Shown here piece by piece: positions 1 to 39,129 of a stretch of 39,129 bases of DNA (position 1 is the stretch's first letter; every line of letters begins with the position of its first letter). A model generated the notes under the pieces. That model worked only from the letters and a program-made list of their open reading frames with translations. It was not told the origin of the DNA and searched no databases. A program made the position numbers and the translations under genes. The DNA lies in the NCBI GenBank assembly GCA_016872495.1, contig VGZT01000021.1, positions 1-39,129 on the forward strand. The letters run 5' to 3'. Origin of the DNA: SAR202 cluster bacterium (GTDB taxonomy: Bacteria; Chloroflexota; Dehalococcoidia; Lucifugimonadales; Lucifugimonadaceae).

Positions 1-113
1 CATCCCCTGTCAGCACAGCGCCTGTTGACGATCGAGGATACGGGCGGCATTCTTTGTTTCGTGCCCATACCTCCTGTTCACGCTTACGCAATTCCGACCG
101 ATTCGATCGCCGC

Positions 114-1661
114 TTGAAGTACGACGCAATAGTCGTTGGGGCGGGATCCGCGGGCGGGATCATCGCTGCGCGCCTCTCAGAAGACCCTGGTCGCTCTGTG
201 CTGCTGCTCGAAGCAGGCCCGGACTACGCGGATCGGAGCACGCTTCCGGACCAGATCCGGTACGGGTACGGAACCGGTCTGCGTGGTATTGAGTCGGTCC
301 ACAACTGGTCATTCAAGGGTGTCCGCAACAGGTCGGGGGGCGAGGTGCCGATCCCGCGCGGCAGGGTCGTCGGAGGATCCAGCGCGGTCAATGGCCAGAT
401 CTTCCTGCGCGGCACTCCCGAGGATTACGACGCCTGGGCTGCAGCCGGGAACGACGAATGGGCGTTCGAGAAGGTGCTCCCGTACTTCCGCAAGCTTGAG
501 AACGACACCGATTTCGGGGGTGACTTCCACGGGCGGGAAGGGCCAATCGCGTGCCGCCGTTTCAAGCGCTCCGAATGGCTGGGGCCAACGGTCGCGTTTT
601 ACGACGCCTGCCGATCGAACGGCTTTCCGGACTGCCCGGACCACAACGCGCCCGACTCGACCGGAGTTGGGCCGGTACCGTTGAACAACCCTGGCCGGAT
701 CCGGATCAGCACGATGATCGGCTACCTGGATCCCGCACGTCATCGGCTGAACCTGACGATTCGAGGCGGGTGCCAGGTGAAGCGGATCGTCTTCGACGGC
801 GCGTGTGCAGTCGGCGTCGAAGTGGAGTCCGGCGGAGCGACGTCCGTCGTTTACGGCGAGCAGATCATCTTGAGCGCGGGCCCGATCGGATCGCCGCATC
901 TCCTCATGCTTTCCGGCATTGGCCCACGGGATCAGCTGGACGGCCTCGGGATCGCTGTGATCGCCGAGCGGCCGGGCGTGGGCCAGAATCTGCGCGACCA
1001 TCCGTCGGTACTGCTCACATGGCGCACGCGACCTGATCATCCGCTGGATCCATCGATCTACTCGGACCAGCTTTGCCTGAGATACACGGCCACCGGTTCC
1101 CGGCTGCGCAACGACATGATCATCTTCATGACCTCGGTGGCGGTCGACCACGACGCCATTGGGACCCAGCCATCGGAGCCGATCGGGGTGCGCATGCGTG
1201 CACGGGTCAACCTGGCCCTCGGTGCCGGTCAGCTTCGTGTGGTGTCTCTGGACCCAAGGGTGCAGCCGCTGATCGACTATAACTTCCTGTCCAGCGAATT
1301 CGACCTGGTCCGGCTGCGGGAGGCGGCGCGCATAAGCGTCAGGCTCGCGAGCCACCCGTCGTTTGCGCCTTATCTCGATTCGATGGTCGATCCGACCGAA
1401 CTGGATCTTGCGTCCGACGACTCGCTCGACGAGTGGCTAAAGCGGCGCGTCACCCACGGACACCACATCTCGGGGACCTGCCGCATGGGTCCGGCGAGCG
1501 ATCCGATGTCGGTCGTCGACCAGCACGGTCGGATTCACGGAGTCGACAACCTGCGCGTGGCGGACGCCTCGATCATGCACGATTGCATCCGCGCGAACAC
1601 CAACGTAACGGCGATGATGATTGGCGAGCGCGTTGCCTCATTCATGCGCGCAGGCAGCTAA
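114..1661 (+). CDS. GMC-family FAD-dependent oxidoreductase (choline dehydrogenase-like)
   Basis: This enzyme should oxidise a primary alcohol or sugar hydroxyl with FAD. Seen directly: a dinucleotide-binding GAGSAG motif at residues 9-14 with the LLLEAG end of the Rossmann beta-2 strand; the first GMC signature (GRVVGGSSAVNG); the second (GPIGSPHLLMLSGIGP); and the C-terminal catalytic region, with His in HHISGTCRMG and Asn in the NTNVTAMM stretch. About 515 residues, normal for the family. I place the start at TTG 114 because GMC proteins begin almost directly with the Rossmann strand (KYDAIVVGAG). The same frame is open to the left edge, with another TTG at 54, so a longer N-terminus cannot be excluded. 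No clear ribosome binding site precedes TTG 114. No signal peptide is evident, so it is probably cytoplasmic. The substrate is unknown. Confidence 0.9.
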   Translation: MKYDAIVVGAGSAGGIIAARLSEDPGRSVLLLEAGPDYADRSTLPDQIRYGYGTGLRGIESVHNWSFKGVRNRSGGEVPIPRGRVVGGSSAVNGQIFLRGTPEDYDAWAAAGNDEWAFEKVLPYFRKLENDTDFGGDFHGREGPIACRRFKRSEWLGPTVAFYDACRSNGFPDCPDHNAPDSTGVGPVPLNNPGRIRISTMIGYLDPARHRLNLTIRGGCQVKRIVFDGACAVGVEVESGGATSVVYGEQIILSAGPIGSPHLLMLSGIGPRDQLDGLGIAVIAERPGVGQNLRDHPSVLLTWRTRPDHPLDPSIYSDQLCLRYTATGSRLRNDMIIFMTSVAVDHDAIGTQPSEPIGVRMRARVNLALGAGQLRVVSLDPRVQPLIDYNFLSSEFDLVRLREAARISVRLASHPSFAPYLDSMVDPTELDLASDDSLDEWLKRRVTHGHHISGTCRMGPASDPMSVVDQHGRIHGVDNLRVADASIMHDCIRANTNVTAMMIGERVASFMRAGS

Positions 1662-2007
1662 TCTCGGGGCTCTGGGTTCCGCAAGGGACCCCGGGAGGTC
1701 CGTCAACAGCCTGGCTGTCCATCGTTGCCGCAACAATCTGAGCGGCGGTACAGCCTGATCCACCCGTTCCGGATGGCCAGCCTCAGCTTTGTTCCAAACG
1801 AAGCGTCGTGGCTGTTCCAGTTCGCAATTACGCTACCAATGTCTCGCCTGCGGCGTTTCTCCGGGCCGCCGTTACCCTGGTCGTCACACATGGCACCGCC
1901 CGTCGGTTCGCTGAGCCTGTTTCGCAGTCCACGGTACCGCGTCTACGCTCCGGCGTCAGGTCGATACGGCCCACCGAGCGCGCCGGGCTCCGCCTGCGAC
2001 AGTCCCG
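1662..2007. other. Intergenic stretch without a convincing gene
   Basis: Between the GMC gene and the small minus-strand frame at 2008-2274 I see only short open frames with arginine- or proline-rich, shadow-like composition. Just after the GMC stop, GGTTCC-GCAA-GGGACC (about 1675-1690) can form a small hairpin, but it has no T-run, so I do not call a terminator. Confidence 0.4.
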
Positions 2008-2274
2008 TCACCTGGAATAGGGTTTTGGCCGGAGCCCGTCATCGTCGCGCACGGCCCGCGGCGCCCTGAGCACCCGCTTCACGTAGACGCCGCCACTCTG
2101 GTCGAACGTGACATCCACATAGACGGTCTGCCTGTCCTGGGTCGCCCCGCAGGGGATGTGACCTGCGAACGAACGATAGCCGCTGAGGCCGATGCTGGAA
2201 GCGTCGTACTCACGCGGCACGTCGATCCTCTCGACAACGTGATGGAACGGGCACAGGATCACGATGGTTGGCAT
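2008..2274 (-). CDS. Small hypothetical protein, 88 residues
   Basis: I do not recognise a family. The reading frame has a plausible protein composition: a hydrophobic beta-like start (PTIVILCPFHHVVERI), a central YRSFAGHIPCGA segment with Cys and His residues, a VYVDVTFDQSGG strand-like segment and a basic tail. The start is ATG at 2274. There is no strong ribosome binding site, no membrane segment and no signal peptide. It lies downstream of the glutamine synthetase gene on the same strand, but a strong intrinsic terminator (2361-2397) separates them, so they are probably not co-transcribed. It could also be a chance open frame in GC-rich DNA. Confidence 0.4.
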   Translation of the reverse strand: MPTIVILCPFHHVVERIDVPREYDASSIGLSGYRSFAGHIPCGATQDRQTVYVDVTFDQSGGVYVKRVLRAPRAVRDDDGLRPKPYSR

Positions 2275-2360
2275 TTGAGGATCGTCGACCGACGCGTGTG
2301 TGGCGTCCAGAGGCGCATGGCAGCAGGCTGCTACCGGCCACGCCTGACGGTCTGCCGGAG

Positions 2361-2397
2361 AAAAAGTCAGGGCCGGGCGGTAACCCGCCCGGCCCTG
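2361..2397 (-). terminator. Rho-independent terminator of the glutamine synthetase gene
   Basis: A perfect 13-bp stem (CAGGGCCGGGCGG and its complement, 2368-2397) closes a 4-nt TAAC loop. Read on the minus strand it is followed by ACTTTTT (2367-2361). It lies about 30 nt past the glutamine synthetase stop codon. Confidence 0.85.
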
Positions 2398-2425
2398 TCT
2401 GGGTCTTGCTGAGGGCGCCTGTCAG

Positions 2426-3505
2426 CTAGCGCCGGGTTGCCGCCCGGGCCCCCGAGGCCCGTCCATTATTGGACGCACCCTCGGCTGCCGAGCAGACGGT
2501 CTCGATGATCAGCCGCGTGACCACGTACGGGTCGCAGTTTGCGTTCGGGCGGCGGTCCTCGATGTAGCCCTTCTGGTCCTTGTGTACCTGCCAGGGGATA
2601 CGCACCGAAGCGCCACGGTGGGACACGCCGTACGAGTACTCGCGGAACGAAGCGGTCTCGTGGTGGCCGGTCAGGCGTTCCTGGATGCGATCGCCGTAGT
2701 TCGCGATGTGCAGATCGTGGCGCGTCTTGAGCGCCTCAGCAGCTGCGACACACGCCTCGTAGTTCGCGCGCATCCTGGCGGTCGAGAAGTTCGTGTGGCA
2801 GCCCGCGCCGTTCCAGTCACCCTTGACCGGCTTCGGGTCCAGCTTGGCCGATACACGATTGCCTGACTTGAGCGGGAAGTCCTCGGCGGTTCGGTACAGC
2901 AGCCACCGGGCGGCCCACAGCTGGTCGCCGACCTCAGGCGCAGCGACCGGGCCGACCTGGAACTCCCACTGTCCGGGCATCACCTCGGCGTTGATGCCGG
3001 AGATCTTGAGTCCCGCCTTCAGGCAGTTCTCGAGATGAGCTTCGACGACGGGTCGGCCGAACACTTCATCCGCTCCGACGCCGCAGTAGTAGCCGCCTTG
3101 CGGCGCTGGGAAGCCATTGTCGGGCCAACCGAGCGGCTTGATGCCGTCGAAGAAGGTGTACTCCTGTTCAAGGCCGAACCAGGTGTCGTAGCGCGCGAAC
3201 TTCTTGGCCATCTCGCGACAGGCGGCGCGGGTGTTCGACTTGTGCGGCGTGCCGTCGACCAGCATCACTTCCGCGATCACCAGCTTGTGCGGCTCGCCCC
3301 GGATCGGGTCGTCGCAGACGAACACCGGCTGCAGCACACAGTCCGATCGGTCGCCGGTCGCCTGCTGCGTGCTCGAGCCGTCGAATCCCCAGATCGGGGG
3401 CTCTTCGCCCTCGGGAACGACTTTTGTCTTGGAGCGCAACTTCTTGGTCGGCTCCGTGCCGTCGATCCATATGTATTCGGCCTTGTAGGACGTGTACCGG
3501 GGCAT
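2426..3505 (-). CDS. glnII: Glutamine synthetase type II (GSII)
   Basis: It makes glutamine from glutamate, ammonia and ATP in the cytoplasm. At 359 residues it matches the shorter GSII (eukaryote-like) class rather than the roughly 450-residue or longer GSI. Seen directly: GFDGSSTQQA near residues 40-49, metal-ligand glutamates in GLEQEY (113 and 115), INAEVMPGQWEFQ near 171-183, NGAGCHTNFST near 232-242 (His 237) and the HHETASF and SVRIPWQV active-site stretches. I chose ATG 3505 over an upstream in-frame start because GGAGAA sits 6 nt before it and the protein then begins at the usual GSII N-terminus. The last 20 or so residues are a basic Ala/Gly/Arg tail. It has its own terminator and a candidate promoter, so it looks monocistronic. 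The absence of GSI from the rest of the genome cannot be judged. Confidence 0.95.
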   Translation of the reverse strand: MPRYTSYKAEYIWIDGTEPTKKLRSKTKVVPEGEEPPIWGFDGSSTQQATGDRSDCVLQPVFVCDDPIRGEPHKLVIAEVMLVDGTPHKSNTRAACREMAKKFARYDTWFGLEQEYTFFDGIKPLGWPDNGFPAPQGGYYCGVGADEVFGRPVVEAHLENCLKAGLKISGINAEVMPGQWEFQVGPVAAPEVGDQLWAARWLLYRTAEDFPLKSGNRVSAKLDPKPVKGDWNGAGCHTNFSTARMRANYEACVAAAEALKTRHDLHIANYGDRIQERLTGHHETASFREYSYGVSHRGASVRIPWQVHKDQKGYIEDRRPNANCDPYVVTRLIIETVCSAAEGASNNGRASGARAATRR

Positions 3506-3562
3506 GCTTGTTCTCCATGTCACAGGTGGGTCGAGGCCAGGAAAGCACCCTCAAAACTGCCA

Positions 3563-3591
3563 AGTTTACTGTGGGACAGTCTCGATTGAAA
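3563..3591 (-). promoter_or_regulatory. Candidate sigma-70-type promoter for glnII
   Basis: On the minus strand, TTTCAA (3591-3586), a 17-nt spacer and TAAACT (3568-3563) fit a weak -35/-10 pair, leaving a leader of about 50 nt before the ATG. The prediction rests on motif match and position only. Confidence 0.35.
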
Positions 3592-3596
3592 CATCC

Positions 3597-3860
3597 CGGT
3601 CCAGCAACGAGGTTTCACCTGGGTAACAGAAGTGTGTCGAAAGTGTTTCACGGCGGGGTGTAGGATGGGGCGCCGTCGCCGATCCCGAGAGCGGCCTCGC
3701 TTTCGGCCTGACCAAGAGCCGCCTGAACGTCGTCACCGGCCCCGCGACGGCGACCGCCAAAGTAATCGCAGACGAGGTCCGCTCGCTGCACGGGATACAG
3801 AACCAGCAATACCAAGGAGAGGCGCCGGTCCGGCTCGGCCGGGAGGCGCATACAGGATGA
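3597..3860 (+). pseudogene. Frameshifted C-terminal remnant of a beta-lactamase-family serine hydrolase
   Basis: Read in the frame ending at TGA 3858-3860, the segment from about 3657 gives GVGWGAVADPESGLAFG, then a SRLNVV segment and a helical tail (AKVIADEVRSLHG). This resembles the end of class C beta-lactamase/EstB-type hydrolases, where a G-H-G-G-x-G-G stretch precedes a conserved ADPE-GLAFG strand. Just upstream, a different frame encodes VFHGGV and then hits TAG at 3661, so homology appears to cross a frameshift. The N-terminal part with the SxxK nucleophile motif is absent: the minus-strand glnII start region lies directly upstream. The remnant stop overlaps the next ATG as ATGA (3857-3860), suggesting it was once the upstream operon partner of the MR/MLE gene. 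Family recognition is from memory of the motif. Confidence 0.6.
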
Positions 3861-4984
3861 AGATCACCGCAATCCGCCCGTGGCTCGTGAAGACGAAGAC
3901 CTCTTACTGGGGAGAACTGATATTCGTCGAAGTGTCGACGGATGAGGGGATTACAGGCTGGGGCGAGGTCACCAGCACGTTCCCCGCCGCCAACCGCACC
4001 GTCTGTTCGACGATCACTCACCTCTCCTCGGTGCTGGTGGGCGAAGACCCCACGAAGATCGAACGGCTCTGGCACAAGGCGTTTCGGGTGTTCACTTACA
4101 TGGGTTCTCGAGGCGCGTCGACGCACGCCATCAGCGGGATCGACATCGCCCTCTGGGACATCCTCGGCAAGTCGCTCGGGAAGCCGATTCACGCCCTGCT
4201 TGGCGGAGCCGTCCGCGACTCCGTCGACCTCTATACACACCCGGGCCGCTACACGACGCCGAAGGAGGCCGCGGCAGAGGCGAAGCTGATCAAGGACTCG
4301 GGTCATATGGCGCTCAAGATGGACCCGTTCCCGCAGATGCCGGAAGAGAAGGACGGCTACCTGAGCGGCAAGATGACGGGCGAGGCGGAGGACAGGGCTG
4401 CCGAGACGATCGCTGCCGTACGCGCAGTCGTAGGCCCGCACATCGAGATCCTGATCGATGCCCACGGGCGATTCGATGTGCCAACCGCAATCAGGCTGGC
4501 GAATCGCCTTGCCGAGTACAAGATCGGCTGGTTCGAGGAGCCGGTGCCGGTCGAGAGCTACCATGCGCTGCGGCAGGTCAAGAACCAGCTCAAGGTGCCG
4601 ATCTCGGTGGGGGAGCGCATCCACACGCGCTGGGAGTTCATTCCGATCTTCGAGAACGAGCTGGCCGATTACGTCATGCCGGACGTGACCTGGACCGGTG
4701 GCATCTCGGAGCTCAAGAAGATCTCGACGATGGCGGAGGCCTACTACGTCCCGGTGTCGCCGCACGACGCCAGCGGCCCGATAAACGTGCTGGCAGGCGC
4801 TCATGTCATGATGACGGTGCCGAACTTCTACCGGCTCGAGACGTCACGCTACAAGCTCGACGCCTACGACGTGTTCATCGACGAGCCGTTGAACATCAGG
4901 TCGGGCAAGCTGATCATGCCGGAACGTCCCGGACTGGGCATTGAGATGAATCGCGAGTACCTGGCAGCAAACACGGTCAAATAG
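3857..4984 (+). CDS. MR/MLE enolase-superfamily enzyme, galactonate-dehydratase-like
   Basis: This is probably an acid-sugar dehydratase acting by metal-assisted proton abstraction. The N-terminal capping domain (roughly 1-120) is followed by a TIM barrel with metal ligands Asp201 (DAHGRF), Glu227 (WFEEP) and Glu253 (VGERI). His203, two residues after the first ligand, and His303 (SPHDASGP) are the likely general acid/base pair. The spacings D-x-H, +26, +26 and +50 match what I recall for E. coli D-galactonate dehydratase, so a galactonate/mannonate-type dehydratase is the best guess, with the substrate unproven. 375 residues, normal length. ATG 3857 has GGAGG about 10 nt upstream and overlaps the stop of the hydrolase remnant. 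The acetamidase homologue follows after 10 nt, so the two are very likely co-transcribed. Confidence 0.9.
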   Translation: MKITAIRPWLVKTKTSYWGELIFVEVSTDEGITGWGEVTSTFPAANRTVCSTITHLSSVLVGEDPTKIERLWHKAFRVFTYMGSRGASTHAISGIDIALWDILGKSLGKPIHALLGGAVRDSVDLYTHPGRYTTPKEAAAEAKLIKDSGHMALKMDPFPQMPEEKDGYLSGKMTGEAEDRAAETIAAVRAVVGPHIEILIDAHGRFDVPTAIRLANRLAEYKIGWFEEPVPVESYHALRQVKNQLKVPISVGERIHTRWEFIPIFENELADYVMPDVTWTGGISELKKISTMAEAYYVPVSPHDASGPINVLAGAHVMMTVPNFYRLETSRYKLDAYDVFIDEPLNIRSGKLIMPERPGLGIEMNREYLAANTVK

Positions 4985-4994
4985 GGGCAAGGAC

Positions 4995-5954
4995 GTGAAG
5001 CACGAAGTCGAGGCGAAGACCTACTACCGCACTTTCTCGCGCGCGCACCCGGTGCTCGCGAAGATCAAGCAGGGCGACAGCGTGAAGACACGTTGCGTCG
5101 ACAGCGGCGGCCAGGACTACAGGGGCGAGCACAGGTCCGAGCCGGGCAACCCGCTCACCGGCTCATTCTTTGTCGAGGGCGCCGAGCCCGGTGACACCCT
5201 TGCGGTGCATTTCGACCGTGTGCGCTGCAACCGCAACTGGGGCTACACGTCGTACCGGCTTGGCCTTTTCGCGCTCACCCCGGACACGGTAGAGACAATC
5301 TACTCGGACAATTACAAGCAGGACCTGGTCCGCAAGGGCCGGGCGAACATCGTCCCGTGGGACATCGACCTCAAGTCGCTCAGGGCCCGCTTGAGGGAGC
5401 CATCGCCGAAGGCGGTGAAGCTGGAGTTCGACGTCAGGCCCATGCTCGGATGCGTCGGCGTGGCGCCCGCGGGCGACTTCGCTCCGACGTCCGGCCCGTC
5501 CGGTTCCTACGGCGGCAATATCGACTATAACGAGATCGTGGAGGGAGCTACCGTGACCCTCCCGGTCTACCAACCCGGCGCGCTGCTATTTGTCGGCGAC
5601 GGTCACGCGGTGCAGGGCGATGGCGAGTCCCTCGGGACCGGTATCGAGACCTCGATGGACGTCGAGTTCACGGTCCAGGTGAGGAAGGGCGTGGCGCCAG
5701 CGGGGCCACGAGTGGAGAACGGCGAGTACGTCATCTCGGTGGGCAGCCAGCCAGAGTTCGCAAGCTCGCTTGATCGTGGGCTCCAGATGGCAACCAGTGA
5801 CATGACGAAGTGGCTGAACCAGGACTACGGGCTCGAGTTCTGGGAGGCCCACCTGCTGATAGGCATGGTCGGCCGCTACGACGTGGTGACGGTTGCAGGG
5901 TCGATGGCGCTTCGGGTCCCGAAGAAGCACCTGCCTGCGAAAAAGACCGCCTAA
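4995..5954 (+). CDS. Acetamidase/formamidase family protein (FmdA/AmdA)
   Basis: The family hydrolyses short amides to acid and ammonia. Seen directly: the early GDSVKTRCVDS segment, a GSFFVEGAEPGDTLAV block, CNRNWGYTSYRLG, and the very characteristic GDGHAVQGDGESLGTGIETSMD block near the middle of the C-terminal half. 319 residues, typical length, with no signal peptide. The start is GTG 4995 with AAGGA 5 nt upstream. It lies 10 nt behind the galactonate-dehydratase-like gene, which suggests the two act on one substrate or pathway, perhaps a sugar amide or a lactam-derived amide. That link is inference from position. The 3' end interlocks with the stop of a small minus-strand gene. Confidence 0.9.
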   Translation: MKHEVEAKTYYRTFSRAHPVLAKIKQGDSVKTRCVDSGGQDYRGEHRSEPGNPLTGSFFVEGAEPGDTLAVHFDRVRCNRNWGYTSYRLGLFALTPDTVETIYSDNYKQDLVRKGRANIVPWDIDLKSLRARLREPSPKAVKLEFDVRPMLGCVGVAPAGDFAPTSGPSGSYGGNIDYNEIVEGATVTLPVYQPGALLFVGDGHAVQGDGESLGTGIETSMDVEFTVQVRKGVAPAGPRVENGEYVISVGSQPEFASSLDRGLQMATSDMTKWLNQDYGLEFWEAHLLIGMVGRYDVVTVAGSMALRVPKKHLPAKKTA

Positions 5955-6259
5955 CGTCGCTGTCGGCCCTCCGACGCTACCGTTCGAGACATCAACGGCG
6001 GGGGCTTCCTGTTCTGCTTGCAGCGTGCGCCCACCGGGCCGTGCCGAATAACCGCTTCGATGAGAACCGGGCAGGACTGGATCACCCCGGTTCCGCGCTT
6101 GCGTCGAGCGGCGCGCTTGAAGCGCTGCTGGAAACCCTTGCCGGGGACAGTAACGCGCATCCAAAGCATGACCGCGCCGGCGAGCAGCAACCCATTCGCG
6201 ATCAAAGCAGCGCTCATGCGGTCGCGCAGCTGAGGTAGACGTTCCCGGGTGGTCATCAT
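5951..6259 (-). CDS. Putative small membrane protein, 102 residues
   Basis: I recognise no family. One hydrophobic segment (about residues 16-38, including ALIANGLLLAGAVMLW) could be a membrane helix. The rest is strongly basic, with a run of Arg/Lys after the helix that would stay in the cytoplasm, and two cysteines in the C-terminal half. The main support is the start: two consecutive ATG codons at 6259 preceded by AGGGAGGT at good spacing (about 6 nt), one of the best ribosome binding sites in the window. Its stop overlaps the stop of the convergent acetamidase gene. The basic, proline-rich C-terminus is shadow-like, so the frame could be spurious or only its first part real. Confidence 0.45.
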   Translation of the reverse strand: MMTTRERLPQLRDRMSAALIANGLLLAGAVMLWMRVTVPGKGFQQRFKRAARRKRGTGVIQSCPVLIEAVIRHGPVGARCKQNRKPPPLMSRTVASEGRQRR

Positions 6260-6521
6260 CGCCAGACCTCCCTCGTCATGAACTCTACGCCAGGGCGCCG
6301 TCGAGCAACGTCATGGCAGTGGTACCACTCGACGCACTGGCAGCAGCAAAAACGCGCCGTGAACGAACGGATGCCGCGCAGGCCCGAACCTCCGGCGCCT
6401 TCCTGTCTGTTCATGCCGGCTGGCTGACCTTCAACTGAACCTCCGGAGCTCTGGAAATCCGGGCCGATGATAAGCTACCGCCGCATTCACGGCGTCACTC
6501 AAGCAGGGACTTCCAAACCAC

Positions 6522-7694
6522 ATGAAGATCACAAAGATCGAAACGATCACGGTCTCCAACGGATTCACCCCGGCCCGGCCCTGGCTTTTCTGTGCCATCC
6601 GCACCGATGAAGGACTGACCGGCTACAGCGAGTTTGGTTCCGACCACATCACGCACGGCCTGATCGGCCTCGTACAGGACCTGTCGGGGCTGCTCATTGG
6701 CCAGGACCCTACGTCGGTCGAGAAGCACTACATGAACATGTACCGGCAGACCCGGCAGGCGCCTTACGGGGCTACCCAGCAGGCGATCGCGGGCATCGAG
6801 CTTGCGCTGTGGGACATCGCCGGCAAATCAAGAGGGGTGCCGGTTCACAAGCTGTTCGGGGGTCCGACCCGCGAGAGCCAGCGCGTCTACTGGTCGCACC
6901 TTGCGACCTACCGGCCGGCCAACTGGAAGCTCCTCGGAGTGAAGCCGATCAAGACGATGGCGGACCTGGCCGACGCGGCAAAGGAAGCGCCAGCGAAGGG
7001 GTACACCGCGTTCAAGACCAACATCATATGGCCCGGGGACCCGGCCAGGGTCATCAGCCAGGGCAGGGAAGGTCCGCACGACCAGCTGGCGACGCGCGAG
7101 ATTCGGAAACAGGCGATCGCACAGATCAAGACGATGCGTGACGCGGTCGGGCCGGATATCGATATCCTCCTCGATATCAATGTGAACTTTAAGCCCAACG
7201 AGGCGATCACCCTGGCGCAGGAGCTCGAGCCGTACGGCCTCTTCTGGCTGGAGATCGACAACCAGAGCCCGGAAGCGCTCAGGCAGCTGAAGGACTCGAC
7301 CCGGACGCGTATCTGTTCGGGGGAGCAGTTGCTCACCGCCCGCCAGTACAAGCCGTTCTTCGACCACATGGCCATGGACAGCGTGAAGGTCGACGTGCAG
7401 TGGCAGGGCTTCTCGGTCGCACGGCGCGTGGCCGACCTGGCCGAGATCTACGAACTCAACATTGCTCCGCACAACTACAACGGACACCTGAGCTCCTTCC
7501 AGAGCGTCAACCTGACCGCAACCGTGTCGAACGTGCGGATCATGGAGAGCGATCCGGAGCAGACGCCCTACCGCGATGAGCTGTTCACGGTGTTGCCAGA
7601 GGTGAACAAGAGCTTCATGAAGGTGCCGACCGGACCGGGTTGGGGCACCGAACTGAACGAGGCCGCGGCGCGCAAGTACCGCTACAACGGCTAG
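6522..7694 (+). CDS. MR/MLE enolase-superfamily enzyme, subgroup unassigned
   Basis: A second, clearly different enolase paralogue of 390 residues. Metal ligands are visible as Asp218 (LLDINVNF), Glu244 (FWLEIDNQ) and Glu268 (CSGEQ), with a conserved His317 in APHNYNGH. Lys165 in AFKTN lies at the strand where mandelate racemase-type enzymes carry K-x-K or K-x-H, but the second position here is Asn. There is no His two residues after the first ligand, so this is not the galactonate-dehydratase subtype of the paralogue at 3857. A racemase, epimerase or acid-sugar dehydratase is possible. Start ATG 6522 has only a weak AGGGA about 13 nt upstream. An M19 homologue follows after 23 nt and an M81 homologue after that, forming a probable three-gene operon. 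Confidence 0.9.
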   Translation: MKITKIETITVSNGFTPARPWLFCAIRTDEGLTGYSEFGSDHITHGLIGLVQDLSGLLIGQDPTSVEKHYMNMYRQTRQAPYGATQQAIAGIELALWDIAGKSRGVPVHKLFGGPTRESQRVYWSHLATYRPANWKLLGVKPIKTMADLADAAKEAPAKGYTAFKTNIIWPGDPARVISQGREGPHDQLATREIRKQAIAQIKTMRDAVGPDIDILLDINVNFKPNEAITLAQELEPYGLFWLEIDNQSPEALRQLKDSTRTRICSGEQLLTARQYKPFFDHMAMDSVKVDVQWQGFSVARRVADLAEIYELNIAPHNYNGHLSSFQSVNLTATVSNVRIMESDPEQTPYRDELFTVLPEVNKSFMKVPTGPGWGTELNEAAARKYRYNG

Positions 7695-7717
7695 CTGCCG
7701 CCGGACTCGGGTCTGCC

Positions 7718-8728
7718 TTGACCTTTTCATTCGAGGACGCCGTTGTCATTGACGGCCTCGACACCAGCCGATGGGGCGTGCGGTCCGTATACGAACGCCT
7801 GCGGGGGTCGGGCGTCACCGCGATCAATGCGACGATCGCCGTCTGGGACGACTACGCGCAGACCCTGGAGAACATCAAGCGCTGGTATGGCTGGCTGGAG
7901 GCCAACGATGACCTGCTGTTGCAGGTCAGTACGGCCGACGACATCAGGCGGGCGAAGCGCGTCGGCCGGACCGGGATCATCTTCGGGTGGCAGAACGCGG
8001 CGCCGATAGGCGGCGACATCGACCGGCTCCGGCTCTTTCACCGGCTGGGAGTGAGGGTCATCCAGCTGACCTACAACGAGCGGAATTTCGTAGGCAACGG
8101 CTGCTACGAAAGGCTCGACGAGGGACTCAGTCGCTTCGGCCTCTCGGTCGTAGCCGAAATGAACCGGCTCGGGATCCTGATCGACCTTTCGCATTGCGGC
8201 GATCGGACCACGCTGGAGGCGATCGCGGCCTCGAAGTTTCCGGTGGCGATCACGCACGCCAACGCACGGTCGCAGTTCGATCACCCGCGCAACAAGACCG
8301 ATGAGGCGATTCGCTTGCTGGCCGAGCGGGGCGGTGTAATCGGCGCCAATGCCTTCCCGATGTTCTTCCCGGACGGCTTTGATTCGACCGTCGACGTCTA
8401 CCTGGACGCTATCGACGGACTGGTCGAGCGGGCCGGGCCCGAGCACGTGGCGATCGGCACCGACTTCTGCATGGAACAGTCGCGCGAGTGGTTTGAGTGG
8501 ATCTTCGCAAGCCAGGGATCGGTCCCCGCTGAAACGGTGGCTCACACGCCCCATCCGTACCGGCACCTGCGTGGGTTCGAAGACCCCTCGAAGTTCGCGC
8601 ACCTGGCCGACCTGCTGGGCCGGCGGGGGTACGATGAGCGTGTCATCGCCGGAATCCTCGGCGAGAACTGGCTGAGACTTTTTGAAACGGTGTGGCGCGC
8701 AAGCGCCGAATCGGGGAGTGTCGAATGA
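7718..8728 (+). CDS. M19 (renal dipeptidase) family protein with altered metal site
   Basis: The fold is that of membrane/renal dipeptidases, zinc enzymes that cleave dipeptides and some lactams. Seen directly: VIDG near residues 10-13, GWQNAAPI near 90-97, LGVRVIQLTYN near 110-120, IDLSHCG with His159, ITHANAR with His180 and an IGTDF aspartate. In the classical enzyme the first motif is DGH-x-D and the bridging ligand is Glu in EGGH. Here those positions read L14, T16 and Gln92, so three of the usual ligands are missing while the two later histidines remain. It is either a one-metal variant or a different activity. 336 residues. The start TTG 7718 makes it begin at the family N-terminus and avoids overlap with the upstream gene. 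Its TGA overlaps the next ATG (ATGA at 8725). Confidence 0.85.
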   Translation: MTFSFEDAVVIDGLDTSRWGVRSVYERLRGSGVTAINATIAVWDDYAQTLENIKRWYGWLEANDDLLLQVSTADDIRRAKRVGRTGIIFGWQNAAPIGGDIDRLRLFHRLGVRVIQLTYNERNFVGNGCYERLDEGLSRFGLSVVAEMNRLGILIDLSHCGDRTTLEAIAASKFPVAITHANARSQFDHPRNKTDEAIRLLAERGGVIGANAFPMFFPDGFDSTVDVYLDAIDGLVERAGPEHVAIGTDFCMEQSREWFEWIFASQGSVPAETVAHTPHPYRHLRGFEDPSKFAHLADLLGRRGYDERVIAGILGENWLRLFETVWRASAESGSVE

Positions 8729-10287
8729 GATTTGCGGTGCTCGGGATTTCGCACGAGACGAATACGTTCTCGAAGGTGCCGGCCGACTACAAGTCGTTCC
8801 AGGTCCTCCGTCGCAGCGAGATGATCGAGGCGCACCGGACTTCGAACTACACGATCGCAGGGTATATCCAGGCGGCGGCCGAGCACGGGTTCGAACTGGT
8901 CCCGCTTGCATACGCAGTAACGGGCCCCATCGGGACGATCACGAAGGACGCCTACGACCGCCTGACGGCCGAGATGTTCGGCATGCTCAAGAAGGAAGGG
9001 CCGTGGGATGCCGTGCTCATCTCCAATCACGGCGCGGCGGTTTCGGCTGAATACCCCGATATGGACGCCGCGTTCACGGAATCGGTCCGCAAGATCGTCG
9101 GACCCGACGTCCCGGTAGGGATCACGTTCGACATGCACTCGAATATCTCGAGAGAGACGATCGCGAACACCAATGTTTGCGTGGTGTGGCGCACCAACCC
9201 GCATCTCGACTGCAAGTTGCGCGGCCGCAAGACGGCCGGGCTTATCTACCGGGCCGCCAGGCGCGAGATCAAGCCGGTCCAGTGGATCGAGATGACTCCC
9301 ATGGTGGTCAACATCGTGAAGCAGTTCACCGGCGAGGAGCCGATGAAGACGCTGGTAGACGACGCGATCGAGGCGAACAAGTTGCCTGGAATCCTGGACA
9401 CCAGCGTGGCCGAAGGGTATCCGTATTCGGACGTCAAAGAGATGGGTATGTCGTTCATCGCGGTCGCAGATGGCGATATCAATGCCGCCGAAAAGGCCGC
9501 GCGATGGATGGCGACCCGCGCATGGAAGCACCGCGCGGCCCTCAACGAGGAGCAGCCGGGGGTCGCCGAAGCGCTGAAGATGGCGAACGAGCGCTACAAG
9601 GGCCCGAAGCCGCTCGGCGTGATCAACCCGGTGCCCACCGACGGGTCGGCGCTGCAGGCGGCCCCGAAGAACACCGACCACGCCCGGCTGGGCCCGATCG
9701 TGCTGATGGACGTCGGCGACAACATCGGCGGCGGCTCGTCGGCCGATTCAACATTCATCCTGGCAGAGGCGCAGCGAATGAAGATCGAGGGCTTCTTGCA
9801 ATCGCTCTACGACCCGAAGGCGGTCCAGGAATGCGTGGCCGCCGGCGTGGGAGCCCAGGTCACGTTGAGCGTCGGCGCCAAGACGGACGAGATGCACGGC
9901 AAGCCCGTGAAGGTCACCGGCACGGTCCGGACGATCAGCCAGGGTAAGTACGCGGTGACGCGGCCCAACCATGGCGGCTCAACCCGCGGGGACTGCGGGG
10001 TCTCCGTCAGGCTTGACACGACCGACGGGCACACGCTGCTCCTCACGTCCAACAGGACCGGTAACACCACGCGCGAGCAGATGTACCACATCGGCATCTG
10101 GCCAGAGGAGTACCGGATCGTGGTCGCCAAGGGCGTGGTCTCACCGCGGCCTGCTTACCAGCCGATCGCAGCCGAGATCATTCTCGTGAACACCCCGGGC
10201 GTGACCACGGCGGATCTGTCGTTTTTCACGTACAAGCATCGCCGCAAGCCGCTATTCCCGTTCGAAAAGGATGCTCAGTACCAGTAG
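8725..10287 (+). CDS. M81 family metallopeptidase-like protein (MlrC / microcystinase C homologue)
   Basis: MlrC-type proteins are zinc enzymes named for degradation of linear microcystin products. Most members have unknown substrates. Seen directly: a start at GISHETNTFS, ISNHGAAV, FDMHSNIS (Asp and His ligand candidates), WRTNPHLD, and in the C-terminal domain DVGDNIGGGSSADST, the usual D-x-x-DN-GGG-x-x-D motif. 520 residues, the normal two-domain length. ATG 8725 overlaps the M19 stop as ATGA, implying coupled translation. Position with an M19 homologue and an MR/MLE enzyme suggests a catabolic pathway with amide or peptide bonds in the substrate. No signal peptide, so probably cytoplasmic. 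Family assignment is firm; reaction is not. Confidence 0.92.
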   Translation: MRFAVLGISHETNTFSKVPADYKSFQVLRRSEMIEAHRTSNYTIAGYIQAAAEHGFELVPLAYAVTGPIGTITKDAYDRLTAEMFGMLKKEGPWDAVLISNHGAAVSAEYPDMDAAFTESVRKIVGPDVPVGITFDMHSNISRETIANTNVCVVWRTNPHLDCKLRGRKTAGLIYRAARREIKPVQWIEMTPMVVNIVKQFTGEEPMKTLVDDAIEANKLPGILDTSVAEGYPYSDVKEMGMSFIAVADGDINAAEKAARWMATRAWKHRAALNEEQPGVAEALKMANERYKGPKPLGVINPVPTDGSALQAAPKNTDHARLGPIVLMDVGDNIGGGSSADSTFILAEAQRMKIEGFLQSLYDPKAVQECVAAGVGAQVTLSVGAKTDEMHGKPVKVTGTVRTISQGKYAVTRPNHGGSTRGDCGVSVRLDTTDGHTLLLTSNRTGNTTREQMYHIGIWPEEYRIVVAKGVVSPRPAYQPIAAEIILVNTPGVTTADLSFFTYKHRRKPLFPFEKDAQYQ

Positions 10288-10448
10288 GCGGCCCGAAGGT
10301 CAGATTCGCCGACCGATGCCCGGGGCAACCGTGGCCTGCGTCGCCCCTGAAGAGCCGGCAAGGATCAGGTAGCTGAGAAGTCCCAGGCGCGATCGAAGCG
10401 GGTGACGGCGTCGCGCAGGACCTTCTGCTACGCCAGGGCGCGCCTGGC

Positions 10449-11000
10449 TTACGCGCGGCCCGGGTCTCCATTCTCCTGCTTTGCGACGTGGCCCCATGCG
10501 GCTGCTACCGCCTGCGCGAATTCGGCGGGCTTGCGAGACGAGACGAAGTACTCGCGGCTCTGGCCCTTCTCTTCGACCTGGAACGCGACGCCTTCACCAA
10601 CGCCGGGTACGCTCCAGGCGCGCCGGCCGTGGGGGCCAAACCTCAGCCCCCACCCGCCGTAGCGTTTCCAGTCGTAGCGCTGCACCGAGTAGGACGTCAC
10701 CTGCGACCACTTGAACCGCCGCTTGAACATGCCGTACGCAAACTGAACCGAGTCGGAGGATACCGAGACTGAGAGGGAGAGGAAGTTCAGGGCGACGAAC
10801 CCCTGGACGAGCAGTGCGAGCAGCATGAAGGCGTAGAACATGACGCGTTCAAATCCAGCGAGGCTATTCCGGGTCGACTCCAGGCCGACGATGAATCCGA
10901 CGAACCCCATCCCGCCCAGGATGAGAAACGTGAACCAGCGGGGAACGCCGATGGCCTCGCGGTAGATGCTGGCTCCACCTGCGCCTGGTGATGCGCTCAT
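10449..11000 (-). CDS. Two-helix membrane protein with a PH-like C-terminal domain
   Basis: A 183-residue protein of unknown role. Two membrane helices are clear, near residues 22-40 (WFTFLILGGMGFVGFIVGL) and 53-74 (VMFYAFMLLALLVQGF and onward). After them comes a beta-rich segment with alternating hydrophobics: LSVSVSSDSVQFAYG, then WSQVTSYSV, then GLRFGPHGRRAWSVPG and an EYFVSSRKP strand before a final amphipathic helix. This order resembles bacterial PH-domain membrane proteins (the DUF304/YdbT style), though I cannot confirm it without a profile search. ATG 11000 overlaps the uvrA stop as ATGA, so it is probably translated together with uvrA. No link to DNA repair is visible beyond this. 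Confidence 0.8.
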   Translation of the reverse strand: MSASPGAGGASIYREAIGVPRWFTFLILGGMGFVGFIVGLESTRNSLAGFERVMFYAFMLLALLVQGFVALNFLSLSVSVSSDSVQFAYGMFKRRFKWSQVTSYSVQRYDWKRYGGWGLRFGPHGRRAWSVPGVGEGVAFQVEEKGQSREYFVSSRKPAEFAQAVAAAWGHVAKQENGDPGRA

Positions 11001-14000
11001 CGTTCGGACCTACGCGTTTGCGACACGGTCCCGTCCTGCTCGGCGAGCACTTCGTCCGGGATCTCGCTGCGGCCATTCGCGGGCACCCGGGAACTGGTCC
11101 GCCCGTTGCCAGATCGCCTGATTCGCCGGCCGGCCGTGGGCTCCGGCGCGGGCGCCGGTTCTCGCACCTTGCCGACGGCGCCGGGCGCCTTGCTGTCAGC
11201 CGTGATACCCGGGACCTTCTTCAGGTACTTTCCGGTGAACGAACCCTCCACGGACGCTATGAACTCGGGCGTCCCTTCGGCTACGAGCTGTCCTCCGCGC
11301 TCACCGGCCTGCGGACCAAGGTCTATGATCCAATCGGCGTTCTTGATCAGGTCGAGATGGTGCTCGATCAGCACTACCGTGTTGCCGGAGTCGGCGAGCT
11401 TCTGTAGAACGCGCAGCAGGGCCGCGCAGTCTTCGAAGGACAGGCCGGTGGTGGGTTCGTCGAGGATGTAGAGCGTGCGACCTGTCGCACGGCGGGAAAG
11501 CTCGGTGGCCAGCTTCACGCGCTGTGCTTCACCGCCCGAAAGGGTGGTTGCCGGCTGACCGAGACGGATATAGCCCAGCCCGACCGCGCGAATCGTGGTG
11601 AGCTTGTTTCGAATCGATGGGATGTTGGCGAAGAGCTCGTAGGCTTCGTCGACGGTCATGTTGAGGACATCGGAGATGCTGGAGTCTTTGAACTTGATCT
11701 CCAGCGCCTCCCGGTTATACCGCGCCCCCTGGCAAACCTCGCAGGGCACGGTCACGTCGGGCAGGAACTGCATCGCGATCTCGACATAGCCGGCGCCTTC
11801 GCAGGCCTCGCAGCGACCGCCCTTTACGTTGAAGGAGAACCGGCCCGCCGAGTAACCCCGCGCCTTCGCCTCGGGCAGGCTGGCGAACAGGTCACGCATC
11901 GGCGCGAAGACGTTCGTATAGGTCGCAGGGTTGCTGCGCGGCGTGCGGCCGATGGGCGACTGGTCGATGTCGACCACCTTGTCGATCGCCTCGAGGCCCG
12001 AGATTCGATCATGTTCGCCGGGGCGATCCTTGGCGCGATAGAAGACCTGGGCGAGGCGCTTGTAGAGGATCTCGTTGATCAGGCTGCTCTTGCCAGACCC
12101 GGAGACGCCCGTGATGCACACGAGCTTCCCGAGTGGAATCCTGACGTCGATCCCTTTCAAGTTGTTGGCGCGTGCGCCGAGGATCTCGATCGCCTGCCCG
12201 TTGCCGGCTCGGCGGTCCTTCAGGATTGGAATCGAGCGGCGCCCGCTGAGGTAGGCACCGGTGATCGACTTCTCCGCTCCTTCAATGACATCGATCGGGC
12301 CCTCGGCGATTACGTGCCCGCCCTTTTCGCCGGCCCCGGGACCGAGGTCGATGATGTGGTCGGCCGCGCGCATGATCGCCTCGTCGTGCTCGACGATCAG
12401 CACGGTATTGCCAAGGTCCCTGAGCCGTTGGAGGGTCGTGATGAGCCGGTGGTCGTCGACCGGGTGCAGGCCGACCGAGGGCTCATCGCAGACGTAGAGC
12501 ACGCCCATCAGGCCGGAGCCGATCTGGGTCGCCAGGCGGATGCGCTGCCCTTCGCCGCCGGAGAGCGTTGCCGCCGCCCGGTCCACCGAGAGATAGTCGA
12601 GCCCGACTTGCGCAAGGAACCCGAGGCGCGAATCGATCTCCTTGAAGATCTGGGTTGCGATCTTGGCCTCGCGCTCGGATAGCGGGTCCACCGCATTCTT
12701 GCCATCCGGCCAGGTCGCGTTGCGGCACGCCGAGACCCATTCGAGCGCGCGTTCGACCGACTGCCGCGTCACTTCGATGATGTTCATACCGAGTACGGTC
12801 ACCGCGAGCGAATCTGGCTTCAGGCGAAAGCCTTCGCAGGTGGTGCAGGCGCGCTGCGTCATGAAGCGTTCGATGTCTTCGCGGACGGCTTCGGACTCCG
12901 TGTCGCGGAAGCGCCGATTCAGGTTCGGAATTACGCCCTCGAAGGCCATCCACCAGGAGTGGACCCGGCCGTTCTTGGTTTTGAACTGCACGTGCACGCG
13001 CTCGCCTTCGGTCCCGTAGAGCACCTTGTCCAGGTGCTCTTTCTTCAGACGGGAAACCGGGGAGGTGGTCGAGAAGCCGTAGTGCTCCGCTATCGCCTCG
13101 ATCACGCTGTTGACCCAGGGCGTGGGGATCCCGGAGCGCATGTAGGGTGCGATGGCGCCTTCCTTCAGCGAGTACTGCCGGTCGGGGATGACCAGATCCG
13201 GGTCGACCTCGAGGCTGAAGCCAAGCCCGGTGCAGGACGGGCAGGCGCCATAGGGCGTGTTGAACGAGAAGTTGCGGGGCTCGAGCTCCGAGATGCTGAT
13301 GCCACACGACACGCAGGCGAACTTCTCCGAATAGACGACGTCCTGGCCGTCGACGATCGAGACGATGACGGTCCCGTTCCCGTGCCGGAGTCCGGTCTCG
13401 ATCGAGTCGGAAAGACGCGTGCGATCGATGCCGGTCCGCACCACGACGCGATCGACCACGATCTGGATGTCGTGCCACTTCGTCTTCTGAAGCTTGATCG
13501 TTTCGTCGAGCTCGCGCACGGCGCCATCGACGCGCACCCGCACGAAGCCGCCCTTGCGCGCCTCTTCAAACACGCCAACGTGCTCGCCCTTCATGTGGGT
13601 GACCACGGGCGCAAGGATCAGGATGCGGCTCCCTTCCGGGAGCTTCACGACCGAGTCGACGATCTGTTGTACTGTCTGCCGTTCGACCGGGCGGCCACAC
13701 TGCGGACAGTGGGGACGTCCGGCCCGGGCGAAGAGCAGTCGCAGGTAGTCGTAGATTTCGGTGACGGTACCGACGGTCGACCGCGGGTTTTTCGACACGC
13801 CCTTCTGGTCGATCGAGATCGCCGGGCTCAGGCCTTCGATGAGGTCGACGTCGGGCTTTTCCATGCGGCCGAGGAACTGGCGAGCGTAGGCCGAAAGGGA
13901 CTCTACGTAGCGGCGCTGGCCCTCGGCATAGATCGTGTCGAACGCAAGCGACGACTTGCCCGAGCCCGACACCCCGGTGATCACCACGAGGCGGTCCCGC

Positions 14001-14071
14001 GGGATCTTCACGTCTACGTTCTTGAGGTTGTGTTCGCGAGCGCCCTTAACTGTGATGAAAGATTGCGGCAT
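10997..14071 (-). CDS. uvrA: Excinuclease ABC subunit A (UvrA)
   Basis: Damage-recognition ATPase of nucleotide excision repair. It loads UvrB on lesions. Seen directly: N-terminal Walker [10 protein letters not shown] near residues 33-41, a CPQCG zinc-finger start near 117, CVSCG and CPSCTGLG elements in the insertion domain, the first LSGGEGQR signature with the DEPSVGLHP Walker B, a second Walker [11 protein letters not shown], the CEACEGAGY and CEVCQGARY zinc module, and the second LSGGEAQR with DEPTTGLS. At 1024 residues it exceeds the usual 940 or so: after the final ABC module, about 75 residues form a Pro/Ala/Arg-rich tail without recognisable domains. Start ATG 14071 has CGGAA about 7 nt upstream. 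It follows recO after a 100-nt gap and overlaps the membrane protein downstream. Confidence 0.98.
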
Positions 14072-14139
14072 TCGTTCCGGGCTCGGGGTCAGGGGTGGGA
14101 CGCAGGTGGGCTAAAGCCACTTAAGCCGATTGTAACAAC

Positions 14140-14159
14140 GGGCGGACGGGCGGACGGGC
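14140..14159. repeat. Short tandem repeat between recO and uvrA
   Basis: Two and a half copies of the 8-mer GGGCGGAC lie in the 100-nt gap between recO and uvrA. It could be simple sequence with no role. Confidence 0.6.
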
Positions 14160-14171
14160 AGGATGTCAGCC

Positions 14172-15014
14172 TCAGCCTTGCGGTCCCGTCCGGGCGCCGT
14201 CGCCGGGCGGATCGCCTTCCGGTGCCGCCTCCGCCACGCCAAGCCGCTTCCGCACTTCGTCGAGGAAGCCGGTCGACTTGACATCGCGGTCAAGCACGTA
14301 GTGAAGGTGGGACCGGAGGACCCTCTCGACCATCCGGCGGTCGTCATCGCCGACCTTCAATCCGATCGCTTCCGGCCAGGTTGCTCGGCCAAGGAAACGC
14401 AGGATCTTGATGACGGTAACCGGCGCGGGCAGCAGGGGGTCATCACCGCGCGTCCGGCAGTTCGGGCAGACGATGCCGCCACGCGCCGCCGAGTAGACGT
14501 GGTCTTTCTGTTCCAGCGCTGACTCGCAGTCTACGCAGCGCTGCAGCTGCGGCGCGAAGCCGTGCTGGCCGAGCATGCGAAGCTCATACCAGCGCAACAG
14601 CGAGTCGGCAGCATCCGCGGGCAGCTTCTCGAGCGTCCGCAACGTATCCACCAGCAGGCGGAACGGACCATGCGACGCCGCCTCCTCGACCGCAAATCGT
14701 TCCGCCAGTTCGGCGAGGTACAACCCGCGCGACAGCCGGCCAAGGTCGTCTCGCAGCCCGCGGAACCCCTCGAGCGTGTCGGCCTGGCTGACGGTGTCGA
14801 GCCCGCGTCCGGTGGAGATCGAGATGCTGACGTGGCAGAGCAGGTCCAGGTGGCCGCCCAGCTTGCTGCCGGGCTTGCGGGCACTCCGGGCGGTCGCCCT
14901 CATCAGCCCGCGTCCCGGCGTGAGCAGGACGAGCAGGCGGTCGGCCTCGCCCAAATCCGACATCCGAACCACGACCGCCTCCGTGGTGTAGAAGCGCGGC
15001 CGAGTGGTGGTCAT
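14172..15014 (-). CDS. recO: DNA repair protein RecO
   Basis: Recombination mediator that helps load RecA on SSB-coated single strands together with RecR. Seen directly: the N-terminal OB-fold start (TTEAVVVRMSDLGEADRLLVLLTPGRG, of which the ADRLL and LTPGRG parts are typical), a helical middle, and a zinc site of the C-x2-C type (CVDC and CPNC) in the C-terminal half. 280 residues, somewhat above the usual 240-260 because of a Gly/Pro/Ala-rich tail of about 20 residues. Start ATG 15014, 11 nt after the recR stop, in a run of closely packed recombination and replication genes. Having recO directly beside recR is functionally coherent, since the two proteins form a complex. Confidence 0.93.
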   Translation of the reverse strand: MTTTRPRFYTTEAVVVRMSDLGEADRLLVLLTPGRGLMRATARSARKPGSKLGGHLDLLCHVSISISTGRGLDTVSQADTLEGFRGLRDDLGRLSRGLYLAELAERFAVEEAASHGPFRLLVDTLRTLEKLPADAADSLLRWYELRMLGQHGFAPQLQRCVDCESALEQKDHVYSAARGGIVCPNCRTRGDDPLLPAPVTVIKILRFLGRATWPEAIGLKVGDDDRRMVERVLRSHLHYVLDRDVKSTGFLDEVRKRLGVAEAAPEGDPPGDGARTGPQG

Positions 15015-15025
15015 CCGGGTGGGGA

Positions 15026-15667
15026 CTACAGACTCTGGCTGGCGTCCTGGTCGGCCGAACGGGTGCGGCCCTGCAGGGCGTGGGCGAGCGTCGACTCGTC
15101 GGCGTATTCGAGGTCTGCGCCCGAGGACAGGCCCCTGGCGAGCCGGCTCACCGCGATCCCGAGCGGCTTAAGCAGGCGCTGCAGATACATGGCCGTCGCT
15201 TCGCCCTCGAGGTTCGGGTTGGTGGCCAGGATCACTTCGGTGACCGACTCGTCGCGCAGTCGCTCGAGCAGCTCCCGCACCTTCAGGTCGTCGGCGCCGA
15301 TCCCGTTGACGGGTGAGATGACGCCATGCAGGACGTGATACAGGCCGTCGTAGGAGCGCGTCCTCTCGATGGCCATGGAGTCCAGCGGTTCTTCCACCAC
15401 GCAGATCCTGGTCCGGTCGCGGGACTGGTCGCTGCAGATCGGACAGGGTGTTGATTCGGTGATGTTCTGGCAGACCTGGCAAAGCACGATCCGGTCCTTG
15501 ACCGCCAGGATGGCTTCGGCCAGGGACTCGGCTTCCGCGCGCGGCATGCGGATCAGGTGGTAGGCGAGCCTCTGCGCGCTCTTCGGCCCAACTCCCGGCA
15601 GCTTGCGAAACGCTTCGATCAGGCGAGCGACCGGCGGGGCAAGACTCGCCGCGCGATGGCCATCCAA
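15026..15667 (-). CDS. recR: Recombination protein RecR
   Basis: Ring-forming DNA-binding protein of the RecFOR pathway. Domains in order: helix-hairpin-helix with LPGVGPKSAQRLAYHL near residues 23-38, a four-cysteine zinc finger (Cys63, 66, 75 and 78) and a Toprim domain beginning at CVVEEPLD and containing VTEVILATNPNLEGEAT. The C-terminal GLSSGADLEYADE stretch is the conserved RecR end. 213 residues. The start is TTG 15667, supported by GGAG 8 nt upstream and by the N-terminal position relative to the family. It follows ybaB after 17 nt, the standard dnaX-ybaB-recR order. Confidence 0.96.
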   Translation of the reverse strand: MDGHRAASLAPPVARLIEAFRKLPGVGPKSAQRLAYHLIRMPRAEAESLAEAILAVKDRIVLCQVCQNITESTPCPICSDQSRDRTRICVVEEPLDSMAIERTRSYDGLYHVLHGVISPVNGIGADDLKVRELLERLRDESVTEVILATNPNLEGEATAMYLQRLLKPLGIAVSRLARGLSSGADLEYADESTLAHALQGRTRSADQDASQSL

Positions 15668-15684
15668 GTGACTGCTCCGGCCGG

Positions 15685-15990
15685 CTAAAAGAGGCCCGGG
15701 ATGTTGAGCCCGCCGGTGACGGCGGCCATCTTCTTGGAGGCCTCCGCCTGCGCCATGTCCATGGCTTCGTTCACTGCGGCCATGACGAGGTCCTGGAGCA
15801 TCTCGGCATCGCCGGCCTGGACGGCCTCGGGAGAGATCGTGAGCGATTCCAGCCGTGTGCCACCCAGCACGACGGCTTTCACCGCCCCGCCGCCGGAGGT
15901 GGCTTCGGTCTTTGCCTCGGCGATCTCTTGCTGGATGCGCGCAAGGCGCGCCTGCATCTGTTGGGCCTGCTGGAGCATGCGCTTGTTCAT
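15685..15990 (-). CDS. ybaB: YbaB/EbfC nucleoid-associated protein
   Basis: Small dimeric DNA-binding protein that organises DNA. Seen directly: an N-terminal amphipathic helix rich in Gln and Met (NKRMLQQAQQMQARLARI), the beta-rich core with GGGAVKAVVLGGTRLESLTISPE, and a second long helix ending in the family C-terminus (GGLNIPGLF). 101 residues from ATG 15990. A GTG four codons upstream is also in frame, but the ATG has GGAG and GCGAG upstream and matches the typical MNKxMLQQAQ start. It lies between dnaX and recR, the arrangement in most bacteria. Confidence 0.95.
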   Translation of the reverse strand: MNKRMLQQAQQMQARLARIQQEIAEAKTEATSGGGAVKAVVLGGTRLESLTISPEAVQAGDAEMLQDLVMAAVNEAMDMAQAEASKKMAAVTGGLNIPGLF

Positions 15991-16069
15991 CGAATCTCGC
16001 ACTCCGGGATCTCTGGGTCGAACGGCCGTTTCGTCGTGGCCACCTGATTGAGCGCGTGCGCGCCGGCGG

Positions 16070-17737
16070 CTACTGATTCTCGGTTTCGAGCGGCCGGTCG
16101 TCGATGACGCGTGCGCCCATCGTCAGAGCCGCGCGCACCAGCTTGCTTTCCATCGCCGACGGCTGGCTGGCCCCGGTCGGGCCCGGAGCTTCGTAGACGA
16201 CCTTCACGGTCAAGGGTACGCCAAAGGCTTCCGCGATCGCGGATTCGACCGCCCGGCGCGAATGTGCATCGGCGATCTCTTCTTCGAGCCGCTCCCCGTT
16301 TGCCTTGCTGGTATACCTGACCACCAGGGAATCCCCGGCCTGGGTCTGCGATTGCGACGCCTTCAGCAGGGCGCCCAGCATGAAGCGCTTGCCCTTGGTG
16401 CGATTCAGCGACCGGCACACCGTTTCCCAGTTCTTTTCTGGCCCGGTGAGCTCGCGGCGGGGGGGAGGGGGCGGCACCGGCGGATCGTTGCTCGCGGGGA
16501 CATAGCGCGCGCCCGCCGGCTGCGCGGGCGGGCCCTCGGGCCGGTACGCGGCGCGGTTGCGCACCTGGGCAGCGGGGCGGGGCGCCGACGGACGGGGCGC
16601 TGCCGGTTCCTGGCGCGGCGGGGCGGCCCTCCCGGTGTTTGCGCCGGCTTGCTCGGGGGTGCCGGTTACGGCTTCGATGACCGCGAGTTCGAGGGGCAAC
16701 GGGGAGTTCGGCTCGGTCTTGATGTCGGCCTGGCCGAACACTGCGAGGGCGTGGAGGAGGTGTTCCATCGAGAGGCCGCGGATGACGTCCTGCATCGCCG
16801 ACACCACTTCAGGGGGATGGCTGACAGAGTCGTGCACGCCGGCCTTGAGGAGGAGCGCGGCTCGCAGGGCGTCGATGACGCCGGCGCGCAGGCTCGCGAG
16901 GTCGGTGCCTCGCCCGGACTCTCCGTTGATGACCGACAGGGCGGTGGAAGCGTCGCCCTTGAGCACGGCTGTGGCGAGTTGTACCGAGGTCACGGTGTCG
17001 CCCAGCCCGAGGAGGGCGCGTGCCTGGACAAGGGTCACGTTTGAGCCGTACGAAACGGCCAGCTGCTCGAGCAGGTTCTCGGCGTCGCGCAACCCGCCCC
17101 ACACGACGCGGGCGATCAGGTCGAGGACGGCTGGCTCGGCGGTGATGCCTTCGGCGTCGCACAGGGTCCGCAGCTTGGCGACCACGAGGTCGTTGGGGAT
17201 CCGGCGGAAGTCGAACCTCTGGCAACGCGAAATGATCGTGGCGGGCACCTTATGGACCTCGGTCGTGGCCAGCACCATGACCACGTGGGGTGGCGGCTCC
17301 TCGAGTGTCTTCAGGAGGGCGTTGAACGCGGCAGATGAAAGCATGTGGACTTCGTCGATGATGTAGACCTTGTGGCGGCCAATGGTCGGCGAAAACTGGA
17401 CCTTTTCACGCAGGTCTCGGATGTTGTCGACACCGGTATTGGACGCGGCGTCGATCTCGATCACGTCGAGCATCCGGCCTTCATTGGCGGCGATGCAGTT
17501 CGCACACGTCGTGTCCGGCTCGCCGTCCTTCGGCTTCTCGCAGTTGAGCGCCCTCGCGAGGATGCGGGCGGTAGAGGTCTTGCCGGTACCGCGTGGCCCG
17601 CAGAACAGGTAGGCGTGGGCGATCCGTCCGGTCGCCATCGCATTGCGCAGTGTCGTGGCGACATGCTGTTGACCGACAACGTCAGCGAAGCGCTGCGGGC
17701 GCCACTTGCGGTAGAAGACCTGTAATTCGCCTGGCAT
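16070..17737 (-). CDS. dnaX: DNA polymerase III subunit gamma/tau
   Basis: ATPase of the clamp loader. Seen directly: YRKWRPQRFADVVGQ at the N-terminus, Walker A GPRGTGKT at residues 47-54, zinc-module cysteines (Cys66, then CANC near 78-81), Walker B YIIDEVHM at 125-132, sensor LATTE, and the SRCQRF arginine-finger motif near 170. Domain III follows to about 350, then a Pro/Ala/Arg-rich linker (roughly 375-430) and a C-terminal domain of about 120 residues, probably tau domain V-like. 555 residues. I see no A6G-type slippery heptamer in the linker region, so a frameshifted gamma product is not evident. ATG 17737 is 2 nt past the ybeY stop. An 80-nt gap separates it from ybaB. Confidence 0.97.
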   Translation of the reverse strand: MPGELQVFYRKWRPQRFADVVGQQHVATTLRNAMATGRIAHAYLFCGPRGTGKTSTARILARALNCEKPKDGEPDTTCANCIAANEGRMLDVIEIDAASNTGVDNIRDLREKVQFSPTIGRHKVYIIDEVHMLSSAAFNALLKTLEEPPPHVVMVLATTEVHKVPATIISRCQRFDFRRIPNDLVVAKLRTLCDAEGITAEPAVLDLIARVVWGGLRDAENLLEQLAVSYGSNVTLVQARALLGLGDTVTSVQLATAVLKGDASTALSVINGESGRGTDLASLRAGVIDALRAALLLKAGVHDSVSHPPEVVSAMQDVIRGLSMEHLLHALAVFGQADIKTEPNSPLPLELAVIEAVTGTPEQAGANTGRAAPPRQEPAAPRPSAPRPAAQVRNRAAYRPEGPPAQPAGARYVPASNDPPVPPPPPRRELTGPEKNWETVCRSLNRTKGKRFMLGALLKASQSQTQAGDSLVVRYTSKANGERLEEEIADAHSRRAVESAIAEAFGVPLTVKVVYEAPGPTGASQPSAMESKLVRAALTMGARVIDDRPLETENQ

Positions 17738-17739
17738 GA

Positions 17740-18246
17740 CTACACCCGCTTCCGCGCCGGAGCCGCACCCAGCACGTCTTCGAGGGCCGCGTCCTGGCGC
17801 GCGAACATGTCGCGCTCGTCCTCGATCGAGACGTGGTCGAATCCGATCAGGTGCAAGACGCCGTGCGCCGTGAGCAGCGCGAGCTCGCGCCGGACCGGGT
17901 GGCCAACAGCCGCGGCCTGCCTGGCCGCCTGTGGGTAAGAGATGATCACGTCCCCCAGGGTAGACGGCGCGCCAGGGCCGGCAGGGAACGGGTCCGGGTC
18001 GACCACGCCTCTCGAGGCCTGATCTGACGATCCAAACGAAAGGACGTCGGTGACCTTGTCTTCGCCGCGGTGGGTACGATTCAGGTCCTGCAGCGTGGCG
18101 TCGTCCGTGATGCCTATCGTCACGTGAGTTGGGCCGCTGACCAGCTCCTTCTCGAGCGTGCGTGTCGCGACCCGCACGAGTTCGGCCGCCGACACCTCGC
18201 CCGTGAACTCGTCGTCAATGAGGACATCGATCTGTATCGGGTTCAT
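17740..18246 (-). CDS. ybeY: Endoribonuclease YbeY (16S rRNA maturation)
   Basis: Zinc endoribonuclease involved in 16S rRNA 3'-end processing and ribosome quality control. The diagnostic metal motif HGVLHLIGFDH is at residues 128-138. LNRTHRGEDKVTDVLSF near 55-71 is the second conserved block. The GDVIISYPQAARQA helix-strand segment is also typical. 168 residues. An acidic/proline insertion (about 73-95) before GDVIIS is somewhat longer than in many homologues. Start ATG 18246. Two nucleotides separate its stop from dnaX, so the two are surely co-transcribed. Confidence 0.95.
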   Translation of the reverse strand: MNPIQIDVLIDDEFTGEVSAAELVRVATRTLEKELVSGPTHVTIGITDDATLQDLNRTHRGEDKVTDVLSFGSSDQASRGVVDPDPFPAGPGAPSTLGDVIISYPQAARQAAAVGHPVRRELALLTAHGVLHLIGFDHVSIEDERDMFARQDAALEDVLGAAPARKRV

Positions 18247-18265
18247 GTGCCCCAGTATCGCGGAT

Positions 18266-18598
18266 TCAGTCCCCGCGTTTGGCGTGCTCGGCGTCTTCGA
18301 GGAGGATCCGCAGGCGATTCACCAGCCTGACGTAGCGCGGATCGTTGTCCGTCAACTTGTGCGCAGCCTGCAGCGCCGTAAAGAGCCCATCCCTGACCTC
18401 GGGCGCCTGGTACCTGCGTAGCTCAACATACATGCGGGCCTGGAAAAGCCCCGGCAGGATGTCGTCATAGATCAGCGCGGCCGCCCACGAATGCTGGGGT
18501 GGCCGTACGAAGTCTTCGGCGGTCCGCACCGTCTCCTCGATCTTGGCGAAGAGCGTGGCGCGGGGATTGAATTCGTCGACGGGACGCTTGTTCGGCAT
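18266..18598 (-). CDS. Conserved-looking hypothetical protein, 110 residues
   Basis: I do not recognise a family. The sequence looks like a genuine soluble, mostly helical protein: balanced charge, helices such as ATLFAKIEETVRTAEDFV, the aromatic-rich SWAAALIYDDILPGLFQAR, and RYVRLVNRLRILLEDAEHA. The Asp pair in YDD and several buried aromatics might mark a small helical bundle. No signal or membrane segment. ATG 18598 has GAGG 2 nt upstream plus AGGAC further upstream. It sits between a VanZ-like gene and ybeY, 19 nt before ybeY, within the long minus-strand block, so it is probably transcribed with dnaX and ybeY. Confidence 0.75.
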   Translation of the reverse strand: MPNKRPVDEFNPRATLFAKIEETVRTAEDFVRPPQHSWAAALIYDDILPGLFQARMYVELRRYQAPEVRDGLFTALQAAHKLTDNDPRYVRLVNRLRILLEDAEHAKRGD

Positions 18599-18632
18599 GG
18601 CCTCGTGTCCTGGTGCAGCCGCCGGCAGGGAC

Positions 18633-19100
18633 CTAGATAGTCGTACCTCCGGCGGGCGAATGCAAGGCCGCCGAGCTCTCCATTGAACTGCGCCTGGCTC
18701 GCCGGTAACGAAAGGCCAGCGCGAGCCCGGTTCCGGTAACGATGCCGGCGAGGTCTACCGCAAGATCTTCCACTGAAAAAGCGCGCCCTGGCACGAATGT
18801 CTGGTGGTACTCGTCGCTCAGGGCGTAAGCGAAGGACGCGGCTCCGGTCAGGTTGGCGACCACCAGATCCCGCACGTTGATCACCCCGCTCGATCGAACG
18901 ACTGATGCGAGCAGGCGCCACACCAGGATGGCCAGCACCAGGTAGGCGCCGAAGTGGGCGATCTCAGCGAGCGCAGGCACCCAGGTCGCGTCCTGAAGCT
19001 GCGAGGCGGTCCTGCTGGATACCCAGAAGATCAGGCCGCACCACGCGAGTACCGGGATGAGGAAGCCACCGGCCCAGGCCAGCGTACGTCGCCGCTTCAC
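18633..19100 (-). CDS. VanZ-like family membrane protein
   Basis: Small integral membrane protein of the VanZ-like family (named after the teicoplanin-resistance accessory protein, generally of unknown role). Seen directly: four hydrophobic helices, near residues 8-28 (TLAWAGGFLIPVLAWCGLIF), the conserved EIAHFGAYLVLAILVW helix, a third around NLTGAASFAYALSDEYHQ, and a final DLAGIVTGTGLALAF helix after the family motif DEYHQTFVPGR. 155 residues. I chose GTG 19100, with GGGAA upstream, which overlaps the preceding stop as GTGA. A longer in-frame start at 19151 would run far into the upstream gene and lacks support. Confidence 0.88.
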   Translation of the reverse strand: MKRRRTLAWAGGFLIPVLAWCGLIFWVSSRTASQLQDATWVPALAEIAHFGAYLVLAILVWRLLASVVRSSGVINVRDLVVANLTGAASFAYALSDEYHQTFVPGRAFSVEDLAVDLAGIVTGTGLALAFRYRRARRSSMESSAALHSPAGGTTI

Positions 19101-19444
19101 TTCCCGGTCGGCCAATCCAGGTCGTAAACCAGCTTCCCTGCCGCCCACCACTCTCCCGGCTTAGCCTCCGGGACCTTCTGCTGGAAGGTGCGCATCAGGA
19201 CGTCCCACTCCTTCGACTTCTGGCTCGTGGTGTACTTCTGGAAGTCCCGCTCCGGCACGAAGTTGTCGGGTGCCTCGTAGTACATGAACAGGTGATTGGC
19301 GACCCTGAAGATCTTCATCTTGGTGATCCCGGCTGCTTTGAGCGACCGGACGACCTCTGGCCAGACTTCACGGTGGTACTTCTCGTAGGCATCGATGGTC
19401 CTGGGGTCGTTCTTCAGGTCGAGGATCTGACCAAAGGATTTCAT
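19097..19444 (-). CDS. L-rhamnose mutarotase-like protein (single domain, divergent)
   Basis: A 115-residue protein of the RhaM fold, which interconverts alpha and beta anomers of a 6-deoxysugar. Seen directly: IDAYEKYHREVWPEVV, giving Tyr20 and His24 at the positions of E. coli RhaM Tyr18 and catalytic His22, and KEWDVLM with Trp80 at the usual substrate-stacking position. The equivalent of Tyr41 is not tyrosine here (TKMKIF), unlike both domains of the divergent neighbour at 19546, so substrate preference may differ. ATG 19444 has GGAGAA 6 nt upstream. The stop overlaps the VanZ-like start. The gene heads the minus-strand block and faces the tandem mutarotase across a 101-nt promoter region. 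Confidence 0.88.
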   Translation of the reverse strand: MKSFGQILDLKNDPRTIDAYEKYHREVWPEVVRSLKAAGITKMKIFRVANHLFMYYEAPDNFVPERDFQKYTTSQKSKEWDVLMRTFQQKVPEAKPGEWWAAGKLVYDLDWPTGK

Positions 19445-19478
19445 CTCGGTTCTCCGCGCGGGTGTGTTGTCGACGGCG

Positions 19479-19502
19479 ATGCGCATAGCGTAACTTGCGC
19501 AC
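19479..19502. promoter_or_regulatory. Paired TGCGCA palindromes between divergent mutarotase genes
   Basis: ATGCGCAT (19479-19486) and TTGCGCAC (19495-19502) share the self-complementary core TGCGCA with centres 16 bp apart. They lie in the middle of the 101-nt gap that must contain both promoters. This arrangement would suit a dimeric repressor controlling both genes. No regulator gene is adjacent, so the function is inferred from position alone. Confidence 0.4.
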
Positions 19503-19545
19503 TGCCCGCGATCGAGCGGGGAAGATCGACCCCGGAGGCCAGCGC

Positions 19546-20193
19546 GTGAAGAGGGTTTCGCTCCAGCTGAAGGTGAAGAGGGAACGCATCGACGAGTACC
19601 AGGAGGCGCACCGGAAGGTGTGGCCGGACATGCTGGCCGCTCTGAGCCGGCATGGGCACCGCAACTACTCGATCTTCATGGACGAGAACGGTTATCTGTT
19701 CTTCTACCTGGAGATGCCGGACGACCCTGACCGGGCGTTTGCCGCGATGGCAAAAGAGGAAGTGAGTGACCGCTGGCGGAAGTTCATGACTCCCCTGTTC
19801 GAATCGACGCAACGAATTCCGCTTGAAGAGGTGTTTCACCTGGACGCACCGGCACGTCGCCCTGCCCGGCACCTGCGGACCGGCTTCTTGCTGAAAGTAC
19901 GGAAGGACAGGATTGACGAGTATTCGGAGCACCACCGTAAGGTATGGCCCGAGATGCTGGCGGCGTTACGAAAGCACGGCTGGCACAACTACTCGCTGTT
20001 CATGCGGGCCGACGGGCTGATGTTCGGGTACGTCGAGGTCCCGGATTCGTTCGAGGCTTCGCTCGCCGGGATGGCCGGAGAGGAAGTGAACGGGCGCTGG
20101 CAGAAGTTCATGGCGCCGTACTTCGAGAACCTGGGAGGCGCCCGGCCCGACGAGAACATGCGCCAGCTTCAGGAGGTCTTCCATCTTGACTGA
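19546..20193 (+). CDS. Tandem two-domain L-rhamnose mutarotase-like protein
   Basis: Two complete RhaM-type domains are fused in one 215-residue chain (roughly 3-100 and 110-215). Domain 1 has Tyr18, His22, Tyr41 and Trp77. Domain 2 has Tyr126, His130, Tyr149 and Trp185. These match the residues I recall as catalytic and substrate-binding in E. coli RhaM, so both halves look active. Each half ends in the same EEVFHLD or QEVFHLD motif, which points to internal duplication. RhaM is normally a dimer of single domains, so the fusion may be a covalent dimer. The start is GTG 19546 with GGAGG 7 nt upstream. A VOC-family gene follows after 15 nt, probably in the same operon. Confidence 0.9.
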   Translation: MKRVSLQLKVKRERIDEYQEAHRKVWPDMLAALSRHGHRNYSIFMDENGYLFFYLEMPDDPDRAFAAMAKEEVSDRWRKFMTPLFESTQRIPLEEVFHLDAPARRPARHLRTGFLLKVRKDRIDEYSEHHRKVWPEMLAALRKHGWHNYSLFMRADGLMFGYVEVPDSFEASLAGMAGEEVNGRWQKFMAPYFENLGGARPDENMRQLQEVFHLD

Positions 20194-20208
20194 GTCGGAG
20201 TCCTGACC

Positions 20209-20682
20209 TTGCGCATCCAGGCCCTGTATCACACCGGATTCATCGTGGCCGACCTCGAGCGCTCGGTCGCTTTCTACCGCGACCTGCTGGGCATGTGCGT
20301 CGAGCGGCCACCCACCGAGATCGTCGGCGAATGGATTTCGGGGGTCGTCGGCTACCAGGGAGCGCGCATCAAGTCGGCCTTCGTTGGAATCGGCGATGGG
20401 CATTCGATCGAACTGATCCAGTACCTGACGCCGTACCCGGGGCCGAGCGCCGGCGCGGACCGCAACCGGATCGGCGCCGCGCACGCCGGGATGCTCGTCG
20501 ACGACGTGCGGGCCTGGTACGACAGGCTGCGCGCCGCCGGCGTCACCGTGACGGGCCCGCCCATGCTGCGCGACGTCGCCTTCCCGTGGGCCCGATACGC
20601 GATCTATTTCCAGGACCCGGATGGCAACTGGCTGGAGTTCGCCGAGCGCGGCCCGAAGCCTGCGGGGTCCCTCGCCAACTAG
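20209..20682 (+). CDS. VOC (glyoxalase/bleomycin-resistance fold) protein
   Basis: A 157-residue vicinal-oxygen-chelate protein with two beta-alpha-beta-beta-beta modules. Probable metal ligands are His8 (LYHTGF), Glu68 (SIELIQY), His92 (AAHAGMLV) and Glu143 (NWLEFAE), the pattern of glyoxalase I and methylmalonyl-CoA epimerase. DLERSVAFYRDLLGM and FQDPDGNWLEF are typical family segments. Substrate is not deducible. The start is TTG 20209 with GGAG 8 nt upstream. It follows the tandem mutarotase after 15 nt, so a role in the same sugar pathway is possible. The stop interlocks with the stop of the convergent MFS gene. Confidence 0.9.
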   Translation: MRIQALYHTGFIVADLERSVAFYRDLLGMCVERPPTEIVGEWISGVVGYQGARIKSAFVGIGDGHSIELIQYLTPYPGPSAGADRNRIGAAHAGMLVDDVRAWYDRLRAAGVTVTGPPMLRDVAFPWARYAIYFQDPDGNWLEFAERGPKPAGSLAN

Positions 20683-22007
20683 CCTGATCTGTCGAGCGGG
20701 CGGGTCGGCCTGCGCAATTCCGGGAACGCCACGAAGACCGCGAGTGCGAGTGTGATTCCGATCGATGCAACGACCGCGAGCGCACGCCCGGGGCCCAGCG
20801 CATCGGACAGCTGGCCGAGGCCGTAGATGCCCAGCGGGTAGCAACCGATGACGAAGATGTGGAGCCCGAGCACGCGGCCCCGCATGACGTCGGGGGTCAG
20901 CAGCAGGAAGATGCTCGTACTCATCACGCCGAACAGGTTGCCGCTGATCCCTGCCAGGACCAGTACGGTGAACGAGGCCGAGTACCAGGCCGAAAGCGCA
21001 AGGAGCAGGGACGCGACGTGGTTGCCGATCACCACGCACATCAGGACAAACGCGTGCCGCTTCAGCCGATGTCCTATGCGGATTAGCACCAGGCCCCCGA
21101 TCACGGAGCCGATTCCCTGCGCTGACATCAAGAGCCCGAACTTCGCCGCCGAGGCGTGAAGCACATCCTCGGCGAAGACCGGCGTCATCGCTTCGAATCC
21201 AAATCCAAACGTGTTCGTGATTGCGACCAGCAGCATCACGCCGATCAGCGTGCGGTCGGACCTGATGAATCGGACGCCTTCGAGCAGCGCCCGGAAGGGA
21301 GACGGCGGCCGCGGTCCTCCGATCCGGGAGAGCCGTGGCAGGCCGGCCAGCAGCGGCAGGCCGAGGAGCACTGACCCTGCGACGCCGATGAAGATCCAGC
21401 CAGGGTTGAACTTGTCGAGGACCAGCCCGGCCAGATTGGAACCCAGGAGCAGCCCGGTATGCCAGGTCAGCTGGTCGAGAGCAAGTGCAACCGTCGTGGA
21501 ACGGCGGCCAACCACGCCTCGCATGTAGGCCCGTCGCGCAGGGAGGTCGACGGTCCAGGTCAGCCCGGAGAACGCGGTGTACGCGTAGATGTGCCAGACC
21601 TCGATCCGGCCGGTGAGGCCGAGGATCCCAACCACAACCGCGCCAGCCGCCATCGACGCCTGCGCGAGGCGCAGCACGCGCAGGCGAGGCAGCCGGTCGA
21701 TCATCAGCCCGATCCAGGGGCCGGCGATCAGGTACGGCAACCATCGAAACACCGCGATCAGCGCAACCTGGGAGGGGCGGTCGGTATGTTGTGCCACCAG
21801 CCAGGCGACCGTTGTGATGTCGGCGAAGCGTGCGGGGTAGACGAACAGTCCGCTCAGCCAGACGCGCAGAAAGGCGGGGTGCCGCAATGGCCGAGGCGCA
21901 CCACGGAAGACCGACCCCGGCCCGCGGCGCGGGACCGCCTTGCGGGTCTGCACGATCGCGGGCCCGGAGGGCGCGCTGGCCGTGGATGGGTCCGATTGTT
22001 GAGTCAC
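20679..22007 (-). CDS. MFS transporter (MFS_3-type exporter), paralogue A
   Basis: A 442-residue inner-membrane transporter with about 12 predicted helices, related to the EntS-like exporter group. Typical features are RVWLSGLFVYPARFADITTVAWLV in the first helix region, the GPWIGLMIDRLPR loop between helices 2 and 3, a VDLPARRAYM segment before helix 5, and the central FIRSDRTLIGVMLL region opening the second half. The N-terminal 40 residues are Pro/Ser/Arg-rich and cytoplasmic. Start GTG 22007 has no strong ribosome binding site. It follows paralogue B after 19 nt and was probably produced by tandem duplication. Cargo unknown. Confidence 0.9.
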   Translation of the reverse strand: MTQQSDPSTASAPSGPAIVQTRKAVPRRGPGSVFRGAPRPLRHPAFLRVWLSGLFVYPARFADITTVAWLVAQHTDRPSQVALIAVFRWLPYLIAGPWIGLMIDRLPRLRVLRLAQASMAAGAVVVGILGLTGRIEVWHIYAYTAFSGLTWTVDLPARRAYMRGVVGRRSTTVALALDQLTWHTGLLLGSNLAGLVLDKFNPGWIFIGVAGSVLLGLPLLAGLPRLSRIGGPRPPSPFRALLEGVRFIRSDRTLIGVMLLVAITNTFGFGFEAMTPVFAEDVLHASAAKFGLLMSAQGIGSVIGGLVLIRIGHRLKRHAFVLMCVVIGNHVASLLLALSAWYSASFTVLVLAGISGNLFGVMSTSIFLLLTPDVMRGRVLGLHIFVIGCYPLGIYGLGQLSDALGPGRALAVVASIGITLALAVFVAFPELRRPTRPLDRSG

Positions 22008-22026
22008 CTCGAAACGGGGGGCGCGG

Positions 22027-23334
22027 TCAGGCCGCGCCGGCGGTGCTGGGCGCCGCGGGGGTGCGCGCGCGCAAGGCGGGCATGGCCAGTGCGACCGCGA
22101 CCATGAGGGCGAGTCCGATCGCGGAAAGCATGACGATCGCGTTGAACGGAGTCATGACGCCTGCGAGTCCACCGACGAGAAGTGATCCGAGAGGATACGC
22201 GCCGCCGAACACCATTTCCACGCCGACCAGGCGTCCCCTCGCCTGGGGCGGAGTGACGATCATCAGCAGGTTCGCCTGCATCATCGAGAGCGCGGCGGCA
22301 AAGCCGCCAGCGAGTGCGAGCAGGCCGAAGGTGCCGATCAGGGACGGCGCGAACGCGAGCCCGAAACCGGTGAGATGGCAGGCCGCGGCAAAGCCGATGA
22401 TCGCCCGGCCGTGGTGCCGGAAATGGTTCCCCACCAGCGCGATCAGCAGCACCGCGATGACGCCTCCCGCGGCCTCCGCCGAGATCAGGAGCCCGAGTCC
22501 CGCCGACCCGGTGTTCAGCACGTCTTTGGCGAAGTAGGGGATAAGGGGAAAAAAGGCGAATCCAAACATGTTCGTGATGCCGACGGCGATCAGCGCGCCG
22601 GCCAGTGCTCGGTTGCGCCGCACGACGTTCACCCCGCTGCGCAACGAACTGAAGATCGCCTCGCGTGCCACCGTCGCCACGCGCCGCTGTGGGGCCCTGG
22701 GCAGGACCGCAGCCGACAACGCGTTGAGGACCACTATGATCGCGAAGATCACGGCGCCCGGCAGGACAGGCAGCAGGAGGCCCGCCACGTTTGGCCCAAT
22801 GAGCAGAGTAGACATCACCGCCAGCTGATCGAACGCCACTCCGCTCGTGACCGCGTGGTTGCCCACGACATCGATTGTGAAGGCACGGCGGGCGGGGACC
22901 TCGAGGCTCATGATCACGCCGCTCAGGATGCCTAGCGCGTAGATGTGCCAGAGTTCCAGCGCATCGAGCCATAGCAGCAGCGCGGCCACCGCTGAGATGC
23001 CGGCCAAGCCAAGCCGCGCAGCGATCTGGATCTGGCGACGGTTGAACCGGTCGGCTACGAACCCACCGAGAGGTCCCAGCAAGAAGAACGGCGTGATTCG
23101 GGCAAACCCCACCATCGCGATCGCGAAGGGGTCATGGGTTCGTTCGACCGCCAGCCACGAGAAGGCCGCGACCTCCATCCATCTTGCGAAGAAGAGGAAC
23201 GCGATCCCGGCCCAGACGCGACGGTAGCCAGGATTCCGCAGTGCGAGCGGCATCAGCGCCCGCGGTCGGGGATGACGGCGTGGAGGGGGGAGGACACCGA
23301 CCGGCGAGCGCGGGCCGCCGGTGATCTGGGCCAT
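22027..23334 (-). CDS. MFS transporter (MFS_3-type exporter), paralogue B
   Basis: A 435-residue transporter parallel to paralogue A: RVWAGIAFLFFARWMEVAAFSWLAV, GPLGGFVADRFNRRQ, LEVPARRAFTIDVVG and VRRNRALAGALIAVGITNMFGFAFFPL align by eye with the corresponding parts of A (TNTFGFGFEAMTPVF). About 12 hydrophobic helices and a short basic N-terminus. ATG 23334 is preceded by AGGCA. It is the first gene of the two-gene minus-strand unit and is divergent from the TPR gene. Two EntS-like half-identical exporters in tandem could work separately or as partners; MFS proteins usually act as monomers. Confidence 0.9.
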   Translation of the reverse strand: MAQITGGPRSPVGVLPPPRRHPRPRALMPLALRNPGYRRVWAGIAFLFFARWMEVAAFSWLAVERTHDPFAIAMVGFARITPFFLLGPLGGFVADRFNRRQIQIAARLGLAGISAVAALLLWLDALELWHIYALGILSGVIMSLEVPARRAFTIDVVGNHAVTSGVAFDQLAVMSTLLIGPNVAGLLLPVLPGAVIFAIIVVLNALSAAVLPRAPQRRVATVAREAIFSSLRSGVNVVRRNRALAGALIAVGITNMFGFAFFPLIPYFAKDVLNTGSAGLGLLISAEAAGGVIAVLLIALVGNHFRHHGRAIIGFAAACHLTGFGLAFAPSLIGTFGLLALAGGFAAALSMMQANLLMIVTPPQARGRLVGVEMVFGGAYPLGSLLVGGLAGVMTPFNAIVMLSAIGLALMVAVALAMPALRARTPAAPSTAGAA

Positions 23335-23439
23335 GTGGAAGATGCCTGCCAGTGACCCGGCGGCCGCTGCGCTGCCATCCGGCCAGTGGGGTCAGAGTGA
23401 GGCGTCGCATGACGCCGGATACAGAGCTTACCAGCAAGT

Positions 23440-23500
23440 TGCGACGAAATCCGTAGTTCATGTCGCAGAGAACGGGGTGCTCTGAGGTTGTTACTCTGAG
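23440..23500. promoter_or_regulatory. Repeat-containing divergent promoter region (MFS B / TPR protein)
   Basis: The gap between the two divergent genes contains an inverted pair TGCGAC/GTCGCA (about 23443-23467) and a direct repeat CTCTGAG at 23480-23486 and 23494-23500. Promoters for both genes must lie here, but I cannot assign -35/-10 boxes with confidence. Confidence 0.25.
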
Positions 23501-23506
23501 CACGTG

Positions 23507-24058
23507 ATGACCCGTTGGAGGATTCTGTTTGCCCGCCTGTTCGGGCGCGGTCGCGCCATGTCGGCAGAGGAGGCCGCGGCGCTCGCGATCGAGCGCTATC
23601 GCGCCGGGGTGGACGCGTACCAGCAGCGCAAGTTCCGACAGGCGGTCAGGGATTTCACCGTCGCGATCTACCTGGCCCCCGGCCACGCCGGAATGTATCA
23701 GCACCGAGGCGGCGCACTGGCCGAGCTAGGGCGGTTGCCCCAGGCGATCAACGACTACGATCGAGCGGTTCACCTGAACCCGTCGTTCGCCGACACCTAT
23801 CTGGATCGAGGCAACGCCTACCACGCGATGGGTCAGACGGAGAAGGCGATACGCGACTACAGCGAGGCGCTGCGGCTGCGGCCCGGCTATCCCGAGGCGC
23901 TCGCCAATCGAGGGGCAGCGCTGATCGAGAGCGGCCGTGACGAGGAAGGGGAGGCCGATGCGACACGCGCGGCTGATCTCGGGATCGATCGCCAGGCGCT
24001 CGAGGCGCTCCTCGGCGCCGCTCGATCGGCCCAGAAGACGGGTAAGAGGCGGCGATGA
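23507..24058 (+). CDS. Tetratricopeptide-repeat protein
   Basis: A 183-residue protein built mainly of three to four TPR units: residues about 30-63 (AGVDAYQQRKFRQAVRDFTVAI), 64-97 (HRGGALAELGRLPQAINDYDRAV), 98-131 (DRGNAYHAMGQTEKAIRDYSEAL) and a degenerate fourth (NRGAALIESGRDEEGEADA). TPR units mediate protein-protein contacts, so this is likely a scaffold. The basic N-terminal stretch (RWRILFARLFGRGR) is amphipathic and could touch the membrane. I chose ATG 23507. GTG 23504 and an ATG at 23558 are alternatives. The stop overlaps the next start as ATGA. Confidence 0.88.
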   Translation: MTRWRILFARLFGRGRAMSAEEAAALAIERYRAGVDAYQQRKFRQAVRDFTVAIYLAPGHAGMYQHRGGALAELGRLPQAINDYDRAVHLNPSFADTYLDRGNAYHAMGQTEKAIRDYSEALRLRPGYPEALANRGAALIESGRDEEGEADATRAADLGIDRQALEALLGAARSAQKTGKRRR

Positions 24059-24561
24059 ACGGCCCGGCTCGGATCGAAGTCCGGCCAGCAGGAACGGGGG
24101 ACTGGCGCCTCATGCGCCGGATACAGTCCTCCGGCAGGCTCTTCGCCTCTGATGGATTCCACCCGGTCGGTACCCCCGGGGTGCCGGGCCAGATCCAGTG
24201 GTTGGTAGCCCTGGCGGGAAGGCAGCCGGTCGGATTCTGCGCGTGGGGGAGTTCACTCGGTGCCGCAGAGATCAGATGGATGGGCACGCTGGGCGACGAC
24301 GCGCTGGCGGCCGGCTCGGCCCTCTGCGAGGCCGTCGCATGCCTGGCCGGCAGGGAGTCTAACCGTCTCACGGTGACCTACCCGGCCGGGCCTGGCGAAG
24401 CGGACTTCTGGGGCCGGCTGGGATTCGTCCCCAACTCCTCCGGGTCCGTGGCAAGAGAGGATGTCGGTCTGATCGTGGCGGAGAAGCGCCTTGCCTGGCC
24501 CGGGCGTCCCGGACTTAGAAGTGGATCGCCTCACCGTGAACGGCCAGCGCCGCTTCCTTGA
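24055..24561 (+). CDS. GNAT-like acetyltransferase (divergent)
   Basis: A 168-residue protein with a probable GNAT fold: first strand and helix at ARIEVRPAGTGDWRLMRRI, a central antiparallel pair at WLVALAGRQPVGFCAWG and AAEIRWMGTLG, a helix after it and a final segment EADFWGRLGFVPNSSG that resembles the FWxxxGF motif of the family. The usual acetyl-CoA loop (Q/R-x-x-G-x-G/A) is not obvious, so it may be an inactive or highly divergent member. ATG 24055 overlaps the TPR stop, so the two are translationally coupled. Its 3' end overlaps the convergent lpdA end by 47 nt, and the last 20 or so residues are probably not structural. Confidence 0.65.
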   Translation: MNGPARIEVRPAGTGDWRLMRRIQSSGRLFASDGFHPVGTPGVPGQIQWLVALAGRQPVGFCAWGSSLGAAEIRWMGTLGDDALAAGSALCEAVACLAGRESNRLTVTYPAGPGEADFWGRLGFVPNSSGSVAREDVGLIVAEKRLAWPGRPGLRSGSPHRERPAPLP

Positions 24562-25918
24562 CCGCCTCCGACAGCGTCGGGTGAGCGTGGGTGGTCACTC
24601 CCAGCTCGTAAGGGGTGCCTTCCAGGGTCTTGAGGACGCCGAACTCGGCGATCATTTCTGTGACCTCGGGGCCAATCATGTGGGCGCCGAGTACCTCGCC
24701 TGACTCCTCGTTGCTCACGATCTTTACAAACCCCTCGTGGTCGCCGATTGCGACCGCCTTGCCCGCCCCGCGGAATGGAAACTTTCCAATCTTGACCTTG
24801 AAGCCCTTTTCCCTTGCCTGCTTCTCGGTCAGCCCGATGCTGGCGATCTGCGGTACGCAGTAAGTGCAGCGTGGCATGTCCGGGTAGCTGATCGCAGGCG
24901 GGTTCAGCCCCTTCAAGCTCTCGGCCACCGTGACGCCCTGTGTGAACGCCACGTGGGCCAGCATCATCTTGCCCGTGACATCGCCTACAGCGTAGATGTT
25001 CGGGATCGTGGTCTGTAGCCGGTCGTTGACCTTGATGAACCCGCGTTCGACCTGCACGCCGACCTTCTCGAGTCCGATACCGTCGGAGTTGGGTTGCACG
25101 CCGACTCCCAGCATCACTTTGTCGCACACGAACTCGCCGGGCTGCCCGCCGGCCTCGTATTTGATCGCGAGCTGAGCGCCGCGCTTTTCGGTGCCTGAGA
25201 CCTTTGCGCCGGTGACGAAGTTGATGCCCTGTTTCTTGAACGCCCGCTCGAGCTCGACCGAGACCTCTTCGTCCTCGGCAGGGACCAGGTGCGGCAGCAT
25301 CTCAAAGATGGTCACCTCGGCCCCGTAGGCGCGGAAGTAGTAGGCGAACTCTACCCCGATCGCGCTACCGCCCACGATACCGATCGACTTCGGCGTCTCC
25401 TTGAGCTCGAGGGCCTGGCGGCTCGTAATGATCGACTTAAGGTCGATCTCGAGATTCGGCAGGCTGCGCGGGCGGGCGCCGGTCGCGATCACGATGTGCT
25501 TTGCCTCGAGCGTCGGACCACCCTCGACCTGCACCGATGTCGGGCCGGCGATCGAGCCCTTGCCCTTGAACACCTCGATCTTGTTCTTCTTTAACAGGAA
25601 GCCAATGCCCTGAGTGAGCGCGGTGGACACCTTCCGGCTGCGCTCCACCGCTTTGCCCATGTCTGCCCTGAAGTTGTCGAACGACAGGCCCCAGTCGGAG
25701 GGCTGCTTGAGGGTGTTCACGAGCTCCGCGTTCTTCAATAGCGACTTGCTCGGGATGCAGCCCCAGTTCAGACAGACACCGCCCAGTCCGCCGATCCCGG
25801 TCCCATCGTCCTTTTCAACCACCGCGGTCTTGAATCCGAGCTGAGCCCCCCGGATGGCCGCGTGGTAGCCGCCAGGGCCGGCGCCGATCACGACAAGGTC
25901 GAACTTTGTTTCGGGCAT
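24515..25918 (-). CDS. lpdA: Dihydrolipoyl dehydrogenase
   Basis: E3 flavoenzyme that reoxidises dihydrolipoyl groups of 2-oxoacid dehydrogenase or glycine-cleavage complexes with NAD. Seen directly: FAD Rossmann GAGPGGYHAA at residues 12-21, the redox disulfide CLNWGCIPSK with Cys49 and Cys54, the NAD-binding IGIVGGSAIGVEFA, AVGDVTGKMMLAHVA, and the C-terminal active-site HAHPTLSEAVKEAAL. 467 residues, standard length. An 8-residue Gly-rich insertion (TGIGGLGG) precedes the disulfide. It stands alone: no E1 or E2 component gene is adjacent. ATG 25918. Confidence 0.97.
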   Translation of the reverse strand: MPETKFDLVVIGAGPGGYHAAIRGAQLGFKTAVVEKDDGTGIGGLGGVCLNWGCIPSKSLLKNAELVNTLKQPSDWGLSFDNFRADMGKAVERSRKVSTALTQGIGFLLKKNKIEVFKGKGSIAGPTSVQVEGGPTLEAKHIVIATGARPRSLPNLEIDLKSIITSRQALELKETPKSIGIVGGSAIGVEFAYYFRAYGAEVTIFEMLPHLVPAEDEEVSVELERAFKKQGINFVTGAKVSGTEKRGAQLAIKYEAGGQPGEFVCDKVMLGVGVQPNSDGIGLEKVGVQVERGFIKVNDRLQTTIPNIYAVGDVTGKMMLAHVAFTQGVTVAESLKGLNPPAISYPDMPRCTYCVPQIASIGLTEKQAREKGFKVKIGKFPFRGAGKAVAIGDHEGFVKIVSNEESGEVLGAHMIGPEVTEMIAEFGVLKTLEGTPYELGVTTHAHPTLSEAVKEAALAVHGEAIHF

Positions 25919-25998
25919 GGATGAACGGGCCTCCCGAGGCGGGCGTGGATAGCCGGCGGAAACCGATTGATATCGATCCGATTATATCGGCGAAGGTA

Positions 25999-26874
25999 CT
26001 ACAGCCTGGGCAGGTCCAGCTGCATCAGCTCGTGCGAGAACACGACCTCGCCGCGATAGAGCTGGCGCACGTCCCCGATCCCCTTCTCCATGACCGGGTG
26101 ACGGGAGAGGTTGGGCCCGATGTGGGCCAGCACGAGGCGCTTGACACCGGCCTCTTCCGCCATTCGTGCCGCTCCCTTGGTCCCGCACTGGAACGGGCCC
26201 TCGCCGTCTTCGTCCATCGCGTCCTGGTCGTTCCAGCACATACACACCATCGTGTCGGCTCCGCGTGCAAGGTCAATGACCGACTTGCAGGGCTGGGTGT
26301 CCCCGGTGAACACGATGCTCCCATGCTCAGTCTCGACCCGGTACGCAAGCGAATCGAGAAACGGCTGGACGTGTTCGGCCGGCGCAGCGGTAACCTGCCA
26401 GTCGGTGCCGTTGTACACGAGGCCGGGTCCGACGTCGCGTGCGTCCACGCTCGGAGCGGGGCGGGGGAGCGACTTGCCGCCGCGGTTCAGGTAAACGCGC
26501 TGGCTGATCGGGTGACCTACGCGCGCCTTCCAGTCGTGCTCGAAAGCACCACCCTCGCCGAGGATCCGCTCCGTGATCGTCTCGGTGAGCTTTGGGCCGA
26601 GAACCTTCAGCTGGTTCTCCTTGCCGATGCTCTGGTCCCACCGACACAGGAGGAAACACGGGTAGTCGATGTCGTGGTCGAAGTGGTGGTGCGTGAAGAA
26701 CAGCCAGTCCACTCTGGTGGGCCACAACCCGGCCTTGACCAGCTTGTGCGTTGCCGCCGGGCCGCAGTCGAACATTGCGAGCCGCCCGCCCCCCAGATCA
26801 AGGACGTAAGATGTCCCAAAGCGGTCTGGCGTGGGCGTGGGCGTACCTGCGCCCAGGACGTGCAATCGCATCAT
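25999..26874 (-). CDS. Metallo-beta-lactamase-fold hydrolase, RNase Z-like
   Basis: A 291-residue MBL-fold protein. The metal motif THHHFDH is at residues 61-67. Later ligands are visible in PAEHVQPF, FTGDTQP and the C-terminal LAHIGPN histidine. The early LGAGTPTPTPDRFGTSY block resembles RNase Z and arylsulfatase-type MBL proteins, where LGxGxPxP is typical, but the exosite arm of true tRNase Z is not obvious, so a small-molecule hydrolase is as likely. The start is the double ATG at 26874 with AAGGAG 4 nt upstream. The same frame is open far upstream, but nothing there looks like protein from this family. It is divergent from the NTF2-like gene. Confidence 0.88.
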   Translation of the reverse strand: MMRLHVLGAGTPTPTPDRFGTSYVLDLGGGRLAMFDCGPAATHKLVKAGLWPTRVDWLFFTHHHFDHDIDYPCFLLCRWDQSIGKENQLKVLGPKLTETITERILGEGGAFEHDWKARVGHPISQRVYLNRGGKSLPRPAPSVDARDVGPGLVYNGTDWQVTAAPAEHVQPFLDSLAYRVETEHGSIVFTGDTQPCKSVIDLARGADTMVCMCWNDQDAMDEDGEGPFQCGTKGAARMAEEAGVKRLVLAHIGPNLSRHPVMEKGIGDVRQLYRGEVVFSHELMQLDLPRL

Positions 26875-26958
26875 TCGCTCCTTCGGAAGCCGAGCAAAGA
26901 AGACCGTAATCTTAACCTCCCAACTCCCTCCTGAAGGGTTGCAACGGAGAGTGGCCTG

Positions 26959-27393
26959 GTGGCCGATTCCGAAGAGTTCCTTGAGGCGGTCCGGAACTGG
27001 TTCGACCAGCTGGGCCGGTGCTGTGCTGCGGTCGACTACGCCAGCGCGCGCGCCATCTTCGATGCCGACGTGGTGTCGTTCGGCACCAGGGCCGCGATCG
27101 TGACCGGGCTGGACCGGCTTGAACAAGAGCAGTGGCGCGGCATCTGGCCGAACATCAGCGACTTCAAGATCGACCTGGACAGCGTCCGCGCCGGGGGGTC
27201 CGGGGGCGTGGCCTGGGGTGTCGCGGTCTGGGATTCGATTGGCTACGACGTGGCCGGCAACCGATTTCCGCGACCCGGCCGGGCGAGCGTGGTGCTGCGC
27301 CGGTCGGGCACACGGTGGCTCTGCATCCACAGTCACTTTTCTCTGAAGCCCGGGACCCCGCCCCGGACATTTGGTCCCGGCGCCGCTCGCTGA
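26959..27393 (+). CDS. NTF2/SnoaL-like fold protein
   Basis: A 144-residue protein whose layout fits the NTF2-like superfamily (SnoaL/DUF4440 type): an N-terminal helix pair (SEEFLEAVRNWFDQLGRCCAAVDYASARAIF), DADVVSFGT, then a helix with W-x-x-IWPN, and four strands including GVAWGVAVWDSIGYD, GRASVVLRR and RWLCIHSHFSL, the last being the typical W-x-I-x-H-x-H-x-S ending. Such proteins bind small molecules or act as isomerases or dehydratases; the role here is unknown. GTG 26959 with GGAG about 9 nt upstream. The Pro/Gly tail after the last strand is probably disordered. Confidence 0.8.
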   Translation: MADSEEFLEAVRNWFDQLGRCCAAVDYASARAIFDADVVSFGTRAAIVTGLDRLEQEQWRGIWPNISDFKIDLDSVRAGGSGGVAWGVAVWDSIGYDVAGNRFPRPGRASVVLRRSGTRWLCIHSHFSLKPGTPPRTFGPGAAR

Positions 27394-27462
27394 GGGCCCG
27401 GCAGCTGGAGCAGAGGTCTTCCCGCCCGGATCAAAAGTGCGCAACCTGCACACAATCCCGCC

Positions 27463-27512
27463 ATTTCCGGGTAATTTTCTACGGAATTCGTAAGGAACCG
27501 CTTGCCGGAAAT
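27463..27512. promoter_or_regulatory. Nested inverted repeats upstream of the SMP-30 gene
   Basis: ATTTCCGG (27463-27470) and CCGGAAAT (27505-27512) are exact inverted copies 34 nt apart. Between them TACG-GAATT-CGTA forms a smaller dyad. The stretch is A/T-richer than its surroundings and lies in the 204-nt gap before the lactonase gene, where a promoter is expected. It may be an operator, or a leader stem. Confidence 0.3.
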
Positions 27513-27597
27513 CGGCAGGTGGAGTAGCCTCTCGACGATTAAGCGCCCCGCGCGGTAACGGCCCCGGATTTTGACCGAGTTCGGTTCCTGGGAAGGG

Positions 27598-28548
27598 ATG
27601 GTTCTTTTCGTGAATCGGAAGCGTGAGTCCAAAATCAAGGTCGAAATGGTCGCCGACGCACGTGCCAGGGTGGGCGAGGGGCCGGTGTGGGATCAACACC
27701 GGCAGGTCCTTTACTGGTCGGACATCCGGACCGGGCGTTTCTTCGAGTTCAATCCATCGACCGGCGTCAACTCCAAGCTCTACGAGGGCGAGTGGATCGG
27801 CGGGTTTGCAGTCAACAGGCGCGGCGGGTTCATCTGCGCGACGTGGTCAGGGCTGGGTCTCCTGAAGCCGCCCAAGGAGTGGCACTGGATCCATCGTGGC
27901 ACGCTGCGGAGCCGCAGGCTCCAGTTCAACGATACGATCGCCGACCCCCGCGGCCGCTTCTTTGCCGGGACGATCTACGACGGCGCGCCAGGGACCCTGT
28001 ACCGGTTCGACCCGCCCAACGGCGATGTCACCGCCATGATCGATGGCGTTGGCATCTGCAACGGGATGGGCTTCTCCCCCGATCTCAAGACGATGTACTT
28101 CACCGATTCGACCGTCAGGACGATCTGGGCGTTCGACTACAACGTCAAGAACGGCGCGATGACCCGCAAGCGCGAGTTCGTGAAGCTGCCGAAGACGGAC
28201 GGGATCCCCGACGGCATGACCGTCGATGCCGAAGGCCACGTCTGGGCCGCCCTCTGGTTCGGTGGATGCGTGGTCAGGTTCGACCCTGACGGCAAGGAAG
28301 AGCGCAGGATCCAGTTCCCCGTTACCCAGACTTCGAGCGTCATGTTCGGGGGCAAGGACCTCAACGAGCTCTATGTGACCTCAGCCTGGATCGGCACGGG
28401 CGATTCCCCGGGAGGGCTGGAGCCGTCCGGATACGACTACCGTGCTCATCGCGGCGGGGAGCTCTACCGGGTCAAGCTGGATGTCCAGGGCAAGCCGGAG
28501 TTCGAAGCGGACTTCCCGTGGCTCAAGAGCGCTCGCCGGGCCGAATAG
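27598..28548 (+). CDS. SMP-30/gluconolactonase-family lactonase
   Basis: A six-bladed beta-propeller enzyme of 316 residues that opens sugar lactones. The divalent-metal ligands of the family are all present: Glu27 (GEGPVW), Asn155 (ICNGMGFS) and Asp205 (GIPDGMTVD), along with Asn111 in FNDTIADPRG, which contacts substrate. Blade repeats such as RGRFFAGTIYDG and GHVWAALWFGG are clear. I chose ATG 27598 with GGGAAGGG directly upstream so that the first strand (IKVEMVADA) is kept. GTG 27610 and ATG 27646 (AAGG 5 nt before) are alternatives. The gene stands alone on + and its stop is 7 nt from the convergent oxidoreductase. It would fit between a sugar dehydrogenase and an acid-sugar dehydratase. 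Confidence 0.92.
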   Translation: MVLFVNRKRESKIKVEMVADARARVGEGPVWDQHRQVLYWSDIRTGRFFEFNPSTGVNSKLYEGEWIGGFAVNRRGGFICATWSGLGLLKPPKEWHWIHRGTLRSRRLQFNDTIADPRGRFFAGTIYDGAPGTLYRFDPPNGDVTAMIDGVGICNGMGFSPDLKTMYFTDSTVRTIWAFDYNVKNGAMTRKREFVKLPKTDGIPDGMTVDAEGHVWAALWFGGCVVRFDPDGKEERRIQFPVTQTSSVMFGGKDLNELYVTSAWIGTGDSPGGLEPSGYDYRAHRGGELYRVKLDVQGKPEFEADFPWLKSARRAE

Positions 28549-28555
28549 TGCCGAG

Positions 28556-29518
28556 CTAGCCGTCACGGAGCCGAGGCAGCACCTCCACCGAAAACTTCTC
28601 CATGATCTCGACGGTCGCATCGGTCGATGCGGCGCTGATCGAGAGGACGATGGTGCTTACGCCTGACGATCGATACCTGACCAGGTCCGAGGCGATCTGC
28701 TCGTAGCCGCCGGTCAGGACTGTTCTCAGGCCGTCCATGTCCACCTCGGGCGCCCCAGGACGCAAGGTATGGCGGAGCGTTACCGCGACCGAGCCGGGGG
28801 CGCGTCCGGCCCTGGCCAGCAATCCAGCCAGGACCTTGCTCTTGTAGGCAGTTTCATCGGGTGTAAGCCGGATCCCGTGCCAGCCATCACCAAGGCGCGC
28901 GGCCCGCTTCAGGGCTGCGTCAGAGTTACCGCCGATCCACACCGGGGGATGGGGTTTCTGGTGGGGCGGAGGATGGAATGCCACGTTCTCGAACGCTACG
29001 TGACGTCCGGCGTACGACGGCTCGCCGGCGCACAGCGCCTTGAACGCCAGGAGGTGGTCGTCGGTCACCGGACCACGATCGCTGAACGTTGCCCCCATCG
29101 CCGAGAACTCTTCAGGCATCCATCCGGTGCCGGCGCCGATCAGCAGTCGGCCGCCGGAAAGGACGTCGAGGGTCGTCAGCATCTTGGCATTCAGGATCGG
29201 GTTCCGGAATGGGAACACCAGGACGCTCAATCCCAGCCGGACGCGCTTAGTGATGCCGGCCACGTAGCCCAGGGTGGTGAGCGCTTCGAGGACGTTCTGC
29301 CCGCGCGGGTCAAGGCCGTCGCCCCCGAACTGCGCCGGATAGCGGCGGGCGAGGTCGACCGGATACACCGTGCGATCGCTGAGCCAGACCGAAGAGAAGC
29401 CAAGATTGTCGGCGGCGACCGCGAGGCGCTCCACGTAGTCGCGCTGTTCGCCAGCGGCGAACACCGGCGTCACCGAGGTTGTGAGCGCCACACCGACCTC
29501 GAGCTGCTGGTTAGCCAC
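28556..29518 (-). CDS. Luciferase-like (LLM-class) flavin/F420-dependent oxidoreductase
   Basis: A 320-residue TIM-barrel protein of the bacterial luciferase superfamily. Seen directly: RLAVAADNLGFSSVWLSDR near the N-terminus, LGLSVLVFPFRNPILNAKMLTTLDVLSGGRLLIGAGTGW (of which NPILNAKML, LSGGRL and GAGTGW are family hallmarks), HPPVWIGGNSDAALKRAARLGDGWHG, and a C-terminal GYEQIASDLVRYRSSGV helix region. These features fit F420-type as well as FMN-type members, so the cofactor is open. The GTG start at 29518 lies 8 nt inside the end of the upstream protease gene, so the pair is probably co-transcribed. Substrate unknown. Confidence 0.9.
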   Translation of the reverse strand: MANQQLEVGVALTTSVTPVFAAGEQRDYVERLAVAADNLGFSSVWLSDRTVYPVDLARRYPAQFGGDGLDPRGQNVLEALTTLGYVAGITKRVRLGLSVLVFPFRNPILNAKMLTTLDVLSGGRLLIGAGTGWMPEEFSAMGATFSDRGPVTDDHLLAFKALCAGEPSYAGRHVAFENVAFHPPPHQKPHPPVWIGGNSDAALKRAARLGDGWHGIRLTPDETAYKSKVLAGLLARAGRAPGSVAVTLRHTLRPGAPEVDMDGLRTVLTGGYEQIASDLVRYRSSGVSTIVLSISAASTDATVEIMEKFSVEVLPRLRDG

Positions 29519-30599
29519 CTTCCGGGGGCCGCTCCGCCAGGGTCACCACGATCTGCAGATTCTCGGCGCCGCGCAGCACTTCGAGGGTGACCTTCTCGCC
29601 GGGGCGCCGGGCCCAGAGCAGGCCAAGAAACTGGTCCCAGCTTGTCACGGCGGCACCACCGAACCTGAGGATCACGTCCCTGGGCTTGATGCCCGCACTG
29701 TCCGCGGGTCCATCGGCAACGCCCGTCACCAGGACTCCCGAGCCGACCTTGAGCTGGAACTGCTCCGCCACCGCAGGGTTCAACGTCCTTCCCTGGAGTC
29801 CGATGAGGGGCCGGCGGACCCTCCCGAACTCGATCAGGTCGTTGGTGAAGCGCGTGACGGTGTCGGAGTTGATCGCAAAGCCGATGCCCTGTGCCTCGGC
29901 GAGGATCGTCGTGTTGATTCCGACGATGTCGCCTCGCAGGTTCACAAGCGGCCCTCCGCTATTGCCTTCGTTGATCGCTGCGTCGGTTTGCATGAGGTCG
30001 GTCAGGGTGAGGCCCGCCGCCGTACGCACGGTACGGCCAAGCGCGCTGATGATCCCGAATGTTACAGTCGGCCCGCCCTCGAGGCCCAGCGCGTTGCCGA
30101 GTGCGAGGACCCAGTCACCCACGTCGACCGCGTCCTTGCTGGCGAAGGTGAGGTAGGGCAGATCCGTCTCGTCGATCTTCAGAACGGCGAGGTCGCTGCG
30201 GCTGTCGCGGCCGACCACTCTCGCTTCAAATACCCGCCTGTCGGTCAGGGCGACATGGATCGAACTGGCACCCGCGATCACGTGGTCGTTGGTGACTACG
30301 TAGCCGTCGGGCCGGATGATCACGCCACTACCCGCGGCCACCTGTTCGACCGGCCTCAGAAAGAAGTCGAGCGAGGTCACGTTGACGTCGACCGCCACTA
30401 CGGCGGGCGACACGTGCGCCACCGTCTCTCTGAGGTTAGGCAGCGCGCCGAGCGCGCCCACCCCGGCCCCGGGCGGCGCGGTCGCGGAACTGACCACCGT
30501 GGCCACCGTCCCCGCACGGGCGCAGCTGGCCACGACCAGCGCGCTGAGCAGCGCGAGCAATAACGAGAAGCGTCGACTATTCGGGATTGGCAAGTTCAA
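29511..30599 (-). CDS. HtrA/DegP-like serine protease, probable lipoprotein
   Basis: A trypsin-like protease with one C-terminal PDZ domain, used for envelope protein quality control. Catalytic residues are visible: His in TNDHVIAG, Asp in RSDLAVLKI and Ser in GNSGGPLVN. The PDZ part spans roughly the last 90 residues, with GSGVLVTGVADGPADSAGIKPRDVI-type sequence. Near the N-terminus RRFSLLLALLSALVV leads to V-A-S-C, a good lipobox with Cys26, so the enzyme is probably lipid-anchored outside the membrane. Start uncertain: TTG 30599 (AGGT upstream) or TTG 30593, both inside the last codons of the yihY gene. A much longer open frame upstream is an arginine/serine-rich shadow of yihY. About 362 residues. 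Confidence 0.9.
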   Translation of the reverse strand: MNLPIPNSRRFSLLLALLSALVVASCARAGTVATVVSSATAPPGAGVGALGALPNLRETVAHVSPAVVAVDVNVTSLDFFLRPVEQVAAGSGVIIRPDGYVVTNDHVIAGASSIHVALTDRRVFEARVVGRDSRSDLAVLKIDETDLPYLTFASKDAVDVGDWVLALGNALGLEGGPTVTFGIISALGRTVRTAAGLTLTDLMQTDAAINEGNSGGPLVNLRGDIVGINTTILAEAQGIGFAINSDTVTRFTNDLIEFGRVRRPLIGLQGRTLNPAVAEQFQLKVGSGVLVTGVADGPADSAGIKPRDVILRFGGAAVTSWDQFLGLLWARRPGEKVTLEVLRGAENLQIVVTLAERPPEGG

Positions 30600-31512
30600 G
30601 CGGTTGCGACCTGATCCGTTCCAGATTCCTGGAGAGTTCCTTGACGCGCTGTTTCTGCTCGACCTTCGCCAGGAAGGCGGTGTAGCGCGACGTCCCGAGC
30701 GCACCGGCGAGCAGGATGATGGAGGACACGTACACCCAGGCGAGGAGCGCCAGCACGGCGCTGACGGCGCCATAGAGGTCAAGAGTGGCCGGGAACGTCC
30801 GCAGGAATTCGACGAATGCGACCGTGGCTAGCTCGAAAACCGCGCCTGCGGCGATCGCGGGCAGCCAGGCCTCACGCAATCGCACCCGGGTGTTTGGTAG
30901 CCACTTGTAAAGGATGAGGAAGGTCGGGAACACCGCGATCCACGGCATGGCGATTGCGATTCGCCCGAGGAAACCGGCGACAAACGGGGCGCCGTCCTGG
31001 AAGAGGTTATTCAAGAATCGCTGGATAGCATCCGGGAAGGTGGTCGTGAAGATTGAGAGGAGCAGGAGCGATGACGCCCCGAACATCAGCGAGAAGTCCA
31101 TTAACCTCTCCTGCAGGAACGGCCGTGTCCTCCGGATTCCCCAAATGTTGTTGATGCTCTTGCGGATCGCGCCAAAGACGGCGGTAGATGCCCAGAACAG
31201 CGCCCCCAGCGCCACCACGCTGCCGATGATCTTCTGCTCATCGACCGTGCGTAGCACGCCCGCGATGAGTTCCTGTCCGACTGGCAGTTGCTTGGGGATC
31301 TCGGTAACCAGCCAGTCGCTAACGCGATTGGAGCCCAGGATCCAGCCCATGAACGCGACCGTCGCGATGAAGAGTGGGAAAACGGAGAAGAACGAATAGA
31401 AGGAGATCGCGGCGGCCATGTACGGCCCGTTCTTGCCAAGGAACTCGTTGAACGCGCCAGCGCAGAACTGTATGAACTTGGCGAAGTAGGTGGCGATCGT
31501 GATCAGGCTCAT
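30577..31512 (-). CDS. YihY/BrkB-family inner-membrane protein
   Basis: A 311-residue protein with about six membrane helices. The family start AAAISFYSFFSVFPLFIATVAF is clear, followed by the GALFWASTAVFGAIRKSINNIWG segment and LLAWVYVSSIILLAGAL helix near the C-terminus. The family was once annotated as ribonuclease BN, but that activity is no longer accepted; the true role is unknown. ATG 31512 with TAGG about 7 nt upstream. The stop lies inside the start region of the htrA-like gene, giving translational coupling of a membrane protein with an envelope protease. It is divergent from trkH across a 258-nt gap. Confidence 0.93.
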   Translation of the reverse strand: MSLITIATYFAKFIQFCAGAFNEFLGKNGPYMAAAISFYSFFSVFPLFIATVAFMGWILGSNRVSDWLVTEIPKQLPVGQELIAGVLRTVDEQKIIGSVVALGALFWASTAVFGAIRKSINNIWGIRRTRPFLQERLMDFSLMFGASSLLLLSIFTTTFPDAIQRFLNNLFQDGAPFVAGFLGRIAIAMPWIAVFPTFLILYKWLPNTRVRLREAWLPAIAAGAVFELATVAFVEFLRTFPATLDLYGAVSAVLALLAWVYVSSIILLAGALGTSRYTAFLAKVEQKQRVKELSRNLERIRSQPLELANPE

Positions 31513-31607
31513 CGTTGCCTATTTTCCGTTGGGGAGGCTGCCGTAGGCAACGATGAAGGTTGTACGAGGGTCGTCGGCCAGGTTCTCAGAGAGTAAAATC
31601 CCGCCCT

Positions 31608-31637
31608 GGGACGGCCAGAGGCTGTCCCTTGTCGTTT
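31608..31637 (+). promoter_or_regulatory. Hairpin with T-rich tail in the trkH leader
   Basis: GGGACGGCC-AGA-GGCTGTCCC (31608-31628) forms a 9-bp stem (one G-T pair) with a 3-nt loop, followed by TTGTCGTTT. It lies about 140 nt before the trkH start in the divergent region, so it could act as an attenuator on the plus strand. Downstream, CGGGGGAAC (31642-31650) and CTGAATCCG (31729-31737) resemble fragments of the c-di-AMP riboswitch consensus, but other conserved blocks were not found. Confidence 0.3.
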
Positions 31638-31770
31638 CAACCGGGGGAACAGGCGCGGTCGACGGGTAACGGGTGCCGCGGCTGTCGAGATTGGCGCCGG
31701 CACCTGGGATCGGAATGACCTGGCGGACCTGAATCCGGAGACCGGGGCTCTGTTCCGGACCTGATCAAGC

Positions 31771-33234
31771 TTGCAAGAGCAGCAACCACCTACAACGACC
31801 GGCGACGTCCTGGTGCGCGCTCTGCGCGAGGCGACGCTCGCGCCCGTGTTGATACGCCTGACCAGCCGTCACGTATCTTCCCGCGGTCCAGCGTCCCCCA
31901 TGATCATCGTGTATAGCTTCGTGCTCCTCGCGATAATCGGAACGATCCTGCTACTCCTGCCTATGTCCAGCAACACGCAGGGCTGGACGCCGCTGCGGGT
32001 CGCGTCCTTCACTTCCATCTCCGCGATCACCGTCACCGGCCTTATCTTGGTCGAAACTTCGACCTACTGGACGCCCTTCGGGCAGGCCGTCCTGTTCACG
32101 CTGATCCTCCTGGGCGGGCTCGGCTTCCTGACCGGCGCTACCTTCTTCCTGGTCATCCTCGGGCAGAGGATCGGTCTGCAGAACCTGCTCGTGATCCGGG
32201 AGGGTGCCGGCGTAAGGCAACTCGGGGGCCTGAACTCGTGGGTGCGCAATGTCGTCATTGCCGCGCTGGCGATCCAGGCCGCAGGGACCGCGTTCCTGTT
32301 CTTGAAGTTCTATGTGTTTGGAGAGATCTGGCCGGGCGTCGAATGGCGGGAGGCGCTGTGGATGAGTGCCTTCCACGCGGTGTCGGCATTCAACAGCGCC
32401 GGCTTTGACATCATGCCGGCAGACCGGTTGGGAGGGGGTAGCCTGGTCGGGTTCTTCCAGGACCCGATCGTCCTGATGATCTTCACCTCGCTCGTTGTCC
32501 TGGGCGGCCTCTCCTACGCAGTCATGCACGATGTGGTGCGGGTGCGGGCCCGGTGGTCGAGGTTCCGGCTGGAAACGAAGATGGTGCTGGGCGCCACCCT
32601 GTTGCTGGTGGTCCTGGGTACGGTCCAGTTCGTCTCGTTTGAGTATGCGAGATCGGGGACCATCGGCAGCATGTCGGTCCCGGAGAAAGTCTTCAACGGG
32701 ATGTTCCATTCGGCCGCGACGCGGACCGCCGGATTCAACACGATCGACTACTCGAAGGCAGCGGAGACCACGGTCCTGGCGACCGAGGTGCTGATGTTCA
32801 TCGGCGGCGCGTCAACGTCTGCCGCCAGCGGAATCAAGGTGACGACCTTCGTCGTACTCAACATCGCCATCTTCCACACGCTGCGAGGCCGAAAGAACAT
32901 CACCCTCTTCAAGCGGGTGGTCTCGCAGACGGTGGTGCAGCGCGCGCAGGTGGTCGCGCTCACCTCGATCGGACTGGTCGGGATCTTCGTCTACCTGATG
33001 GCGGCGGTCGAGAACATACCGCTGGAGGACCTCTTGTTCGAGGCGATCTCTGCATTCTCTAACGTGGGCGTTTCGATCGGCGTGACGGCCGCCTCCAACG
33101 ACTGGGGCCGTGTCCTGCTGATGGCGGCGATGTTCATCGGTCGATTCGGTCCCCTTACACTCGGGCTCTGGATGATCGGCCCGACGGCCGTCGAACGATA
33201 TCGATACGTGGAAGAGGAAGTTAGAATAGGCTAG
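31771..33234 (+). CDS. TrkH/KtrB-type potassium uptake membrane subunit
   Basis: Ion-conducting subunit of a Trk/Ktr potassium transporter. The four pore loops with their selectivity-filter glycines are all visible: TVTGL near residues 88-92, FNSAGF, RTAGFN and SNVGVS. Each is followed by a membrane helix. The block GGASTSAASGIKVTTF and the RFGPLTLGLWM ending are also typical. 487 residues from TTG 31771; a shorter start at GTG 31812 is possible because the first 40 residues are not conserved in the family. The regulatory subunit gene begins 3 nt after its stop, so the two are co-transcribed and, by family knowledge, form one complex. Confidence 0.95.
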   Translation: MQEQQPPTTTGDVLVRALREATLAPVLIRLTSRHVSSRGPASPMIIVYSFVLLAIIGTILLLLPMSSNTQGWTPLRVASFTSISAITVTGLILVETSTYWTPFGQAVLFTLILLGGLGFLTGATFFLVILGQRIGLQNLLVIREGAGVRQLGGLNSWVRNVVIAALAIQAAGTAFLFLKFYVFGEIWPGVEWREALWMSAFHAVSAFNSAGFDIMPADRLGGGSLVGFFQDPIVLMIFTSLVVLGGLSYAVMHDVVRVRARWSRFRLETKMVLGATLLLVVLGTVQFVSFEYARSGTIGSMSVPEKVFNGMFHSAATRTAGFNTIDYSKAAETTVLATEVLMFIGGASTSAASGIKVTTFVVLNIAIFHTLRGRKNITLFKRVVSQTVVQRAQVVALTSIGLVGIFVYLMAAVENIPLEDLLFEAISAFSNVGVSIGVTAASNDWGRVLLMAAMFIGRFGPLTLGLWMIGPTAVERYRYVEEEVRIG

Positions 33235-33237
33235 CCC

Positions 33238-33897
33238 ATGAAGAAGCAAGTAACAGTCGTCGGGCTCGGCCGTTTCGGCTCCCGTATCGCGCGCACTCTC
33301 TATCAGCTCGGGCATGACGTAATGGCCATCGACCAGGACGAGGCGCGCGTCCAGCAAATGATGGGCGAAGTGACCTACGCGGTCCGCGGCGACGCCACCA
33401 ACGAAGCCGTCTTGCGTGAGCTCGGCGTCCACAACTTCGACGTCGCAATCGTGGCGATCGGTACCAACGTCCAGGCCAGCATCATGGTCAGCGTATTGCT
33501 CAAGACAATGGGCATCCCCTACATCGTCTCGCGGGCCAACAATGAGCTGCATGGCAACACGCTGGAGCGGATCGGCTGCAACAAGGTCGTGTACCCGGAG
33601 ATGGAGATGGGGGTCCGCCTTGCTCACGGGCTGTTCAACCCGAACGTCCAGGAGCACATGGAGATCACACCCTCGTTTGGTATCTCCCGCATTGCCGTCC
33701 CCGACAAGTACACTGGCATGGCGCTTGCCGAGGCTGGCCTGGCAGGGAAGGGCGACCGCAACGGGCTGCTGGTTGTTGCGCTCAAGCGGGGCGACGAGGT
33801 TACGCTGAGCCCTGACCCGGACGAAAAGCTGCTGGTGGGTGACATCCTGGTCGTAGTCGGTTGGGACAACCTGGTCTCGAAGATCACCACCACCTAG
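33238..33897 (+). CDS. KtrA/TrkA-type RCK subunit of potassium uptake
   Basis: Cytoplasmic gating subunit. The RCK_N Rossmann domain starts VVGLGRFGSRIA with GLGRFG at residues 9-14 and has the acidic AIDQDE end of beta-2 that reads the adenosine ribose. Around residues 130-219 lies an RCK_C domain (ISRIAVPDKYTGMALAEAGL and KLLVGDILVVVG). 219 residues, the single-RCK length of KtrA rather than the doubled E. coli TrkA. ATG 33238 directly after the trkH stop. KtrA proteins bind ATP/ADP and in several bacteria c-di-AMP through RCK_C; whether this one does is untested. Confidence 0.95.
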   Translation: MKKQVTVVGLGRFGSRIARTLYQLGHDVMAIDQDEARVQQMMGEVTYAVRGDATNEAVLRELGVHNFDVAIVAIGTNVQASIMVSVLLKTMGIPYIVSRANNELHGNTLERIGCNKVVYPEMEMGVRLAHGLFNPNVQEHMEITPSFGISRIAVPDKYTGMALAEAGLAGKGDRNGLLVVALKRGDEVTLSPDPDEKLLVGDILVVVGWDNLVSKITTT

Positions 33898-33961
33898 CGT
33901 CATGTCCAGACCCGGCGCGCCGCGAGGGGTTGGAAACTGTTATGAAGGCAGGTCGACTCCG

Positions 33962-34804
33962 GTGACGGGACGCCTCGGATTCCTGGGGCCTGCGGGCACC
34001 TACAGCGAAGAAGCAGCGGCCATCTACGACCGTGGCATGCAGCGCGTCATGTATTCCACGATCGGCCAGGTCACCGAGGCGGCGGAGTCCGGGCAGGTGG
34101 ACCAGGCGATTGTCCCGGTCGAAAACAGCCTGCATGGCGCCATCCCTGAGGTGCTGGACTTCCTGATCCGGTCGCCGCGGATCAAGATCACCAATGAGCT
34201 GGCGCTGCGAATTCGCAACTGCCTGATGGTGAAGCCGGGCACCCGGCCGCAGCAGATCAAGCGGATCTACTCGCACCCGCAACCGCTCGGCCAGTGCCGC
34301 GCGTACCTCACCACGCACTATCCCGACGCCGAGCCTGTCGCAGCTCTTTCGACGGCCGGCGCGGTCACGGACATGCTCGCCAGCGCGATTCCTGCCGCTG
34401 CGATTGCGCCTGCGCGCGCAGCAGAGATCTACGGGGCCGAGATCGTAGCCGAGGATATCCAGGACAACCAGAACAACTTCACGCGCTTTGTGATCCTGGG
34501 ACCCGGTGACCACCCTCGCACCGGCAAAGACAAGACCTCGGTCGCCCTGTCGTTCTCGAACGATCGCCCTGGCCTGCTCTACGAGGTGATGGGCGCACTG
34601 GCCACCCGCAAGATCAACCTGTCGAAGATCGAATCGCGCCCGACTGGAGAGAAGCTGGGCAGGTACGTATTTCTGATCGACTTCGAGGGGCACCGAACGG
34701 ACCCGATCGTGGTCGATGCTCTGGAACACATCCGCCGGCTCACGACTATGTGCAAGGTCTTCGGATCCTACCCGGCGAAGGTGCTGTCGACCCCTCCGGA
34801 GTGA
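33962..34804 (+). CDS. pheA: Prephenate dehydratase
   Basis: Converts prephenate to phenylpyruvate in phenylalanine synthesis. Seen directly: GFLGPAGTYSEEAA near residues 6-19, IVPVENSLHGAIPEVLD, the IYSHPQPLGQCRAYL segment, the catalytic TRF in NNFTRFVIL, and a C-terminal ACT domain with ALSFSNDRPGLLYEVM and the phenylalanine-sensing ESRP motif (KIESRPTGEKLGRY), so feedback inhibition is expected. No chorismate mutase domain, so this is the monofunctional form. I chose GTG 33962 since AAGGCAGG precedes it and the family N-terminus starts there. ATG 33902 adds 20 unconserved residues and has no ribosome binding site. 280 residues. Confidence 0.95.
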   Translation: MTGRLGFLGPAGTYSEEAAAIYDRGMQRVMYSTIGQVTEAAESGQVDQAIVPVENSLHGAIPEVLDFLIRSPRIKITNELALRIRNCLMVKPGTRPQQIKRIYSHPQPLGQCRAYLTTHYPDAEPVAALSTAGAVTDMLASAIPAAAIAPARAAEIYGAEIVAEDIQDNQNNFTRFVILGPGDHPRTGKDKTSVALSFSNDRPGLLYEVMGALATRKINLSKIESRPTGEKLGRYVFLIDFEGHRTDPIVVDALEHIRRLTTMCKVFGSYPAKVLSTPPE

Positions 34805-35460
34805 ACGGGCCAGGTGCCGCTGGTGGCGATCCTGACCCTCCACCGCCATGACTTGGCAGCCAGCGAGCGTGTACTGCAGGCTGCCGGTGGGGGCGACGGG
34901 CAAGTTCGTGGCGGACGCACCCGGTGGAAGGGGATCGATCAGGGACAGCCTGGTCCACGCCTTCGATACCCAGATAGTGCACGCTGCCTGGCTGGACGGG
35001 TCCATGACGTACACGGAATCTTGCGCGCGGAACTTCCCTCCACAGGATTACCCGGATGTGGCTTCCGTTCGGATGCTCTGCGAGCTGGCCGCCTGAGAGA
35101 CCGGGCGGTTCCCAGCCACGCTCACCGGGGACGCTGATCCCGAGCAGCGCCACCTCCGTGTACCGGGGGCTGGCTCTGACGGCAGGCAATACCGCAGACC
35201 GCCGGCGAGCATCGGATTGATCATGCGGTCGCCCTACCGGTCGATGAACCGCAACTTGCCCCGCGCCTGACCCGCTCTACGGCCCGCCCTCGAGCGTCCT
35301 CCGCGAGCGGCCTGCCGGCCAGGTTGCGCAGCACCAGCTGGTTGAGCTCGCGTGCCGCCGTCCCGGTCCTCCCCAAGAGCCTGGGCTCCAGGCCCTTCTT
35401 GATTACCTGCAACTCCGGCGCTTCAGGTGCCAGATCCCCCGCACGTTCGAGTTCGAGACC
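34805..35460. other. Intergenic stretch without a convincing gene
   Basis: Between pheA and the rpoD terminator I find only short open frames on both strands: for example 34848-35096 on + (82 residues), an overlapping minus-strand frame reading down from 35014, and 35221-35412 on - (63 residues from TTG). All lack a ribosome binding site, have no recognisable motif and overlap one another, so none can be supported. The stretch could contain the decayed remains of a gene. Confidence 0.4.
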
Positions 35461-35504
35461 GCTGGCAGAAACGAAACGCCCGCCGATGGTAGGGCGGGCG
35501 TCTC
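35461..35504 (-). terminator. Rho-independent terminator of dnaG-rpoD
   Basis: ACGCCCGCC (35476-35484) and GGCGGGCGT (35493-35501) form a 9-bp stem, extendable to 12 bp with one mismatch, around an 8-nt loop. Read on the minus strand it is followed by the T-rich TTCGTTTC. It lies about 36 nt past the rpoD stop. Confidence 0.75.
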
Positions 35505-35539
35505 TGCACTGACTCGTTCCGGCTGATCGGGAAGGGCGA

Positions 35540-37075
35540 CTACTCGAGGAAGTCGCGCAAGCGCCTGCTTCGGGTAGGGTGCCTCAGCTTGCGCAGCGCC
35601 TTCGCCTCGATCTGGCGGATGCGTTCCCGGGTGACGTTGAACTCGGTTCCAACCTCTTCCAGCGTGCGGCTCCTGCCGTCCTCGAGGCCGAACCTGAGTT
35701 GAAGGACCCTGCGTTCCCGGAGGCTCAGCGAGTCGAGCACCTCGTCGAGCTGCTCCTTGAGAACGTGTTTGGTCGCCGCGTCCGAAGGCGCGGGCGTTGA
35801 CCGGTCCTCGATGAAGTCGGCGAGGTGGCTGTCCTCCTCCTCACCGATCGGAGTCTCCAGCGACACGGGCTCCTGCGAGATCTTCAGGATCTCGCGCACC
35901 TTGTCGCCCGGCAAATCCATGGCTTTGCCGATCTCTTCCGGGGTCGGCTCGCGCCCGTTCTCCTGGTGCAGCCGCCGGCTGACCCTGAGGAGCTTGTTGA
36001 TCGTCTCGACCATGTGCACCGGGATGCGGATCGTCCGGGCCTGGTCGGCGATCGCACGGGTGATCGCCTGCCTGATCCACCAGGTGGCGTAGGTGGAGAA
36101 CTTGAATCCCTTCCGGTATTCGAACTTCTCGACCGCCCTGATGAGGCCTATGTTGCCTTCCTGGACCAGGTCGAGCAGGGTCATGCCACGCCCGATGTAC
36201 TTCTTCCCGACGCTCACTACCAGTCGAAGGTTCGCCTCGGAGAGGTGCCGCTCCGATTTTTGTCCTTCGTCGCGCAGGCGGGTCAGGTGCGACTGGAACA
36301 GAAGCTCATACATCTCGAGCCGGGCTTCGACCGATTTGCCTTCGATCTGGTCCGCCAGCTGCTTGAGGGTCGGGTCGCCTTCCAGGGCATCCACGACCTC
36401 GGCCGGTAGCAAGCGGGTCATGACGGAGACCCGGGCGACCAGCGGCCCGATCTTCTCGCGGTCGATGTGAAGCGTGTCCTGCAGGTAGTTGATCAGCGCC
36501 TCGTTGTCCGGGCCATCGATCAGCTTGCGCAGCTCTGGATCGGACATCAGGAGCGAAAGTGGCGGGCTCCGCTTGAGGCCCACGTAACGTGCGATCGCGT
36601 TCGCGGTATCCGACAGCTCGGAGAGTCGCCGCAGTACCTCCCGGACCACCGCGCTGGAACGGGGCTTTCGGCCCTGCGGGTCGGCGATCGATTCCTCGAT
36701 GGAATCGAGAACGCGTTCGAGCTCCATGGCGCGGGCGAGTACCCGCTCGTCTTCCGCGGTCAGCAGGTTGACCCGGCCGATCTCACGCAGGTACATGCGC
36801 ACCGGGTCGTCGGTCATCTCGGAGTCGGAGTTGCGCTCCCACTCTTCGGCTGCCCGCATTGCGTCGTGTTCCGCGGTGCGTGAGGCCTCCCACTGGTCCA
36901 GCTCGGAGCCGATCCCTTCGGAGCGCGGGGCGACTACGATCGCCTCCGGGTTGTCGGGATCGAAATCCTCGTCCACCGCCTGGGTGGCGTCGTACTTGAT
37001 GATCGAGCGGTTACCCGCCAGGTCCTCAGGGGCTACGACGTCGTGGATGCCTGATTTCTTTGCGCGTCTTGGCAT
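35540..37075 (-). CDS. rpoD: Primary RNA polymerase sigma factor (RpoD/SigA)
   Basis: Housekeeping sigma factor. Domains: an acidic N-terminal region of about 80 residues, region 1.2 ([22 protein letters not shown], split here only for length), a non-conserved insert, region 2 with [36 protein letters not shown] and [17 protein letters not shown], region 3 ([20 protein letters not shown]) and region 4.2 with the helix-turn-helix [20 protein letters not shown]. 511 residues. All promoter-reading helices look intact. ATG 37075 lies 3 nt after the dnaG stop, the widespread dnaG-rpoD pair. A terminator follows. Confidence 0.97.
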
Positions 37076-37078
37076 ACG

Positions 37079-38869
37079 TTATGGCTGCCTTGTGTACAGG
37101 TTTTTGAGCCGCTCATTGGTTTCGAGACTACGTTGCTCGATGAGTGTGCGGGTCTCAGGCGAGCCTTCGATGAACGCTGGATCTTCCAGGGCGCGCGCTT
37201 CCTGGGCCTTTAATCGTTTGAGGTGAAGTTCGAGCAGGCGTCGGACGCTGTCCGTAATCGCTCCAACCCGTGCGCGCTGGTCCATTGGCGGAAGCGGGTT
37301 GCCAGTTAGATGCTCGATTCGCTCGGCCAGATCCGGAGGGGCCGTTTCCCGCAGTCTTCCTATTGTACCGGAAGTCTGCCATGCGGTAAAGACGGCACGA
37401 TTACCGGGGTCGGAGAAAGCCTCCTCCGGCAGTTCGGCCGCGTATTCACGAATATCATCGCCGGAAAGCACCATGGTAAGGAGAAACCGCTCGATCGCAG
37501 TGTCGGCCTGCCCGGTCAGAGCGGACTCCGAAGCCTCGGTGTTCCCGCGCACCGCCAGGCCGCGCCGCCGTTGCGGTCGGATGCGTCCGGCGCTGGCGCG
37601 TAGCTGCTCCAGGGTGACGCCCAGCTTCGACGACAGCGCGGTGAGGTAGCGGTCTTGTTCGTAGGTGTTCTGGAGCACCGCTACCAGCGGGAAGATCGCC
37701 TCGGTGACGCGTGCCTTGCCGGCGGGTGTGGAGACATCGTTTCTGCGCACGTGTGTGTCGATCAGCCAGTCGAGCAGAGGCGCCGCATCGTCGACGATCG
37801 AGCGCCAGGCGTCGGGAGACTGGCTGATGACTTCGTCAGGGTCCTTGCCGCCCGCGAGGCGGGCGACCCGGATGTCGAGCTGCCGTCGAGCGCCGAGCTC
37901 ACTGCTGGCGCCTCCGTAGGCGCCCCAGACCGTCTCCAGGCTGTTGAGGGTCGCTTCCTGCCCGGCGGCATCGGCGTCGAGCGCCAGCACCACCTTCTGC
38001 GCCAGGCCCTTCACGTGCTCGACCTGGTCGCGCGTTATGGCGGTGCCCATCGAGGCGACCACGTTTTCGAATTCACGTTCGTGGGCGGCGATCACGTCCA
38101 TGTAGCCCTCTACGACGACCACCGTGCCGGTCAGGCGGACCCGGTCGCGCGCCCAGTGGAGGCCGTAGAGCAGCTTTGACTTGTCGAATACCTCGGAGCG
38201 CGGCGAGTTCAGGTACTTGGGCTCCGCGCCGGAAAGCGTGCGGGCGCCGAACCCCACGAGCCGGCCGTCGGCGTCCCGGATTGCGATCGTCAGGCGGCCC
38301 ACGAACATGTCGCGCCAGGCGCCTTCACGTGTCTGTGTCACGAGCCCCGCGGCCCGTGCGACGCCGGCCTGGATCCCCTTCGATTGCAGGTGCCCGGCCA
38401 GCGTTTCAAGGCCGTCGGGGCACAGGCCAAACTCTCGGCGGCGCACCGCGGCATCGACGATGCCCCGCGATTTCAGATATGCGCGGGCGGCCTCACCGCG
38501 CGGCGAGTTGAGCACCCCAGCGAGGTAGGCCTGGGCGACCTCGTTGGCTTCGATCAAGGGCGAGGACTTGCGCTCTTCGCGTCGCGGCGACGTGTCCCGG
38601 ATGCCTGCGCGGGTAGCTGCCATGCGCAGCGCCTCGCGGAAGTCGACCTTGTGCTGGCGGCTCAGAAACGTGATGACGTCGCCGCCCGTGGCGCAAGCAC
38701 CGAAGCATCGCCACAGTTGCGATTCTGGGAAGACTACGAACGACGGAGTGTTCTCGGCGTGAAACGGGCACCTGGCCTTAGGGGTGCGCGCGCGTGTGTC
38801 GAGGTCGACGTACTCCGAGACGACCTGGACGATGTCGAGTCGCTTTTTGACGTCGTCGGCGAGGCTCAT
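37079..38869 (-). CDS. dnaG: DNA primase
   Basis: Synthesises RNA primers at the replication fork. The zinc-binding domain has CPFH (Cys34, His37) and then CFGAC (Cys55, Cys59): the last pair is C-x3-C, one residue longer than the common C-x2-C. The Toprim core shows VVVEGYMDVIAAH with the catalytic Glu, and ALDADAAGQ with the DxD pair. A C-terminal helicase-interaction domain covers about the last 150 residues. 596 residues from ATG 38869, with GGGAG about 12 nt upstream. An in-frame start at 38932 would add 21 unconserved residues. rpoD follows after 3 nt. Confidence 0.97.
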   Translation of the reverse strand: MSLADDVKKRLDIVQVVSEYVDLDTRARTPKARCPFHAENTPSFVVFPESQLWRCFGACATGGDVITFLSRQHKVDFREALRMAATRAGIRDTSPRREERKSSPLIEANEVAQAYLAGVLNSPRGEAARAYLKSRGIVDAAVRRREFGLCPDGLETLAGHLQSKGIQAGVARAAGLVTQTREGAWRDMFVGRLTIAIRDADGRLVGFGARTLSGAEPKYLNSPRSEVFDKSKLLYGLHWARDRVRLTGTVVVVEGYMDVIAAHEREFENVVASMGTAITRDQVEHVKGLAQKVVLALDADAAGQEATLNSLETVWGAYGGASSELGARRQLDIRVARLAGGKDPDEVISQSPDAWRSIVDDAAPLLDWLIDTHVRRNDVSTPAGKARVTEAIFPLVAVLQNTYEQDRYLTALSSKLGVTLEQLRASAGRIRPQRRRGLAVRGNTEASESALTGQADTAIERFLLTMVLSGDDIREYAAELPEEAFSDPGNRAVFTAWQTSGTIGRLRETAPPDLAERIEHLTGNPLPPMDQRARVGAITDSVRRLLELHLKRLKAQEARALEDPAFIEGSPETRTLIEQRSLETNERLKNLYTRQP

Positions 38870-38983
38870 CGAACTGCTTGCTCCCGAGAGCGGCAACGGG
38901 AAGGGGTACCACCCGGGTCGAGCGACAACCACTGCATAGCCCGAAGTATAAGGTCGGCGGCCCCGCGGCCCGGTCTCCGGCCG

Positions 38984-39093
38984 CCTTCTCCCTATCAGGG
39001 CGAAGGCACCCTCATCCGGTCTTCGACCACCTTCTCCCTTCCAGGGCGAAGGGTGGCGTCCTAAGGGGGGCCTTCTCCCTCTCAGGGCGAAGG
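38984..39093. repeat. Three tandem REP-like palindromes upstream of dnaG
   Basis: Three 23-nt units, at 38984-39006, 39030-39052 and 39071-39093, share CCTTCTCCCT-nnn-AGGGCGAAGG. Each is a 10-bp palindrome with one mismatch around a 3-nt variable loop (ATC, TCC and CTC). Start-to-start distances are 46 and 41 nt. The flanks differ, so the unit is the palindrome itself. Confidence 0.85.
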
Positions 39094-39102
39094 TTTGTTG
39101 GA

Positions 39103-39126
39103 CCCCTCGCCCGGAAGGGGAGAGGG
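39103..39126. repeat. Fourth, different palindromic unit at the window edge
   Basis: CCCCTCGCCCGGAAGGGGAGAGGG is split here as CCCCTCGCCC and GGGGAGAGGG: two arms that pair imperfectly around a short loop. It resembles the widespread CCCTCTCCC/GGGAGAGGG repeats and follows the three CCTTCTCCCT units after 9 nt. The array may continue beyond the window. Confidence 0.55.
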
Positions 39127-39129
39127 TGA

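Follow-up and report, generated by a model that had tools for sequence, protein, structure and literature searches.

A truncated serine hydrolase remnant beside glnII in a SAR202 genome, the probable scar of a chromosomal rearrangement

A puzzling gene-like stretch separates the glutamine synthetase gene glnII from an MR/MLE gene on contig VGZT01000021.1 of a SAR202 cluster bacterium (the window, by which we mean the whole stretch of 39,129 nucleotides that was analysed). We propose, with a probability of about 0.8, that this stretch is explained by truncation: a serine hydrolase gene would first have stood upstream of the amidase gene, as it does in G002, a genome of the same genus, and a chromosomal rearrangement would then have cut it, bringing glnII and its control region against the final ~40 codons of the hydrolase gene. 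Nine-tenths of that gene, on the 5' side and with the nucleophile region included, would have disappeared from this genome, and the 3' end of the stub would now provide the ribosome-binding site for the MR/MLE gene that follows; both the order and the mechanism of these events we infer. The locus is a real but ordinary scar of rearrangement between genomes of the same genus, reflecting normal genome fluidity. The features concerned are as follows.

54-1661: GMC oxidoreductase gene, on the far side of glnII from MR/MLE1
2426-3523, minus strand: glnII, type II glutamine synthetase (NF041605, 601.5 bits against a cut-off of 500)
3612-3649, minus strand: putative GlnR-type operator made of four half-sites of 5 bases that recur every 11 bases, at -144 to -107 relative to the glnII ATG
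3650-3677, no strand: presumed breakpoint interval, from the glnII operator-like repeats to the start of the hydrolase homology
3675-3860, plus strand: what is left of the C-terminus of a PF00144-family serine hydrolase (homology over 3678-3797, TGA at 3858-3860)
3857-4984, plus strand: MR/MLE1, an intact MR/MLE (enolase superfamily) sugar-acid dehydratase-like gene of 375 aa
4995-5954, plus strand: intact acetamidase/formamidase-family gene of 319 aa (PF03069)
6522-7694, plus strand: MR/MLE2, a further MR/MLE gene, sharing 86% identity with the G002 counterpart downstream of the amidase and used as a synteny anchor

Identity and state of the remnant

The frame of the remnant reads VADPESGLAFGLTKSRLNVVTGPATATAKVIADEVRSLHGI... 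from 3675, with ADPESGLAFG... encoded from 3678 onward, and after the homologous part it runs for 20 codons without counterpart in relatives before reaching its TGA. The homologous stretch contains no stop codon. Upstream, the frame is open as far as a TAA at 3624-3626 (that is, over 3627-3857), with no ATG, GTG or TTG between that stop and 3857.

The family of the stub emerges from comparison with intact relatives. Against 76 genomes of its family, tblastn with the stub returned two relatives besides the window itself, G002 (E 1.4e-8, 55%) and G008 (1.5e-6, 49%), and both matches are the C-terminal ends of intact 381-aa proteins; across 250 genomes of the order the stub has matches at E<=0.001 in four, its own genome counted, and nothing matched among plasmids. 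A frameshift-aware alignment pairs 3678-3797 with residues 340-379 of the G002 hydrolase at a score of 109, where 20 control stretches of the window score 47 or less. The two sequences share 25 of 40 residues, and nine columns (A340, D341, P342, G349, T351, K352, P361, A366 and R374) are invariant across the stub and six intact relatives. These comparisons lead us to see in 3675-3857 the final ~40 residues of a serine hydrolase of the beta-lactamase/esterase family, in agreement with the first-pass annotation, which had recognised a beta-lactamase-family tail and noted the absence of its nucleophile region. In the G002 protein the SxxK nucleophile motif is the STTK at residue 62, and the stub corresponds to residues 340-379 only.

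Pfam did not contribute to this assignment. No family was returned at E<=10 for the stub, for a longer frame-1 version or for a two-frame version joined with X, and the stub does not reach the PF00144 profile cut-off. The first-pass annotation had named a PF00144 search as its check and the lack of a hit in either frame as its refutation; read literally, that is the result, but the search is a poor test, because the PF00144 match of the intact 381-aa G002 relative (245.8 bits) covers residues 10-350, and the stub lies almost wholly past that part.

Over the 40 codons compared, the stub differs from G002 at 11, 9 and 24 sites at codon positions 1, 2 and 3 (dN 0.31, dS 1.75, from 40 codons only and with dS near saturation), and the genes of the two intact proteins, set against each other over these 40 codons, give a similar picture, with differences at 11, 6 and 29. 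This pattern suggests that the divergence of the stub may mostly predate the truncation and arose for the most part while the gene worked, so that the cut would be relatively late and not the start of a long decay. Since the substitutions still look constrained, the stub is probably better called truncated than decayed, the word first applied to it.

The same codon-position pattern (11/9/24) would also fit a peptide started from CTG or ATC, and the open frame ends in ATGA; hence one may ask if the stub is a functional short leader whose translation is coupled into the MR/MLE gene through this overlap. We consider this highly improbable, given that the common start codons are absent from the frame, that the short frame is not conserved across the 250 genomes, and that an RBS-like GGAGG (3842-3846), which falls within the remnant, stands directly 5' of the MR/MLE ATG. 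The truncated stub, having no start codon, is most likely untranslated. Its TGA (3858-3860) overlaps the MR/MLE ATG (3857-3859) by 4 bases in a different frame, and the two are thus adjacent, not fused as had been stated. The MR/MLE frame itself is open back to a GTG at 3632, which yields a spurious 450-aa ORF (3632-4984), and owing to this open frame gene callers may place the dehydratase start too early. The stub should not be annotated as an enzyme, nor should the MR/MLE gene be extended 5' into it.

The upstream edge and the glnII control region

The first-pass annotation had drawn the hydrolase tail from 3597, with a frameshift near 3660, as the decayed leading gene of an ancestral operon of hydrolase, dehydratase and amidase. 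A gradually decaying pseudogene of this kind is, in our judgment, quite unlikely. The second frame before 3660 does read FHGG, resembling the F-G-H-x-G of the family one base off register. We aligned 3590-3677 to family profiles anchored at ADPE, with one frameshift allowed at a cost of 8. With a profile of 24 broader relatives, the second-frame reading FHLGNRSVSKVFHGG was equalled by 20 of 500 shuffles and 8 of 500 other window stretches, a borderline result; with a profile of the six close relatives it did no better than chance, being equalled in 180 of the 500 shuffles and in 151 of the 500 window stretches. Most of the bases concerned form the glnII operator-like repeats, and no stop interrupts the homologous stretch. 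The supported homology thus begins at ~3675 and the frameshift is not borne out; because the other-frame residues coincide with the repeats at 3612-3649, the breakpoint of the truncation would lie at ~3650-3677.

On the glnII strand, 3649-3612 reads GAAAC-n6-GACAC-n6-GTTAC-n6-GAAAC, upstream of a glnII start that is either the ATG at 3505 or the GTG at 3523, and the gene is divergent from the stub. In the 39-kb window the pattern GWNAC-n6-GWNAC matches only at 3612-3649. Among the 30 glnII loci (those of the 34 glnII matches that have loci, the window's own included), 16 carry the two-half-site pattern in the 350 bases before the glnII start, where 0.45 would be expected from first-order resampling; the background, measured over 587,583 bases from other loci with overlapping ones kept, is 0.012 per equal-sized stretch. 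The carriers include the window, L100, L101 and L105-L112. The half-site pattern alone is weakly specific, since across 40 genomes the triple pattern gave 67 matches against 40 for a reversed control pattern, and it is the position before glnII or amtB that counts. In a hand-picked, non-random set of 12 triple-site loci that leaves out glnII sites, the site immediately precedes genes for ammonium transporters (amtB, PF00909) in six. Most likely, then, the 3612-3649 repeats belong to glnII as its putative operator, and they point to GlnR-type nitrogen control in this order of Chloroflexota, a subject for which a literature survey at listing depth returned nothing relevant.

A candidate GlnR of this genome, as judged from its sequence, is an OmpR-type protein with a PF00486 domain and no receiver-domain match in Pfam (L190, G000:C24:5793-6017). 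Among PDB entries it matches 8hih, 8hig and 8hml best, which we take to be GlnR structures; a literature search on these three identifiers gave unrelated matches only.

The rearrangement would have set the MR/MLE and amidase genes next to this divergent, putative GlnR-type operator, and one may envisage promoter capture, through which the ammonia-releasing amidase would have become nitrogen-regulated along with glutamine synthetase. We regard this outcome as unlikely, if worth naming. No GlnR-type operator was seen on the G002 amidase contig, and the promoter of the MR/MLE gene cannot be placed, as no sigma-70-like promoter was found in 3480-3900.

Gene order in relatives and the fate of the hydrolase

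In G002 (contig JACQUF010000097.1), an intact hydrolase gene (327-1472) is directly followed by the amidase gene (1555-2499, 77% identical to that of the window), with no MR/MLE gene between them. A metallo-beta-lactamase-fold gene follows, within the interval 2503-4036 of L079, then the MR/MLE2 counterpart (4040-5206, 86%); in the window, the space between amidase and MR/MLE2 amounts to 567 bases (5955-6521), and no close copy of the metallo-beta-lactamase-fold gene is present. It had been suggested earlier that relatives might keep the intact gene before the dehydratase; an intact gene does exist, but it precedes the amidase. The absence of a dehydratase from this position in G002 also speaks against the decay of an ancestral three-gene operon, which is unattested. 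We compared 16 amidase loci (L079-L094, G002 included), drawn from those at ~60% identity or more, and found no close relative of MR/MLE1 near the amidase in any of them, only distant MR/MLE proteins (24-30% identical to MR/MLE1) in three. Among these amidase loci the placement of the MR/MLE gene, with the stub on one side and the amidase on the other, is peculiar to the window, and the gene has therefore either been inserted here or been lost in G002. Because the stub has matches in so few genomes of the order, the polarity of the gene order rests on one congener, G002, which is 61% complete.

In two further genomes of the family, G023 and G004 (loci L132 and L134), relatives of MR/MLE1 (69% and 66%, respectively) adjoin relatives of the GMC oxidoreductase (56% and 53%); in the window these two genes are split by glnII. 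In the congener G001 an FAD oxidoreductase lies upstream of glnII, and in G008 an AMP-ligase does (names given by eye from the ORFs). From these gene orders, the glnII-amidase region appears to be a mosaic. The differing neighbours of glnII support the rearrangement that the first-pass annotation had suspected, and its further statements that the hydrolase abuts the divergent glnII and has lost its catalytic part likewise hold.

The assembly is a draft of 102 contigs, and the adjacency of glnII and the hydrolase tail is absent from G001 and G008, as would be expected if an assembly or binning misjoin had brought together sequences that are not neighbours in the living genome. We rate such a misjoin as very unlikely, since no long repeat at the junction recurs elsewhere in the genome (the best one spans 29 bases at 86% identity, or 18 bases exactly), G+C stays at 0.59-0.67 in every 300-base bin over 2401-6000, and both flanks have their relatives in the same genus (88% to the G001 glnII on one side; amidase and MR/MLE2 to G002, at the values given above, on the other).

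The remainder of the truncated hydrolase was sought in its own genome. A close copy of the missing body was not found in the 102 contigs of the draft, which is rated 98% complete, and at E<=1e-30 the G002 hydrolase finds nothing closer there than a 34% paralogue. The pseudogene criterion is an intact orthologue in a relative together with none intact in the gene's own genome, and this is what we find: intact in G002, none intact here. One locus, G000:C39:1297-2336, was considered as the missing body and rejected, as its pieces share only 30-34% identity with the G002 hydrolase and the locus ends in a C-terminus of its own with an AFADPEHG strand. This locus (L136) holds a PF00144 hydrolase split over two frames and divergent from two MR/MLE genes, and is either a frameshifted pseudogene or the product of a sequencing indel. 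Elsewhere, G154 carries two intact tandem hydrolases of the same subfamily (L177, 5465-7977). A contig search with the G002 hydrolase returned only G002 itself and a 31% Amycolatopsis match, and is uninformative on gene order.

Comparison with known systems

The PF00144 family comprises SxxK serine hydrolases of the class C beta-lactamase and EstB-type esterase kind. The stub can be aligned to the strand and helix at the C-terminus of intact relatives (L022, L023, L056, L057 and L140); unlike the enzymes of this family, it has no SxxK, no Tyr region and no start codon, and it is not an enzyme.

Actinobacterial GlnR binds half-sites in an a-b-a-b arrangement, gTnAc-n6-GaAAc-n6-GtnAC-n6-GAAAc (PMC10704036). 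The repeats of the window resemble this operator, as given there, in that four half-sites of 5 bases recur every 11 bases upstream of glnII, with similar repeats before amtB in relatives, and differ from it in the order of the half-sites, GAAAC, GACAC, GTTAC, GAAAC.

With truncated gene remnants at rearrangement junctions the locus shares a 3' fragment, an intact copy in a congener and a junction that falls in a divergent intergenic region; it differs from them only in the closeness (0-28 bases) of the cut to a regulatory operator-like site.
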